DNA of 64,000 nucleotides from Desulfosporosinus sp. Tol-M (GTDB lineage: Bacteria; Bacillota; Desulfitobacteriia; Desulfitobacteriales; Desulfitobacteriaceae). The notes under the pieces were generated by a model. That model worked only from the letters and a program-made list of their open reading frames with translations. It did no database searches and had not been told where the DNA came from. The position numbers and the translations under genes were made by a program. Below, piece by piece: positions 1-64,000 of this stretch (positions are counted from its first letter, which is position 1; each line of letters opens with the position of its first letter). The DNA lies in the NCBI GenBank assembly GCA_000770645.1, contig JQID01000123.1:67761-131760 (forward strand), in the 5' to 3' direction.

Positions 1-197
1 AGTGCGTACCCAAAAAGAGGTAGAAAAGCCTGTACTCATCCAGGCGAAAAACTCTTTTCGGAGACGATAGTGCATCCAGTCTCTGGTACAGACCATGCGG
101 GGAGGCTGTATTGATAAACTGGTCCGTTAATAGATATAATGACCATTAAGAAGCTTAGATAATAGAAGTTGTGGGATAAAGAAAGGATTAGATAATA

Positions 198-554
198 ATG
201 CTTAAAAAGTATGTATTCTACATCATACGTTGGCAATGCAGTACACCGATTTTAGCGCTATGTATGTATTATATGAATTTTAATATTACGATCAAAACTA
301 TAGTTGCAAATTTTATAGGTGCACTAATATTCTTCTGGGTCGATAGATATATATTTAAAAATAATGTCTATTATCCACTCTGGGAAATTCAGGAAAAAAT
401 AAAATGCGTTGATTGTGGTCAGGTTTCAAAGGGCTTTAGATTAGTTAAAACGACAAATTACGATAAAACACAAGATAAAAACCCAGAGTTTAGGTGCGAG
501 GAATGTTCTCAAAATAAGTTGCATGAATTAAAGGAAAGGGGAATTAAATATTAG
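198..554 (+). CDS. hypothetical membrane protein with C-terminal zinc-ribbon-like CxxC...CxxC segment
   Basis: ORF of 118 aa; hydrophobic N-terminal half followed by CVDCGQ...CEEC. Confidence 0.6.
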   Translation: MLKKYVFYIIRWQCSTPILALCMYYMNFNITIKTIVANFIGALIFFWVDRYIFKNNVYYPLWEIQEKIKCVDCGQVSKGFRLVKTTNYDKTQDKNPEFRCEECSQNKLHELKERGIKY

Positions 555-564
555 AATAAATTTA

Positions 565-1698
565 TTATGGGTAAATGGTTGTCATTGGTGCAACAGCAGG
601 TTGTTCTTCAAAAGCAAGGATCCTTTGGAGTATGGAATTCAGCTTCTTTTCAATATCAGAGAAGTTCATGGCTGGCACATAATATGTTTCGAGTAAATCA
701 TGGGTTGCCTTCGCTTTTTCCGAATGCTTCCGTGCTCGCGTAATATGCTGGTTTACCCGATGTTGACAATCTTGGAGCTCCCCTCCGCAGTCTTCCATGA
801 GTTGAGCCACATTAAGGCTCTGCTCGAAATTTAACGTAATAATTTTCCCATCAAACTTCGGAGTGTAGGAATAGGGCTCAGAGTTAATAACGAAAGCAAT
901 CCGAGGTTCCGGAAGGATGATGAGATCCAGCATTGCAGGATCAAGGGTATTGTGATAGTACTGAACATCCAAGCCGTAAATCGATGCTCGCTCGGCTATT
1001 CGAGCAAGAAAGGTGGATTTACCAATCCCTGGTTGGCCTATTAGCATATAGAGCGTATCCGTATCATATAGCAGCGTATCGATGAATTCTGTTTTTCCTT
1101 GTGGTGTATGAGCCCATGCGAAGAGATGCCGTTCATTCCCTAGGGCTTTTGGCGCAGAAATAAAAATTTCTTTCTCAATCCGCAATGTCATCTGGTTAAT
1201 TTTGGTCCAATCCTGATAAGGTTTTGTGTAGGATTTCCATTCTTCTAAGGCGATCTTAGCTTCTTGTAAGGCAAAGTACGCCTTTTGAAAATAACCGTTT
1301 ATTTTTGCATTACAGGATATAATCTCTTGTTTGGACTGCTTGATCAGAGCTTCGTCCCAATATTCACCGAGATTAACGATTTCATCTACGGCACCCGGGT
1401 TTTTAGGATCCACGATATGGGGAGCTGTTCCATCTAATAAAGCAATCTTAAAATTTGGGATAACCACCCCGTCAATTGAGTTATTGTCTGAGGAACAACA
1501 ATGGTATTCGATATCGTAGCCGAGATCTAACATAGTTTGCCCAATCTTTTTCATAAACGTTGATTTACCTACACCCGGCCCCCCTTTGAGAACGAATATT
1601 TGGTTAGCATTTTGTTGAATCATGTAATGGTAGAATGAGTAAAACCCTTGAGAGGTAAGGGCACCGGGAAACATCTTTTTAATATGTGCATTGGACAT
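565..1698 (-). CDS. tandem P-loop ATPase-like protein (PRK06851-type)
   Basis: 377 aa with two Walker A motifs, GGPGVGKST near the N-terminus and GQPGIGKST in the middle. Confidence 0.8.
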   Translation of the reverse strand: MSNAHIKKMFPGALTSQGFYSFYHYMIQQNANQIFVLKGGPGVGKSTFMKKIGQTMLDLGYDIEYHCCSSDNNSIDGVVIPNFKIALLDGTAPHIVDPKNPGAVDEIVNLGEYWDEALIKQSKQEIISCNAKINGYFQKAYFALQEAKIALEEWKSYTKPYQDWTKINQMTLRIEKEIFISAPKALGNERHLFAWAHTPQGKTEFIDTLLYDTDTLYMLIGQPGIGKSTFLARIAERASIYGLDVQYYHNTLDPAMLDLIILPEPRIAFVINSEPYSYTPKFDGKIITLNFEQSLNVAQLMEDCGGELQDCQHRVNQHITRARKHSEKAKATHDLLETYYVPAMNFSDIEKKLNSILQRILAFEEQPAVAPMTTIYP

Positions 1699-1883
1699 TC
1701 AGAAAGTCCCCTTTCACTTAAAGCTCTGCATGCAATATTTATTCAGACATATATGTTTTCATTCTAAGCTGGAATTGTAAAAGTTCTGCCTCCAGCTAAG
1801 TGAATTAACAACCGAATCAGATTCGCATTATTATGATGCAAATATGATTCGGGACAAACTCTGATCCAAACAGACTTTTTGCA

Positions 1884-1935
1884 AGGGGAATGCTAAACCC
1901 CACTGCAAATATGCAGTGGGGTTTAGCATTCCCCT
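1884..1935. repeat. perfect 24-bp inverted repeat with 4-nt loop
   Basis: aggggaatgctaaaccccactgca-aata-tgcagtggggtttagcattcccct read directly. Confidence 0.9.
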
Positions 1936-2048
1936 ATGAAGAACTTTAGACAAATTGACTGGCGATAATCCGTTGACAGTTGCTTTTTGACGGTTAAAAT
2001 AGCAATGTCAGCAGATTGATACTCAAATGGTATGACAGTAAGCGAAAC

Positions 2049-2064
2049 GGGCATGATATTTGCA
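2049..2064 (+). promoter_or_regulatory. putative sigma-54 (-24/-12) promoter
   Basis: GGGCATGATATTTGCA matches TGGCAYRNNNNTTGCW at all but the first base; about 220 bp upstream of adenine deaminase. Confidence 0.55.
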
Positions 2065-2076
2065 TAAAAAAGCGAT

Positions 2077-2123
2077 TAGCGGTAGATTTTCAGTTTATCA
2101 TAGCGGTAAATTGTCAGTTTATC
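2077..2123. repeat. two direct repeats TAGCGGTARATTKTCAGTTTATC, 24-bp period
   Basis: tagcggtagattttcagtttatc (2077-2099) and tagcggtaaattgtcagtttatc (2101-2123). Confidence 0.8.
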
Positions 2124-2284
2124 GATAGTTGAGGTTTAAGTATCTAGTAACTTAGTCATTTAGAGGAGAAAGTAGGTGAACAGTTGACAACTAATTGCGG
2201 ATGTAAGGATGGCTCAGGGGAGGAAGTGGCTCGTGAGCCTATGGGTGTGTTCTCAGTTCCTGGTAAACAAACATAATTTGGGAG

Positions 2285-4039
2285 ATGACAAAAGTGTTGA
2301 ATACCAGAGAAGGCCTTATCAAGGTAGCCTTAGGTAGAATATTTCCCGAGCTTATTATCCGGAATATCCACTTAGTTAATGTATATTCAGGCGAAATTCT
2401 GAGGGGACAGGAAGTAGCTGTTTGGCAGGGCCGAATTGCATACGTGGGTCCTGGGGCAAAAATTGGACCGTCAACAGAGGTCGTTGACGGTAAGGGGATG
2501 TACCTTTTACCGGGGTTTATTGATGTTCACGGCCACGCTGATTTTATTTCCAATCCTCTGGCTTTGGCTAAAAAGATCTTACCTACGGGAACTACTGGTA
2601 TGCTTACAGATAGCCATGATATTTGTGGGGCCTTAGGACCTAAAGGTTTGAAACTTATGTTAGACGCCACTGCGGACATTCCGTTCCGTTATTACCTGGC
2701 TGCGCCGGCGGTCTTCCCACCCTTACCTGAATTTGAAGGCGAGGATGTTTTTACTCAGGATGTAGTAGCGTCGTTTCTTGCAAATCCCAGGGTTCTGGCT
2801 GTAAGTGAAGTAACGTGTTGGGGCAGGCTCATGGAACTGGAACGGGAGTTTATTGCCAAACTGGTTTATGCTCGGGAACAAGGGAAACGGATTGAGGGTC
2901 ATATGGCCGGATGTTCCCATGAAAAGCTTAATGCCTTGATATCCTGTGGTTTCACATCCTGCCACGAAAGTGTTACAGCTGCGGAAGCTTTAGATCGCCT
3001 CAGGTTGGGTTTGTATACGATCCTCAGGCATGGTTCAATCCGCGCTGACTTGGAACCTTTATCAGAATTGATTACCAAAAATCCTCATCTCGACACCAGC
3101 AGGGTAATGCTCAGTCCTGACTGGTTCAGTCCTCAGGACGTTTTAAAATACGGATATTTGAATTATTTAGTTTCTGAGGCGGTGAAATTTGGGATTCCAT
3201 CTCTGAAAGCTATTCAAATGGTTACGATCAATCCCGCAACTTATTTAGGGCTAGATAATGATATTGGCGGCATTGCCCCAGGACGTTTAGCAGATATGCT
3301 TTTGGTAGAAGACCTCGAAAATCCTTTACCGGAGACCATATGGGTCGGAGGTAAAGCAGTCGCCCATAAAGGTGAATTAACAACTGATATCCCCATGTTT
3401 CCTGAAGTCAGGGCACAGGATTGGCGGGAAGGTAGAATACCCCGAACGCCTGTTAAACCTGAGGACTTTTCGATCAAATCAGTGGGGGATACGGCAGAAA
3501 TTCCATGTATCAAGATGATTAGTAAGACCATTACGCAACCTGTAAATCTTACTCTGCCGGTTCATAACGGTCAGGTAGAAATACAGGGAAGTCCCGATCT
3601 TTTGAAAATATCTTTGTGGTCGGCAGACGGGAATTCTTGGCTAACAGGACTGCTCACAGGTTTTGGTGCTGTGGTCGGGGGAATTGTTAGTAGTATTGCC
3701 CATGAGACTCATTCCCCCATGGCGGTAGGTAACAATGAGCAGGATATGGCTTTAGCGGCTAACCGCATGTTGGAGTTGGGCGGCGGAATCGTTATCTATG
3801 AAGCCGGTCAACTTGTTACAGAGTTACCTATGAAGATTGGTGGGGTTTTATCCACTGCTGATTTAGAAGAGTTAGCACAGGACATAACAAAGCTGAATAC
3901 GTTCTTACAAGAAAAAGGTTGTCCATGGGATGATCCGATTTTTGGACTGGGCTTTTTAGGCTTTACTGGTTTACCGTATGTGCGCATTACCCAAAAGGGT
4001 ATTGTAGATATCCGACAAAAGAAGGTTATTTTCACTTAA
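2285..4039 (+). CDS. ade: adenine deaminase
   Basis: 584 aa; amidohydrolase HGHAD motif, EGHMAG, SCHESVTAAEALDRLRLGL; C-terminal adenine deaminase domain. Confidence 0.88.
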   Translation: MTKVLNTREGLIKVALGRIFPELIIRNIHLVNVYSGEILRGQEVAVWQGRIAYVGPGAKIGPSTEVVDGKGMYLLPGFIDVHGHADFISNPLALAKKILPTGTTGMLTDSHDICGALGPKGLKLMLDATADIPFRYYLAAPAVFPPLPEFEGEDVFTQDVVASFLANPRVLAVSEVTCWGRLMELEREFIAKLVYAREQGKRIEGHMAGCSHEKLNALISCGFTSCHESVTAAEALDRLRLGLYTILRHGSIRADLEPLSELITKNPHLDTSRVMLSPDWFSPQDVLKYGYLNYLVSEAVKFGIPSLKAIQMVTINPATYLGLDNDIGGIAPGRLADMLLVEDLENPLPETIWVGGKAVAHKGELTTDIPMFPEVRAQDWREGRIPRTPVKPEDFSIKSVGDTAEIPCIKMISKTITQPVNLTLPVHNGQVEIQGSPDLLKISLWSADGNSWLTGLLTGFGAVVGGIVSSIAHETHSPMAVGNNEQDMALAANRMLELGGGIVIYEAGQLVTELPMKIGGVLSTADLEELAQDITKLNTFLQEKGCPWDDPIFGLGFLGFTGLPYVRITQKGIVDIRQKKVIFT

Positions 4040-4115
4040 AAATTTTGAAGTTGACCAGGGTATTGTTATCGAACAGGGGTAAGGGTTCTACCATGGAAAG
4101 AATAACCTAATCCAC

Positions 4116-4144
4116 TTGACAGGCAATTTAAGACAATCTATAAT
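4116..4144 (+). promoter_or_regulatory. consensus sigma-70/sigma-A promoter
   Basis: TTGACA (4116-4121), 17 bp spacer, TATAAT (4139-4144). Confidence 0.8.
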
Positions 4145-4246
4145 GAAAAAAGGCGTCCGGTCTGGCAGGGCAAGTAAACCGCGAAATAAGCGGCCGACCT
4201 TAAGTTTTAGGTAGTAAAGTTAAAAAGTTATAAGGAGGAAATTATA

Positions 4247-5317
4247 ATGGGTATACCTTCAAAGATTGACACATGGCAAATGGTTGAACCCGGTAAATTA
4301 CTGAAGACGAGCATTGACGTTCCGGAACTGCAGCCGGGTGAAGCGTTGGTGAAAGTCGCAGCTTGCGGCGTTTGCCACACTGACGTTGGCTATTTTTATG
4401 ATGGCGTACCAACCGTCAACAAACCCCCTCTGACCCTCGGACACGAGATCAGCGGTACGGTTGTTGCAGGACCAGACAATCTGGTCGGCAAGGAAGTTAT
4501 TATTCCGGCAGTCATGGGCTGCAATAAATGTGCAATCTGCGCTTCCGGCAGGGGCAACCGTTGCTTGGCGCAGAAAATGCCCGGCAACAGCCTGGGCATG
4601 TACGGCGGCTTCTCTAGCCATATCCCTGTTCCCGCAGAGGACCTTTGCTTAGTCGGAGACAGAAAAGGCATGCCTTTGGAGTGGCTGGCTGTAGTGGCGG
4701 ATGCGATTACCTCCCCCTACCAGGCGTTAGTTAAAGCCGGTGTTAAGGAAGGGGATCTTGTAATGATAACCGGCGCAACGGGCGGAGTCGGCAGCTACTT
4801 GACCCAGCTTGCAGGCGCTATGGGCGCAAAGGCGGTAGTAGCCATTGCCCGCAACCAGGAAAAGCTGGAGCGTTCTTTAAGCTTCGGCGCAACCTGTGCA
4901 ATCAGCACGCAGGACAAAGACATGAAAGCCATTACTGCAGAATTCCGTGCCTACTGCAAGGCTAATGGTCTGCCTCACAACGTAGGGTGGAAAATCTTCG
5001 AGTCCACCGGGACAAAAATGGGCCAGGAAATTGCCCTGAATTTCCTTTCCTTTGTGGGCAAAATGATGGTTGTCGGATTCGGCATGCAGAAAATTGAATA
5101 CATGATCTCCAAGCTGATGGCCTTTGACGCCGAAATCGAAGGGACATGGGGCTGCCTGCCCAAGTACTACCCCGAAGTCCTGAAAATGGTCTTGGATGGA
5201 AAAATCAAGGTTGAACCATTCGTAGACGTACGGCCGATGAGCCAGATCGCCACCGCTTTCGAAGAGACTCATGCCGGCAAATTAATGAAGAGAATTGTTT
5301 TAACTCCTGATTTCTAA
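4247..5317 (+). CDS. had: zinc-type alcohol dehydrogenase, 6-hydroxycyclohex-1-ene-1-carbonyl-CoA dehydrogenase-like
   Basis: 356 aa; MDR family GHEISGTV, CGVCHTD, structural Zn Cys cluster CNKCAICASGRGNRC; N-terminus resembles Had of anaerobic benzoyl-CoA pathways; RBS aaggagg upstream. Confidence 0.7.
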   Translation: MGIPSKIDTWQMVEPGKLLKTSIDVPELQPGEALVKVAACGVCHTDVGYFYDGVPTVNKPPLTLGHEISGTVVAGPDNLVGKEVIIPAVMGCNKCAICASGRGNRCLAQKMPGNSLGMYGGFSSHIPVPAEDLCLVGDRKGMPLEWLAVVADAITSPYQALVKAGVKEGDLVMITGATGGVGSYLTQLAGAMGAKAVVAIARNQEKLERSLSFGATCAISTQDKDMKAITAEFRAYCKANGLPHNVGWKIFESTGTKMGQEIALNFLSFVGKMMVVGFGMQKIEYMISKLMAFDAEIEGTWGCLPKYYPEVLKMVLDGKIKVEPFVDVRPMSQIATAFEETHAGKLMKRIVLTPDF

Positions 5318-5332
5318 GATTAACTGAAGAAT

Positions 5333-5364
5333 AAAAAGGGGGTTTTGCAAAAGACCTCCTTTTT
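5333..5364 (+). terminator. Rho-independent-like terminator after had-like gene
   Basis: aaaaaggggg / cctccttttt hairpin, 10 bp with one GU, ending in a T-run. Confidence 0.75.
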
Positions 5365-5404
5365 GCACTTATTTTTAATACTTTAATTTATAATAAATAG
5401 ACAT

Positions 5405-5503
5405 CTATGCCGCTGAAGCTGCCAGTTCCTCAAAATGTGTTTCCACGCACCGATAATATTGGTTTTTGCGGGGGATTCGGGCTGTATAAACGTCAGGGTT
5501 CAT
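5405..5503 (-). pseudogene. N-terminal fragment of an IS91-like transposase
   Basis: minus-strand translation MNPDVYTARIPRKNQYYRCVETHFEELAASAA*, resembling the xxYxPRxPxxSxYYQCVEDHFE start of IS91-family transposases; no remaining transposase. Confidence 0.45.
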
Positions 5504-5530
5504 AATGCAGGCAGGTATCATATGCCACCA

Positions 5531-5562
5531 CCCTTAAATAGAACATGTGTTCCGTTTAAGGG
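5531..5562. repeat. nested inverted repeat cccttaaa-ta-gaaca-tg-tgttc-cg-tttaaggg
   Basis: read directly; 8 bp outer and 5 bp inner arms. Confidence 0.8.
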
Positions 5563-5763
5563 TACCGTATATTAACGGGAAAATCATGAACTTACGGGTT
5601 ACAAGCCGACCCCGACTAGTTTATAATAATGAAGCGCACTATAGCCAACAAAGTAATAATGAAAGCTGCTGTATTTTATGGGTGAACCGTGCTCAGGGCG
5701 ACTTTCCATTTAAACATATTTTCTATACTCTATACTCCTTTCCTCGGGAGGATTAGGATGCTA

Positions 5764-5793
5764 ACAAACTCGTGTTGACTAACGCGAGTTTGT
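5764..5793. repeat. 9-bp perfect hairpin acaaactcg/cgagtttgt
   Basis: read directly, upstream of the amidohydrolase. Confidence 0.75.
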
Positions 5794-5880
5794 AACGTTT
5801 CAGTATTGTTTTAGCGTTAACAACCTGGAGAAGGTCTGCGCTTCTAAATGATCTTGTATAATGAAAGGAGATGGAAACAT

Positions 5881-6735
5881 TTGACACTTGAAATTGCGGA
5901 CCAAAAATCCCCTAAGCTGCGGGTCGATTTTCATGTGCATCTGGGGTTATATACCTCTTACCAGCCGTGGGTAACTGAGTGGTTGAAGCAAGCTCATCCG
6001 GTAGGGTTTGAGGACTATATTAAGCATTATAATGACCCGGGAGCTTTTGAAGAACTGTTAACGTCAGAAGGAGTTGATTATGCCTGCGTGCTTGCAGAGT
6101 TGAGTCCTATTACTACGGGGGTCTGCACGAATGAGCAAGTGAGAGACTTCTGTCGGGGTCGGTCGAGGCTGGTACCATTTTGTGACGTTAATCCTTATAT
6201 TTTCTCTAACTTGGGTGACGAACTGCGCCACAAAGTTGAAGATGAGGGTTTCCGGGGGTTAAAATTGTATCCCACCTACCAACATTACTACCTCAACGAT
6301 CAGAGAATCTACCCGCTCTACCAAGCTGCCCAGGATTTAGGCATTCCCATCCTGATTCATACCGGATCATCAATTTTTCGGGGTTCTCGCCTAAAGTATG
6401 GAGATCCGCTGCACTTGGATGATGTGGCGGTAGATTTCCCGAATTTAAATCTGGTTATGGCTCACTCGGGTCGGGGGTTCTGGTACGACAGGGCTTTCTT
6501 TCTCTCTAAACTGCACGCTAATGTCTATATGGAGCTGGCCGGTCTTCCTCCGGCCAAACTGTTGACCTATTTTCCTGAACTTGCTCGCAACACGGCTAAA
6601 GTCATTTTTGGCAGCGATTGGCCGGGTATGTCCAGGATCAAGCACAATATGGAAGCTATCCGTAAGTTACCGTTACCGGCGGAGGGTGTAGAAAATATTC
6701 TTGGTGGTAATGCGCTTAGGTTGTTGCGTCTGTAG
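5881..6735 (+). CDS. amidohydrolase family (TIM-barrel) protein
   Basis: VDFHVHLG, LIHTGSS, VMAHSGRG, FGSDWPG; ORF track starts at 5848 but an AAAGGAG RBS precedes TTG at 5881. Confidence 0.8.
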   Translation: MTLEIADQKSPKLRVDFHVHLGLYTSYQPWVTEWLKQAHPVGFEDYIKHYNDPGAFEELLTSEGVDYACVLAELSPITTGVCTNEQVRDFCRGRSRLVPFCDVNPYIFSNLGDELRHKVEDEGFRGLKLYPTYQHYYLNDQRIYPLYQAAQDLGIPILIHTGSSIFRGSRLKYGDPLHLDDVAVDFPNLNLVMAHSGRGFWYDRAFFLSKLHANVYMELAGLPPAKLLTYFPELARNTAKVIFGSDWPGMSRIKHNMEAIRKLPLPAEGVENILGGNALRLLRL

Positions 6736-6828
6736 TTCCGTTTACTTCTGGAACAAGATGTGGTAATAATAAATAGGCGGCAGCTATACGGGCAATAAGG
6801 TATATATGCTTAAAATAAGGGGATTGAG

Positions 6829-7668
6829 GTGGATTTCGGGAATATGGCAACAATAGAGGAGAAGGTCCATGGAGAGGCTGCCTTGCCCCATAAATTGATC
6901 CATTGGATGGGTAAGGAGGTATTTCTTTATCGGGAAGTAACGTCAACCAACAGGGTGGCTCAACTATTGGCTCGCTCCGGAGCTTCAGAAGGTACCATCG
7001 TACTGAGCAGGACGCAAACTTCCGGCCTGGGAAGGTTGCAACGCCAGTGGGTGTGTCCGGCAGGCCAGGGCATTTTGCTGTCTATGGTCTTAAGGCCTGA
7101 AATCGATAGGCAGTTAATTCCTCAGCTCACACTCCTATGTGGGGTGGTCGTTGCCGAAACTATTAAAAAAACGACAGGCTGTGCAGCGGGAATTAAATGG
7201 CCCAATGACATAGTCATACGTGGCAAAAAGGTCTGCGGCATACTCGCCCAAAGTAGTTTTACTGAAAATGCTCTCGAATACGTCATTATGGGGGTTGGCA
7301 TTAATGTTAATCTCGATGCCCATCAACTTCCTCCAGATTGCCGGGAATCGAGTACTTCACTGAGGATGGAATTAGGACAAAATGTTTCGCGTTGGAAAGT
7401 ACTGCAGCAGTTTATTAGCTCTTGGGAGGGGCACTATCAGAGTTTTCTGCACGGAGGACATTCCTATCTTCGAATGAAATGGATCGATAACAATGTAACC
7501 TTGGGTAGGGATGTATCCATCAATAGGGATAGTGGTCCTGAGCAGGGACGGGCAGTAGATATCAGCGCAAGAGGAGGGCTGATCGTCGGTTTCCCTGACG
7601 GCTCGATGGAGGAGTTTATGGCGGAAGACCTGAGTCTGGGTAGAAATCATTATGCCAGGGATTCGTAA
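6829..7668 (+). CDS. birA: biotin--[acetyl-CoA-carboxylase] ligase (no N-terminal HTH)
   Basis: 279 aa; STNRVAQ, RTQTSGLGRLQRQW, KWPNDI, GVGINVN. Confidence 0.85.
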   Translation: MDFGNMATIEEKVHGEAALPHKLIHWMGKEVFLYREVTSTNRVAQLLARSGASEGTIVLSRTQTSGLGRLQRQWVCPAGQGILLSMVLRPEIDRQLIPQLTLLCGVVVAETIKKTTGCAAGIKWPNDIVIRGKKVCGILAQSSFTENALEYVIMGVGINVNLDAHQLPPDCRESSTSLRMELGQNVSRWKVLQQFISSWEGHYQSFLHGGHSYLRMKWIDNNVTLGRDVSINRDSGPEQGRAVDISARGGLIVGFPDGSMEEFMAEDLSLGRNHYARDS

Positions 7669-7741
7669 GTTGTTATTCCGCTGGGGGCACTTGGGGATAT
7701 TTCAGCGGAAATTGTCATGACCTACAGAAGGAAGAAGTAAA

Positions 7742-9904
7742 ATGGATATTTTCAATGTTTTGGATTCTGCTTCGTGGTTAATTGTCGAGAAGATGATGAA
7801 TAAACAATTTGAGGTTCTTCATTTAGGTGATTCCCTCCGAACCGTGATTCGGCATTTCCATAAATATAAATTGAATACGCTTCCGGTCGTTGGCGAGGAT
7901 GAAAACCTTATTGGCGTCTTTCCGAAAAAAAGGTTATTTAAGGCGTTATTAGATGGCTTAAGCCTTGATGATCCATGCAATGCGTACGTGGTTTTTGATC
8001 CCGTTTTTGTATCATCGGATCTCACCTATGATGAAATATCACTCGTAGTGAGAATCAATCGAAGTCGGGTTGATTATGTTGTTGTCGTGGATGGCTCGAA
8101 TAAAGTGGTAGGAATGATAGGCACCGCAGAATATCTGCGCGAAAGCCTGAATGTGATCATGACTTCCTCTGCTCTGCTTGAATCATTATTTCGGGCTAAT
8201 TCCGAGGGGATCGTTATTATTAATCGTGAGGAATTAATATTGCGGATTAATCCCGCCGCTGAAAGAATGTTTGGACTTAGGGCATCAGAGGTTAAAGGAA
8301 TTAGTCTCAAAGAGATCCTCCCGGAGATTACGGTTTCCAAGAAACGCCGCTTAGGTATAAGACAAATCGTGAAATCCGTGCATGTGATTGTAAATCAAGT
8401 ACCGATCCTGGAAGGAGAAGTACCAATCGGAACAAGCATTGCGCTCTTGGACATCTCGTACGCTATTCAAATTGCCCAGGAACTGAAAATAGTCAAAGAA
8501 TTGCAGTCAACCCTTAGTGGAGTTCTCAGCGCTTCTTCGGATGGTGTGTTTGTTTCGGATATGACAGGTACGGTAAGATTTGTCAATGAGAGGGCCAGTC
8601 AGCTGCTCGCAGAACCCTCTGCAAATATCACAGGCAGACCGGTGGATGCTTTACTCCAAACGAAAAGTCCGGCTCAAGTCCTGAAAACAGGTACAGCCGA
8701 AGTTGACGAATGTGTCATAAAAGGGAGAAACTGTATTGTTTCTCACATCCCAATTACGCAAGAAGAGAACAATGGAATTGGGATAACGGGGGTGGTGAGT
8801 ACAGTCTATCTTGAAGATAATGTGCTCACTGAAGAGATCGCTCGAAAATGGTTTTCGTTAAATCAACAGGTTCAATATTATCGCAATGAACTGGAAAAAC
8901 GGGGAGCAGAGATTAGGAGTTTTGATCATATTGTCTCTAAAAATCCAAAGTTCAATAAGATGAAAAAGGACGCCCAACGCATTGCACGCAGTAGTTCGAC
9001 GGTCCTGTTGACCGGGGAAAGTGGAGTTGGCAAGGACATCTTTGCCCATGCCATTCATGCTGCGAGTCCTAGGATGAAACATCCTTTTATCAAAGTGAAT
9101 TGTGCAGCTATACCGGAAACCTTATTAGAATCGGAACTGTTTGGTTATGCCCCAGGTTCCTTTACCGGAGCGTCTAAAAAGGGAAAATCGGGCTATTTTG
9201 AGCGTGCGGATGGCGGGACAATTTTTCTGGATGAAATTGGGGATATGCCGCTGTCGATTCAAGTTAAAATTTTACAGGTGTTACAGGAAAAAGAATTTAT
9301 CCGGGTGGGCGGACAAAGCATTCGCGGGGTTGATGTGCGAATTATTGCTGCCACGAATCGAGATTTACGGAAAAGGATCGCGATGGGCGCTTTTCGCGAG
9401 GATCTTTTCTATCGTCTCAATGTCATCGAATTTAATTTGCCTGCGCTACGCGAGCGTTCTGAAGATATTCTGATTTTAGCTGAATCATTTATTGAAAAAT
9501 ACAACCGAATTTTAGGCTCAAATGTCATCGGAATAAATTCCCGGGCCAAAAATGCTTTAGAATCTTATGCTTGGCCTGGAAACATTCGGGAACTGGAAAA
9601 CGCTATTGAGAGAGCCGCCAATTATGTTTGGGAAGGGGAAATTGGGCTCGAGGATCTTCCAACCCAAATTGTGCGGTTGGGGCTGGAACCCATAGCCCGC
9701 ATAGAGCCTATGAGCTCCTGGAGAACCGTGGAACCTAACGAGCCGCTGGAACCATCAACCTACCGTAGACTATTAGGTGATGTTGATAAGGAAATTCTCT
9801 TGGAAGCCCTGAGAAAAGCGAATGGAAATAAAAGTGCTGCAGCCCGGCTTCTCAAAATAAGTCGCTCGGCGTTTTATGGAAAGTTAGCTAAATATGGGCT
9901 TTAA
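7742..9904 (+). CDS. sigma-54 interaction domain transcriptional regulator with N-terminal CBS and PAS domains
   Basis: 720 aa; CBS-like N-terminus, PAS, GESGVGKD, ELFGYAPGSFTGA, IFLDEIGDMP, Fis-type HTH KSAAARLLKISRSAFYGKL. Confidence 0.85.
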   Translation: MDIFNVLDSASWLIVEKMMNKQFEVLHLGDSLRTVIRHFHKYKLNTLPVVGEDENLIGVFPKKRLFKALLDGLSLDDPCNAYVVFDPVFVSSDLTYDEISLVVRINRSRVDYVVVVDGSNKVVGMIGTAEYLRESLNVIMTSSALLESLFRANSEGIVIINREELILRINPAAERMFGLRASEVKGISLKEILPEITVSKKRRLGIRQIVKSVHVIVNQVPILEGEVPIGTSIALLDISYAIQIAQELKIVKELQSTLSGVLSASSDGVFVSDMTGTVRFVNERASQLLAEPSANITGRPVDALLQTKSPAQVLKTGTAEVDECVIKGRNCIVSHIPITQEENNGIGITGVVSTVYLEDNVLTEEIARKWFSLNQQVQYYRNELEKRGAEIRSFDHIVSKNPKFNKMKKDAQRIARSSSTVLLTGESGVGKDIFAHAIHAASPRMKHPFIKVNCAAIPETLLESELFGYAPGSFTGASKKGKSGYFERADGGTIFLDEIGDMPLSIQVKILQVLQEKEFIRVGGQSIRGVDVRIIAATNRDLRKRIAMGAFREDLFYRLNVIEFNLPALRERSEDILILAESFIEKYNRILGSNVIGINSRAKNALESYAWPGNIRELENAIERAANYVWEGEIGLEDLPTQIVRLGLEPIARIEPMSSWRTVEPNEPLEPSTYRRLLGDVDKEILLEALRKANGNKSAAARLLKISRSAFYGKLAKYGL

Positions 9905-9935
9905 GAATATGGGCTTTAAGAATATGGGCTTTAAG
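9891..9935 (+). repeat. 15-bp tandem repeat x3 (AATATGGGCTTTAAG) spanning the stop codon
   Basis: read directly; each unit contributes an in-frame TAA. Confidence 0.95.
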
Positions 9936-10075
9936 CCTTCAATAATATTGACGCAGGAACACGCTTTTTATTACCCAAATTTACTTGTGATATACAAGGT
10001 AAAGAATTTTAAGCCCATTCGGTAGTGAATAAAGTTGGTAACGATTGAAGAGGAGCTCTGACTAGTATAAAATAG

Positions 10076-10103
10076 GAAACTCCGGGAATAATCTCGGAGT
10101 TTC
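10076..10103. terminator. 9-bp hairpin gaaactccg/cggagtttc
   Basis: read directly; no strong T-run, so weak terminator evidence. Confidence 0.4.
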
Positions 10104-10209
10104 GGTTATGGTACACCACGTAGGGCGATTACTTATTGGTGAAAGTAAGTTATACTGGAATTAAGTTAATGGATATGAGGAATATACATCAATTTGGAGG
10201 TAATTGGGG

Positions 10210-10401
10210 CTAGCTCTGTGCGGAAATGTCGGGGTCGTTCTTTATATCCTGCTTATCCTCTTCATCGGGATTACATCCACACCTGCGTGATATAATAGTA
10301 AAACCATACTGTTCAGATTTTCGACCGAGTAAGAAAGCTGCCAATAAACTAAGTATAAAGAGAAACCCATGGGTATGAGTGTGTTTTTGATGATAAAACA
10401 T
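10210..10401 (-). CDS. small hypothetical single-TM protein (63 aa)
   Basis: strong RBS (aaaggaggagttactATG) immediately upstream on minus strand; GFLFILSLLAAFLLG segment. Confidence 0.55.
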   Translation of the reverse strand: MFYHQKHTHTHGFLFILSLLAAFLLGRKSEQYGFTIISRRCGCNPDEEDKQDIKNDPDISAQS

Positions 10402-10485
10402 AGTAACTCCTCCTTTCTTTTGTTCTTAGGATGGCTTTTTTTAACTATATTCATCCAGGGAATTTAAGGAAATTATTTTGGAGGT

Positions 10486-11199
10486 ATGTCAATGAATGAA
10501 GAAATCCAATCGAATTTTCTTCTGAAACGTTACTTGAGTTGGGTAGATCTGGTTATAGTTTTAGGCGGGATTGTGTGCATTTATATTATATTGGCTTTTG
10601 GAACCTTCTGGTTAATGGAGCGCTGGCCTTATGAACGCTTTTTAATGTATCTTAACGCGTTTCTGACGCAGTTATCTCTTGCCCTCTTGATTTGGACCAT
10701 GAAAAGAATCCGGCACTGGGAATGGGCGGATTTTGGTTGGCGTTCTGTGCCGCTTAAAAAATTACTGCCAAAGATCTTGAAATTATATGCTTTAACCTGG
10801 ATTATAAATATTAGTTATGCAATTTTTCTCTACCGGCATGGTTTAACCCCTTCCGATACAGATGTTTATGTCAAATTATTAGGACAAGCCACATGGTATT
10901 CCTTGATTCTGAATTTGGTTATTGCGGGCGTATTAGCTCCCATGGTGGAAGAAACGTTATTTAGGGGGATTATTTTTGGATGCTTGCAAGCGTACTTAGG
11001 AAAATGGACCTCAGCTGTGCTCAGCGCTATGATTTTTTCCGCTCTTCATTTCCAAGCCTACGGATTTTTCCCGCGCTTTATCTTAGGAATGGTCTTAGTT
11101 TACCTTTATGATAAGTATAAATCGCTCTACCCTGCGATAGCGTTACATGGGTTAAATAACATAGTTGCGACATTGATTGCAGCAAGCTTACCGATTTAA
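10486..11199 (+). CDS. CPBP family intramembrane metalloprotease
   Basis: EETLFRG motif, multiple TM segments, FSALHF. Confidence 0.85.
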   Translation: MSMNEEIQSNFLLKRYLSWVDLVIVLGGIVCIYIILAFGTFWLMERWPYERFLMYLNAFLTQLSLALLIWTMKRIRHWEWADFGWRSVPLKKLLPKILKLYALTWIINISYAIFLYRHGLTPSDTDVYVKLLGQATWYSLILNLVIAGVLAPMVEETLFRGIIFGCLQAYLGKWTSAVLSAMIFSALHFQAYGFFPRFILGMVLVYLYDKYKSLYPAIALHGLNNIVATLIAASLPI

Positions 11200-11217
11200 A
11201 GAAAAGGAGCATTTTGT

Positions 11218-11901
11218 GTGAAGCAAAAACAACAACAGGTATTGCAAATTGCCATCGATGGTCCTGCAGGTGCCGGTAAAAGTACGGTAGCTAAGCTTGT
11301 AGCCAAGCAGTTGAATCTATTCTATGTGGATACCGGGGCTATGTATCGGGCAATCACTTATAAAGTCCTAATAAACCAAGTTCAATTTGAAGACGAACTT
11401 AACGTAAGTCAAATTGCCAAAACGGCGGAGGTTGTTCTGGATCATACGGATGAAGGAACGGTCTGGTGTGATGGGGAGAATGTTACACAGGTGATTAGAA
11501 GTCCGGAAATTTCTCGCGCAGTTTCTACCGTTGCAGCTTATGCGGGGGTTAGGGAACGTTTGGTTGAATTGCAGCGCAGGGAGGCAGAGCGAGGGGGAGT
11601 AGTTATGGATGGGCGTGATATAGGTACACATGTTTTGCCAGAAGCCTCTCTTAAAATCTTTTTAACCGCATCACAACAGGAACGGGCAAATCGCCGATGG
11701 AGGGAGCTCGTGAAAGCGGGAAAAAATGTGGTTTTTGAAGAAGTCGCTCAAGATATGCGAAAACGGGATCGACAGGATACTGAACGAGAGGTTTCGCCGC
11801 TGGAGCCAGCCCAAGATGCTGTCATTCTTGATACCACGGGTTTGAGTGTGGAAGAAACGGCAGCTAAAATTGTAGCGTTGACGCAGGAGGCTGGAAGATG
11901 A
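11218..11901 (+). CDS. cmk: cytidylate kinase
   Basis: [38 protein letters not shown] start. Confidence 0.95.
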
Positions 11902-12029
11902 CCTTATCTTAATTAGCGAAAGGAAAGTGATTTATCGATATAAACTCCTTCAAAATAGCAGGATTTTAAGAACACAGTAGAGAACTTATGCTTTACGATT
12001 ATTATGGAGATCTATGGAGGTCAATGGTT

Positions 12030-14003
12030 ATGAAAGTCAAACTGGCGGCAAAAGCTGGTTTTTGTTTTGGTGTTAAGCGCGCCTTGGATATGGCGGAACG
12101 GACAGTGGAAACTTCATCGGCAGTATCCCTCGGACCACTCATTCACAATCAACAGGTTGTAAAACGCTTGGCGGAGCAAGGAATTCATGTTGTTCAGGCC
12201 TTGGATGAGGTATTAGCTGAACAAACCCTGATTATCAGGTCCCATGGTGTAGGACCCAGTGTCTATCAGGGGGCTGAAAATATAGGAATTCAAGTGGTGG
12301 ATGCGACGTGCCCTTTTGTTCAGAAAGCTCAACGACTGGCTGCAGAGTCTGCTCGGAGGGGGCAGCAAGTAATTGTCATGGGAGACAAACTTCATCCGGA
12401 AGTACAGGGAATTCTGGGGTGGGCAGGAAAACAGGCTTTATCCCTTCAAACGCTCGAGGAAGCCAAAGAACTTCCGTTTTACCCGCAACTAGCCGTTTTA
12501 GCACAGACAACCCAACTCGCGGAAAGTTTTGCAGGGATTGTCGAAGAGCTAAAACTCCATACTGAAGACCTTACCGTGCACAACACGATTTGTAACGCAA
12601 CGGCAGAAAGACAAAAGGCTGCTCGTGAGTTAGCGCAAACAGTTGATGTCATGGTAGTTGTGGGTGGGCGTAATAGTGCAAATACTCAAAAATTAGCGAG
12701 TATTTGTGCGGAACTCACGAAAACATATTTGATCGAAACAGCGGAGGAATTAGAAGCTGACTGGTTTAAAGAAGCAAAAAGTGCGGGTTTAACTGCAGGG
12801 GCTTCTTCACCAGATTGGATAATTGAGGAGGTTTATCAAACAATGTTCGAAATGAATGAAAATGAAATGGATATGGCCAATTGGTTAGGGAGTTTTCAAA
12901 ATGTTCACCTGGGAGCCAGGGTGACTGGTAAGGTCGTTAAAATAACAAATGATGAGATATTCGTGGATATTGGTTGGAAATCAGAGGGTATCATCCCATT
13001 TACCGACGAAAAGGGGATCCGCCAAATACGCGCGGAGGACCTCCTATCCATAGGAGATGAAGTTGCCGCAGTGGTAATTCGTGTTGAAAATGAAGAAGGG
13101 TATACCGTCCTTTCTAAACGGCAAGCGGATGAAGAACAAGCACGGGAAAGACTGGAAAAGTTCGCTGAGAGTAAAGAGGAGATTCAAGCAAAAGTCGTTG
13201 AGGTTGTCAAGGGCGGTTTGCTGGTTGATGTGGGAATACGTGGTTTTGTTCCTGCCTCACAACTCCAACTCGGTTATGTCGAAGACCTGAACCAGTTTTT
13301 AGGTCAAACCCTTCGTCTTCGAATCATTGAATTTGATCCTGCCAAACGGAAAGTGGTTCTTTCCCAAAAAATTATTTTGGAAGAAGAGCAGGCGAATAAA
13401 CGCAGACATTTATTAGAGACCCTTCAAGTCGGCGATATTGTGACTGGGGTCGTGCGACGGATAGCCGATTTTGGTGCATTTGTAGACATCGGTGGGCTTG
13501 ATGGACTGCTTCATATTTCGGAAATGGCCTACGCCCGCATCCGGCATCCCTCGGAGATACTTAAAACGGGGGACGTAGTGGAAGTCCAAGTATTAAAATT
13601 TGAACACGATACCGGAAAACTATCTTTAGGGCTTAAACAGCTTCAAGAAAATCCGTGGGTTCGGGTGGCCGAAAAATATCCGATAGATTCCATTGTAAAA
13701 GGAGTTGTGGTGCGCATCGTTCCGTTTGGCGCCTTTGTGGGGCTTGCAGATGGGGTGGATGGATTACTTCATATTTCGCAATTAGCGGATCATCGCGTCA
13801 ATAAAGTAGAAGAGGTGCTGAAGGTCGGGGATCAGGTTAGTGCCAAGGTTATTGAATGTAAGCCGGAGGCGAAACGGTTAAGCCTAAGTATGCGCGAGAT
13901 GGTCAAAGACATTGCTCAAGCAGGTGATAACGAAGCGATTGTCTCGCAATCTGAAAACAATTCAGAAACTATCAATGATGCTTTGGATAAAGATCATGAT
14001 TAG
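12030..14003 (+). CDS. ispH-rpsA: bifunctional IspH (HMBPP reductase) / S1 RNA-binding protein fusion
   Basis: KAGFCFGVKRALDMAE, HSGVGP-like and four S1 repeats; track start 11988, better ATG at 12030. Confidence 0.92.
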   Translation: MKVKLAAKAGFCFGVKRALDMAERTVETSSAVSLGPLIHNQQVVKRLAEQGIHVVQALDEVLAEQTLIIRSHGVGPSVYQGAENIGIQVVDATCPFVQKAQRLAAESARRGQQVIVMGDKLHPEVQGILGWAGKQALSLQTLEEAKELPFYPQLAVLAQTTQLAESFAGIVEELKLHTEDLTVHNTICNATAERQKAARELAQTVDVMVVVGGRNSANTQKLASICAELTKTYLIETAEELEADWFKEAKSAGLTAGASSPDWIIEEVYQTMFEMNENEMDMANWLGSFQNVHLGARVTGKVVKITNDEIFVDIGWKSEGIIPFTDEKGIRQIRAEDLLSIGDEVAAVVIRVENEEGYTVLSKRQADEEQARERLEKFAESKEEIQAKVVEVVKGGLLVDVGIRGFVPASQLQLGYVEDLNQFLGQTLRLRIIEFDPAKRKVVLSQKIILEEEQANKRRHLLETLQVGDIVTGVVRRIADFGAFVDIGGLDGLLHISEMAYARIRHPSEILKTGDVVEVQVLKFEHDTGKLSLGLKQLQENPWVRVAEKYPIDSIVKGVVVRIVPFGAFVGLADGVDGLLHISQLADHRVNKVEEVLKVGDQVSAKVIECKPEAKRLSLSMREMVKDIAQAGDNEAIVSQSENNSETINDALDKDHD

Positions 14004-14005
14004 GG

Positions 14006-15181
14006 ATGAAGATGTCTAAACTAAAACCAACTCGGCCTATTGATTTTCCTATCTTATTTATAACACTTGCCCTCATAGCCTTTGGCTTAATTATGGTCTT
14101 GAGTGCCGGGGCAGTGAGAGGGTTTAATGCTACACAAAATACGTATTTCTATGTTTTCAAACAAATGAAGTGGACACTCATCGGTTCTCTTTTTGCGATT
14201 GTAGTCATTAAAGTTCCTTATAAGTTTTGGCGTCGGTTCGCAGGAGTGGGCATCCTTATTAGTATCGGCTTACTTATTGCGTTAGTATGTACGGACGCAG
14301 GGGATGCGACGTCCGGCTCTGCCCGTTGGATTAAGATTATGGGAATTAATGTTCAGCCTTCTGAAATCACTAAATTGGCTTTGGTGTTGTTTTACGCGCA
14401 CATTCTGGACCGATATCCGATCAAACGTGGGAAAAATTGGCTCACCCCGCTGGGAATACTGATTCCAGTTTCGATTCTCGTTTTGGGCCTCGTTTACAAA
14501 CAGCCTGATTTAGGGACGACGCTTGTATTAGCAGCGACCGGTGCTGTTATGTTATTTCAGACGGAACTTCCGACGTTCTGGTTTCTGTTGGCTTGTCCGG
14601 CATTTGGACTACCGCTCTACTATCTGATTTGGCGCACTCAGTTTCAAGCCGTTCATTATCAATGGGATAGAATTTTGGCCTGGTTTGATCCTTGGAAATA
14701 TGCTGATAATATCGGATACCAGATTACAAACGCCGAGATTGCCTTTGGCTCGGGCGGCTTGTTTGGTGTTGGCTTGGGTCGGAGTATGCAAAAATACGGT
14801 TTTCTACCAGAAAACCATACAGATATGATCTTCGCCATTGTCGGGGAGGAACTGGGCTTTGTGGGTACCCTGTTTTTATTGTGCCTCATTATTTCGTTAT
14901 ATGCCCGGGCATACCGAGTGATTCGTGAATGTCCGGATCGCTTTGGACGGCTCCTTGGTTTTGGACTGACCTCCTCGTTGGCGATTCAGACAGCAGTTAA
15001 CCTGTCAGTTGTGACCGGCGTCTTACCGGTAACAGGGATTACCCTGCCATTAATCTCGTATGGTGGGAGTTCCCTGGTTATTACGTTGATTGAGCTTGGT
15101 TTGATCTTAAATATATCCCGTTATCGTAATAGAGCTCCATCAAGCCATACTGCAACGAACCTGCGCAACGTCTCGGTGTAA
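14006..15181 (+). CDS. ftsW: FtsW/RodA/SpoVE family glycosyltransferase
   Basis: 391 aa, ten TM-like segments, SGSARWIKI, QPSEITKLAL, PLISYGGSS. Confidence 0.85.
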   Translation: MKMSKLKPTRPIDFPILFITLALIAFGLIMVLSAGAVRGFNATQNTYFYVFKQMKWTLIGSLFAIVVIKVPYKFWRRFAGVGILISIGLLIALVCTDAGDATSGSARWIKIMGINVQPSEITKLALVLFYAHILDRYPIKRGKNWLTPLGILIPVSILVLGLVYKQPDLGTTLVLAATGAVMLFQTELPTFWFLLACPAFGLPLYYLIWRTQFQAVHYQWDRILAWFDPWKYADNIGYQITNAEIAFGSGGLFGVGLGRSMQKYGFLPENHTDMIFAIVGEELGFVGTLFLLCLIISLYARAYRVIRECPDRFGRLLGFGLTSSLAIQTAVNLSVVTGVLPVTGITLPLISYGGSSLVITLIELGLILNISRYRNRAPSSHTATNLRNVSV

Positions 15182-15236
15182 ACTCCGCCTAAACGGGAAT
15201 AATATGAGTATGGGGTCCGTTTAAGGAGGGGTTCAT

Positions 15237-15869
15237 TTGGATTTCCCCTATGGAGAATGGGTGATTCTTTTCTTAGCACTTGCTGCTTGGACCGAAAAAC
15301 GAGCCTCTCGACGGTTTTTTCTGATGCTGCTGGGCACCTGGCTGCTAGGAAAATGTGGAGAGGTAGTTTTTCCTTCGACAACACTTTGGCACTGGCACTA
15401 CGCGCGTCTGGCGGTCATGCTGGCTTTTTGGGCATGGGCTTGGCAACGTGCTGAACGGCGGATCTTACCGCTCCTCTTGACAAGCTTTGTCTTAAGCATG
15501 GAAACGCTTTTTCTCGTGAATGCACCTGGGGTTATTCCCTACGAATCTTGGGTTTATACCGTTGTACCGGTCTTTGCCGCCTGGTTGACCGCGCACTCCT
15601 TTTGGGGAACGGCCGCTGCTTTTACAGGGAGCGTCCTTTTGAACCAAGTCTTCAGGCGTTTTACTTATGAGGGGATTGTGAGACTTGCGGATTTCCCTGA
15701 TCCATTTGTTTGGAATTTCGGTGTGGGCTTGTTCACAGTTTGGGCAGGACTTCGTCTGGCATGGCTGTATTATTTTGAAAAAGAAAGAGAAACGGAGATC
15801 GTCGAACAGCTGTTGCCTGCGAATGGAGGAAAAGTCTACGAATCTTCAGAAGAACAAGAACTCCTGTAG
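15237..15869 (+). CDS. hypothetical membrane protein
   Basis: 210 aa hydrophobic ORF with TTG start after aggagg. Confidence 0.65.
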   Translation: MDFPYGEWVILFLALAAWTEKRASRRFFLMLLGTWLLGKCGEVVFPSTTLWHWHYARLAVMLAFWAWAWQRAERRILPLLLTSFVLSMETLFLVNAPGVIPYESWVYTVVPVFAAWLTAHSFWGTAAAFTGSVLLNQVFRRFTYEGIVRLADFPDPFVWNFGVGLFTVWAGLRLAWLYYFEKERETEIVEQLLPANGGKVYESSEEQELL

Positions 15870-15934
15870 CAGGTGTGTGAATTTTGTAGTACCTGGGAAC
15901 GATTATTGGCTGGGATGATATGATCTGATCTGGA

Positions 15935-17287
15935 ATGTCAGGAGGATGGAATTTATTGCCTAGGGGGCTTGTGGTTGCAGCGGTTGACCTTGGGAGTATT
16001 GCTGAAGAAATGGAGATTCAAGTCGGAGATCGCGTTCTTAGTGTGAATGAAGAAGAACTTAACGATATCATTGACTTTCAGTTTGGCATCTCGGAAGAAA
16101 AATATACTCTGCTTATTGAAAAACCAAGTGGTGAGCTGTGGGAGATTGACATAGAGAAGGGTCCTGGGGAATTCTTAGGGTTAGAGGTAGAGACAATAAG
16201 TGCCGAGGGGCTAAAGGTATGTCGTAATAATTGTATGTTTTGTTTTATTGCGCAAATGCCCAAAGGGATGAGGGCAACGCTTTATGCTAAAGATGACGAT
16301 TACCGCTTATCGCTGACCCAGGGGAGTTTCATCACCCTGACTAATTTGAGTGAGCAGGATTTAGAACGAATTTTTCGAATGCATCTAAGTCCGCTTTATA
16401 TTTCTGTTCACGCCTGGAATCCAGAGGTTCGGGTCTGTCTTATGAAAAACCCGCAAGCGGGAAAGCTGCCGGAACAAATCAAACGTTTGGCTGAGGCTGG
16501 AATTGTCGTCCATGCTCAGGTTGTCTTAGTCCCGGATTATAACGACGAAGATGTGTTGAGGGAAACAATCGAACGGTTAGCTGAACTCTATCCTGCGGTA
16601 CAATCGATTGCTGTAGTCCCGGTGGGGTTAACTCGCTACCGCGAACAGCTTACACCACTGCGCGGATTCTTGTCGGCTGAAGCGAACAAGGTCTTGGATC
16701 AGGCGGAGAGGTGGCAAAAGCGCTTCTTTGAGCAGACGGGCCGACATCTTGTCTATTTCGCCGATGAATTTTACGTTTTGGCCGGACGAGAGTTTCCTGA
16801 GGCTACACTTTATGATGATTTTCCGCAATTAGAAAATGGGGTGGGAATGGTCCGGAAATTTATTACTGAGCTGGAAGTTGCCTGGAGGAAATTGCCGGAA
16901 GCAATAATAGAACGTCATGTGCATCTTATTACCGGAACATCAGCTAAAGGCTTTTTTGAACTGTGGCGGGACCGTTTGATGGAGCAAGTAAGTGGTTTGA
17001 AGCTCACGGTCCACGCGATCCGCAATGATTTTTTTGGTTCATCCGTCACGGCTGCGGGCTTAATTACGGCTCAGGATGTAGCCCGTCAATTAGGAGATTT
17101 GTTGGGTGGTGAGTTTCTTATCCCGCGTGTTATGCTTAAGGCCGATGAAGACATCTTTCTCGACGATCTGAGCGTGCAATGGTTGGAAGAAAAGGTTAAT
17201 GGCAAGGCGCGTATCGTCGAAAACGATGGGCTTTCATTCTTAGAACATGTGATCGGATATTCTTTGGAGGTGGAATGCTGTGAGTAA
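15935..17287 (+). CDS. DUF512 protein (PDZ-like plus radical-SAM-like domain)
   Basis: PDZ-like start, CRNNCMFCFIAQMPKGMR, C-terminal TGTSAKGFF domain. Confidence 0.88.
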   Translation: MSGGWNLLPRGLVVAAVDLGSIAEEMEIQVGDRVLSVNEEELNDIIDFQFGISEEKYTLLIEKPSGELWEIDIEKGPGEFLGLEVETISAEGLKVCRNNCMFCFIAQMPKGMRATLYAKDDDYRLSLTQGSFITLTNLSEQDLERIFRMHLSPLYISVHAWNPEVRVCLMKNPQAGKLPEQIKRLAEAGIVVHAQVVLVPDYNDEDVLRETIERLAELYPAVQSIAVVPVGLTRYREQLTPLRGFLSAEANKVLDQAERWQKRFFEQTGRHLVYFADEFYVLAGREFPEATLYDDFPQLENGVGMVRKFITELEVAWRKLPEAIIERHVHLITGTSAKGFFELWRDRLMEQVSGLKLTVHAIRNDFFGSSVTAAGLITAQDVARQLGDLLGGEFLIPRVMLKADEDIFLDDLSVQWLEEKVNGKARIVENDGLSFLEHVIGYSLEVECCE

Positions 17288-18617
17288 ACCCGTTGTAGCC
17301 ATCGTGGGACGCCCGAATGTCGGCAAGTCAACGTTATTTAATCGCATCACCGGCGGACTTGTGGCCATCGTGGAAAATATACCTGGCGTGACGAGAGACC
17401 GACTTTATCGCGATGCGGAGTGGCTGGGACATAAGTTTGCCTTGATTGATACCGGGGGAATAGAATTTAAAGATGAAGGGACGCCAATCGCCGCTCAGAT
17501 GCGCCGGCAAGCGGAAATTGCCATGGAAGAAGCGGATATCGTAGTTTTTGTGGTGGACGCCCGATTACCTCCTACGCCGGATGATGAGCTGATTGCTCGT
17601 ACTTTGCGACGGTCTGGAAAACCGGTCTTACTCGCTGCGAATAAAGTAGAAAATTTTGAACAAGTTGAAGGCCAACTCTACGACTTCTTAAGTTTGGGCT
17701 TAGGAGAAGCAATTCCCATTTCGGCAGTACATGGTCTGAATACCGGTGATTTGCTTGACCTGGTGATTTCAAATTTACCAAAGAATACTGAAGAAGAGTA
17801 TGATTCTGATGTGATCCGGATTTCTGTTATTGGACGGCCAAATGTCGGAAAATCGTCCTTGGTTAATATGATGCTCGGGAAAAACAGGGTTATCGTCAGT
17901 AACATTCCGGGAACAACCCGGGATGCCATAGATACTCCCTTTGAACAAGATGGGAAGCATTATGTCCTCATTGATACCGCAGGGATGCGTCGTAAAGCGC
18001 GCATAGATAAATTAACCGAGCAATACAGTGTTGTACGTTCTCTGCGTGCGGTCGATCGCTCTGACGTGATCCTCATGCTTATCGACGCTGTGGATGGAGT
18101 TACGGAACAGGACAAAAAGATTGCCGGGTATATCCATGAAGCAGGCAAAGCAATTATTTTGGTGGTCAACAAATGGGATCTCGTTGAAAAGGATGAGAAG
18201 ACCATTAACAAATTCGAAAAGACTATTCGCGAAGAATTAGGGTTTATGCAGTATGCACCAATGATATTTATTTCGGCTTTAACGGGACAACGGATCACAA
18301 AAATTATTGAGCTTGTGGATTTTGTCGCCGAACAAAATGCAACCCGTGTGACGACGGCCACTTTGAACACCTTACTGAGAGAATGGCTCCATCTCAACCC
18401 GCCTCCGACCGATAAAGGGCGGCGTTTAAAGGTCCGCTACCTGACGCAAGTTAGTGTTAAGCCCCCGACATTCGTTTTTTTTGTCAATGACCCGGAACTG
18501 ATGCACTTTTCCTATAAACGTTATTTAGAGAATCAGATGCGGAAACATTTCGGGTTTGAGGGTACTCCGATCCGAATTATCATTCGACAGAAAGATGAAG
18601 AGAAGGAGAAGGATTAA
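17280..18617 (+). CDS. der: ribosome-associated GTPase Der
   Basis: two G domains GRPNVGKST and GRPNVGKSS, KH-like C-terminus. Confidence 0.96.
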   Translation: MSKPVVAIVGRPNVGKSTLFNRITGGLVAIVENIPGVTRDRLYRDAEWLGHKFALIDTGGIEFKDEGTPIAAQMRRQAEIAMEEADIVVFVVDARLPPTPDDELIARTLRRSGKPVLLAANKVENFEQVEGQLYDFLSLGLGEAIPISAVHGLNTGDLLDLVISNLPKNTEEEYDSDVIRISVIGRPNVGKSSLVNMMLGKNRVIVSNIPGTTRDAIDTPFEQDGKHYVLIDTAGMRRKARIDKLTEQYSVVRSLRAVDRSDVILMLIDAVDGVTEQDKKIAGYIHEAGKAIILVVNKWDLVEKDEKTINKFEKTIREELGFMQYAPMIFISALTGQRITKIIELVDFVAEQNATRVTTATLNTLLREWLHLNPPPTDKGRRLKVRYLTQVSVKPPTFVFFVNDPELMHFSYKRYLENQMRKHFGFEGTPIRIIIRQKDEEKEKD

Positions 18618-18619
18618 AT

Positions 18620-19633
18620 ATGCCTAATGTAGCGGTTTATGGGGCTGGAAGCTGGGGGAGCGCATTGGCCGTTGTCTTAGCGAATGCAGGTCATCAGGTT
18701 GCGCTCATTGGTCGTCATGCGGATGAGATGGGGTTAATGAGCAAACATCGTGAAAATGTACGTTATTTGCCGGGCGTTGTTTTGCCCCCAGGAGTTCTGC
18801 CGACAACGGATCTTTCACTTTTAAACGGCGATTTGGTTGTTTTCAGCGTACCATCTCATAGTGTCAGACAAGCTGCCCGTTTGGTTAAGCCTTATCTGAA
18901 GCCGGGTTGTATCGTAGTCAATACGGCCAAGGGAATGGAAGAAGGGTCACACCTCCGTCTCTCTGAAGTATTAACGGGGGAGCTTCCTCATCATCCGATT
19001 GCCGTGTTGTCCGGTCCCAGTCATGCGGAAGAGGTCGGACAGAATATGCCGACAACCGTAGTGGTTGCCTCAGATGTAGAAAATGCCAAAGCAGTTCAAG
19101 ACCTGATGATGACGCCGGAATTTAGAGTGTATACGAATCCTGATGTCATCGGGGTTGAACTGGGAGGGGCTTTAAAAAATGTTATTGCTGTGTGCACCGG
19201 GATTGCCGAGGGGTTAGGATTTGGGGACAACACCAAAGCGGCACTCATGACCAGGGGATTAGCGGAGATTGTACGCTTGGGAGTTGCCCTGGGGGGAAAC
19301 CCGATGACCTTCGCAGGCTTATCGGGAGTTGGTGACCTCATTGTTACTTGTACCAGCAAGCACAGCCGAAATCGCCGGGCCGGTGTCGCTCTCGGGCAGG
19401 GGAAGTCATTAGAGACGGTGCTTCAAGGTGTTGGCATGGTGGTGGAAGGGGTTAGGGCAGCCCGTATTGCCTATCAGCTTAGTAGAGAGAACAATATTTC
19501 GATGCCTATTACAGAACAAGCTTATAAAGTACTGTTTGAAGGTGCCGATCCAAAAGTTGCCGTAGCGGATTTGATGATGCGGGGGAAACGCCATGAACTT
19601 GAAGAAGTAATGGAAATGAACTGGTTCAATTAA
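18620..19633 (+). CDS. gpsA: NAD(P)H-dependent glycerol-3-phosphate dehydrogenase
   Basis: GAGSWGSALA, GPSHAEEV, KNVIAVCTGIAEGLG. Confidence 0.95.
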   Translation: MPNVAVYGAGSWGSALAVVLANAGHQVALIGRHADEMGLMSKHRENVRYLPGVVLPPGVLPTTDLSLLNGDLVVFSVPSHSVRQAARLVKPYLKPGCIVVNTAKGMEEGSHLRLSEVLTGELPHHPIAVLSGPSHAEEVGQNMPTTVVVASDVENAKAVQDLMMTPEFRVYTNPDVIGVELGGALKNVIAVCTGIAEGLGFGDNTKAALMTRGLAEIVRLGVALGGNPMTFAGLSGVGDLIVTCTSKHSRNRRAGVALGQGKSLETVLQGVGMVVEGVRAARIAYQLSRENNISMPITEQAYKVLFEGADPKVAVADLMMRGKRHELEEVMEMNWFN

Positions 19634-19705
19634 TTCATATTTAGATAATTGTTTCATAAATGTAGAAGAGGTATAAAAACCTTTTCTACGTTTTTTATTG
19701 TGATG

Positions 19706-19734
19706 TCATATTTGTCCAAAGGAACCAATATACT
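19706..19734 (+). promoter_or_regulatory. putative sigma-E promoter of spoIVA
   Basis: TCATATT-N14-AATATACT versus sigma-E consensus KMATATT-N14-CATACAMT. Confidence 0.5.
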
Positions 19735-19859
19735 TATATTGCTTAAGGTGCTAGTCCGGTTATCGGGAAGCCACTTGTTACTGGGAGGTGGAAGGGGAGA
19801 TAAGGTGGAGGCCCTTTCCCAAATTGGGGACAGCACTCAAAAGGGAGGGAAAATACTAA

Positions 19860-21343
19860 TGGAAAAAGTAGACATTTTTCGAGATATTGCTGAACGTACA
19901 GGGGGCGATATCTACCTCGGTGTCGTCGGGCCAGTTCGCACAGGAAAGTCCACCTTTATCAAAAGATTCATGGACCTCCTAGTTCTGCCCAACATCCAGG
20001 ATGCTTTTGAGCGGGAGCGTGCCAAAGATGAGCTTCCTCAAAGTGGGAATGGAAGAATGATCACGACGACAGAACCCAAGTTTATTCCATCAGAATCCGT
20101 GGAAATTGTTGTTAAAGACTCAATTCATATGAATGTACGTATGGTTGACTGTGTGGGATACACAGTAGAAGGTGCTTCAGGGTACGAGACAGAAGACGGT
20201 GAAGAGCCCCGCATGATGAAAACATCCTGGAGTGACGAACCTATGTCCTTTCAGGCTGCTGCTGAAATGGGTACCCGTAAAGTCATCAGTGATCATGCCA
20301 CGATCGGAATCGTAGTTACGACGGATGGAACTATTACGGATATTCCACGGGAGGCTTATCAGGATGCCGAGGAACGGGTCATTTCTGAACTCCGCCAGCT
20401 GGGAAAACCATATGTAGTGATCTTAAATACAACTCATCCCTATGCAGAAAACACGCGGGAAATAAGCCGTTCTCTCGAGGAGAAATATGGGATACCTGTT
20501 ATTCCAGTGAATTGTCTGGAAATGAATAACGATGACATCACCCAGATTCTTGAAGAAGTACTGTATGAATTCCCCGTAGCTGAAGTAAATATTGATCTGC
20601 CAAAATGGGTTGAGGAACTCGACCCCGCTCATCAAGTACGGGCTGCTTTTGAAGAAACTGTGCGCAAAGCGATCGAAGGGGTACGGCGTTTGCGGGATAT
20701 TGATCAAGCCTTGGATGCCTTGACCGAATGTGAATATGCTCAAGATGTTCTCCTTAAAGAGATGAACCTGGGGACCGGAGTAGCCAATGTTGAAATCACC
20801 GCTGTCGAAGGGCTCTTTAAAACCGTCCTGCAAGATCTCTCCGGGATGGAAATTGAAGGAGATCATACGTTGCTTCGCTTGGTTTTAGACTATAGTAAGG
20901 CTAAGAAAGAATGGGATAAACTCTCAACGGCTATTGAAGAAGTCCATATCAATGGATATGGCGTTGTTACACCCCAACTTGATGAAATGTTTCTGGAAGA
21001 ACCGGAACTTGTGAAACAAGGGGGGCATTATGGGGTCAAGCTCAAAGCAAGTGCTCCGTCGTTGCATATTATAAGAGCGGATGTTACGACAGAAATAACG
21101 CCCTTGATCGGAACGGAAAAGCAAGCCGAAGAACTTGTGAAATATATGCTTGATGAGTTCGAAAGTGATCCGAAGAAGGTCTGGGAGTCGAATATTTTTG
21201 GCAAATCCTTGCATAATCTGGTGCGGGAAGGAATTCAGAATAAACTCTATAAAATGCCGGAAAATGCCCAACATAAGCTGCAAGATACTTTACAACGGAT
21301 AGTCAATGACGGCAGCGGAGGGTTAATCTGCATCATAATCTAA
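19860..21343 (+). CDS. spoIVA: stage IV sporulation protein A
   Basis: MEKVDIFRDIAERTGGDIYLGVVGPVRTGKSTFIKRFM; track start 19649 is upstream of the real N-terminus. Confidence 0.95.
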
Positions 21344-21376
21344 CAAAGATTAAGTATGAAATCAAAGAAGCGTATT

Positions 21377-21421
21377 AAAAGGACGTTGGAATGCAGCTCG
21401 TGCGGTATCCAGCGTTCTTTT
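21377..21421 (+). terminator. terminator after spoIVA
   Basis: aaaaggacgttgga...tccagcgttctttt hairpin. Confidence 0.65.
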
Positions 21422-21895
21422 CTGTTGATTAAATATTACCGCAGGCACTCAAGACGATCGCGTAGGATTCTTCCGGCACGGATGCATAACAGTATTGTAA
21501 TTTGTGAATAAATGATATAATGTAAGGACAGACAAGGCTGAATATGCATAATTGCAAAGGACTGAAATGTGGAGAATCCAGGAGAATCTAGGAGATCATC
21601 CCATACCTGAGAACTATTATGGATATCCTAGCGTAAATACTAAATAATAGTACAAAGGCAAATTTGAATATGCCTATGCGCAAATGCATACTTATTTGTC
21701 CTTGAGTCAATTTATCTTTACAAGGTGTCGGGAAAATCTCTAAGGAGGAGGTGGTGAAATCATAGGGTAAAGATTGTTACTGAAGTACCCATTACCTGGT
21801 ATATTTTGGTTAAGTTTTGCCCTCGTAAAATGCTTACATGCCTATGCGGTTAAACTTTAGTTGATGATAAGAACAAACAGGGGGGATATTTATTA

Positions 21896-23653
21896 ATGGA
21901 TAGGAAGCAAACAGCTTTGCGCCCTTACTTCGAAAAAATGGACGATATTGGGAAACCCTTGAGTGCCGGGGAAGTAAAGCGGAGTGCGGCAAACGTTAAA
22001 TTTATTCAAGAACAAGAGGATATTATTAACGCTGCAATAGAAAAGGTTAAGAACGCCGGTTCTTCTTCTGAATCAATCAGGAAAAGAGGCTGGATGACCG
22101 TTTGGGATAGATTGGAATATCTTGTGGATCCCGGTACCTGGTGTCCCCTGCATACCCTTTTTAACCCGAACGATAACGAAGAAGGTTGTACGGGGGTTAT
22201 TGACGGTCTGGGTAAAATTGAAGGAAAATGGGCAGTAATTATTGCTTTTGATAATAAAGTCATGGCAGGGGCTTGGATTTCCGGCCAATCCGAGAATATT
22301 TTAAGAGTAACCGACATGGCTAAAAGGCTGCATATTCCTCTAGTCTGGCTCACTAATTGCAGTGGGGTTAAATTAATGGAGCAAGAGAGAGTCTATGCTA
22401 ATCGGCGGGGAAGCGGAACTACTTTCTTTAGACATGCGGAACTGAACCGTCTGGGGATTCCTGTTTTAAATGCTATTTATGGTACAAACCCTGCCGGGGG
22501 AGGTTACCAGGGAATTAGCCCTACAATCCTTTTGGCCCATAAGGATTGCAATATTGCCGTGGGCGGAGCGGGAATTGTGGGCGGGATGAATCCCAAAGGC
22601 TACTTTGACGAGGAATCGGCCCAACAATTAATCGATGCTACGAGGGGATTCGTCGCAAAGCCCCCGGGACGGGTAGAAACTCATTTTGATGAGACTGCTT
22701 ATTTTAGGGAAGTTTATGATGCCGAAACGGGCGTTCTGGATGGGATCAAAGATTATATGAAGGGTATGCCGGTCTTCGACCCCAAAGTGTTTAGGGTGGC
22801 AGAACCTGCCGAACCTAAGTTCCCTGTTGAAGATTTAAATATGATCGTTGCATCTAACCAAAAAAGAGCCTATGATGTTATTCAATTTTTGGCTCGTCTG
22901 ACGGATAATAGTGAATTTATGGAGTACAAGCCTGGTTACGGTCCGGAGGTATTCACAGGGATAGCTAAAATTGACGGCTTCCCGGTTGGATTCATCGGCA
23001 ACGTACAAGGAGCGTTACTGAATTATCCGGAGTATGCAAATGGAGCCTATATGGGGATCGGCGGTAAACAATATCGTCAAGGGCTGATCAAGCAAAACGA
23101 ATTTGTCACCCTCTGCGGTCGCGATAACTTGCCGATAATCTGGATTCAAGATACTACCGGGATTGATGTTGGAGATATCGCCGAGAGGGCTGAATTGCTC
23201 GCTCTGGGTCAAAGCCTGATTTATTCAATCGAACAAACGGATGTCGCTATGATGTGTATTGTCCTGAGAAAAGGATCCGCTGCCGCTCATTATATTATGG
23301 GTGGTCCTCAAGCCAATGAAAATAACGCCTTTACCCTGGGAACACCGTTGACAGAAATTTATGTCATGCATGGGGAAACTGCCGCTGCCGCTTCTTATGC
23401 CCGCAGGCTGGTCAAGGAACAAGATGCCGGTCGCGATTTAGGACCGACTATTGAAAAGATGAATCAAATGGTTAAGGATTACAACGATAAATCAAGGCCG
23501 GTATACTGTGCTCAGACAGGGTTTGTGGATGAGGTGGTAACCCTGCCGGATTTAAGAAAATATTGCGTGGCGTTTACGTGCGCTAATTATCAAAACCCCA
23601 AATCTATTACCCCGATCCATCAGATGATCTTACCGAGGTCGATCAAGGGCTAG
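21896..23653 (+). CDS. gcdA: acyl-CoA carboxyltransferase, glutaconyl-CoA decarboxylase alpha subunit-like
   Basis: 585 aa; GTNPAGGGYQG, GGAGIVGGMNPKGYFDEE, TGIDVGDIAERAELL. Confidence 0.75.
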   Translation: MDRKQTALRPYFEKMDDIGKPLSAGEVKRSAANVKFIQEQEDIINAAIEKVKNAGSSSESIRKRGWMTVWDRLEYLVDPGTWCPLHTLFNPNDNEEGCTGVIDGLGKIEGKWAVIIAFDNKVMAGAWISGQSENILRVTDMAKRLHIPLVWLTNCSGVKLMEQERVYANRRGSGTTFFRHAELNRLGIPVLNAIYGTNPAGGGYQGISPTILLAHKDCNIAVGGAGIVGGMNPKGYFDEESAQQLIDATRGFVAKPPGRVETHFDETAYFREVYDAETGVLDGIKDYMKGMPVFDPKVFRVAEPAEPKFPVEDLNMIVASNQKRAYDVIQFLARLTDNSEFMEYKPGYGPEVFTGIAKIDGFPVGFIGNVQGALLNYPEYANGAYMGIGGKQYRQGLIKQNEFVTLCGRDNLPIIWIQDTTGIDVGDIAERAELLALGQSLIYSIEQTDVAMMCIVLRKGSAAAHYIMGGPQANENNAFTLGTPLTEIYVMHGETAAAASYARRLVKEQDAGRDLGPTIEKMNQMVKDYNDKSRPVYCAQTGFVDEVVTLPDLRKYCVAFTCANYQNPKSITPIHQMILPRSIKG

Positions 23654-23721
23654 GATTGTCCGGGTAATATCTTCGGTGAGATTTTTTAAAGAATAATTTT
23701 ATTTTAGGGGAGGAACACATA

Positions 23722-24879
23722 ATGGATTTTGCATTAACCGATGAACAAAAAATGATTCAGGATATGGCTCGCAAGTTTGCGGAAAAGGAAATAGCTCCTT
23801 ATGTGGAAGAAGATGAAGATAACCATTACTATCGCCGTGAGATCCTCACCAAAATGGGTGACGAGGGCTTGTTGGGATGGAACCTGCCGGAAGAGTACGG
23901 CGGAAACGGCATGGGCTGGATGGAAGGTGTGCTGGCTTTATACGAAATATCCAAAGTGCATACTTCCTGGAGGTTAAGTGTCAGCGGCAATGTCTGGGGA
24001 CCGGCCATGACCATTAATGAGTGGGGTACTGAGGAACAAAAGCAAAAGTATATCCCTGGTCTTCTAAGTGGGAGATCTGTAGGCAGTTTTGCATTAACCG
24101 AAGCTAACACAGGTTCCGATGTGGCCAGTATGAAAACTTTTGCCGAAGATAAGGGTGACCACTGGTTGGTGAACGGCACCAAAATGTGGATCTCCGGCGG
24201 CCATACCTGCGACGTGGGACTTCTCTATGCGGCCACGGAAAAAGGCGGCGGAACCAAGGGGCTATCCTGTTTCATCGTTGACTACAATAACACCCCGGGC
24301 ATTACGCGAATTCCCATTCTCAAGAAAGTTGGCATGTGGCCTGCTCCGACTTCGGAACTGGTGTTTGAGAATGCGGTGCTCCCGAAGGAAGCCCTTTTAG
24401 GTCCCAAGAATAAGGGTTTCCTGGTTTGCATGTGGATGTTAAACAACACGCGCATGGGTTGTGCTACCGGTTCGGTCGCGCTTTCCGCAGCTTGCCTGGA
24501 GGGCGCCTGTAAATATGCGATGGAACGTACGCAGTTTGGCGTACCGATTGGGACGTATCAAATGATCCAGCAACAGATTGCCGATATGAAGCTCGAAGAT
24601 GAAGGGGCCTTATATATGCTTTACCATGCTGCTTGGCTAAAAGATAACAAATTGCCCAACCAACAGGCAACTTCGATGGCTAAGCTGGCCGGTTGTAATG
24701 CAGCAGTTCACGGGGCAAACATGGCAATGAAGATTTACGGGGCCTTTGGGTATTCGACCGAATATCCATGCGGCAGATGGCTTCGCGATGCCAAACAGTT
24801 TGAAACTCTGGAAGGAACCTCCAATATTCATAATCAGATTGTGGCTAAAATCGAACTTGGTATCCAACCAAATAGATAG
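23722..24879 (+). CDS. acyl-CoA dehydrogenase (glutaryl-CoA dehydrogenase-like)
   Basis: FALTEANTGSDVASM, WISGGHTCDVG, YGAFGYSTEYPCGRWLRDAKQFETLEGTSNIHNQIVA. Confidence 0.8.
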   Translation: MDFALTDEQKMIQDMARKFAEKEIAPYVEEDEDNHYYRREILTKMGDEGLLGWNLPEEYGGNGMGWMEGVLALYEISKVHTSWRLSVSGNVWGPAMTINEWGTEEQKQKYIPGLLSGRSVGSFALTEANTGSDVASMKTFAEDKGDHWLVNGTKMWISGGHTCDVGLLYAATEKGGGTKGLSCFIVDYNNTPGITRIPILKKVGMWPAPTSELVFENAVLPKEALLGPKNKGFLVCMWMLNNTRMGCATGSVALSAACLEGACKYAMERTQFGVPIGTYQMIQQQIADMKLEDEGALYMLYHAAWLKDNKLPNQQATSMAKLAGCNAAVHGANMAMKIYGAFGYSTEYPCGRWLRDAKQFETLEGTSNIHNQIVAKIELGIQPNR

Positions 24880-24898
24880 TAATTTGGAGGGGGATAGT

Positions 24899-26995
24899 TT
24901 GTTGCGTGTGGGGCAAGTGATGTCACGGCTTTCCGTATATCTTTATAACTATCATACTATCGGGGATGCAATGACTTTGATGATGGAAAAAAAGGTGACT
25001 GGCTTGCCCTTAATCAACGAACAGGGTCATTTACTGGGTATGGTAACCAAAGACCAGGTTAACGAGAAGGGCTTGGAAAACTATGCTGCGGAAAATAAGG
25101 CTGCTGACTATTTGACGACTCGCTTTCTGCCTTTAAACGAAGAGACATCATTGGAAGATGTTTGGGATTTACCCTTTGAGATATACCCTGTGTTTAATAA
25201 CCAGGAAGAAATTACCGGGGTAGTATCCAAATATTCGTTATTGCAGGCGTATTTGCAAGAGGTTCAATCACGTAGTTGTGAACTGGAGGCGGTCTTTGAC
25301 GCCGTGCATAATGGAATTCTAGCAATTAATAGACAAGGGATAATTACATCCCTTAACCCGGCAGCCGAAAGACCAACTCGTTCAACCAAAGAAGGAGCCG
25401 TGGGACGCTTTTTAACGGATGTTATTATTCCCACGGGCCTCCTCAGGGTTGTCCGCAGCGGAATACCTGAATTCGGTGTAAAGTTTCAGGTGGGTGGAAG
25501 ACAGTATATTACCAATCGCACCCCGATTATTAAGGATGGGGAAGTTGTAGGGGCGGTAGGGGTTTTCCAGGATGTCTCCGAGATAGAAAAAGTTTTACCA
25601 GAACTGCAGAGTGTAAAACAACTTACTGAGGAACTCCAGAAAATCGTAGGTTCTTCTTATGACGGGTTAATTATTTGTGATGGTCAGGGTAAAATTCTAC
25701 GTTGCAATCCTGCTGTGGGGAGAATCCTCAACCTTTTGTGGGAAGAGTTGGTGGGGAGTCCGTTTAAGGATTTAGTCGATAAAGGCGTTTTCCAGAAAAA
25801 TATTATCCATTTGGTAAAACAACAGGACGGTTTGGTTAGCATTTTGGAAAGGCCTTATGCGGAGCATTCCCTGGCGATCACGGGTAACCCGGTTTATGAT
25901 GAAGAAGGAGAAATTGCCAAGATTGTTATCAACATCAGAGATATGAGTGAGTTAGTATTCTTGCGAGAAGCTCTTGAGGAAAGTAAACAGCTTGCCGAAA
26001 AATATCAGTCTGAGATAGCTCAGATGAGGAATAATCAGGAAATGCGTGCTGATTTGAGATCACGTTCAGTCATTATGAACAATGTCTTGGATCTGGCATT
26101 TAGGGTCAGTCAAGTCGATTCACCAGTAGTATTAGTCGGAGAACAAGGGGTAGGCAAGGAAGAAATTGCCAGATTAATCCATTGCCAGAGTAAACGAAGT
26201 AAAGGGTCTTTTTATAAATTAAATTGCGGCTCACTGCCGGCGCAACTTTTGGAAATTGAACTTTTTGGGCAAGGAGTATCAATAGGGAACGGCAATATCG
26301 GAAAAGCGGGAGTGTTGGAGTTAGCTGATCAAGGGAGTGTTTACCTGGAGGATATCGGTAAAATGCCCCTAAACTTACAGGGACGCCTGGTGCGTGTTCT
26401 TCAGGACAAGATGTTGCAGGTAACAGGCGAAAAAGAGATAAGTTCCTTCAATACCAGAATTATGGCAGGTACAGATAGACCTTTAAAAGAGTTAGTTGAA
26501 AAAGGGCTTTTCCGCTCAGACCTCTTCTATACCCTCAATGTTGTGCCTATTAAAGTTCCAGCCCTCAGAGAACGGAAAGAGGACCTTATTCCCCTGGCTC
26601 TTTTTTATCTGGAGCAAAATAATAAGCGCCATGGGTTGGAGAAGGTTTTTTCGCCGGAAGCTGTTCAGATGTTGTTGGATTATCCTTGGTTTGGTAATGT
26701 TCGGGAGATGGCGAACGTAATCGAGAGGTTAGTAGTTACAGCTAACGAAAAGGTTATTTCTGCTAAAGAAGTCGGCGGCGTACTTTATGAAAAGGTCCAG
26801 AGCCCTCTTCGGACAGTCACAGTGAGCGAAGTGGTTCCCCTTAAAGAAGCTATCGATGATTTGGAACAACAACTTGTCGCCCTGGCGATGGAACTTCACG
26901 GAACCACAGTCAAAGCTGCCGAGGCGTTAGGTGTTAATCAGTCCACGGTAGTGCGGAAGTTGAAAAAATCGAAAGATACCTTTGGAGATAAATGA
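24899..26995 (+). CDS. CBS-PAS-AAA-HTH regulator lacking the GAFTGA loop
   Basis: GEQGVGKE Walker A, ELFGQGVSIGNGNIGKAG in place of the GAFTGA region, VYLEDIGKMP, HTH AAEALGVNQSTVVRKL; start TTG 24899 after ggaggggg. Confidence 0.8.
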   Translation: MLRVGQVMSRLSVYLYNYHTIGDAMTLMMEKKVTGLPLINEQGHLLGMVTKDQVNEKGLENYAAENKAADYLTTRFLPLNEETSLEDVWDLPFEIYPVFNNQEEITGVVSKYSLLQAYLQEVQSRSCELEAVFDAVHNGILAINRQGIITSLNPAAERPTRSTKEGAVGRFLTDVIIPTGLLRVVRSGIPEFGVKFQVGGRQYITNRTPIIKDGEVVGAVGVFQDVSEIEKVLPELQSVKQLTEELQKIVGSSYDGLIICDGQGKILRCNPAVGRILNLLWEELVGSPFKDLVDKGVFQKNIIHLVKQQDGLVSILERPYAEHSLAITGNPVYDEEGEIAKIVINIRDMSELVFLREALEESKQLAEKYQSEIAQMRNNQEMRADLRSRSVIMNNVLDLAFRVSQVDSPVVLVGEQGVGKEEIARLIHCQSKRSKGSFYKLNCGSLPAQLLEIELFGQGVSIGNGNIGKAGVLELADQGSVYLEDIGKMPLNLQGRLVRVLQDKMLQVTGEKEISSFNTRIMAGTDRPLKELVEKGLFRSDLFYTLNVVPIKVPALRERKEDLIPLALFYLEQNNKRHGLEKVFSPEAVQMLLDYPWFGNVREMANVIERLVVTANEKVISAKEVGGVLYEKVQSPLRTVTVSEVVPLKEAIDDLEQQLVALAMELHGTTVKAAEALGVNQSTVVRKLKKSKDTFGDK

Positions 26996-27066
26996 CGTTT
27001 GACGTACCGGTAGGTGAACCGGGGGCATATATCAGCGGTAAGGATTGAAGAGATAGGAGCGATTGA

Positions 27067-27516
27067 GTGGTTGGCAAGAAGACAAATGATTTTCTTATTG
27101 TCAGTAAAAATATTTTGCCGGAAGCCATTTTAAAAACTGCACGCGTAAAAGAGCTCCTTGTCCAAGGGGATGTCTATACGATCAACGACGCTGTCGAGCG
27201 TGTAGGGCTTAGTCGAAGTGCCTATTACAAATATAAGGATGGTGTGTTCCCGTTTTATGAGGCGAGCCGGGAAAAGATAATTACCATTTCCCTGATCCTT
27301 GAAAATAAAGCAGGAGTGCTCTCTCAGGTTCTGAATTTTATTGCCTTGGTCAAAGGTAATGTTCTAACTATCAATCAAGGGATTCCCCTGCAAGGAATTG
27401 CCAATGTCTCGATTTCCCTTGAAACCGCAGGAATGGCAGATACCCCGGAAAATCTCCTTTCCGGGCTTGGCGAAATTGATGGGGTAAGAAAGATAGAAGT
27501 AATCGGACAAACCTAG
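27067..27516 (+). CDS. ACT domain-containing protein, PheB-like (UPF0735)
   Basis: 149 aa; HTH-like N-terminus INDAVERVGLSRSAYYKYKDGVFP plus ACT domain ISLILENKAGVLSQVL. Confidence 0.85.
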   Translation: MVGKKTNDFLIVSKNILPEAILKTARVKELLVQGDVYTINDAVERVGLSRSAYYKYKDGVFPFYEASREKIITISLILENKAGVLSQVLNFIALVKGNVLTINQGIPLQGIANVSISLETAGMADTPENLLSGLGEIDGVRKIEVIGQT

Positions 27517-27577
27517 GGTTGCGTTGTCAGCCCTAATATGGTATTCTTTATAAGCCTTCATCGTGAGGGCACAAAGT

Positions 27578-27654
27578 CGGGGCGTGGCTCAGTTTGGTAG
27601 AGCGCTACCTTGGGGTGGTAGAGGTCGCACGTTCAAATCGTGTCGCTCCGACCA
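27578..27654 (+). tRNA. tRNA-Pro(GGG), CCA encoded
   Basis: cggggcg/cgctccg acceptor, ctacc-ttggggt-ggtag anticodon arm, gcacg-ttcaaat-cgtgt T arm, acca tail. Confidence 0.93.
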
Positions 27655-27848
27655 GTAAAATTATAGCAGGAGAATGATTATTGGTTAAAAGCCTTGCCAT
27701 ACGGAATACATGTTAATGGGGTAATGAAGGGTTTTGGAAAAAATCGGAGTTTGGTATTTAATGCGTTGGTTGAGAAGATAGAAATCCTCACACCAGCGCA
27801 TTTGTCTTTTCTTATGTTGTGGAAACTATCTGTTAGTGGGAGGCTGAT

Positions 27849-28541
27849 ATGAGCAAACGGATTATGGTTGTGGAAGATGAAGAGGCGATTGCCCGTCTGA
27901 TCAGCTACAACCTGATGAAAGAAGGATTTGAAGTTCTTACCTCAGGTGATGGTCTTGAAGCACTGGAAAAGATCAGGACGGAAAAACCGGATTTGATTAT
28001 ACTTGATATTATGCTTCCGGGAATGGATGGTTATGATATTTGCCGTCTGATTAGGAAGGAAGACATATCTGTCCCTGTTATCATGCTGTCAGCCCGGAAT
28101 GAGGAACTGGACAAGGTTCTCGGTTTGGAACTTGGTGGAGATGACTATATCACCAAACCTTTTAGTCCGAGGGAACTTATTGCCCGGGTACGAGCTTTAT
28201 TACGTCGTGTACAAAGAGTACAGGAAACACCTGACCATGAGATTATTTCGATGGACAGATTGGTTATTGATCTTTCCAGTCATGAGGTTAAGGTGGATGA
28301 ACAGGTTGTTCAGCTTACTCCAAAGGAATTTGAACTGCTGGAGTATTTAATCCGTCATAAAGGCAGGGTGGTTAGCAGGGATCTTTTGCTGGATCAGGTA
28401 TGGGACTATGATTTTGCAGGTGATACCAGGATTGTTGATGTACACATTAGCAGGCTTAGAGAAAAAATAGATCCTGATCCCAAAAATCCGTATATTCAGA
28501 CCGTACGTGGAGTAGGATACAGGTTTAAGGGAGGAGATTGA
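27849..28541 (+). CDS. phoP: OmpR-family response regulator, PhoP/PhoB-like
   Basis: receiver domain plus winged helix; adjacent to PAS-type kinase and upstream of pst genes. Confidence 0.85.
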   Translation: MSKRIMVVEDEEAIARLISYNLMKEGFEVLTSGDGLEALEKIRTEKPDLIILDIMLPGMDGYDICRLIRKEDISVPVIMLSARNEELDKVLGLELGGDDYITKPFSPRELIARVRALLRRVQRVQETPDHEIISMDRLVIDLSSHEVKVDEQVVQLTPKEFELLEYLIRHKGRVVSRDLLLDQVWDYDFAGDTRIVDVHISRLREKIDPDPKNPYIQTVRGVGYRFKGGD

Positions 28542-28557
28542 TTCGAAAAGTCTCAGA

Positions 28558-30336
28558 ATGAAATTTACGGTTGGCTTTGTAGCTCTGGCGCTTATCTCAA
28601 TGCTTGTGTCAGGTGTATACCTCATTAATGTGCTTGATAACTATTTTATGGATAGTTTGCGCGGGAAGCTTCTGGTTGAGGCAAAGTTAGTAAGGGAAAT
28701 GGTTATCTATGAATATGATACTCAAAAGCCTTCCACGACAATGGACGAACTTGCCGGAAAACTTGGGAAGGTAACGAGCACCAGAATAACAGTTATTGAT
28801 GCCGATGGAGTGGTACTTGGTGATTCTCAGGAGGAACCATCTCAAATGGAGAACCACCTTGAACGTCCGGAAATTCAACAGGCTATAAGTGATGGGGTGG
28901 GAATTGTAGAGAGGGAGAGTACGACCCTGAATACTGAAATGATGTATTTGGCTTTGGCTGTTAAGAAAGACGGAGGAATAAAAGGTTTTGTTCGTCTGGC
29001 TCTTCCCATTACTGAGATAACAATGACCTTATCCAGACTTTGGATTATGTTATTTACAGCGTTATTGCTGGCCATAGTCCTGGCAGGTGTACTGGGTTTC
29101 AAACTGGCGCAGCGCTTGACAAAACCCATTCAGGAAATGACGGTTGCAGCGCAAAAAATTGCAGGCGGAGATTTCAGTTTGCGTACCTATACTACAAGTC
29201 AGGATGAGATCGGGGTACTCGGTCAGGCCTTAAATCAAATGGCACAGCAGCTTAAAGAAACGATTGATGAAGTCACAACTGGAAAAAGCAAGCTCGAGTC
29301 GGTTCTGGCAAACATGGTCAGCGGAGTTATTTTTCTCAGACAGGACGGCAGGGTCGAGCTGATTAATCCTGCAGCCGGACAGATTCTTGGAATCAATCCG
29401 ATCCTTTCCGGCGGTCGTCAACAAGTTGAAATTATTCGCAATTACCAATTAAGTACACTTATAGCAACAGCCCTTAAAATGGGTAAGGCTATAAAAGAGG
29501 AGTTATTGATCTTAGTCCCGTATGAAAAAAATGTTCAATTAAATATAACGCCCATTACCGGCAGGGAAGATTCTAACCTGGGGGCAGTGGTGGTTCTTCA
29601 TGATATTACGGATTTTCGGAAATTGGAAAGGATGCGGACGGATTTTGTTGCTAATGTATCCCATGAATTAAAAACTCCTGTTACCTCTCTCAAGGGATAT
29701 GCCGAGACCCTGCTCGATGGAGCTTTGGATGACCCCGAGATAGCCAGGGAGTTTGTCAAAATAATATTGACGGAATCAGAACGACTGCGCATATTAATCG
29801 ATGATTTATTGGAACTATCCAAGATGGAATCCACTGCAAACCAGGTGATGCGGCAGGAAATTAATATTGATGCTTTAATAGGGTCTTTAAAGGTTAAGTT
29901 CAAACCCCAGGTTGAGGAACGACAAGTCGAGCTTGAATTTACCAGGCCTGAACATCAGCTCATTGCCATGGGGGATAACAGCATGATTGAACAGGTCCTG
30001 ACAAATTTAATTGATAATGCTATCAAGTATTCTCCCGTTGGTGGAAAGGTGAAGTTGGCTGTGTCCGATCAGGCTGAGGGGATATTATTCGAGGTAATTG
30101 ATACCGGGTTGGGAATTCCTGAGCAAGAGTTAATAAGGATTTTTGAACGGTTTTACCGTGTGGATAAGGGCAGGAGCCGCAAATTAGGCGGAACCGGCCT
30201 GGGCTTGGCAATTGTCAAACACATTTTGGAGACCCATGGCAGTCAAATAAAGGTTGAGAGTACGCTTGGCCGCGGATCGAGGTTCTATTTTACCTTACCA
30301 AACACCCATGCCCCGTTGGGGCACAAACAATCATGA
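28558..30336 (+). CDS. phoR: sensor histidine kinase PhoR-like
   Basis: HAMP, PAS, FVANVSHELKTPVTSLKGYAETLLDGA, HATPase motifs. Confidence 0.87.
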   Translation: MKFTVGFVALALISMLVSGVYLINVLDNYFMDSLRGKLLVEAKLVREMVIYEYDTQKPSTTMDELAGKLGKVTSTRITVIDADGVVLGDSQEEPSQMENHLERPEIQQAISDGVGIVERESTTLNTEMMYLALAVKKDGGIKGFVRLALPITEITMTLSRLWIMLFTALLLAIVLAGVLGFKLAQRLTKPIQEMTVAAQKIAGGDFSLRTYTTSQDEIGVLGQALNQMAQQLKETIDEVTTGKSKLESVLANMVSGVIFLRQDGRVELINPAAGQILGINPILSGGRQQVEIIRNYQLSTLIATALKMGKAIKEELLILVPYEKNVQLNITPITGREDSNLGAVVVLHDITDFRKLERMRTDFVANVSHELKTPVTSLKGYAETLLDGALDDPEIAREFVKIILTESERLRILIDDLLELSKMESTANQVMRQEINIDALIGSLKVKFKPQVEERQVELEFTRPEHQLIAMGDNSMIEQVLTNLIDNAIKYSPVGGKVKLAVSDQAEGILFEVIDTGLGIPEQELIRIFERFYRVDKGRSRKLGGTGLGLAIVKHILETHGSQIKVESTLGRGSRFYFTLPNTHAPLGHKQS

Positions 30337-30439
30337 AAGTGGCTATTTTCATATCAAACCTCCATGCCCAAACAATAAAAAAGGAAGCAAAAAGAACGTC
30401 CCCTTGCTTCCAAGAGCGCCCCGTATGGGTATTATCTTG

Positions 30440-30521
30440 TAGGTGCAAGTCCTCACCGGTGAAGATAGCACAGTAAACGTAGCCTAACGCAAGGGTTTGT
30501 CGCTAGACGGATCCTTTTTAC
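30440..30521 (+). mobile_element. probable group II intron domain I fragment
   Basis: GAAGATAGCACAGTAAACGTAGCCTAACGCAAGGG resembles the AAGATAACACAGAAAAC..AGCC..CTAACC region of ML-type group II introns; no RT ORF. Confidence 0.45.
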
Positions 30522-30603
30522 AAAATTGTATTTTCGAGAAAGCAGCATATAATATATTCAAGGGACGCATTGATTCCAATGCATTGCAGAAAGGGGCATT
30601 ATT

Positions 30604-30879
30604 ATGGAACTCGTAAAAATCACAACGCGCGGGCAAATCACAATTCCCGCAGAGATACGCAAAAAGCTGGGCGTAAAGGATGGGGATAAGGTTATTTTCA
30701 TTGAGGAAAACGGGCGCATTATCATGGAAAATGCCGCCATGATCGCGCTAAAAAACGCACAGGCCGCTTTTGCGGGAGAAGCGGAGAGGCTTGGTCTGAA
30801 AACGGAACAGGACGTTGTGGATATGGTAAAAGAAGTGCGCCGTGAAATCTGGGAGGAACGCCATGCGCGTAATGATTGA
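30604..30879 (+). CDS. AbrB/MazE-type antitoxin
   Basis: MELVKITTRGQITIPAEIRKKLGVKDGDKVIF SpoVT/AbrB fold. Confidence 0.85.
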   Translation: MELVKITTRGQITIPAEIRKKLGVKDGDKVIFIEENGRIIMENAAMIALKNAQAAFAGEAERLGLKTEQDVVDMVKEVRREIWEERHARND

Positions 30880-31258
30880 TACAAACATCCTCGTATCCGT
30901 GCTGCTGTTTCCAAGCCAGCAAATGAATACGCTGATTTATAAAATCACGACGGAGCATCAACTTGTGCTTTCGTCCTATGTTGTGGATGAATTGTTAAAT
31001 GTGGTACGACGCAAATTCAAGGACAAGCTTGAAGCGGCGGACTTGTTGTTGAGCCAGCTTCCCTATGAGCTTGTTTACACGCCTGAACATATGAAACCGG
31101 AACTTTTTGAGATACGCGATGAAAAGGATTATCCTGTTTTTTATTCGGCTATTACAGAGGATGTGGATGTATTTATCACAGGCGATAGAGATTTTGAAGG
31201 ACTTAGCTTGGACAAGCCGGAGATTATCAATCCGGCTGGATTCCTCGAAAAATATTAG
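30864..31258 (+). CDS. PIN-domain putative toxin (COG1569-like)
   Basis: MRVMIDTNILVSVLLFP, VVDELLNVVRRKF, DVFITGDRDF; overlaps the antitoxin stop. Confidence 0.85.
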
Positions 31259-31281
31259 GCCGTGCGCGGCCTTTTGATTGC

Positions 31282-31309
31282 GCGTGCCCGAGTAGGGCAC
31301 GCTTTTTTT
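31282..31309 (+). terminator. Rho-independent terminator after TA module
   Basis: gcgtgccc-gagta-gggcacgc-TTTTTTT. Confidence 0.9.
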
Positions 31310-31312
31310 AAA

Positions 31313-31340
31313 TTTACAAAATTGTTACAATTCCTTAAAA
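31313..31340 (+). promoter_or_regulatory. putative PhoP box, three 11-bp phased repeats
   Basis: TTTACA-aaatt-GTTACA-attcc-TTAAAA upstream of pstC. Confidence 0.6.
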
Positions 31341-31393
31341 ACTACGTAATACTCTGCAGTTATAGTTATTATTAAAGATGTACAAAATGTTTC

Positions 31394-32284
31394 TTGGGAG
31401 AATTTAAGGCAATGCAAAAAGTAAACCACGTCAAAAAAAGTGAGCTAATCGTCGAAAAAGTCCTTTTTTTAACGGCTATCACAGCAGTATTCATTATTGC
31501 CTTGATTGCTGCATTTGTCTTGATATCCGGGTGGCCAATTCTGCAAAAGGTAGGATTGCCAGATTTTATCTTTGGCATGGTTTGGGATCCTACTAACGGT
31601 ATATATGGTATTTTCCCGATGGTGGTAGGTTCGCTCCTTGTCACATTTGGCGCCCTGCTGTTAGGAGTTCCTTTCGGTATAGCGGGGGCAATTTTTATGG
31701 CGGAAATTGCTCCTCCAAAGATAGCAAAGTTGATTAAACCTGCTGTCGAACTCTTGGCAGGAATCCCTTCGGTTGTTTACGGTTTTTATGGTTTGGTAGT
31801 AATTGTTCCCTTAATTCGTGAATATATAGGGGGACCAGGTTTAAGTGTCCTGGCCGGTTCCCTTATCCTGGCAATTATGATTCTGCCAACCATTCTTAAT
31901 CTATCGGAAACCGCATTGCGTTCAGTCCCCCAGGAATATAAGGAAGGATCATTTGCTTTAGGAGCCAACCATTGGCAAACCATCAAATGGATATCCCTGC
32001 CTGTCGCTCGCTCCGGTATTTTGACAGGAGTAATCTTAGGTATGGCCAGAGCGCTCGGGGAAACTATGGCCGTGATCATGGTTACCGGTAATGTAGCGCG
32101 GCTCCCGGAATCTTTGACTGACCCAATCCGTACGCTTACAGGGAATATTGTTATGGAAATGGGATATGCTTCCGGTGAACATCAGCAGGCTCTTTTTGCG
32201 ACCGGGGTAATTCTATTTATCTTTATTATGCTGCTGAATATCATTGTTCAAGTCAGTAGTTCCAAAGGCAGGTGGCAAGAATGA
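31394..32284 (+). CDS. pstC: phosphate ABC transporter permease PstC
   Basis: PFGIAGAIFMAEIAP, GIPSVVYGFYGL, RALGETMAV. Confidence 0.93.
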   Translation: MGEFKAMQKVNHVKKSELIVEKVLFLTAITAVFIIALIAAFVLISGWPILQKVGLPDFIFGMVWDPTNGIYGIFPMVVGSLLVTFGALLLGVPFGIAGAIFMAEIAPPKIAKLIKPAVELLAGIPSVVYGFYGLVVIVPLIREYIGGPGLSVLAGSLILAIMILPTILNLSETALRSVPQEYKEGSFALGANHWQTIKWISLPVARSGILTGVILGMARALGETMAVIMVTGNVARLPESLTDPIRTLTGNIVMEMGYASGEHQQALFATGVILFIFIMLLNIIVQVSSSKGRWQE

Positions 32285-33117
32285 GATGGTCGGTGCAGTT
32301 GGAAGAAAAAATTGCCAAGGTATGTTTCTGGGTGGTTGCGGTCATTACGCTTTTGGTCTTATTGAACATTATCCTTCATATTGTAATCAACGGATTTAGC
32401 GGGCTGAGCTGGGAGTTTTTTACTAAGGAACCGCGTCGCATGGGTAAAGAAGGCGGAATTTTCTCAATAATTATCGGCACCCTCTATATGGCCTTAGCTG
32501 CCATAATTGTGGCCATGCCAATTGGAATCGGATCAGCCATTTATCTGACGGAATATGTTAAAAGGGGCCGGTTAGTACAAGTAATTCGGTTTGGAACCGA
32601 AGCACTGGCAGCCATACCATCGATTATTTTTGGACTTTTTGGTTTTGTCCTGTTTGTAATAACTTTGGGATTGGGTTGGTCAATTCTTTCCGGTGCCCTT
32701 ACGATTGCTTTTATGATTCTGCCGACAATCATTCGCTCCTCAGAGGAAGCTATTAAAACAGTCCCGGACTCTTATCGGGAGGGAAGCCTGGCGTTAGGAG
32801 CAAGCAAATGGTACACAATTCGGAAAGTTGTTTTGCCTTCAGCGCTTCCCGGAATTGCCACCGGGGTCATCCTGGGAATCGGTCGGGCAATTGGGGAAAC
32901 GGCTGCTGTAATACTAACTGCCGGCAGTTCCCTGGGTTTGCCTGGTTCGATTATGGATCCAACCCGAACCCTCGCCGTTCACCTCTATATATTAGCCTCG
33001 GAAGGAATATCTATGGAAAAGGCTTATGCCAGCGCCACCGTACTGATTGTTTTAGTCTTATTAATCAATTTTCTGGCCCATAAGCTCATGGCAAGATTAG
33101 TTGGGCGGGTTAGTTAA
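32281..33117 (+). CDS. pstA: phosphate ABC transporter permease PstA
   Basis: [39 protein letters not shown]; start overlaps pstC stop. Confidence 0.93.
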
Positions 33118-33146
33118 TATTTTTGATTAAAGAAAGGAGGGTTATA

Positions 33147-33905
33147 ATGTCAATCAACAAGATGGAGACGCAGGATTTAGATTTATATTATGGAAGTTTC
33201 CAAGCCTTAAAATCAGTTTATTTACCAATTTTGGCGAACAAAGTAACGGCACTGATTGGTCCCTCAGGCTGCGGCAAATCCACTTTTCTAAAAACCTTGA
33301 ATCGGATGAATGATTTGATTGAGGGAACAATAGTCAAAGGTAAGGTTCTCCTTGATGGAGAAGAAATTTATTCGCCGGAAACTGATCCTGTTAACCTGCG
33401 CAAGCGTATTGGCATGGTTTTTCAAAAACCCAATCCTTTTCCAATGTCGATTTACGATAATGTTGCTTATGGGCCGCGAGCGCATGGTTTCAAAAACAAA
33501 CAGGAATTAAATGAATTAGTGGAAAAAAGTCTCAAGGAAGCAGCCCTCTGGGATGAAGTCAGTGATAGATTAAGTCGTTCAGCCCTGCAATTGTCCGGCG
33601 GGCAGCAGCAGCGTTTGGTTATAGCCCGCTTACTGGCTGTACAACCGGAGGTATTATTGATGGATGAACCTGCTTCAGCTTTGGATCCGATATCTACCAC
33701 GAAATTGGAAGATTTAATTATCGATTTAAAGAAACAATATACTATTATTATCGTTACCCATAATATGCAGCAGGCGGCACGGATTTCGGATTACACAGCA
33801 TTTTTTCTAAATGGAGAAATGATTGAGTATAGTTTTACAAAAGAACTATTTACCAGCCCACAGAGTAAGCAAACTGAAGATTACGTGACAGGTAGATTTG
33901 GATAG
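33147..33905 (+). CDS. pstB: phosphate ABC transporter ATP-binding protein PstB
   Basis: [42 protein letters not shown] at 33134-33140. Confidence 0.95.
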
Positions 33906-33919
33906 GGAGGAAAGAAGCA

Positions 33920-34597
33920 ATGCGGCGAAAGTCTTTTCATAATTCTTTGGACGAGCTGATTCAAGATGTTTCACAAATGGGCACCATGATTGAAAATGCC
34001 ATCTGTTCAGCCGTTAAATCCCTGGAGGAAAGGGATCTGATACTCGCGCAAAAAGTAGTTGCCGACGATGATCTGGTAGACAATTTAAAGCAGAAAATTG
34101 AGGAAACGTGTTTGACGATGCTCGCTCTGCAACAACCGATGGCTGTGGATCTAAGAATAATCGGTAACGCTTTGAAAATTGTGACCGATTTGGAACGGAT
34201 AGCCGACCATGCTGTTGATATTGCTCGTATAACTATCAAACTACGCGGTGAGCCCCTAATCAAGCCCTTGGTTGATATACCCAAGATGGCCAAACTTACC
34301 CAGGAGATGGTTAGGGATAGTCTCAACGCTTATATAGATAGAGATGAGAACTTAGCTCAAGGTCTGGCGCTAAAAGAATGCAAGGTAGATCATCTGTACG
34401 GAATAGTCTTTGAGGATCTGATGCAGTTAATGGCCAAAGATCCAACTATCCTTTATCAAGGAGTAAATCTCCTATTAGTAGCTCTTTACCTGGAAAGGGT
34501 AGGCGATCATGTTGTTAACATAGGCGAATGGATAATTTTTATGATCACAGGGAAGAGGAAAAGCTTAAATTTTTACGACGAATTGCCAGGTGAATAA
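33920..34597 (+). CDS. phoU: phosphate signalling protein PhoU
   Basis: two PhoU repeats, DLERIADHAVDIAR and LERVGDHVVNIGEWIIF. Confidence 0.93.
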   Translation: MRRKSFHNSLDELIQDVSQMGTMIENAICSAVKSLEERDLILAQKVVADDDLVDNLKQKIEETCLTMLALQQPMAVDLRIIGNALKIVTDLERIADHAVDIARITIKLRGEPLIKPLVDIPKMAKLTQEMVRDSLNAYIDRDENLAQGLALKECKVDHLYGIVFEDLMQLMAKDPTILYQGVNLLLVALYLERVGDHVVNIGEWIIFMITGKRKSLNFYDELPGE

Positions 34598-34683
34598 GGA
34601 GGTGTTCTGTTAAGAAAGTCGCTTATTTAGTTGATTACGTATTAAATGATTAGGTATTATAAAGAAAGGAAAAGTGATTTAAA

Positions 34684-35514
34684 GTGAAAAAGCTAGTAAC
34701 AATTATCTTAGCCGGGGCTTTACTTCTGTTTCTGGTTGCAGGTTGCGGTAACAATACTGTAACAGGGTCTGACCCAAAAACCGGAACGAAAACTGAGGAA
34801 ATTACCATTGCCGGTTCCACATCTGTTCAGCCAATATCTGAAGCAATAAACGAGGCATTTAAAGAGAAAAACCCAAACATTAAGGTATATGTTCAAGGCG
34901 GCGGTTCAAGCGCTGGAATTAAAGCCGCGCAGGAGGGTACCGCAAATATTGGATCTTCTTCCCGGGAACTAAAGAAAGAAGAAGCCGGTTTAACTGAAAC
35001 AGTAATCTGTAAAGACGGTATCGCCATAACAGTAAATACCAAAAATGCAGTGAATGACCTGAGTATTGAACAAATTAAGAAGATCTATGGCGGCGAAATT
35101 ACAAACTGGAAAGAAGTTGGCGGCGCGGATCAGAAAATTAACGTGGTAACCAGGGAAGTTGGTTCCGGAACCAGAACGGCATTTGAAGAACTGGTAATGG
35201 GCAAACAGGCGATCAGTGATAAGTCGATTGTCCAAAATGCAACAGGATCCGTACGGACTGCCGTTGCCGGTGATCCAAACGCAATTGGCTATATTTCTCT
35301 GGCCAGTATTAATGAAACAGTTAAAGCAGTGACAGTAGAAGGCGTAAAAGTTAGTACTGACAATATTATCAATGGCACTTACAAGATTCAGCGCCCCTTC
35401 CTCTATCTGACAAAAGGAGCTCCTACCGGTGCTTCCAAGACCTTTATCGATTTTGTAATGTCGACGGAAGGGCAAAGCATTATTAAGCAAGAAGGACTGG
35501 TGTCGGTGAAATAG
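34684..35514 (+). CDS. pstS: phosphate-binding protein PstS
   Basis: lipoprotein signal LLFLVAGCGNN, ITIAGSTSVQPI, REVGSGTRTAFEELV; GTG start. Confidence 0.93.
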   Translation: MKKLVTIILAGALLLFLVAGCGNNTVTGSDPKTGTKTEEITIAGSTSVQPISEAINEAFKEKNPNIKVYVQGGGSSAGIKAAQEGTANIGSSSRELKKEEAGLTETVICKDGIAITVNTKNAVNDLSIEQIKKIYGGEITNWKEVGGADQKINVVTREVGSGTRTAFEELVMGKQAISDKSIVQNATGSVRTAVAGDPNAIGYISLASINETVKAVTVEGVKVSTDNIINGTYKIQRPFLYLTKGAPTGASKTFIDFVMSTEGQSIIKQEGLVSVK

Positions 35515-35637
35515 GTCCGGAAACAGATTAATCAGGGGGCATCCCAAATAGTCATTATTTATAAAGGGAAATTAAGGAGTTGGTAATAAAGTGCTGATAA
35601 TAGGTGTAGTCCTTAGATTAACCTTTGAAAAATAACT

Positions 35638-35940
35638 TTTTTATTCACGGGCGATGCCGGGGAATTGTCTGAGAATGAGATGCTCAAGAGTAGTCAGAAC
35701 GTAAAGGCAGATGTGCTTAAGGTTGGCCATCACGGGAGTGCTACATCTACCGGCAGTGCTTTTTTGCGGGTCGTGTTACCTAAATATGCGATTATTTCCG
35801 TGGGAGCAGGCAATGACTACGGGCACCCTGCTGCATCTATATTAACAAGGCTCTCCGGGGCAGGGGTTCAGGTGTTTAGGACAGACCATGCCGGTACTAT
35901 TGTGGCCACCTGTGACGGGGAATCTGTAACTATTAATTAG
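35638..35940 (+). pseudogene. C-terminal remnant of an MBL-fold (ComEC-like) hydrolase
   Basis: in-frame FLFTGDAGELSENE...LKVGHHGSATSTG...DYGHPAASIL, with stop codon just upstream and no N-terminal half. Confidence 0.75.
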
Positions 35941-35964
35941 CATGGCACTAAGACATGTTTATTT

Positions 35965-35987
35965 TACGCCTCCAAGGCGTATTTTTT
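35965..35987 (+). terminator. Rho-independent terminator
   Basis: tacgcc-tccaa-ggcgta-TTTTTT. Confidence 0.85.
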
Positions 35988-36022
35988 ATGTCGCCTGCCC
36001 AGCAAAGCATGTGATATCTAAC

Positions 36023-36094
36023 TGGGAAAGTCCAGTCGGGGTCAGCGCCAAGGTGCCCCGAAGGTCAACCATCTCAAGCACAAACCAAGTGACC
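36023..36094 (+). ncRNA. candidate structured leader of three consecutive hairpins
   Basis: actgg..ccagt, cgggg..ccccg, ggtca..tgacc in succession upstream of the amidase gene. Confidence 0.25.
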
Positions 36095-36220
36095 TAAAAG
36101 GGCAAGCTTGCATAATTTAGATTGAAGAAGGGGACGAACAAGAAAGGGTGGTGACGCTTGAGAGCCATAACCTTTATTCAACCGTCCTGAATACAATGAT
36201 AGAAGGGGGGATAAATAAGA

Positions 36221-36985
36221 ATGTATCCAGTTTCTGAACAACTAATTAAATACAACCGATCGGGGCAAAAGCTGGTTCCTGAAGGTTTTGTGATCCACGA
36301 TACGGCCACGCCGGGGGCTACTGCTCAAAATGAGTTTAGTTATTTTAACAGTGGTGATCGGCAAGCAAGCGCCCATTATTTTGTGGACTGGACGCAAATA
36401 GTGAGAACTGTTCCGGAAAACGAAGTCGCTTGGCATGCTGGACCAACCGCAAACCATAAATATTTAAGTGTAGAGATGTGTAGGCCTAAAACACACGACC
36501 CTATAAAGTTTCAGGAGATTTGGAATCGTACCGTTTGGCTCGTTGCCGATGCGTTTGTTCGTTATGAATGGAGCACTGGTCCTGGACTTTGGTCTCATTC
36601 GGGGATGAGTAATAAGTACCATGAAACCGATCACCTGGATCCGATTGCTTACTTTAAAGAGTACGGTAAAACGTTTGCCGGTTTTGTGGCGGAGGTCGAT
36701 GCTATGATTCTTCGACTGAAAAATAAAGCCGTAACGGTGGGTGAAAATAAAATGTTTAAAAATCTGGTGATCTATCGAGATGGGGTAGACAAACGGGCTG
36801 CCGAATACTTGGCTGATTATCTCAGGGCGCCAATAGTTTGCATGGACAATATAACTCCCGAGCTCTTGGCTTGCGCTACGAATAAGTATAAAGTTGGGGG
36901 GACGGCCTATACAGGGGCCCAATTGATTTCAGGGAATGACAGATTTGACACAATGGCTGCAGTGCTCAAATTTGCCGGTAAATAA
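36221..36985 (+). CDS. N-acetylmuramoyl-L-alanine amidase with cell-wall-binding-like C-terminus
   Basis: FVIHDTATPGATAQNEF, SAHYFVDW, VAWHAGP, C-terminal CW_binding_2-like AAEYLADYLRAPI...SGNDRFDTM. Confidence 0.8.
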   Translation: MYPVSEQLIKYNRSGQKLVPEGFVIHDTATPGATAQNEFSYFNSGDRQASAHYFVDWTQIVRTVPENEVAWHAGPTANHKYLSVEMCRPKTHDPIKFQEIWNRTVWLVADAFVRYEWSTGPGLWSHSGMSNKYHETDHLDPIAYFKEYGKTFAGFVAEVDAMILRLKNKAVTVGENKMFKNLVIYRDGVDKRAAEYLADYLRAPIVCMDNITPELLACATNKYKVGGTAYTGAQLISGNDRFDTMAAVLKFAGK

Positions 36986-37005
36986 CGGAACAACATTAAT
37001 TTTAG

Positions 37006-37212
37006 CGGCGTACCATTTCTTTCGGCAATACCAGTAACGATTACATTGGCGGAAATTCCGATAAGAGACTATTGCCACCCGGACAGGCCCCTAAAGCCGG
37101 CGACTACCAAATTGACTCCATGGGCATTTGGGAAAGCTGGCCAACTTCTTGTAACAATGGAATCATGGTGGTAAAATTATCCCATATCATGACATTTAGT
37201 CAGCACCACTAA
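37006..37212 (+). pseudogene. open-frame remnant without a start codon
   Basis: continuous frame TISFGNTSNDYIGGNSDKRLLPPGQAPKAGDYQIDSMGIWESWPTSCNNGIMVVKLSH with low-complexity-free composition; family not recognised. Confidence 0.3.
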
Positions 37213-37326
37213 CTCGACAAACAATCACAGGTAAATTAAGGTATAATGTGTACAATCGCAAGAACTGTGAAATAGGGGAAAAGATTTTTTAGGAAGTGCT
37301 TAATGTGAGAAGAGGTAGAAGTTAAT

Positions 37327-39294
37327 TTGGAAATGGGAAAATTGGAATGGGCAGGATTTTCTGAAAAACAAAAGTTAGAAGAGCTTCAGAAAGCAAACAG
37401 AGAATTGACAAATGAAAAGAATAAATATCTCTCTGTTTTTGAAAGCATTTATGACCCTATTATTCTTGTTGATAAAGATAACAATATTGAGAATATGAAT
37501 TATACAGCGGCAGAAGTGTTCTTTAACGAAGCAGTTTCAGGGATGAAATATTACGGAAATATCAATACAGATAAAGAATTGGATTGGTTAAATGAAGAGC
37601 TTACTAAATTTATTAAGTTAAATGAAAATGAAGCTTTTCAAGAAAAGACAATAATAACAAAAAATAGCCAAAAGACTTATTTAATAAAATTTAAAAAAAT
37701 GCTTGATGTAAGTGAAAAATATAGAGGCACTGTTATTATCTTTAACGACATAACCGAAAGCAAGGAACGTACTTATCAACTTCAAGAGATAAATGCCTCG
37801 CTAAAAGAAGAAATCGCTATACGTACAAAAATAGAAGATGATTTGAAAGCGAGCGAATTGCAATTCCGACAAAGCGAAAGTCGCTTAATTGCGGCGCAAT
37901 TAATGGCCCATGTAGGTAATTGGGAACTTAATATAGATACTGGAAAAATATGGGCATCTGAGGAAGCTTATAACATATACGGGATTGAGTACAGGTCGCA
38001 ATACTTGCCAGTTGATCTTATCCAAGAACTTATTTTTCTAGAATATCGGGAGTCAGTAAATAATGCTCTTATTGGCTTAATTACGAGAAAAGAAAAGTAT
38101 GATGTCGAATATAAAATAAAAAATGCTAAAACCGGAGAAGGCCGTTTTGTGCATTCTAAGGCCATATTGGTTGTTGATGAAACAGGTAATGCATCTAAAG
38201 TTGTAGGCACTATTCAAGATATCACCGAGCGAAAAGAAAAGGAAATAGAAATTTCATATCTAAGTTATCACGACCATCTAACGGGTTTATACAATCGGAG
38301 GTTTTACGAAGAAGAGTTAAAGAGACTTGATACAGAAAGAAACCTTCCTCTGACTATTGTAATAGGAGATGTAAACGGGTTAAAGCTTATCAATGATTCT
38401 TTTGGTCATGACAAGGGTGATGAGCTTATTAAGAAAGTTGCAGAAGTGATAAAAAATGGATGCCGGGCTGATGATATTATTGCTCGACTTGGAGGAGATG
38501 AATTTGTTATTCTGTTACCCAAAACAAATAATTTTGAAGCTGAACAGATTATCAAACGCATACAGGAAGAAACCTTAAAAGAGGAATTAGGGTCTATTGA
38601 TATATCCGTATCTTTTGGTTGGAAAACTAAAAATAAGAAGGAAGAAAAAACGCAAGACCTATTTAAAAAAGCTGAAGACCATATGTATATGAAAAAACTT
38701 TTTGAAGGCCCCAGTATGAGAGGGAAAACCATTCAGACTATCGTTCGTACCCTCCATGAAAAAATAAGGGAAGAACAGCACTCTTATCGGGTTTCAATAT
38801 TGTGCAAACGTATGGGGGAAGCCCTTGGATTATCAGAATCTGAAATCCAAGAGCTTCATAGCGTAGGGTTACTTCATGATATTGGTAAAATAGCGATAGA
38901 AGATACTATACTCAATAAACCAGGAAAATTGACAAGCGATGAATGGGAAGAAATTAAGCGCCATCCGGAAATAGGGTACCGCATACTTAGCACGGTTAAT
39001 GATATGGCAGAAATATCAGAATACGTATTAGCTCATCATGAGAGATGGGATGGCTTGGGATATCCAAAGGGTTTGAAAAGAGAAGAAATACCCCTTCAGT
39101 CAAGAATCATAAACATAGCTGATGCTTATGATGCCATGACCAGCGCAAGAAGCTATTGCAGCGTTTTGTCAGAAAAAGCCGCAATAGAAGAATTGCAAGC
39201 AAATGCAGGGTTACAGTTTGATCCACAATTAATAACAATATTTATTGATAAAGTATTGGTTAATGACGAGCCAATTCCTACTCCGACACGATAA
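37327..39294 (+). CDS. PAS-PAS-GGDEF-HD-GYP protein
   Basis: RADDIIARLGGDEF (I-site and GGDEF), LLHDIGKI, HHERWDGLGYPKGL. Confidence 0.92.
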   Translation: MEMGKLEWAGFSEKQKLEELQKANRELTNEKNKYLSVFESIYDPIILVDKDNNIENMNYTAAEVFFNEAVSGMKYYGNINTDKELDWLNEELTKFIKLNENEAFQEKTIITKNSQKTYLIKFKKMLDVSEKYRGTVIIFNDITESKERTYQLQEINASLKEEIAIRTKIEDDLKASELQFRQSESRLIAAQLMAHVGNWELNIDTGKIWASEEAYNIYGIEYRSQYLPVDLIQELIFLEYRESVNNALIGLITRKEKYDVEYKIKNAKTGEGRFVHSKAILVVDETGNASKVVGTIQDITERKEKEIEISYLSYHDHLTGLYNRRFYEEELKRLDTERNLPLTIVIGDVNGLKLINDSFGHDKGDELIKKVAEVIKNGCRADDIIARLGGDEFVILLPKTNNFEAEQIIKRIQEETLKEELGSIDISVSFGWKTKNKKEEKTQDLFKKAEDHMYMKKLFEGPSMRGKTIQTIVRTLHEKIREEQHSYRVSILCKRMGEALGLSESEIQELHSVGLLHDIGKIAIEDTILNKPGKLTSDEWEEIKRHPEIGYRILSTVNDMAEISEYVLAHHERWDGLGYPKGLKREEIPLQSRIINIADAYDAMTSARSYCSVLSEKAAIEELQANAGLQFDPQLITIFIDKVLVNDEPIPTPTR

Positions 39295-39312
39295 ATAATG
39301 CGATAAATAATG
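39289..39312 (+). repeat. 12-bp tandem duplication CGATAAATAATG spanning the stop codon
   Basis: read directly. Confidence 0.95.
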
Positions 39313-39647
39313 CCATTTACATTTCCTCTATTGTCCGGAGACAGTACATAATATGCTTTGGTAAGCATGGCAGTGAATATACTTTATGACTTTAGCTCCT
39401 TGGCGATTCTTCTCAATGCTTTTACTATGGTGCTTGATTGGCGACGTAGAATATCTTTGAGATTAAGAGTTCGTTTCATTTAGCTCATCTCCTCTTGGGT
39501 GATGAGTTTATTATGTACCGGTGTTGCTTTATTATGTAATTTTAAAAAAGGGAATAGATAACATTTGGTTATGTACCCATTCCCTTTAGAAGAAATCAAT
39601 TGAGCGATTTGGTCGCTCTTCAGCAATGTTGAAAATCGGTTTGTTTT

Positions 39648-39962
39648 TTATTGGATAGGGGACTGAAAATTTTGAGATTGCTGAAGTTGTACTGTTTGCT
39701 TTCCTTTCTCCGTAAATTCTGCGTCCTTGGGACTAATAATGGATAGCAGTTGTTCTAATTCTCCTACATGTTGTCTTTCTTCGTCTGCGATATGATAGAG
39801 AATTTTCTTAGCCCTCTCATCGCTAGTGGCCATTGCATGGGATTCATAACCAATAATTGCTTCATATTCTCCAGCAATATCTACCCGAAGTGCCTGAGCT
39901 AATTCATCATTGGACAACTGCTTGGGTACATTGGCAATAAAAGGGTTTCCGAGTAATGCCAT
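39648..39962 (-). CDS. two-helix ferritin-like/rubrerythrin-like protein
   Basis: 104 aa; E..AIIGYESHA...DEERQHVGEL diiron-like helices. Confidence 0.65.
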   Translation of the reverse strand: MALLGNPFIANVPKQLSNDELAQALRVDIAGEYEAIIGYESHAMATSDERAKKILYHIADEERQHVGELEQLLSIISPKDAEFTEKGKQTVQLQQSQNFQSPIQ

Positions 39963-40387
39963 AAGATCACATCCTTTATTTTTTACGCCCTTATTTTTTC
40001 AAATAATTAGGATATATATTCTTCTCGCCTATCAAATTTATTCAATTAGCATATATCTATATTGTTCAATGCTGTGGGCAATGGTTTCTCAGGTGGCTTG
40101 AACGCCCTATTATTCAAACTATGGTTTACTAGTAGGCTAATCCGTTTGCTCGAAGAGGCACGCCATATTTGGACGCCTCTTTTAATTATAAGTGTAGTTT
40201 GATTATAGAGGGTGTACAGTGGTCGCTTTTAGCAGAAAATTGTATAATAATTCCGTTTATTGTACAATGTTATTGTATCTATGGAAAGAATAATCGACAT
40301 AAGAATGGACGCGAGTTAATTATTAAGAGGCGGCACAGGATAGAAGGTTTGCATGTAAGTAAATGATCATGAGAGGTGTGATGGAAC

Positions 40388-41629
40388 GTGGGAAACAGTA
40401 GTGAATTATTTAAGGTCAAAACGTTGGCTGAGGCGATAGATTCATTAAAACCCTATGTTCCCTCATTTTATCAGCGCGTTGAAAAGATTTCTTTGGCTGA
40501 TTCACTGGGCCGTATTCTCATTCAGGATATTCCGGCAACTTGTCCGATACCTCATTTTCGCAAATCGACAATGGATGGGATGGCCGTTCGGGCTTCAGAT
40601 ACCTTTGGAGCCAGTGAAAGTATGCCGGCGTTGGTACAATGTTTTGGGGAAGTACGGATGGGTGAGGCTCCGACGGAAGCGTTGGGGCAGGGGACAGGGA
40701 TACTAATGCCCACAGGGGGAATGCTTCCAGAGGGAGCGGATGCTGTGGTAATGATCGAACATCTCGAACACTTTGGGGAGGAACTCTATGGTGTAACGAA
40801 GGCTGTTGCACCGGGGGAAAATCTCATCGACATTGGGGAAGATTTAAACGCAGGGGAAGTTATTCTTTCGCAATTTACACGAATTAGGGCTCAAGAAATG
40901 GGGCTCCTGGCATCCCTTGGACAAATAATCGTTTCGGTATTGCCCCGTTTTCGCGTCGGGATTCTTTCAACAGGGGATGAAATTATTCCTCCGGATCAAG
41001 TACCTCTACCTGGTCAGTCAAGGGATATTAATGGCTATACCCTGCTTGGACTGGCATTGGCGAGTGGCGCTGATGCCCGACATTATGGTATTGTGAAGGA
41101 TGACCATGAAGAACTGCGTAAAATGCTTACAAGGATGTTAAAGGAAAATGATATTGTTTTACTTTCCGGCGGAAGCTCCGTAGGGACTCGTGACCTGTCC
41201 GCTCAGCTAATTGACGAGCTGGGAGAGCCGGGATTGCTTTTTCATGGTCTGGCTCTTAGACCCGGTAAGCCTACAATTGGTGGGGCTGTGGATGGTAAAC
41301 TGATTTTTGGGCTCCCTGGACATCCTGCCTCGGCAATGGTTGTTTTTGATACAATCGTCCGTCCGTGGTTGGATGGTTCTGTGTTACACTCCCAGGTTGA
41401 TCCTCTTCCCAAGGGTAAGTTAACCCAGAACATATATTCCGGAAGTGGTCGGGAAGAGTTTGTGCGTGTCAGACTAATCCCAAACGATGAAGGATGGCTG
41501 CTTGAACCGATTCGGGGGAAATCGGGCTTAATTCGGACGATGGTATTGGCAGATGCCCTAGTGCACATTCGCTTAGATACTGAGGGCATAGAAGCGGGGA
41601 AAGAAGTATCTTTCCGTCCTTTGCGTTAG
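40388..41629 (+). CDS. moeA: molybdopterin molybdotransferase MoeA
   Basis: STMDGMAVRA, GDEI, LSGGSSVGTRD, GLPGHPAS. Confidence 0.93.
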   Translation: MGNSSELFKVKTLAEAIDSLKPYVPSFYQRVEKISLADSLGRILIQDIPATCPIPHFRKSTMDGMAVRASDTFGASESMPALVQCFGEVRMGEAPTEALGQGTGILMPTGGMLPEGADAVVMIEHLEHFGEELYGVTKAVAPGENLIDIGEDLNAGEVILSQFTRIRAQEMGLLASLGQIIVSVLPRFRVGILSTGDEIIPPDQVPLPGQSRDINGYTLLGLALASGADARHYGIVKDDHEELRKMLTRMLKENDIVLLSGGSSVGTRDLSAQLIDELGEPGLLFHGLALRPGKPTIGGAVDGKLIFGLPGHPASAMVVFDTIVRPWLDGSVLHSQVDPLPKGKLTQNIYSGSGREEFVRVRLIPNDEGWLLEPIRGKSGLIRTMVLADALVHIRLDTEGIEAGKEVSFRPLR

Positions 41630-41666
41630 TATAAGGATAACTGTTGGAAATGGGGAGGCAAGGAAA

Positions 41667-43574
41667 GTGGAACGCCAAATATATTTAGAAAACACGGCTT
41701 GGCAAGAAGGACTGGCCTTGATGAGGGAAAAGCTTGCTGGGCGCTGTGTGCCGAAAAATGAGTCTTTGGATGTACGCTTTGCGCTACGTAGAATCACTGG
41801 GGCGATCGTTCGCGCCAAAAGAAGTTCCCCTCATTTCGCGGCTTCGGCGATGGACGGATATGCTATTCGAGCCAAGGATACGCACGGGATTTCGGAGCGG
41901 GAGCCGCGTTGGTTGGAACTCGGAGTTCAAGCGATTCAAGTTGATACCGGGGACCCTATCCCCGAAGGAATGGATGCTGTCGTCATGTTGGAAGACGTCT
42001 TGGAGTTGAGTGAGGGCGGAATCTTACTTCAGGCTCCGGTTGTACCTTGGAACCATGTTCGGCCGGTAGGTGAGGACATGGTTGAAGGGGAAGTACTTCT
42101 CCCAATTAATCATCGCATTCGCCCCCAGGATCAGGGAGCGTTATTGACGGCCGGGGTTTTGGAGGTAGAAGTTCGGGCTAAGCCACGGGTGGGGATAATG
42201 CCGACGGGTGATGAAATCCGTCCGATCGGGGCGGCCCTTCAGGTAGGAGATATTACGGATAGTAATTCCACAGTCCTTGCCTCCTTAGTGGAGGAATGGG
42301 GGGGAACTGCGACGATTTGGCCGATAACACCGGATCAACCGGAGCTGTTAGAAAAAGCAATTCTGAGTATGGCGGCTTCTCAGGATATTCTGGTCATCAT
42401 TGCCGGATCCTCCCAAGGACGGGATGACTACACGTCTCAAATGGTTCAGAAGTTTGGCGCCCTTTATCTGCACGGAGCAGCAATTAAACCGGGTAAACCG
42501 GTTATCTTGGGAGAAGTTCAAGGAAAGCCTACGTTTGGCATCCCTGGCTATCCTGTGTCTGTCTATCTGACGGCACATTTGTTCCTGGAACCTTGGATCA
42601 AGCATTTACAGGGTTTAAGTAAAGACTCACAGGCTACGCTGAATGCTATAATCAGCAAGAAAGTCTTTTCCTCGTTAGGCAGTGAAGAGTTCGTGCGGGT
42701 AAAAGTAGGGAGAGTCGGAGAACGCTGGGTTGCCGCCCCATTGAGCAGAGGTGCAGGTGTAACGATGAATCTGGTACGAGCGGATGGGATACTGCGGGTT
42801 CCTCGCTTACAGGAAGGATTTCATGAGGGAGAAACCGTACCCGTTGAGCTCTTACGGCCTGTTTCGGAGTTGGAAGAAACTCTCGTCTGCATAGGGTCTC
42901 ATGATCTGACGTTGGATGTTATAAGTAGTCATATGAAGGCAAGGGGGGGGCAAGGGGGTATTGCCTCAGCTCATGTAGGGAGCCTGGCTGGAATCCTGTC
43001 TCTCCGCAAAGGGGAAGCCCATTTTGCGGGGATTCACTTGCTTGATCCGGAAACGGGAGATTATAATCGCTTTTATTTGCAACGGTTTATACCGGGCCGA
43101 GAAATCGCTTTGATGAATTTAGTGTATCGGACCCAAGTCTTTATAGTGCCGAAGGGAAACCCCCTTAACCTTAAGAAGCTTGAGGATTTAACTAAGCCCG
43201 GCGTACGCTTCATTAATCGTCAGGGTGGCTCAGGAACGCGGGTGCTTTTAGATTATCTGCTCCAGAAGCAAGGCCTAAGTAAAGAACAAATTTTGGGATA
43301 TGAGCGGGAGGAATTTACCCATTTAGCGGTTGCCGTAGCGGTTGCCTCGGGAGCAGCTGATGTTGGATTGGGTATTCAAAGCGCTGCTGAAGCCCTGGGG
43401 CTGGATTACGTGCTAGTTGGGGAAGAACGATATGATCTGGCAATTCCACGGGAATTTCTGGAGGAACCCCGCATGAAGGCAATGATTGCTGTGGTTCGAA
43501 GTAAAGAGTTTCAGGAGGATGTGCTGGCGCTTGGCGGGTATGATGTCCGGGAGACGGGAGTGTTTTACGATTAG
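41667..43574 (+). CDS. MoeA fused to a C-terminal periplasmic-binding-protein-like domain
   Basis: MoeA motifs SAMDGYAIRA, GDEIRPIG, FGIPGYPVS followed by PBP-like NPLNLKKLEDLTKPGVRFINRQGGSGTR. Confidence 0.92.
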   Translation: MERQIYLENTAWQEGLALMREKLAGRCVPKNESLDVRFALRRITGAIVRAKRSSPHFAASAMDGYAIRAKDTHGISEREPRWLELGVQAIQVDTGDPIPEGMDAVVMLEDVLELSEGGILLQAPVVPWNHVRPVGEDMVEGEVLLPINHRIRPQDQGALLTAGVLEVEVRAKPRVGIMPTGDEIRPIGAALQVGDITDSNSTVLASLVEEWGGTATIWPITPDQPELLEKAILSMAASQDILVIIAGSSQGRDDYTSQMVQKFGALYLHGAAIKPGKPVILGEVQGKPTFGIPGYPVSVYLTAHLFLEPWIKHLQGLSKDSQATLNAIISKKVFSSLGSEEFVRVKVGRVGERWVAAPLSRGAGVTMNLVRADGILRVPRLQEGFHEGETVPVELLRPVSELEETLVCIGSHDLTLDVISSHMKARGGQGGIASAHVGSLAGILSLRKGEAHFAGIHLLDPETGDYNRFYLQRFIPGREIALMNLVYRTQVFIVPKGNPLNLKKLEDLTKPGVRFINRQGGSGTRVLLDYLLQKQGLSKEQILGYEREEFTHLAVAVAVASGAADVGLGIQSAAEALGLDYVLVGEERYDLAIPREFLEEPRMKAMIAVVRSKEFQEDVLALGGYDVRETGVFYD

Positions 43575-43587
43575 GGGAATAGAGTAG

Positions 43588-43607
43588 GGGCACGATGCAT
43601 CGTGCCC
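43588..43607. repeat. 20-bp perfect palindrome gggcacgatgcatcgtgccc
   Basis: read directly; REP-like. Confidence 0.85.
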
Positions 43608-43631
43608 TATATGTATCAAACTAACGCATAA

Positions 43632-43666
43632 GAAAGCACCTACCCATCATTTGGGAAGGTGCTTTC
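43632..43666 (+). terminator. hairpin after moeA2
   Basis: gaaagcacct...aggtgctttc, 10 bp plus inner ccca/tggg. Confidence 0.5.
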
Positions 43667-43720
43667 AAATTTAGGTGCTTTTGCGTCAAAGACGCAAACA
43701 GCTCCCCCAAGAGTTTCCAC

Positions 43721-43990
43721 CGTTCCAGCCCCGGCGACCCAAGCTAGAGGAAGTTTCTTAGCTTAGAGAGCACGGAGAGAGGAGTCACGTCAATGAGTGC
43801 AGTTGATGAAGCGTTTAGAACCGCAATGGTTCACATACTGAAAGCCCAGAGGTTTTGCGGTTTAGCGGAATCACCAAACGAATAGCGACGGAACGTGTCG
43901 ATCACGATAGTCTCCGGTGGAGACTATCGCCGTAGGCGCTGACCCACAACGAACACTTATCGCCGTAGGATGCCAAGTAACTTCCTCCTA
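43721..43990 (-). ncRNA. structured element, copy 1 of 2
   Basis: homologous to 52345-52553; closing stem cgttcc/ggaacg, internal stem aaccgcaa/ttgcggtt, conserved AAGCCCAGAGG; contains an extra hairpin at 43905-43929. Confidence 0.6.
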
Positions 43991-45055
43991 TTTGCCAAAA
44001 GAACAACGTGGGTACGTGCAGACCGGGCATTCAAGACAAAGACCTCCTACTCCTAGCTTGACAATATCAAGGCGTGACAGTCGTTCACCAGTAAGGATGC
44101 GAGGTGCGATTAAATCAAAGACAGTTTTTTTAGAATACATGACGCACCCAGGTAATCCCATGATGGGGACATCTCCGAGGTAGGCAAGCATAAACATGGC
44201 TCCTGGTAGAACTGGTGCGCCGTAAGTGATAATCTCTGCTCCCATTTCTTTAATTGCTGCAGGGGTGACGTCATCCGGATCTACGGACATGCCGCCACTG
44301 ACTAAGATCATATCTGCCCGCTTACTTAGTTGTTTTCGAATGCTGCTTTGGATTAGGGGCACATCATCACTTGCCAACGTTTGCTCTAGAACGACAGATC
44401 CCCAGTTTTCAACTTTTGCGCGTAGTACGGGACTGAATTTATCTGGAATACGTCCATGATAGACTTCACTTCCCGTGATGACGATACCAACCTTCAAGTG
44501 TTTGAGAGGCCGCACCTCCAGAATAGGATTTGAAGACAGCCCGGCGATTTCCTCCGCTTCAATGATTACTTTCTCATTAATCATCAGAGGAACGACACGG
44601 GTACCAGCGATTTTGTCTCCCTTTTTGACGGGGTAATGATTGTGAAGCGTCCCGAGGATAACCCCTTCCAAAGTATTCAACGCTAAAATGCCATCTTCTA
44701 AGCCGTAAACAAGGCCGTCGTGGGCAGCAGTTAGGGTGATTTTTCCCTCTTTAGGCTCGTCAAGGACTATGCCGGGACCGGATACTGCTCGGGCGAGGCG
44801 CGCTGCCGCTTCATTTTCATGAATCAGGCCGGGTGTCTGATCCCAGACAAAAATATGTTCTTTCCCCATGCTGAGGAGAACTGGGATATCCTCCTCCTGA
44901 ACGACGTGCCCCTTGCGAAAACGGGGTCCTTTGAAGATACCAGGGATAATTTGGGTAATGTCATGGATCAGAATTGCACCAACAGAATCCAACACTTTGA
45001 TTTTTTCCATGGGAGCCTCCAATACATCATGTAACATGCGTTTAGGCGTGAACAC
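43988..45055 (-). CDS. molybdopterin-binding domain protein (MoeA/MogA fold)
   Basis: VGIVITGSEV, LVSGGMSVDPDDVTPAAI, GLPGCVMYSKKTVFDL. Confidence 0.85.
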   Translation of the reverse strand: MFTPKRMLHDVLEAPMEKIKVLDSVGAILIHDITQIIPGIFKGPRFRKGHVVQEEDIPVLLSMGKEHIFVWDQTPGLIHENEAAARLARAVSGPGIVLDEPKEGKITLTAAHDGLVYGLEDGILALNTLEGVILGTLHNHYPVKKGDKIAGTRVVPLMINEKVIIEAEEIAGLSSNPILEVRPLKHLKVGIVITGSEVYHGRIPDKFSPVLRAKVENWGSVVLEQTLASDDVPLIQSSIRKQLSKRADMILVSGGMSVDPDDVTPAAIKEMGAEIITYGAPVLPGAMFMLAYLGDVPIMGLPGCVMYSKKTVFDLIAPRILTGERLSRLDIVKLGVGGLCLECPVCTYPRCSFGK

Positions 45056-45325
45056 ACACTGTTATTAAGCGCTGCCAATGATTCTGTATATTAACGATGT
45101 ATTAGTATAGCATACGATTAGAGGATTCAAAAGAGTCAGTATATTAGAGGATTTCAAGCGTGATGAGGCACGAACTTCGTTACTCAAAAATGAATGTGGA
45201 GAAAGGACCTGGTATAGAAAAGAATTCCTCCCAATAGCTAAGGGGCCAAAGGAGAGAAACTTGAGCTTGGACTTTAGCTAACACTAGGAGTATACTAGTC
45301 GAAAATAATCGCAGGAGAAGAGAAC

Positions 45326-46183
45326 ATGGCCAGTTTAAAAACAGGGTTACCGAACAGTTGGGCGAGTGGCAGTATATGGGGCATGACAGGGCGTGTGCAA
45401 GTTGTTACGTTTATTGGAGCCGGAGGGAAGACGACCTGTCTGCGCTCGATCACTCAAGAAATTGACGCCGCTGGGCAGCGGGTTGTTGCAACGACCACGA
45501 CAAAAGTCTTTCCCGAGGAATCAATGAAGGGTTGGAAAAATCCCAATCCGCCGCCTTATGAACAAGAAGGTGCTTGTTTTTGGTATGTAGACGTGATGGA
45601 GGGAAACGGAAAGTGGATAGGGCCTCCCCTGAAAGCGGTCGATGATGCCATATTCGAAGATTTCAGTTTGGTTAAGAAAAAAGGAATTCAACCAGGGGTG
45701 CACGGGGAGATTACTCGTGGTGCCTTGGGTAGCAGCAAGCGTTTTTGGGTGATAGAAGGGGATGGAGCCAGGGGACTCAAGATAAAATGCCGCTGGGAAC
45801 CCCATGAACCGCAAATTCCACGGCAATCGGATTGTGTTGTCTTAGTGCTGGATGGCGGTTTGTGGGGGAAAGTCCTGCAGACCGAGCAAGTTCACAGACC
45901 GGCTGGTTGTCTCGATCTTCTTGGACACGTTTGGAACGCAGAGAAGGCTTGGCGTTATTTCTTGAGATCCCCCGTCTTTGCTCCCCAATATGGGCAAATG
46001 TCTTGGGTTATTCTCCTTAACGCGAAGGCTTTCAGGGATTCAGGCAAGCCTTTGCTTGAACTAAACCACAGGTGGACGGAAATTCAACGGGAAATTATAG
46101 AACTGAAATATCGGCCAAACCATTTGCGATTAGCTGCTGGGGATGCCAAGGAGGGGAAACTACAGTGGTTCGATTTGTGGTAA
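45326..46183 (+). CDS. yqeC: YqeC-like selenium-dependent hydroxylase accessory protein
   Basis: VVTFIGAGGKTTCLRSI, VVATTTTKVFP, VIEGDGARGLKIK. Confidence 0.8.
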   Translation: MASLKTGLPNSWASGSIWGMTGRVQVVTFIGAGGKTTCLRSITQEIDAAGQRVVATTTTKVFPEESMKGWKNPNPPPYEQEGACFWYVDVMEGNGKWIGPPLKAVDDAIFEDFSLVKKKGIQPGVHGEITRGALGSSKRFWVIEGDGARGLKIKCRWEPHEPQIPRQSDCVVLVLDGGLWGKVLQTEQVHRPAGCLDLLGHVWNAEKAWRYFLRSPVFAPQYGQMSWVILLNAKAFRDSGKPLLELNHRWTEIQREIIELKYRPNHLRLAAGDAKEGKLQWFDLW

Positions 46184-46896
46184 TGGCTGCCGGTCTGGCA
46201 ACCAGAATGGGGCAAGATAAACTCGTACTGCCTTGGAAGGACACGACGGTGCTTGGTTATGTGCTTCAGACTGTTTTGGAGGCAATCACCCTTCAAGAGC
46301 AACGTTTGTTGGTTGTATCCCCTCTCTCAGTGATCACTGAGATATACGTTGTCGCCAAACATCCTATAGAGACCTATCTTCCGGAAAATCGTATTCGGAT
46401 GTTCAATTCGTACGGTGGGGCTTGGATTCAAGTACCAAGTCCACAACCGCTCGCGGAGACGATTCGCTCTGGTTTACAAGACTTAAACAATGCGGTTCAG
46501 TGGATTGGATTCCTGCCCGGAGATCAAGTGGGAATTACGGTGCAAAGGCTTGCAGACTGCCTGCAGCAGCTGCAGCAGAATCTTCCGGATTTTCTGGTAC
46601 CGATTGTCGGGGATAAGGCGGGATCGCCCGTGTTTTTTCACCGGCAGTATGTTCCTGAACTTTTAGAGCTGCGAGGAGAACAGGGAGGTAAGGAAGTCTT
46701 ATACCGCTATCCTGAACGATGGCGGAAGTATCCGGTGGAAGAAAGTTTTTTTCAAGATGTTGATACTCCGGAGCAATACAATACTTTACGGGGACAAAAT
46801 AGGAAAAGGGGCAAGGCTAATGGAGAAAGAAGTTTATCTTGGACTGAAAAAAGTATTTCACCAAAAACTGGAGGCGGCCCTGATTACTGTAACTAG
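46165..46896 (+). CDS. mocA: MocA-like molybdenum cofactor nucleotidyltransferase
   Basis: MAAGLATRMGQDKLVLPW, GFLPGDQVGIT; GTG start overlapping yqeC. Confidence 0.8.
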   Translation: MVRFVVMAAGLATRMGQDKLVLPWKDTTVLGYVLQTVLEAITLQEQRLLVVSPLSVITEIYVVAKHPIETYLPENRIRMFNSYGGAWIQVPSPQPLAETIRSGLQDLNNAVQWIGFLPGDQVGITVQRLADCLQQLQQNLPDFLVPIVGDKAGSPVFFHRQYVPELLELRGEQGGKEVLYRYPERWRKYPVEESFFQDVDTPEQYNTLRGQNRKRGKANGERSLSWTEKSISPKTGGGPDYCN

Positions 46897-47923
46897 TGTG
46901 CTGGGGTCATCTCCCCGTAAGCCGGGTGTGAAGATGTTGGTTTTTGCGGACGGGACAACAGTTGGAACTATTGGCGGCGGATGTGGCGAGGCCGAGGGAA
47001 GGAGGGAGGCCTTGAATGTAATAGCGGCGTACACCTCAAAGGTATATCATTTGAATATGACCGCGGACATCGCCCAAGAAGAGGGAATGGTTTGCGGGGG
47101 GATTATGGGATTATTCATCGATTACTTGGGTTCTCAAAGTCCCGTGGAACTAACCAATCTCTACATTGATTATCTGTCTGGTTTAGAAAGCTGCTATAAC
47201 CCCATACTGGTAACCGTAATTGAAGCGGCTGAGGAACGGTTCATAGGGAAAAAGCTGTTCCTCAAGAATAACGGAGACGTCTTAGGTGATCTTGGTTTAG
47301 AAGAACTGAACAGAGTTGCCTTAGAGAGTGCGAAGACAGATCTTCGAAGCCAGCCGCAATTAATTAGTTTGAATTCCGAGTTCGAACCATTCGTCTCCTC
47401 AGTGACGAAAGCGGCTTACCAATTATTGATAGAGCCCCCAACCACCGTCGTACAATTGTTGATTTTAGGTGCAGGACATATAGCGCTCCCCCTGGTAACC
47501 ATGGCCAAAATCATTGGATATGAGGTTACAGTAGTCGATGATCGTCCATCCTTTGCAAATTCTGCCCGATTTCCTACCGCTGATACAATAATATGCGATG
47601 ATTTTGAACGAGCTTTAGATGCTATCAATATTAATCCGCAAACGTTCGTTGTGATTATTACCAGGGGACATAGTTATGACAAAGTATGTCTGAAGAAAGT
47701 CATAAACCAACCTGCCTCATATATTGGCATGATAGGTAGTCGTAAAAGGGTTAAAGCGTTGCTTGCTAAATTGGAGGAGGAAGGAGTTCCGAACAGATTG
47801 CTGCAAAAGCTCCATGCTCCAATTGGTCTAAAAATTGGAGCAGAAACTCCCGAAGAAATAGCTGTCTGCATTCTGGGGGAGTTAATTCAAGTGCAAAGGG
47901 GAGCCGATAAGGAGGAAGATTAA
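46820..47923 (+). CDS. xdhC: XdhC/CoxI family accessory protein
   Basis: TVTSVLGSSPRKPGVKMLV, GTIGGGCGEAEGRREAL, YIGMIGSRKRVKALLAKL. Confidence 0.88.
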   Translation: MEKEVYLGLKKVFHQKLEAALITVTSVLGSSPRKPGVKMLVFADGTTVGTIGGGCGEAEGRREALNVIAAYTSKVYHLNMTADIAQEEGMVCGGIMGLFIDYLGSQSPVELTNLYIDYLSGLESCYNPILVTVIEAAEERFIGKKLFLKNNGDVLGDLGLEELNRVALESAKTDLRSQPQLISLNSEFEPFVSSVTKAAYQLLIEPPTTVVQLLILGAGHIALPLVTMAKIIGYEVTVVDDRPSFANSARFPTADTIICDDFERALDAININPQTFVVIITRGHSYDKVCLKKVINQPASYIGMIGSRKRVKALLAKLEEEGVPNRLLQKLHAPIGLKIGAETPEEIAVCILGELIQVQRGADKEED

Positions 47924-49656
47924 TGGGCGGATATACCGGAAAAATATTACGTATCAATCTTACGAAAGGGAAAACCGGCATTGAGCCTTTAAACATGGGA
48001 CTTGCCAGAAAATATCTGGGCGGGCGTGGGCTTGCGGGGAAAATGTTTTTTGATGAGGTAGCAGCAAATGTCGATGCGCTTTCTCCTGAAAACACAATTT
48101 ATATTGCTCCTGGAGTATTCACTGGAACGAACGCTCCATCGTCTGGACGCTTTATGGTTGTGACAAAATCACCGCTAAATGGAGTTATCTCCTCTTCAAA
48201 CTCCGGGGGGTATTGGGGGGTGCAGCTTAAGTTTGCCGGTTATGATATGGTCATATTGGAAGGTAAGGCTGGTAATCCTGTATACATTTCCATTAAAGAT
48301 GACTTAGTGGAAATCAAGGATGCATCCCAGCTTTGGGGTAAGGATGTTTATGCAACAACAGAGGCCTTAAAGCTGGAATTCGGGGATGAGAAGGCGAAAG
48401 TTCTAACCATTGGTCCCGCAGGTGAAAACCTTTCTTTGATGGCAGTGTTCATGAATGACCTCAATCGTGTAGCTGGGCGTAGTGGAGTGGGTGCAGTAAT
48501 GGGATCTAAGAATCTCAAAGCACTTATTGTTCGTGGAACTGGGAAAGTCGAAAATGCTAATCCGGATAAGATGAAAAATGTCTTAATTGCGGCTTTGGGC
48601 AAATTTAAGGGAAAAAGCGTAACAGGTCAAGGTCTTGGAGTGTATGATGCCGATCTAATCGGCAGAGAAACCATGCCGGCAAACCACTTGATCAAAAAAG
48701 ATGCTTGCTATCGTTGTCCGATTAATTGTGGTCGCCATAATAAATTGGAAGACGGCCAAGACATAAGCTCTAAACGGGAAACTAAATCGAGTTTTGGTTC
48801 TGACTGTGGCATCCATAATTATGAAGCGATTCATGCAGCCAATGATTTGTGCAACAAATTAGGGTTGGACTCGATTTCAGTCGGTTGTACCATTGCAATG
48901 GGTATGGAACTTGTTCAGCGTGGATATATAAAGCAAGAAGAACTTGATGGGACGCCACTTGAGTTCGGAAATGCTCAAGGAATGGTGGAATGGGTCCGGA
49001 AAATAGCTCACGCTGAAGGACTCGGAGCCAAAATGGCTCAGGGTTCATATAATTTCACTGAATATTATGGACAACCAGAGCTATCCATGACTTTGAAAAA
49101 ACTTGAGATTCCAGCCTATGATCGTCGGGGCATACAAGGACAGGGCCTCGAATTTGCAACCAGTAACCGGGGTGGTGGTCACGTTCGTGAGTACGGAGTT
49201 TCTCCGGAAATCTTAGGCTTTCCTCAACTAATTGATAAGGACTCGATTGAGGGAAAAGCAATGTGGGTCAAGATTTTACAGGATCTCTCAGCCGTCATCG
49301 ACTCCGTTGGAATGTGCTTGTTCACTTCAGTAGCGCTGGGTTATTATGATTATACGGCGATTTTCAACGCTGTGACCGGTTTCAATTATACAGATGCCGA
49401 ACTCATGGCTTGCGGAGACCGGATTTGGAACATTGAACGTTTACATAATTTACGGACTGGTATGACCACCGCGGACGACACACTTACTGAAAGTTTATTA
49501 AAAGTAGAAATTCCTGCGGGACCTTCAAAAGGAAGTATCCGCAAATTGCCTGAACTTCTCCCTATGTACTATAATGTACGTGGATGGGACGATGCGGGTG
49601 TACCAACTCCGGAATGTCTAAAAACCCTGGGAATCCAGGACTCAGATGGGACTTGA
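47923..49656 (+). CDS. aor: aldehyde ferredoxin oxidoreductase (tungsten enzyme family)
   Basis: GGYTGKILRINLTKG, KKDACYRCPINCGRH cluster motif, start overlaps xdhC stop. Confidence 0.9.
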   Translation: MGGYTGKILRINLTKGKTGIEPLNMGLARKYLGGRGLAGKMFFDEVAANVDALSPENTIYIAPGVFTGTNAPSSGRFMVVTKSPLNGVISSSNSGGYWGVQLKFAGYDMVILEGKAGNPVYISIKDDLVEIKDASQLWGKDVYATTEALKLEFGDEKAKVLTIGPAGENLSLMAVFMNDLNRVAGRSGVGAVMGSKNLKALIVRGTGKVENANPDKMKNVLIAALGKFKGKSVTGQGLGVYDADLIGRETMPANHLIKKDACYRCPINCGRHNKLEDGQDISSKRETKSSFGSDCGIHNYEAIHAANDLCNKLGLDSISVGCTIAMGMELVQRGYIKQEELDGTPLEFGNAQGMVEWVRKIAHAEGLGAKMAQGSYNFTEYYGQPELSMTLKKLEIPAYDRRGIQGQGLEFATSNRGGGHVREYGVSPEILGFPQLIDKDSIEGKAMWVKILQDLSAVIDSVGMCLFTSVALGYYDYTAIFNAVTGFNYTDAELMACGDRIWNIERLHNLRTGMTTADDTLTESLLKVEIPAGPSKGSIRKLPELLPMYYNVRGWDDAGVPTPECLKTLGIQDSDGT

Positions 49657-49762
49657 TGTACGGAATTAGGTGTGTGAATTCTCGATTTCGTGACGGTTAG
49701 TCAATGGATAAAGCTTTGAGGGGGACCTTTTGAGGGTCCCCCTGGGATTGGATGATACGTTA

Positions 49763-50479
49763 TTATGTAGAGAAGTGCTCTAGAAAACGCTCGACATCTT
49801 CTTTTTGAGGACCCTTGAGTAGTTGAGATGGAGATCCTTCAGCCTCAACTTGCCCATTCAGGAGAATCAAGGCTCGATTAGTTAAATGTGCAATGTCCTT
49901 AAAATCGTGACTAACGAGCACAGTCGTCGTTTGAGTTGATTTAAAAACTTGACCCAAGTCAAGACGCAGCCCCTCTTTGGTTGGGGCATCTAAGGATGAA
50001 AATGGCTCGTCTAAAAACAGAATGTCCGGCTCCAGGGCAAAGGCTCGTGCCAGGCTAACGCGTTGGGCTTCTCCGCCGGAGAGTGACCGTGCTAATTGTT
50101 TAGAAAGATGGCTTACCCCAAATTGTTCCAGCCAATAATCCACCCGTTCCCGAACTATCCCTTTGCTGAGGCCTCGAATTTTTAATCCGATGGCGACATT
50201 GTCAAAAACGCGTGTGCTTAATAAGAGGGGTTCCTGAAAAACAAAAGCAATTCTGCGACGAATAGGAAGCGGGACGCGCTTTGGAACGGATTGGCCCTGA
50301 AAATAGAGTAAGCCGGATGTCGGGGTTTCCAGAAAGGCGAGGATTTTTAATAAACTGCTTTTACCGGATCCGTTTGGTCCGATGAGACCTACGCATTCCT
50401 TAGGAAACAAGTGAAAATCAATATTTTGCAATATGGTTTTATGGTCCTTGATCCAGCTTATCTCCCGAGCTTCAAGCAC
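49763..50479 (-). CDS. tupC: tungstate-type ABC transporter ATP-binding protein
   Basis: GPNGSGKSSLLKILA, LSGGEAQRVSLARA; adjacent to permease and TupA. Confidence 0.85.
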   Translation of the reverse strand: MLEAREISWIKDHKTILQNIDFHLFPKECVGLIGPNGSGKSSLLKILAFLETPTSGLLYFQGQSVPKRVPLPIRRRIAFVFQEPLLLSTRVFDNVAIGLKIRGLSKGIVRERVDYWLEQFGVSHLSKQLARSLSGGEAQRVSLARAFALEPDILFLDEPFSSLDAPTKEGLRLDLGQVFKSTQTTTVLVSHDFKDIAHLTNRALILLNGQVEAEGSPSQLLKGPQKEDVERFLEHFST

Positions 50480-51181
50480 TTATGGACCTCCTTGCTGTTT
50501 TTGTTGGAGAAGGGTTAAGCCCAAGGTTGCCCCATAGGCTAGTAAGCATAAAATGATACTTAAGGCAATAGCGATGTCGAAATTGCCCTTGGAAACTTCC
50601 AAGACAGTTGCTGTTGTAAGAACGCGAGTTTGGCCTTGGATGTTTCCACCTACCGCCATAGATGCCCCAATCTCCGAAACAATGGCCCCAAAACCGGCAA
50701 TAATTGCAGCAAAGAGTGAAAAACGGACTTCTTTAAGAAGCAACCAAATATACTGGCAGCGAGTTGCGCCCAGGGCCTGTATTTGGAGCCTAAGTTTGGG
50801 GTCGGTTTGTTGAAGAGCGGCAGAGGTTAAGGCGGCAATAATGGGAGAAGCAATGATCGCCTGGGCAATGATAATGGCTGTTGGGGTATACATGATATTT
50901 AAGAATCCAAAGGGTCCGGAGCGCCAAAGAAAAATTGAGACCCATAGTCCTACGACCACCGGTGGCATGCCCATCCCTGTATTGACGACACTTAAGACGA
51001 AGCGATGTCCTGGAAAGGGTTTAAGAGCTAAAAGTGTACCGAACGGAATCCCGATAAGCAGGCTTATTAACGTTCCAGTACCTGATACTCTAAGGGTTAG
51101 AAGCGTTATCTCAATTACCCCGGGATCTCCGGTTATCAGAAGGTGAATGGCGGCTAGGATTCCTTGCCAGATCATTTCCAT
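50480..51181 (-). CDS. tupB: tungstate-type ABC transporter permease
   Basis: hydrophobic permease with EIGASMAVGGNIQGQTRVLTTAT. Confidence 0.87.
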   Translation of the reverse strand: MEMIWQGILAAIHLLITGDPGVIEITLLTLRVSGTGTLISLLIGIPFGTLLALKPFPGHRFVLSVVNTGMGMPPVVVGLWVSIFLWRSGPFGFLNIMYTPTAIIIAQAIIASPIIAALTSAALQQTDPKLRLQIQALGATRCQYIWLLLKEVRFSLFAAIIAGFGAIVSEIGASMAVGGNIQGQTRVLTTATVLEVSKGNFDIAIALSIILCLLAYGATLGLTLLQQKQQGGP

Positions 51182-51276
51182 GCGATTATTTTCCCTTCGG
51201 TGCAAGAATTAGGATACTTACTTCAGGTGGAGTTTAACTCCATCGGAAGTATAGTTAAGCTTATCCAGAGAGATAG

Positions 51277-51319
51277 CGTTACTAGGACTCCCACTGAAAA
51301 AGCGGGAGTCCTGGTAACG
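51277..51319 (-). promoter_or_regulatory. 16-bp-stem hairpin between tupA and tupB
   Basis: cgttactaggactccc / gggagtcctggtaacg with one GU, 11-nt loop. Confidence 0.75.
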
Positions 51320-51347
51320 GTTAGCCATCGGAAAGCTGACTTACTTA

Positions 51348-52229
51348 TTAGAGATCTTCCATCTTTTTACCTGCATCAGGATAGAAGAGAGCCTCACCGT
51401 ATTTATCTTTGCCAAAGTCGCCAATGAGTTTTTGAGTATTTGCATTAATCATATATTCGACGAAGGCTTTGGCTCCGGCAGCATTGACCTTTGTGAATTT
51501 TTCAGGGTTTACCTGCATGACATGATAAATGTTGAGCAGAGCCGCATCCCCTTCAAGGAGGATGTCAAGTTTTAAATTTTTCTTTGTTGCCAGATAAGTT
51601 GCACGATCCGTGAGGGTATAGGCGTCTTTTTCAGAGGCCATGGTCAGTGTTTGGCCCATGCTCGAACCACTCTCCAGATACTTACTTCCGGATGGCTTAA
51701 GACCGGCCTTCTTCCATAATGCTTTTTCCATTTTGTCTGTTCCGGAATCATCTCCACGGGAGACAAATGTTGAGGAACTGGCATTAATGGCGTTGAAAGC
51801 GTCGACGGCTGTTTTTGTTTCTTTGATTTTTGCGGGATCAGCAGTTGGACCTACAATAACGAAATCGTTATGCATCACCAGCTGATAGTTGATGGCTGTT
51901 TGATTATCGACCAATTTCTTTTCCGAGGCAGGAGCATGGACCAGCAAAACGTCAGCTTCGCCTTTTTCCCCCATGGCTAAAGCAGCACCCGTGCCATTAG
52001 GAATGGTTTTTACCTTATAGCCTGTCTTTTTCTCAAAATCAGGTACGAGCACATCGAGTAAACCACTATCAACTGTACTTGTGGTGGTCGCTAAAATAAG
52101 GTCGGGATTTGCAGGTTTTGGAGTATCAGTCGCTTGTGGTGTTGGAGCTGCTGTTTTTCCACACCCGACGACGATCATCAAGATGGCAATCAAAAGTAGT
52201 GACAAGCCAAGTTTAAGTTTTTTTTTCAT
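51348..52229 (-). CDS. tupA: tungstate-binding protein TupA
   Basis: lipoprotein signal VGCGKT, LILATTTSTVDSGLLDVLVPDFEKKTGY. Confidence 0.9.
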   Translation of the reverse strand: MKKKLKLGLSLLLIAILMIVVGCGKTAAPTPQATDTPKPANPDLILATTTSTVDSGLLDVLVPDFEKKTGYKVKTIPNGTGAALAMGEKGEADVLLVHAPASEKKLVDNQTAINYQLVMHNDFVIVGPTADPAKIKETKTAVDAFNAINASSSTFVSRGDDSGTDKMEKALWKKAGLKPSGSKYLESGSSMGQTLTMASEKDAYTLTDRATYLATKKNLKLDILLEGDAALLNIYHVMQVNPEKFTKVNAAGAKAFVEYMINANTQKLIGDFGKDKYGEALFYPDAGKKMEDL

Positions 52230-52344
52230 TTCTTTTTACCTCCTAAAATATATATATTTTTTCTATACGCTTTACCTCTGCGTTCTTCCACGTCGCAAGC
52301 CTCGTCGTAGCCAAGCCAAAGAATGAAATGATATTGCATAGAGT

Positions 52345-52553
52345 ACGTTCCATCCCCCGGCGACCCAAGCCTGAGGAAGTTTCTTAGCTTAGGGAGCACG
52401 GAGAGAGGAATTGCGTCAGTGTGCGTAGTCGATAAGGCGTGAAGAAACACATTGGTCGCACATTCAGTGAAGCCCAGAGGTTATGTGTTTTAGCCTTGGC
52501 GGCAAGTGAATAGCAATGGAACGTGTGTGACTGTGCTAAGAAACTCCCTCCTA
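52345..52553 (-). ncRNA. structured element, copy 2 of 2, in the tupA upstream region
   Basis: homologous to 43721-43990; closing stem acgttcca/tggaacgt, internal stem aaacacat/atgtgttt, conserved AAGCCCAGAGG. Confidence 0.65.
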
Positions 52554-53483
52554 TCCATCTAAAAGAATTTTCCCTGTCAGAGAAGTATCATACCCTTTCT
52601 GCTGGTGAATAGCTTGGATAAATCCAGGAGATCTTAAAACCTCTAGAAGTTGTTGCCAAACAGGAGATTTAGTTATTTTCCCCAGACAAACCAGATCATA
52701 GCGTTCATTAAATAGGGGGATAAAATCAAGGCCAAGTCGCTGTGCAGCTGCTTTTACTCCAACGCCGACATCGGCTTGTCCACTAGCTACGCGGCAAGCA
52801 ACTCCAGAGTGAGTGGCTTCTTCATGTTCATAGCCTAGAATTCTGCCGGGAGAAATCTTTGCTGATTTTAGGTAAGCATCGAGTCGCAGACGGGTTCCTG
52901 ATCCCTTTTGGCGGTTAATAAATTGCATACCTTCCAGAGTAATATCTTCCCAGGTCTGAAGATGGAGAGGATTGCCGGGCGCCACAATGAACCCTTGTTC
53001 CCGCTGAACTAAATTCACGATACAAACGGATTCTCCGGGGATAACATGTCTGACATAGGAAAGGTTATAATCTTTTGATGATTCATCCCAAAGATGTGCG
53101 CCAGAAATCTCTGCTTCTCGGCGATAGAGCGCAATTAGACCATCCATACTTCCTTTGAAGGAAATCGAGGATTCGATGGGTATTGCAGCATGTTTGAGAA
53201 ACTCGAAAAGCAGCTCGACTACCGGATCGTGACTTCCAATGAAGCGAATAACCGGTAATCCTGAGACGTCGGAGTGCGTAGCGGCAGGGGGGTTATTGCT
53301 GAGACTAAGGGTTCCTCGTAAATAACGGTCCAGGACTGTCGGATCAATTCGAAGTTGGCGACCGATGTGGTGAGCGGGAATCTCTCCCCGTTTAACAAGT
53401 TCATAAAGGGTATATTTTGAGATTTTAAGGATTTCTGCAGCTTCAGCCGCAGTCAAGGTTAAGCTCAAATAATTCACCTCCAT
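52551..53483 (-). CDS. HTH (excisionase-type) plus PBP-like domain regulator
   Basis: LTAAEAAEILKISKYTLYELVKRGEIPAHHIGRQLRI plus FINRQKGSGTRLRLDAYLK. Confidence 0.85.
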   Translation of the reverse strand: MEVNYLSLTLTAAEAAEILKISKYTLYELVKRGEIPAHHIGRQLRIDPTVLDRYLRGTLSLSNNPPAATHSDVSGLPVIRFIGSHDPVVELLFEFLKHAAIPIESSISFKGSMDGLIALYRREAEISGAHLWDESSKDYNLSYVRHVIPGESVCIVNLVQREQGFIVAPGNPLHLQTWEDITLEGMQFINRQKGSGTRLRLDAYLKSAKISPGRILGYEHEEATHSGVACRVASGQADVGVGVKAAAQRLGLDFIPLFNERYDLVCLGKITKSPVWQQLLEVLRSPGFIQAIHQQKGYDTSLTGKILLDG

Positions 53484-53741
53484 ACATAATCCTGCATTAC
53501 GTTTATTTTAGAATAGAGAGGTATGCAAGTCAATAGTGTTGTTGTTAAAAATAATGTTTACATTGTTTATGTTAGCTATACTTGGAAGAATAATAGTCTT
53601 GCTTTTTACCATTCACATAAATAAGTAGACGGTTAACATGGATCCAGCTGAATGAGACGAAGTGAACCGAAATTTATTTCACCGTTGGAGCAAACCGGAG
53701 TATGGCGGCGTAAAATGATTAAGAGTCAATAGAAATTTTTA

Positions 53742-53769
53742 TTGACAACCTCAAACTTTGTGCTAGAAT
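53742..53769 (+). promoter_or_regulatory. sigma-A-like promoter of speD
   Basis: TTGACA-N16-TAGAAT. Confidence 0.6.
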
Positions 53770-53858
53770 TTAGTTTGGTGGAATTTGTGTGTCCGGATAA
53801 AAGAAGTTCGGCTCAAATTCCTTCCTATTTTGCAGAAAAAAGGGGGCAAAGATCACAA

Positions 53859-54236
53859 TTGGCAAATTCTCTTGGACGTCATGTGTTGGCTGAAATTAAT
53901 GGGTGTAGTTTCGACATTTTAAACGATCGTGAAAAAGTCGAAGCAATTATGGTCAACGCAGCTTTGGAGGCTGGTGCCGAGGTACGTGAGGTAGTTTTTC
54001 ATAAATTTAGTCCTCAAGGGGTGAGTGGTGTTGTTGTGATTTCTGAATCGCATCTAGCCATCCACACGTGGCCTGAACTCGGATATGCAGCTGTAGACGT
54101 CTTTACTTGCGGGGACCGTGTCAATCCCTGGGTTGCCTGTAACTTTTTAACCAATCATTTCAAAGCCGGTCATATGGCAGCAACGGAAATCAAGCGGGGT
54201 ATTATTGAAGATCCAAAGGAAGCGGTAAATATTTAG
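53859..54236 (+). CDS. speD: S-adenosylmethionine decarboxylase proenzyme (prokaryotic class)
   Basis: [36 protein letters not shown]; track start 53742 coincides with the -35 box, so TTG 53859 is preferred. Confidence 0.88.
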
Positions 54237-54287
54237 GAGGGATATTTATTTTACTTCGGACAAAGACAAGTGCGGATAAAGAAAACC

Positions 54288-54323
54288 AGGCTTCTACGAA
54301 GCCGCAGGTGCCGTTAGAAGCCT
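54288..54323 (+). terminator. hairpin aggcttcta/tagaagcct after speD
   Basis: read directly; 9-bp perfect stem. Confidence 0.5.
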
Positions 54324-54631
54324 TTGGTTGCACTTATGCCACCCAGGAGTTATACTTTCTGACTTGGTACTAGATAGACCTTGTGACTAAAAAGTTGCGG
54401 GGTCTATTATATTATTGTTTCAGAAGTTTTACATACTCTTGCAATAATTTTGTCATATTAACAGAGTACTTTCGGAAAAAGGGCAGGACTTTACATAAGT
54501 ATATCGAATATAGAATAGGTTAATGTCTTATAGAAAACTTGGGGAAGGGACCTTCCAGAAAGTGCTATAATCTGACTTGTACAGTCAGTTATGCTTTCTG
54601 AATAGTTGAATGGAAGACAAGGAGCGATAAT

Positions 54632-55393
54632 ATGGTTCCGGTAGAATTTTGCTTTCTGGAGAAACTAAACAATGTTCAAATGCGTTTGCGCCAAGAAATA
54701 AACATGAAGCCAGAGAGTTTTGAGGAATTGGTTCAGCTGAATATGGATGAACTTGATCGAACAGTAAATCCGGCGATTGTCTTAGCTGTAAGCCGAGCTT
54801 TTAAAGAACATGGACGAAAATCAGAAGCATTGGCGGGAATTATTCAATTTTTATTTATGGCCAATAAAGTCCATAAATTAATGAAAGAGGATAGTGATAT
54901 CGCGGAAGAACTGCGACAATTTCCGGTACTGGTTGGGGATTTACTATATGGAAAGTTTTTTCTGGAGCTCTGCAGTGAGAAGCTGCTTCCATTTCTAGAC
55001 CCACTTGCTCAAGTCATGGGAACGATGAGTGAGGGGGGAATTTCCCGCTGGCTTTCCCGTGACAAAAAACTTGGGTTGGCGGAGTCGCTTAAAATAATTG
55101 GAAGGGAGAGCGCGTCATTAACAGCATTGGCAGCCCGTCTAAGTGCGGAACTCGCAGGGGTTTCAGTTCCTTTACAGCATAAAATTGAAGCTTTTGGCTG
55201 GGAATTAGGATTAGCATGGGGAGCATGGAAAGAACGTTTGGAGAATATCGAGGTTCAATCGATCCTTCAGCGGGCGAATGCTATCTTGAATGAGATTTCG
55301 TCTGAGTCGCAGCTTCAGTTACACCCCCTCCGCGAAGTGTATCTTTTCATGGCGAAGCAGCTGAACGGAGATTACAGTCCCCAAGAGGCATGA
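54632..55393 (+). CDS. degenerate prenyl-synthase-like protein (putative HepT partner)
   Basis: VNPAIVLAVSRAF and LVGDLLYGKFFLEL align by eye with LRPAFTLLAG and VQTGDYLLAKSLML of the hepT product; Asp-rich motifs absent. Confidence 0.55.
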   Translation: MVPVEFCFLEKLNNVQMRLRQEINMKPESFEELVQLNMDELDRTVNPAIVLAVSRAFKEHGRKSEALAGIIQFLFMANKVHKLMKEDSDIAEELRQFPVLVGDLLYGKFFLELCSEKLLPFLDPLAQVMGTMSEGGISRWLSRDKKLGLAESLKIIGRESASLTALAARLSAELAGVSVPLQHKIEAFGWELGLAWGAWKERLENIEVQSILQRANAILNEISSESQLQLHPLREVYLFMAKQLNGDYSPQEA

Positions 55394-55414
55394 TCGTAAC
55401 GAACGGAGCGGAGT

Positions 55415-56269
55415 ATGCAAAAACTTAAAGTCTTTTTCCAAATGATTAAATTTGAACATACCCTTTTTGCCCTTCCTTTTGCGTATCTAGGCGCCTTTTT
55501 AGCTGCAAATGGTGTTCCGCCTGGTCTCAAACTTTTCTGGATTACGCTGGCTATGATAGGGGCCCGGACGGCAGCGATGTCCTTGAACCGTTTGATTGAC
55601 CGGCATATTGATGCACGTAACCCCCGAACGGCGCAAAGAGCACTGCCGACAGGGGTGTTAAGAGTGAATGAAGTCTACTTATATACTTTGTTCTCTTTCC
55701 TGCTCCTTGGCTTTTCGGCGTACCAACTCAATATTTTGGCTTTGAAGTTAATGCCGATTGCTGTTTTTATTCTTGTCTTATACTCCTATACAAAAAGGTT
55801 TACCTGGGCTTGCCATATCGTATTGGGAATTGCACTGGGTTTGGCTCCGGTGGGAGCCTGGATTGGGGTAACCGGTCATTGGGATCTGGCGCCCGTTCTT
55901 TTAGGGTTAGGGGTCATGACTTGGGTCGCGGGCTTTGATGTTGTCTATGCCTGTCAGGATGTGGAGTTTGATCGCCGGGAGGGGCTTAGCTCAATTCCTG
56001 CAGTTTTTGGTTTGCAGAGAGGTTTAGAGATTTCATCGGGATTGCATATTATTGCGGCCTTCTTTTTTATAGCCGTCGGAGTGGTAATGTCTATGAGTTG
56101 GTTGTACTACGTAGGTGTCGCGATTGCCGGCGTGTTACTCTATTGGCAGCATCGCCTTGTCTCGGCGGACGACTTTTCGAAGATCGGAGTTGCTTTTTTC
56201 GACCTTAATGGCTACTTAAGTCTCTTACTTTTTGTATTTTCAATTCTGGATTTAACCTTATTGCGATAA
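55415..56269 (+). CDS. UbiA family prenyltransferase (menaquinone-type)
   Basis: AMSLNRLIDRHIDARNPRTAQRALPTG, GFDVVYACQDVEFDRREGLSSIP. Confidence 0.88.
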   Translation: MQKLKVFFQMIKFEHTLFALPFAYLGAFLAANGVPPGLKLFWITLAMIGARTAAMSLNRLIDRHIDARNPRTAQRALPTGVLRVNEVYLYTLFSFLLLGFSAYQLNILALKLMPIAVFILVLYSYTKRFTWACHIVLGIALGLAPVGAWIGVTGHWDLAPVLLGLGVMTWVAGFDVVYACQDVEFDRREGLSSIPAVFGLQRGLEISSGLHIIAAFFFIAVGVVMSMSWLYYVGVAIAGVLLYWQHRLVSADDFSKIGVAFFDLNGYLSLLLFVFSILDLTLLR

Positions 56270-56287
56270 AGGAAAGGTGGGTATGCT

Positions 56288-56959
56288 TTGTCCTCACTGT
56301 TTGCGCCAAGTGAACTCTTTGACTTGATAGAAAAAGTCGAAAAGGGCGAACGATTAGACCGTGACGACGGTGTGCGCTTGATGAACAGTCAAGATATCCT
56401 GGCGCTTGGGTATATGGCTAATATCGTGCGCGAAAGAAAAAACGGAAATCAAACTTTTTTTATTATCAAGCAACATTTAAATTATACCAATGTCCACGAT
56501 GCAACGATGTTTTACGGAAACATGGAGTCTGCGGAGGAGCAGATTGACCATTTATTGCAGTTGCGAGTACTGCAGGACCAAAAAGGGGAGGTTCGGTCCT
56601 TCATAGCGCTTTCCTGTTATCCTAAAGATACAGTATTAGCAGGAACGATGGGTAATGGAACTACAACGGGTATTGATGACTTGAAAGTGCTGGCGATTTC
56701 CAGGATCTTACTTGATAATTTCGATCATATTAAAGCCTCTTGGATCATGCTGGGTCTCAAATTGGCCCAGGTTTCTCTGGCCTTTGGGGTTGATTGTTTA
56801 GAGGGTAACATAGTTGAGGAACGAATTAGTCACTCAGGAGGGGTGGATCTTAGTCAAGGTATGACTAAACGAGCCATGATCCACATGATTCAAAAAGCAG
56901 GTCGGGATGCGGTGGAACGGGACGGGTTAGGGGGATCTGCATGCAAACGGAGACCTTGA
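56288..56959 (+). CDS. MqnE homolog lacking the radical SAM core (internal in-frame deletion)
   Basis: 223 aa; HLNYTNV joined directly to HDATMFYGNMESAEEQIDHLLQLR; no CxxxCxxC. Confidence 0.8.
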   Translation: MSSLFAPSELFDLIEKVEKGERLDRDDGVRLMNSQDILALGYMANIVRERKNGNQTFFIIKQHLNYTNVHDATMFYGNMESAEEQIDHLLQLRVLQDQKGEVRSFIALSCYPKDTVLAGTMGNGTTTGIDDLKVLAISRILLDNFDHIKASWIMLGLKLAQVSLAFGVDCLEGNIVEERISHSGGVDLSQGMTKRAMIHMIQKAGRDAVERDGLGGSACKRRP

Positions 56960-58023
56960 GAATCATAGAGAAACGTCTGGAGGGTGAACGGCTATCCATC
57001 GCGGATGGGATCAAACTATTTCAAGATGCAGATCTTCTTTCTCTGGGTCAAGGGGCGGATCTCGTCCGGGGGCAGATGCATCCGCAAAAAAGGGTGACAT
57101 TTGTTATTGACCGGAATATAAATTACACAAATGTGTGTTCTTGTCAATGCAAGTTTTGCGCCTTTTATTGTAAACCTGGAGACACAAACGGTTATATTTT
57201 GTCACAGGACGAATTACATGTTAAGATTGAAGAAACAATTAACGTTGGGGGGACTCAGCTTTTAATTCAAGGGGGATTGCATCCGGACTTGGATCTGGAG
57301 TACTTCGAAAATCTTTTGCATGATATTAAAGCTCATTACTCCATTCATATTCACTCGTTCAGTCCTCCGGAAATATGGGACCTTGCAAATAAATCCAAGT
57401 TGTCTGTTCAGGAAGTCATCTTGCGTCTTAAAAATGCAGGCTTGGATTCAATTCCTGGGGGTGGGGCAGAAATCCTGGATGACCGGGTTCGTCATCTAAT
57501 CAGCCCTAACAAAATAAGCTGGCAACAATGGATGGACGTGATGACTGCAGCACACAAGTTGGGCATGAAGACGACCGCAACCATGATGTTTGGGCATGTC
57601 GAGACGTTGGAGGAACGAATTTTACATATGGTACGTGTTCGAGAGGCTCAGGATCAAACGGATGGATTTACGGCCTTTATTCCTTGGAGTTTTGCGCCTG
57701 CCAACACATTGCTTGGCGGAGAAGGAAGTACGGGGGTCGAGTACCTGAGGACACTCTCGGTCGCCCGCTTAATGCTCGATAACGTCCCCAATATCCAAGC
57801 GTCTTGGGTTACCCAAGGAGCCAAGATGGCGCAGGTGGCTTTACGTTTTGGGGCGAATGATTTTGGGAGTACCATGCTGGAAGAAAATGTCGTTCGTGCC
57901 GCCGGCGTACAAACGCGTGTCCCGTTACAGGAGATTATTCGTTGCATTGAAGGTGCGGGTTATCAGGCTGTTCAACGCAATACGCACTACGAGTTGCTAA
58001 AGGTGTACGGGAAGGGAGTGTAG
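56941..58023 (+). CDS. mqnC: cyclic dehypoxanthinyl futalosine synthase MqnC (radical SAM)
   Basis: RNINYTNVCSCQCKFCAFYC, GGTQLLIQGGLHPDL, HIHSFSPPEI. Confidence 0.88.
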   Translation: MQTETLRIIEKRLEGERLSIADGIKLFQDADLLSLGQGADLVRGQMHPQKRVTFVIDRNINYTNVCSCQCKFCAFYCKPGDTNGYILSQDELHVKIEETINVGGTQLLIQGGLHPDLDLEYFENLLHDIKAHYSIHIHSFSPPEIWDLANKSKLSVQEVILRLKNAGLDSIPGGGAEILDDRVRHLISPNKISWQQWMDVMTAAHKLGMKTTATMMFGHVETLEERILHMVRVREAQDQTDGFTAFIPWSFAPANTLLGGEGSTGVEYLRTLSVARLMLDNVPNIQASWVTQGAKMAQVALRFGANDFGSTMLEENVVRAAGVQTRVPLQEIIRCIEGAGYQAVQRNTHYELLKVYGKGV

Positions 58024-58027
58024 GTTG

Positions 58028-58786
58028 ATGCGCAAGCGACCACGCAAGGATGACAATTTGCCGTTACTGGAACATATAGTTGCCCTGCGCAAAGTATTAA
58101 TAATCTCTGCGTATGCCATAATACTGGGCTCCATAATCGGGTGGTTCTTCAGTAATCAAGTATTCGCTTATTTAGCAAGGCCTGTAACTTTATTGGAGGA
58201 TATCAGGTTCATTACGACAACGCCCATGGAACCAATGCTGGTGAAGATAAAAGTTTCCATGTTCATTGGAATTACTCTGGCGCTCCCAGTCCTTATGTGG
58301 CAAATTTGGAGTTTTGTGCTGCCGGCTCTAAAGCAAAACGAAAAGAAATATATACATATTATTGTTCCCTGTTCGGTACTCCTCTTCCTTAGCGGCGCCG
58401 CCCTGGGTTTCTACGGAGTGATGCCTTTAGGGATTAAATTCTTGCTTTATGCCGGTGGCGGGGTTGCTCAGGCAACGCCCTTTGTGACCAAAACATCCTA
58501 TCTTAGCTTTCTCTTAACTTTTCTCTTGACTTTTGGACTTGTATTTCAATTACCGATAGTCTTATTGATATTAATCCGCATAGGTGTCTTATCTCCCCAG
58601 ACGTTAGCTAAAAAAAGACGTTGGGCAATACTCCTAAGCGTCATCCTGGCGGTTGTTGTTTCCCCAACACCGGATCTGGTGACACAACTTCTCATGGCGG
58701 GACCGATATATCTCCTCTACGAAATCAGCATCTGGCTGGGTTATCTCGTGGCGCGCAGAAGAAAAAAAGACCTGGCGACAAAATAA
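58028..58786 (+). CDS. tatC: twin-arginine translocase subunit TatC
   Basis: LLEHIVALRKVLIISAYAII, six TM segments, TPDLVTQLLMAGPIYLLYE. Confidence 0.92.
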   Translation: MRKRPRKDDNLPLLEHIVALRKVLIISAYAIILGSIIGWFFSNQVFAYLARPVTLLEDIRFITTTPMEPMLVKIKVSMFIGITLALPVLMWQIWSFVLPALKQNEKKYIHIIVPCSVLLFLSGAALGFYGVMPLGIKFLLYAGGGVAQATPFVTKTSYLSFLLTFLLTFGLVFQLPIVLLILIRIGVLSPQTLAKKRRWAILLSVILAVVVSPTPDLVTQLLMAGPIYLLYEISIWLGYLVARRRKKDLATK

Positions 58787-58799
58787 GGGGGGTAAAGAC

Positions 58800-59189
58800 A
58801 TGGGTATGAGCGAAATCCTCTTGATTATGGTTATTGTGCTTATTTTGTTTGGGCCTGAAGATTTGCCGGATATCGCTCGAACAATTGGGAAAGTGGTTTT
58901 CCAAATTCGAAAGGCAACCAATGATATGGCCAAAGAATTCCAAAAATCAAATCTGGATAACCCGGTTAATATGATCAACAAAGCATTTGAGCAGACGACG
59001 TCCTCTCATGTTACCTTGACACAAAATGAGCAAAGTAGGACGGACGATCATAAGACCGATGATGAATTGTTAACGCATGAGGATGAAAACCCAGCCTCGG
59101 AGGAACCGTCCAAGACGAAGTCGGAAGATCCTCTAGCCGAACTACCAATAGATATGGTATCTTATGAAGAAAAGGGTGCGAGCAGGTGA
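58800..59189 (+). CDS. tatA: TatA/TatB-like protein
   Basis: MSEILLIMVIVLILFGPEDLPDIARTIGK. Confidence 0.88.
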   Translation: MGMSEILLIMVIVLILFGPEDLPDIARTIGKVVFQIRKATNDMAKEFQKSNLDNPVNMINKAFEQTTSSHVTLTQNEQSRTDDHKTDDELLTHEDENPASEEPSKTKSEDPLAELPIDMVSYEEKGASR

Positions 59190-59196
59190 ACCGGTT

Positions 59197-60165
59197 TTGA
59201 AACAACTCTGGCTCTTTAATCAAATAAATGCAGATTTGCAGCGGGTTGAAAAAGAACTGACCAAATTTGTGGAGACGGATTATCCGATTCTCCAGGATTC
59301 GGCTGTTCACTTATTAGCTGCCGGGGGAAAACGGTTACGCCCGGCTTTTACGCTCTTAGCCGGAAAATTCTATGGATATTCCCTGGAAAAGTTAATGCCG
59401 GTGGCCATGGCCTTAGAACTTATTCATATGGCCACGTTGGTTCATGATGATGTCGTTGATGCATCGATGATCAGAAGAGGGAGCCCGACGGTTAAAGCAA
59501 ACTGGGGTAATATAGTATCCGTACAAACGGGAGACTACTTGTTAGCTAAATCATTGATGCTCATTTCGAAGATTGATCATCCAGAGGTCGCACGTATATT
59601 AGCAGAGGTCAGTGTTGAAATGTGCCAAGGGGAGATTCAGCAGATTAATTGTTCCTTTGACGTCGAGCAAAACTTAAAACAGTACTATTACCGTATAAAA
59701 CGTAAAACGGCCTTATTAATCTCCGCCTGTTGCAGACTGGGTGCTTTGGTTTCGGGAGCTCCCAGTCGTCAAGTTTGGGCACTGGGTGCTTATGGACATT
59801 CGCTGGGAATGGCTTTTCAAATTGTCGATGATGTTTTGGATTTAACGGCCAAGCCCTCCGAATTTGGGAAACCAATTGGGGGAGATTTGCACCAGGGCAT
59901 TATGACATTACCCATGATTCTGGCCTTGAAATCGTCCCCGAACCCTTCCCACTTAAAGGCCTTGCTGGGAAAAATAGACAAAACGGATGAAGAAGTGGGG
60001 GAAACGATTGAACTGATCATCAGTACCGGGGCGATCGATGAGTCGATGCATTTGGTCGATTTATATGTTTTGAAAGCCAAAAAACATCTGCGGGCTCTTC
60101 CCCAGGTCCCAGCACGGAAAGCTTTGGAAGAGTTAGCTGAGTTTATCGGGGTTCGGAAGTTTTAG
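59197..60165 (+). CDS. hepT: polyprenyl (heptaprenyl-type) diphosphate synthase large subunit
   Basis: GGKRLRPAFTLL, LVHDDVVDASMIRRG, FQIVDDVLDLTA. Confidence 0.88.
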   Translation: MKQLWLFNQINADLQRVEKELTKFVETDYPILQDSAVHLLAAGGKRLRPAFTLLAGKFYGYSLEKLMPVAMALELIHMATLVHDDVVDASMIRRGSPTVKANWGNIVSVQTGDYLLAKSLMLISKIDHPEVARILAEVSVEMCQGEIQQINCSFDVEQNLKQYYYRIKRKTALLISACCRLGALVSGAPSRQVWALGAYGHSLGMAFQIVDDVLDLTAKPSEFGKPIGGDLHQGIMTLPMILALKSSPNPSHLKALLGKIDKTDEEVGETIELIISTGAIDESMHLVDLYVLKAKKHLRALPQVPARKALEELAEFIGVRKF

Positions 60166-60260
60166 TTTGCAATTGAAATGAGCATCGTGCTCAACATCAG
60201 GCGAAAACATAGTAAAATGAAAACATTAGTAAAAATAATTGATAACCGTGCCAAGGAAGA

Positions 60261-60308
60261 AAAAGGGGTTGCCGTAAACTTGTTTTCCAGTTTGCAGCAA
60301 CCCCATTT
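60261..60308. terminator. bidirectional terminator between hepT and ilvD
   Basis: aaaaggggttgc ... gcaaccccatttt with inner gtaaact/agtttgc. Confidence 0.85.
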
Positions 60309-60351
60309 TATTGGGAATTACAATATTAATTGGTTTATGCATCCCTTGACC

Positions 60352-62004
60352 TTAGACTAAAACTGCACCTTTGTTTGCGGAACTAACCAACTTGGCATAC
60401 CGTGCCAGATAACCGGATTTGAACCTGGGTTCGGGTCTTACCCAAGCCTGGCGACGCTTAGTCAATTCTTCTTCCGAGACAAGCAGCTGCAGGGAACGTT
60501 CGGGAATATCGATGGCAATGCGGTCGCCATTTTCCACGAGGGCAATGGTTCCTCCATCCATGGCTTCCGGACAGATATGGCCGATACACGCGCCGCGCGT
60601 GGCGCCGCTGAAACGACCGTCGGTGAGCAGAGCCACCCGCAATCCCATGCCGGTAATGATGGCGGTAGGATTGAGCATTTCTTTCATACCGGGACCGCCC
60701 TTCGGTCCTTCATAGCGGATCACAACGACTTCCCCGTCATGCACTTCTTTATCTAAGAGGGCTTCCAGCACTTCATCCTCAGAGTTAAAAACATGGGCGG
60801 GACCTTCAAACACAAGCATATCGTTTTCAACGGCACTTTCTTTAACTATGGCCTGATCCGCTGCCAGGTTCCCGGAAAGTATCGCGATGCCCCCTGTTTT
60901 GCGGTAGGGGTTATCAACTGAATGGATGACATCCGGGCAAGTCGTCTGAGCATTTTCCAAACGATCATTAAGTGGTCCGGCAACAGTCAGAGCAGCAGTA
61001 TGCAGGACCCCGGCTTTGTTCAGTTCATACATTACGGCACTAATCCCGCCCGCTTCATTAAGGTCTTGCAGGTGGTGAGTACCTGAGGGGCTGAGCTTGG
61101 TTAAATAAGGGGTCTTGGCACTGATGGCATCAAAGAGGGAGAGAGGAAGCTCGATACCGGCTTCATTTGCAATCGCCGTGAGATGTAAAACTGTGTTGGA
61201 GGATCCCCCAATACCCATATCCAGGGCGATGGCGTTTTCAAAGGCCTGTTGGGTCAAGATGTCCCGAGGTTTGAGATCTTTTTTCACTAGATCAACAAGT
61301 ATTAAGCCAGACCGTTTAGCCAGCATTTTTCGGGCCCCGGAGTTCGCAGCGGGAATGGTCCCGTTACCGGGGAGCGCCATGCCAAGGGCCTCAGTTAAGC
61401 AATTCATCGAATTCGCCGTAAACAGACCGGCACAGGAACCGTAGCCGGGGCAGGCGGATTGCTCCATCGCGGCGAGTTCCACCGAATTAATCTTCCCGGA
61501 TTCAAATTGGCCGGCTGCTTCAAACATCTGGCTGACACTAATGCTTTTTCCCTGATAGCAACCGGCTAACATGGGTCCGCCGCTGACAATTATACTAGGT
61601 ATGTTGAGGCGTGCGGCTGCCATAAGCATGCCGGGAATAATTTTATCACAGTTAGTAATTAAGACCAGTCCGTCCAAGGCATGTGCTTGGGCGACGGCTT
61701 CTATTGAATCGGCGATAAGTTCACGACTGGGCAGAGAAAATTTCATACCTAGATGGCCCATGGCAATACCATCGCAAATCCCGATGGCCGGCACTTCGAT
61801 CGGAGTTCCCCCCGCGGCCGATACCCCTAATTTTGCCGCCTGGGCCAAATCCTTGAGGTGCCCGTGGCCGGGGATGATCTCATTGAAAGAGTTAACAATT
61901 CCGATAAGGGGTTTCTCCAGATCTTCAGGGGTAAAGCCCATGGCATAAAAGAGGGAGCGATGAGCTGCTTTTGTGGAACCCTTTTTAACTATATCACTGC
62001 GCAA
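60352..62004 (-). CDS. ilvD: dihydroxy-acid dehydratase
   Basis: [64 protein letters not shown]. Confidence 0.96.
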
Positions 62005-62081
62005 AATAATTTCTCTCCTTTATTCGCCGTTCTGAAACGGTTAGTGGGATGGCTATATGGCTGGGTAATTGTGTTTGAGTC

Positions 62082-62633
62082 CTAAACAGCTCTTTCAAGA
62101 AGACCTAATCCATCTAAATGTTGATATTCATTCCGTATAGTTTCTATATCAAAATGCGGCTTTATTTCGCATAAATTAATAGAAATCGTCTCTAATGTGC
62201 AACTCCAATGGTTCGCAGTATATGTTCCGTATAAGTAAATTATTGTTGTCGCAAGTTCCAACGCCTTAGCCGTCTTATCACCAAAAAGGGTTATGACCTC
62301 TTGAACGCTTTCTTCATACTTGGAAACGAATTCCTTTTCTTTATCCACTGTCATTTCAATATTTGATGAAGGTGACAAATGATACCCACTATGACCGGTA
62401 GGATAAATAATCCTTTCTATACTAATGATGTCCTGATGGTTTGCATAATCAATATCTACCATCACCTCAGAGGCGTAAGGGCCATAGGTATATATCTCAA
62501 AATCATAGCCTAAAGGAACCTTATATACTTTTTGCAGCAAAAAGATATACTTCATCATCGCTGTTTTCCCAAGTCCAGGCCTTAGCTTTACAATGGAAGA
62601 AATAATCCCCATACGTTTGCTTAAATCAACCAT
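62082..62633 (-). CDS. YwgA-like protein
   Basis: 183 aa, LRPGLGKTAMMKYIFLLQKVYKVPLGYDFEIYTYGPYASEV; overlaps and follows the HD protein. Confidence 0.65.
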   Translation of the reverse strand: MVDLSKRMGIISSIVKLRPGLGKTAMMKYIFLLQKVYKVPLGYDFEIYTYGPYASEVMVDIDYANHQDIISIERIIYPTGHSGYHLSPSSNIEMTVDKEKEFVSKYEESVQEVITLFGDKTAKALELATTIIYLYGTYTANHWSCTLETISINLCEIKPHFDIETIRNEYQHLDGLGLLERAV

Positions 62634-63906
62634 TACAATCGCTCGCTTTCATTTTTGGATGCTCTACATAAAATCGTTGAAGTCTTGGTTTTTCAATCAT
62701 GGCCTTTACTATACTTGATTTTTCACTTAAAGGTTGAATTTGATGATCATTCACACTTATAAAAATATCTTTATCTAGTTTATACCACGACGTGGACGCT
62801 TTATCATCCAAGTAATAATTCTTCCCCACATAATTCTGCTTCAGTTCCTGCATTTTTTTAATTTCTGTTTCAGTTGGAATAATCTGTGTTTGTTCTATAC
62901 ACTTATAATGAGTTCGATTAAGGATTATTTCTCCATGCCTCCCTCCCGATCCTTCTTTTAGAGCTGAATAAATCTTCCAATCGTCAAACTCAATATAGTC
63001 TTGAATTTGGTCGGGCGGAGGATAGCACGCGTCCTTTACATCCATTTTCCGTAAAATCTCTTTAGTAGCGCAATAAATATGATAATCGTAAATCCTGCGC
63101 ACCTTATGAAAGTATACTTGCGAAAACATCTGATAACGCGCAAGCACTAAACTCTCAGCTATGTACCAACCTTTTTCATCTATCGCTAAAACGGGAGCAT
63201 CAGTTTCCGTCTTACTAATCGTCATACAACTCACAAGTCGATTTCTATCATATATACCATAACTTACTCCAAGATGCATTGAATCCCTAAGAAGATAATC
63301 CGCTCTATCCGCATCGACCTGACCGGATATCAACTCTTTCCAGAGCAAGGAATTTGCCTTCGGTTTGACTGTTGTATCGCCTAGAAGAGCTGTAACATCC
63401 TCCACTCTGATCCGATAATTATCATTGGCAGGGTGATTTTCGATAATTTCTTTGAACACTTGCTTAATGATTCTTATGCTATATTCCTCATGTTCGTATC
63501 TTTTCTGTTGACCTTCAACATACTTACCATGCGTACTTGGCAACAATGGCATAAGATCTTCTCCGGAGTGGGAAAAAGGCGCATGTCCAATGTCGTGTAA
63601 TAAGGCTGCAATTCTGACTATCTTACGGTAAATTCTAATGCCATTTTCATTCAATGAGAGTTCCCTCTCCAAAAGCTCCTTCTTCTTGTCAACAATACTA
63701 TCAAACATATCCGTAGCCATTTGCATTACACCGATTGAATGCTCAAATCTGGTGTGATTGGCCCCGGGGTATACCATATCTGTCAAAGACAATTGTTTAA
63801 TACGTCTAAGCCTTTGAAATACTGGATGGTCAATAATTGCACATTCTTGTTCATCAAGGCTAATAAAGCCATATACTAGATCTCTAATCTTCTTAGATTT
63901 AGCCAC
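62626..63906 (-). CDS. HD-domain phosphohydrolase (YwfO/dGTPase-like)
   Basis: HTRFEHSIGVMQMA, LLHDIGHAPFSHSGED, DADRADYLLRDSMHLGV. Confidence 0.85.
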   Translation of the reverse strand: MAKSKKIRDLVYGFISLDEQECAIIDHPVFQRLRRIKQLSLTDMVYPGANHTRFEHSIGVMQMATDMFDSIVDKKKELLERELSLNENGIRIYRKIVRIAALLHDIGHAPFSHSGEDLMPLLPSTHGKYVEGQQKRYEHEEYSIRIIKQVFKEIIENHPANDNYRIRVEDVTALLGDTTVKPKANSLLWKELISGQVDADRADYLLRDSMHLGVSYGIYDRNRLVSCMTISKTETDAPVLAIDEKGWYIAESLVLARYQMFSQVYFHKVRRIYDYHIYCATKEILRKMDVKDACYPPPDQIQDYIEFDDWKIYSALKEGSGGRHGEIILNRTHYKCIEQTQIIPTETEIKKMQELKQNYVGKNYYLDDKASTSWYKLDKDIFISVNDHQIQPLSEKSSIVKAMIEKPRLQRFYVEHPKMKASDCNG

Positions 63907-64000
63907 TGCTTCACCTCAAGCAAACTGATGTTCGATTTAATTATAATATAATGGTGGAAGAATTTCCACATATTTATCCAGAAATTAATATGAGAAAGGC

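Follow-up and report, generated by a model that had tools for sequence, protein, structure and literature searches.

Can a gene for a radical-SAM enzyme that has lost its radical-SAM core in frame still encode a working protein, and if so, what would that protein do? This question is raised by a locus of Desulfosporosinus sp. Tol-M, which we analyzed within a stretch of DNA of 64,000 nucleotides (the window). The original prediction, made from the sequence of the window, explained the gene either by an assembly or strain deletion or by retention of a non-catalytic fragment of MqnE (aminofutalosine synthase) that might act as a partner of MqnC or another radical SAM enzyme. It proposed to look for a second full-length mqnE and for other short MqnE proteins and to determine dN/dS of the remnant.

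An MqnE Gene without Its Radical-SAM Core

As had been predicted, the radical-SAM core is deleted in frame from an open reading frame, which is intact, encodes 223 aa from a TTG start, and is directly preceded by a purine-rich, Shine-Dalgarno-like stretch, AGGAAAGGTGG (Table 1). The MqnE model TIGR03700 matches it in two stretches, model positions 2–57 and 205–346 of 351, with a score of 216.9 bits against a cut-off of 434.55. These stretches are fused at NYTNV-HDATM (the hyphen marks the junction). Alignment to full-length orthologs showed that 146 aa are missing, where about 140 had been estimated. The CxxxCxxC motif is absent, and a Pfam search gave no match of the frame to Radical_SAM (PF04055), which scored 71 bits in the neighboring MqnC. 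The CofH/MqnC C-terminal region (CofH_C, PF19288) was recognized at 44 bits, above its cut-off of 27. Judged by its sequence, the remnant is unable to bind the catalytic [4Fe-4S] cluster via the known motif, and known radical-SAM chemistry is excluded because the cysteine motif is lost. Deletion through short direct repeats was rejected, as today's sequence has no direct repeats around the junction. We refer to this operon copy of MqnE as E1 and to a second, full-length MqnE encoded elsewhere in the genome as E2.

Table 1. Features at the truncated mqnE locus of the window
Feature	Position	Strand	Basis
Divergent polyprenyl-synthase-like ORF without DDxxD	54632..55393	+	PF00348, 26.9 bits, just below the cut-off of 27
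mqnP prenyltransferase, directly upstream of E1	55415..56269	+	At most 344 bits with MqnP models, short of the curated threshold (430); TIGR01475 threshold passed; synteny
Putative Shine-Dalgarno-like purine run AGGAAAGGTGGG	56270..56281	+	6 nt before the TTG start; read directly
E1, whole ORF	56288..56959	+
N-terminal MqnE segment, residues 1–69 (helices and first strand, to NYTNV)	56288..56494	+	TIGR03700 2–57
Junction V69-H70, 146 aa of radical-SAM core gone (CxxxCxxC to β4/α4)	56492..56497	+	Ortholog alignment
C-terminal segment, residues 70–223 (β5–β8 and C-terminal helices; CofH_C)	56495..56956	+	TIGR03700 205–346; PF19288; structure model
Most constrained block, residues 125–173, TTGIDDLKVLAISRILLDNFDHIKASWIMLGLKLAQVSLAFGVDCLEG	56660..56806	+	ω
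E1 C terminus encoded across the ribosome-binding site and start of mqnC, ending in GLGGSACKRRP and stop	56920..56959	+
mqnC, full length, CxxxCxxC present	56941..58023	+	TIGR03699, 499 bits, cut-off 428
Canonical polyprenyl diphosphate synthase (catalytic)	59164..60165	+	PF00348, 240 bits

The menaquinone cluster of the window is ordered as the divergent polyprenyl-synthase-like ORF, mqnP, E1, mqnC, a TatC-like ORF (named from sequence reading alone), and the canonical polyprenyl diphosphate synthase. The full-length mqnC expected directly after E1 is indeed there, and its start codon lies inside the 3' end of E1, with an overlap of 19 nt. The order hepS-mqnP-E1-mqnC-tatC is conserved among relatives: wherever the locus is assembled, E1 has mqnP on one side and mqnC on the other, and no Desulfosporosinus genome with an assembled locus separates E1 from mqnC. 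In the genomes inspected, the E1 stop codon adjoins the start of mqnC or overlaps it. The ancestral E1 end, TLYRVLKTN, has been replaced by read-through in the window, in G004 and G012, and probably in G025.

MqnC belongs to the same superfamily as the remnant and has the CofH_C region in common with it. Unlike the remnant, this cyclic dehypoxanthinyl futalosine synthase is intact and catalytic, and bit scores place the remnant nearer to MqnE (217) than to MqnC (143). Full-length MqnE orthologs of D. acididurans and related genera occupy the same operon position. Compared with MqnE of Pedobacter heparinus (PDB 6xi9/6xig), the best structural match, which it resembles over residues 1–69 and 70–213, the remnant lacks the CxxxCxxC motif, the GGGAE segment, and strands β2–β4.

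The Short Form Is Shared by Related Genomes

Assembly collapse or a deletion specific to the Tol-M strain had to be considered, given an assembly of 206 contigs (98.85% complete) with an estimated contamination of 8%. Among 31 Desulfosporosinus genomes, two (G005 and G023) have contigs that end before E1; 25 of the remaining 29 carry, at the same locus, a truncated E1 devoid of CxxxCxxC. The short form is present in three single-contig assemblies (G003, G007, and G018) and in isolates that include D. fructosivorans, D. metallidurans, and D. nitroreducens, and the junction of the window, TNV-xDATM, is found in its clade. Four Desulfosporosinus that branch early (G008, G009, G015, and G027) have a full-length E1 of ∼373 aa with CxxxCxxC. 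The gene is also full length, with the motif, in G032, G033, and G035, which represent three further genera of the family, and truncation recurs in each of the three genomes (G036, G038, and G040) that represent a second family of the same order. These relatives refute an artefact or strain deletion, which is left with a negligible probability. By sequence comparison, the short form is a lineage-specific conserved state, because it recurs at one locus in 25 genomes, finished single-contig ones among them, and in the second family; such recurrence also means that the truncated architecture is not a matter of chance.

As a control, 399 Bacillota genomes were sampled, 103 of which have a relative. 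Among the best matches listed for the other Bacillota (∼95 genomes, where the gene is full length with CxxxCxxC), all lie in open frames of at least ∼360 aa except for one contig-edge fragment, and, with that same exception, the matches listed place the short form only in Desulfosporosinus and the second family. An apparent Cys-less MqnC (L044, in G025) was rejected because it reflects a run of N.

The Same Core Appears to Have Been Excised Repeatedly

Trees were built from six concatenated proteins and from the retained columns of E1 together with mqnC. In both, the Desulfosporosinus genomes with a full-length E1 branch off before the truncated clade, a branching that the retained E1 columns alone do not resolve. 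Intermediate forms were found as well. E1 of G016 has 326 aa, retains ∼115 aa of the core, and lacks the 16-aa cysteine loop; in the tree of E1 columns and mqnC this genome groups with G002/G017/G026/G030 (support 92/85), in which the whole core is gone. E1 of G001 and G013 (∼264 aa; 263) retains ∼45 aa of the core, and these genomes too are placed within the truncated clade.

Six classes of junction can be told apart, in step with the tree: TNV-xDATM in the clade of the window, NVC(S/G)DLDN.TNATM in G022 and G029, TDR.NATM in G002/G017/G026/G030, ASF....(H/R)S.ATM in ten genomes, and two that are partial forms (G016; G001/G013). The second family has junctions of its own. The deletions repeatedly spare the same two segments of E1, and no genome with an assembled locus has lost them. 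The six classes suggest that the same β2–β4 core was excised repeatedly. The cysteine loop may have been lost once, in the ancestor of the Desulfosporosinus truncated clade, with the remaining core removed several times thereafter. At least three independent excisions would be needed, namely in the second family, in the G002/G026 group, and in the remaining clades; counting by junction class would give six or seven, an uncertain number since the deep forks are poorly supported. The natural series of full-length, Cys-less 326-aa, ∼264-aa, and ∼225-aa forms offers material for studying the passage from enzyme to pseudoenzyme.

The Remnant Is under Purifying Selection

A codon model was fitted on the tree with truncated E1 from 24 genomes. 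The dN/dS ratio (ω) of truncated E1 was 0.209 (2ΔlnL of 883 versus ω = 1), about fivefold higher than the 0.038 of full-length E1; mqnC gave 0.072 in the same truncated-clade genomes. By segment, ω was 0.18 in the N-terminal part, 0.27 after the junction, 0.077 in residues 125–173, and 0.34 in the C-terminal tail, and ω = 1 was rejected for every segment (2ΔlnL of 66 to 444). Because part of this tree may predate truncation, the test was repeated on six independent close pairs, each with a common junction class and thus diverged after truncation. In these pairs ω was 0.246 for truncated E1 (P = 1e-32), compared with 0.08 for mqnC and 0.11 for E2; by segment it was 0.18 in the N-terminal part (P about 2e-13), 0.127–0.169 in residues 125–173 (P about 4e-11), and 0.44 in the tail. 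With ω at 0.21–0.25 and ω = 1 rejected, the remnant therefore codes for a protein that selection constrains, though less strongly than its catalytic relatives. These results support the retained non-catalytic fragment that the original prediction offered as its second explanation.

A disrupted frame and ω of about 1 would mark a pseudogene; the frames of the truncated copies are open. The gene could still be decaying, held in frame only through translational coupling to mqnC: ribosomes would have to arrive at the mqnC start, which would permit length-changing deletions in frame but no frameshifts. The contact between E1 stop and mqnC start seen in the inspected genomes, the many in-frame deletions in E1, and the elevated ω would all fit such coupling. 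However, coupling leaves amino acids far upstream unconstrained, and ω is 0.08–0.17 in residues 125–173 and 0.18 in the N-terminal segment, after truncation too; nor does coupling account for deletions that repeatedly spare the same two segments. We therefore consider this explanation unlikely, with a small residual chance of slow decay because ω is about five times that of full-length E1 and the tail is strongly relaxed (0.34–0.44).

Structural Residues Are Kept and Active-site Residues Drift

AlphaFold2 gave a compact half barrel for the remnant (pTM 0.81, mean pLDDT 81, and 119 residues at pLDDT ≥ 90, compared with pTM 0.90 for the full-length protein), a model that is supportive and non-independent, since its alignment contained full-length homologs and the parental fold may be projected onto the fragment. 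Its best PDB matches in Foldseek were the MqnE structures 6xig and 6xi9 (E = 3e-14). According to the model, the remnant would consist of the first strand and the last four (β1 and β5–β8), which would be neighbors in a closed TIM-type barrel. Such neighbors might form a split half barrel that closes by pairing with itself or with another half. No matching β2–β4 fragment was found in the Tol-M genome, and we consider this arrangement improbable. The missing core as a separate gene was likewise rejected, the other TIGR03700 matches in that genome all lying in frames of at least 333 aa.

The short forms have kept the N-terminal helices (SELxDL and LALGYMANxVREKN) and the block DLKxLxISRILLDNFDHIK...G.KLxQVS..FGVDDL, including the LDNFDHIKAFW region. 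Relaxed in the short forms and invariant in full-length E1 are RHINHTN after the first strand, the H of YGHxE, and VVEERIIH; the relaxed residues cluster at the ends of the barrel strands, on the active-site side. This pattern bears on whether the remnant might bind or buffer a small-molecule intermediate of the futalosine pathway and need no protein partner. In favor of such a role, half of the substrate barrel is still present together with the CofH_C region; against it, the residues that drift are those facing the active site, and we hold the role to be no more probable than a split barrel.

A Second MqnE Probably Completes the Futalosine Pathway

The search for another full-length mqnE was successful: in the Tol-M genome (G000), a family search located E2 at G000:C34:16349-17386, scoring 442 bits, above the cut-off, with CxxxCxxC. 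The same genome encodes two PF02621 proteins, the number that MqnA and MqnD would account for. With E2, MqnC, and the two PF02621 proteins present, the futalosine pathway is, by family matches to these members, otherwise complete without catalysis by truncated E1.

E2 is encoded in most of the other genomes too. It was not detected in four short-form genomes (G014, G019, G036, and G040). In G014 and G019, the E2 neighborhood is missing or on a broken contig, so that these genomes are uninformative about biological loss of E2. In G036 (loci L074 and L150; 96% complete), two PF02621 proteins, MqnC, and only a truncated MqnE were seen, and no full-length MqnE was found; either the assembly has a gap here, or the pathway would dispense with full-length MqnE. 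In G009 (G009:C3), both MqnE copies are full length but a single PF02621 protein (MqnA or MqnD) was detected, although the assembly has only 3 contigs.

A Proposed Non-catalytic Subunit

E1 is the homolog of an enzyme, has lost the catalytic motif, and is conserved by selection, which together define a pseudoenzyme. Because its structural residues are kept and its active-site residues lost, mqnC is adjacent, and a second MqnE is present, we favor, as the reading with somewhat better than even prospects, that E1 is a radical-SAM pseudoenzyme that acts in the futalosine pathway as an accessory subunit without catalytic activity, with MqnC or E2 as the likeliest partner. A partnership with MqnC or another radical SAM enzyme, as first proposed, is thus plausible. 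MqnC would be the first candidate, because the genes are adjacent in every assembled Desulfosporosinus locus and overlap here, and E2 the second; a test of evolutionary-rate covariation gave no significant correlation with MqnC or E2 and favored neither. That independent excisions with near-identical ends cut E1 down to a half-barrel, obligate or regulatory subunit of MqnC or E2 is a more specific version, which we put forward tentatively and at rather less than even chances.

For the accessory subunit, the following course is conceivable. E2 would have taken over aminofutalosine synthase activity and released E1 from catalysis, leaving it a structural or regulatory job. E1 would then have lost the [4Fe-4S] cysteine motif in one Desulfosporosinus clade, and the intervening core would have been excised in several lineages, while the N- and C-terminal parts stayed in frame and formed a contiguous half barrel with terminal helices. 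The remnant may bind MqnC or E2 and stabilize the enzyme or hold sequential enzymes together.

Such a job can be likened to that of the subunits without DDxxD that are described for heteromeric prenyl diphosphate synthases of the HepS/HepT type (PMC7839719). The likeness is one of working principle only, a homolog without catalytic motifs being needed as the partner of an active enzyme; fold and chemistry are unrelated to the MqnE remnant. The E1 cluster itself has a candidate pair of this kind, since the divergent ORF and the canonical synthase in Table 1 are probably its non-catalytic and catalytic members.

Futalosine genes have been noted in Desulfosporosinus orientis, in a paper that does not name mqnE on its own or mention a short form (PMC12388241), and our search of the open-access literature turned up no article that treats a core-less MqnE or the MqnE of Desulfosporosinus. 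If our reading is correct, the futalosine pathway would have a heteromeric organization that is undescribed in the open-access papers searched. A selected remnant points to a complex in which MqnE or MqnC of Desulfosporosinus would work and, lacking the Fe-S/SAM core, would separate catalytic from non-catalytic roles of the radical-SAM fold. In other bacteria, the pathway is under discussion as a target for antibacterials, and a previously unknown subunit would bear on how its enzymes are assayed.

Two observations concern the other MqnE proteins. A third MqnE-like protein of 367 aa (L086, G030:C520), with 44% identity to the C-terminal part of the E1 remnant, is encoded on a 2.4-kb contig and is possibly contamination. 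E2 of the Tol-M genome (L001) lies barely over the MqnE cut-off (442 versus 434.55 bits), whereas full-length E1 of the sister-genus genome G032 scores 499 bits, so that the copy that was replaced appears to be the more typical MqnE.
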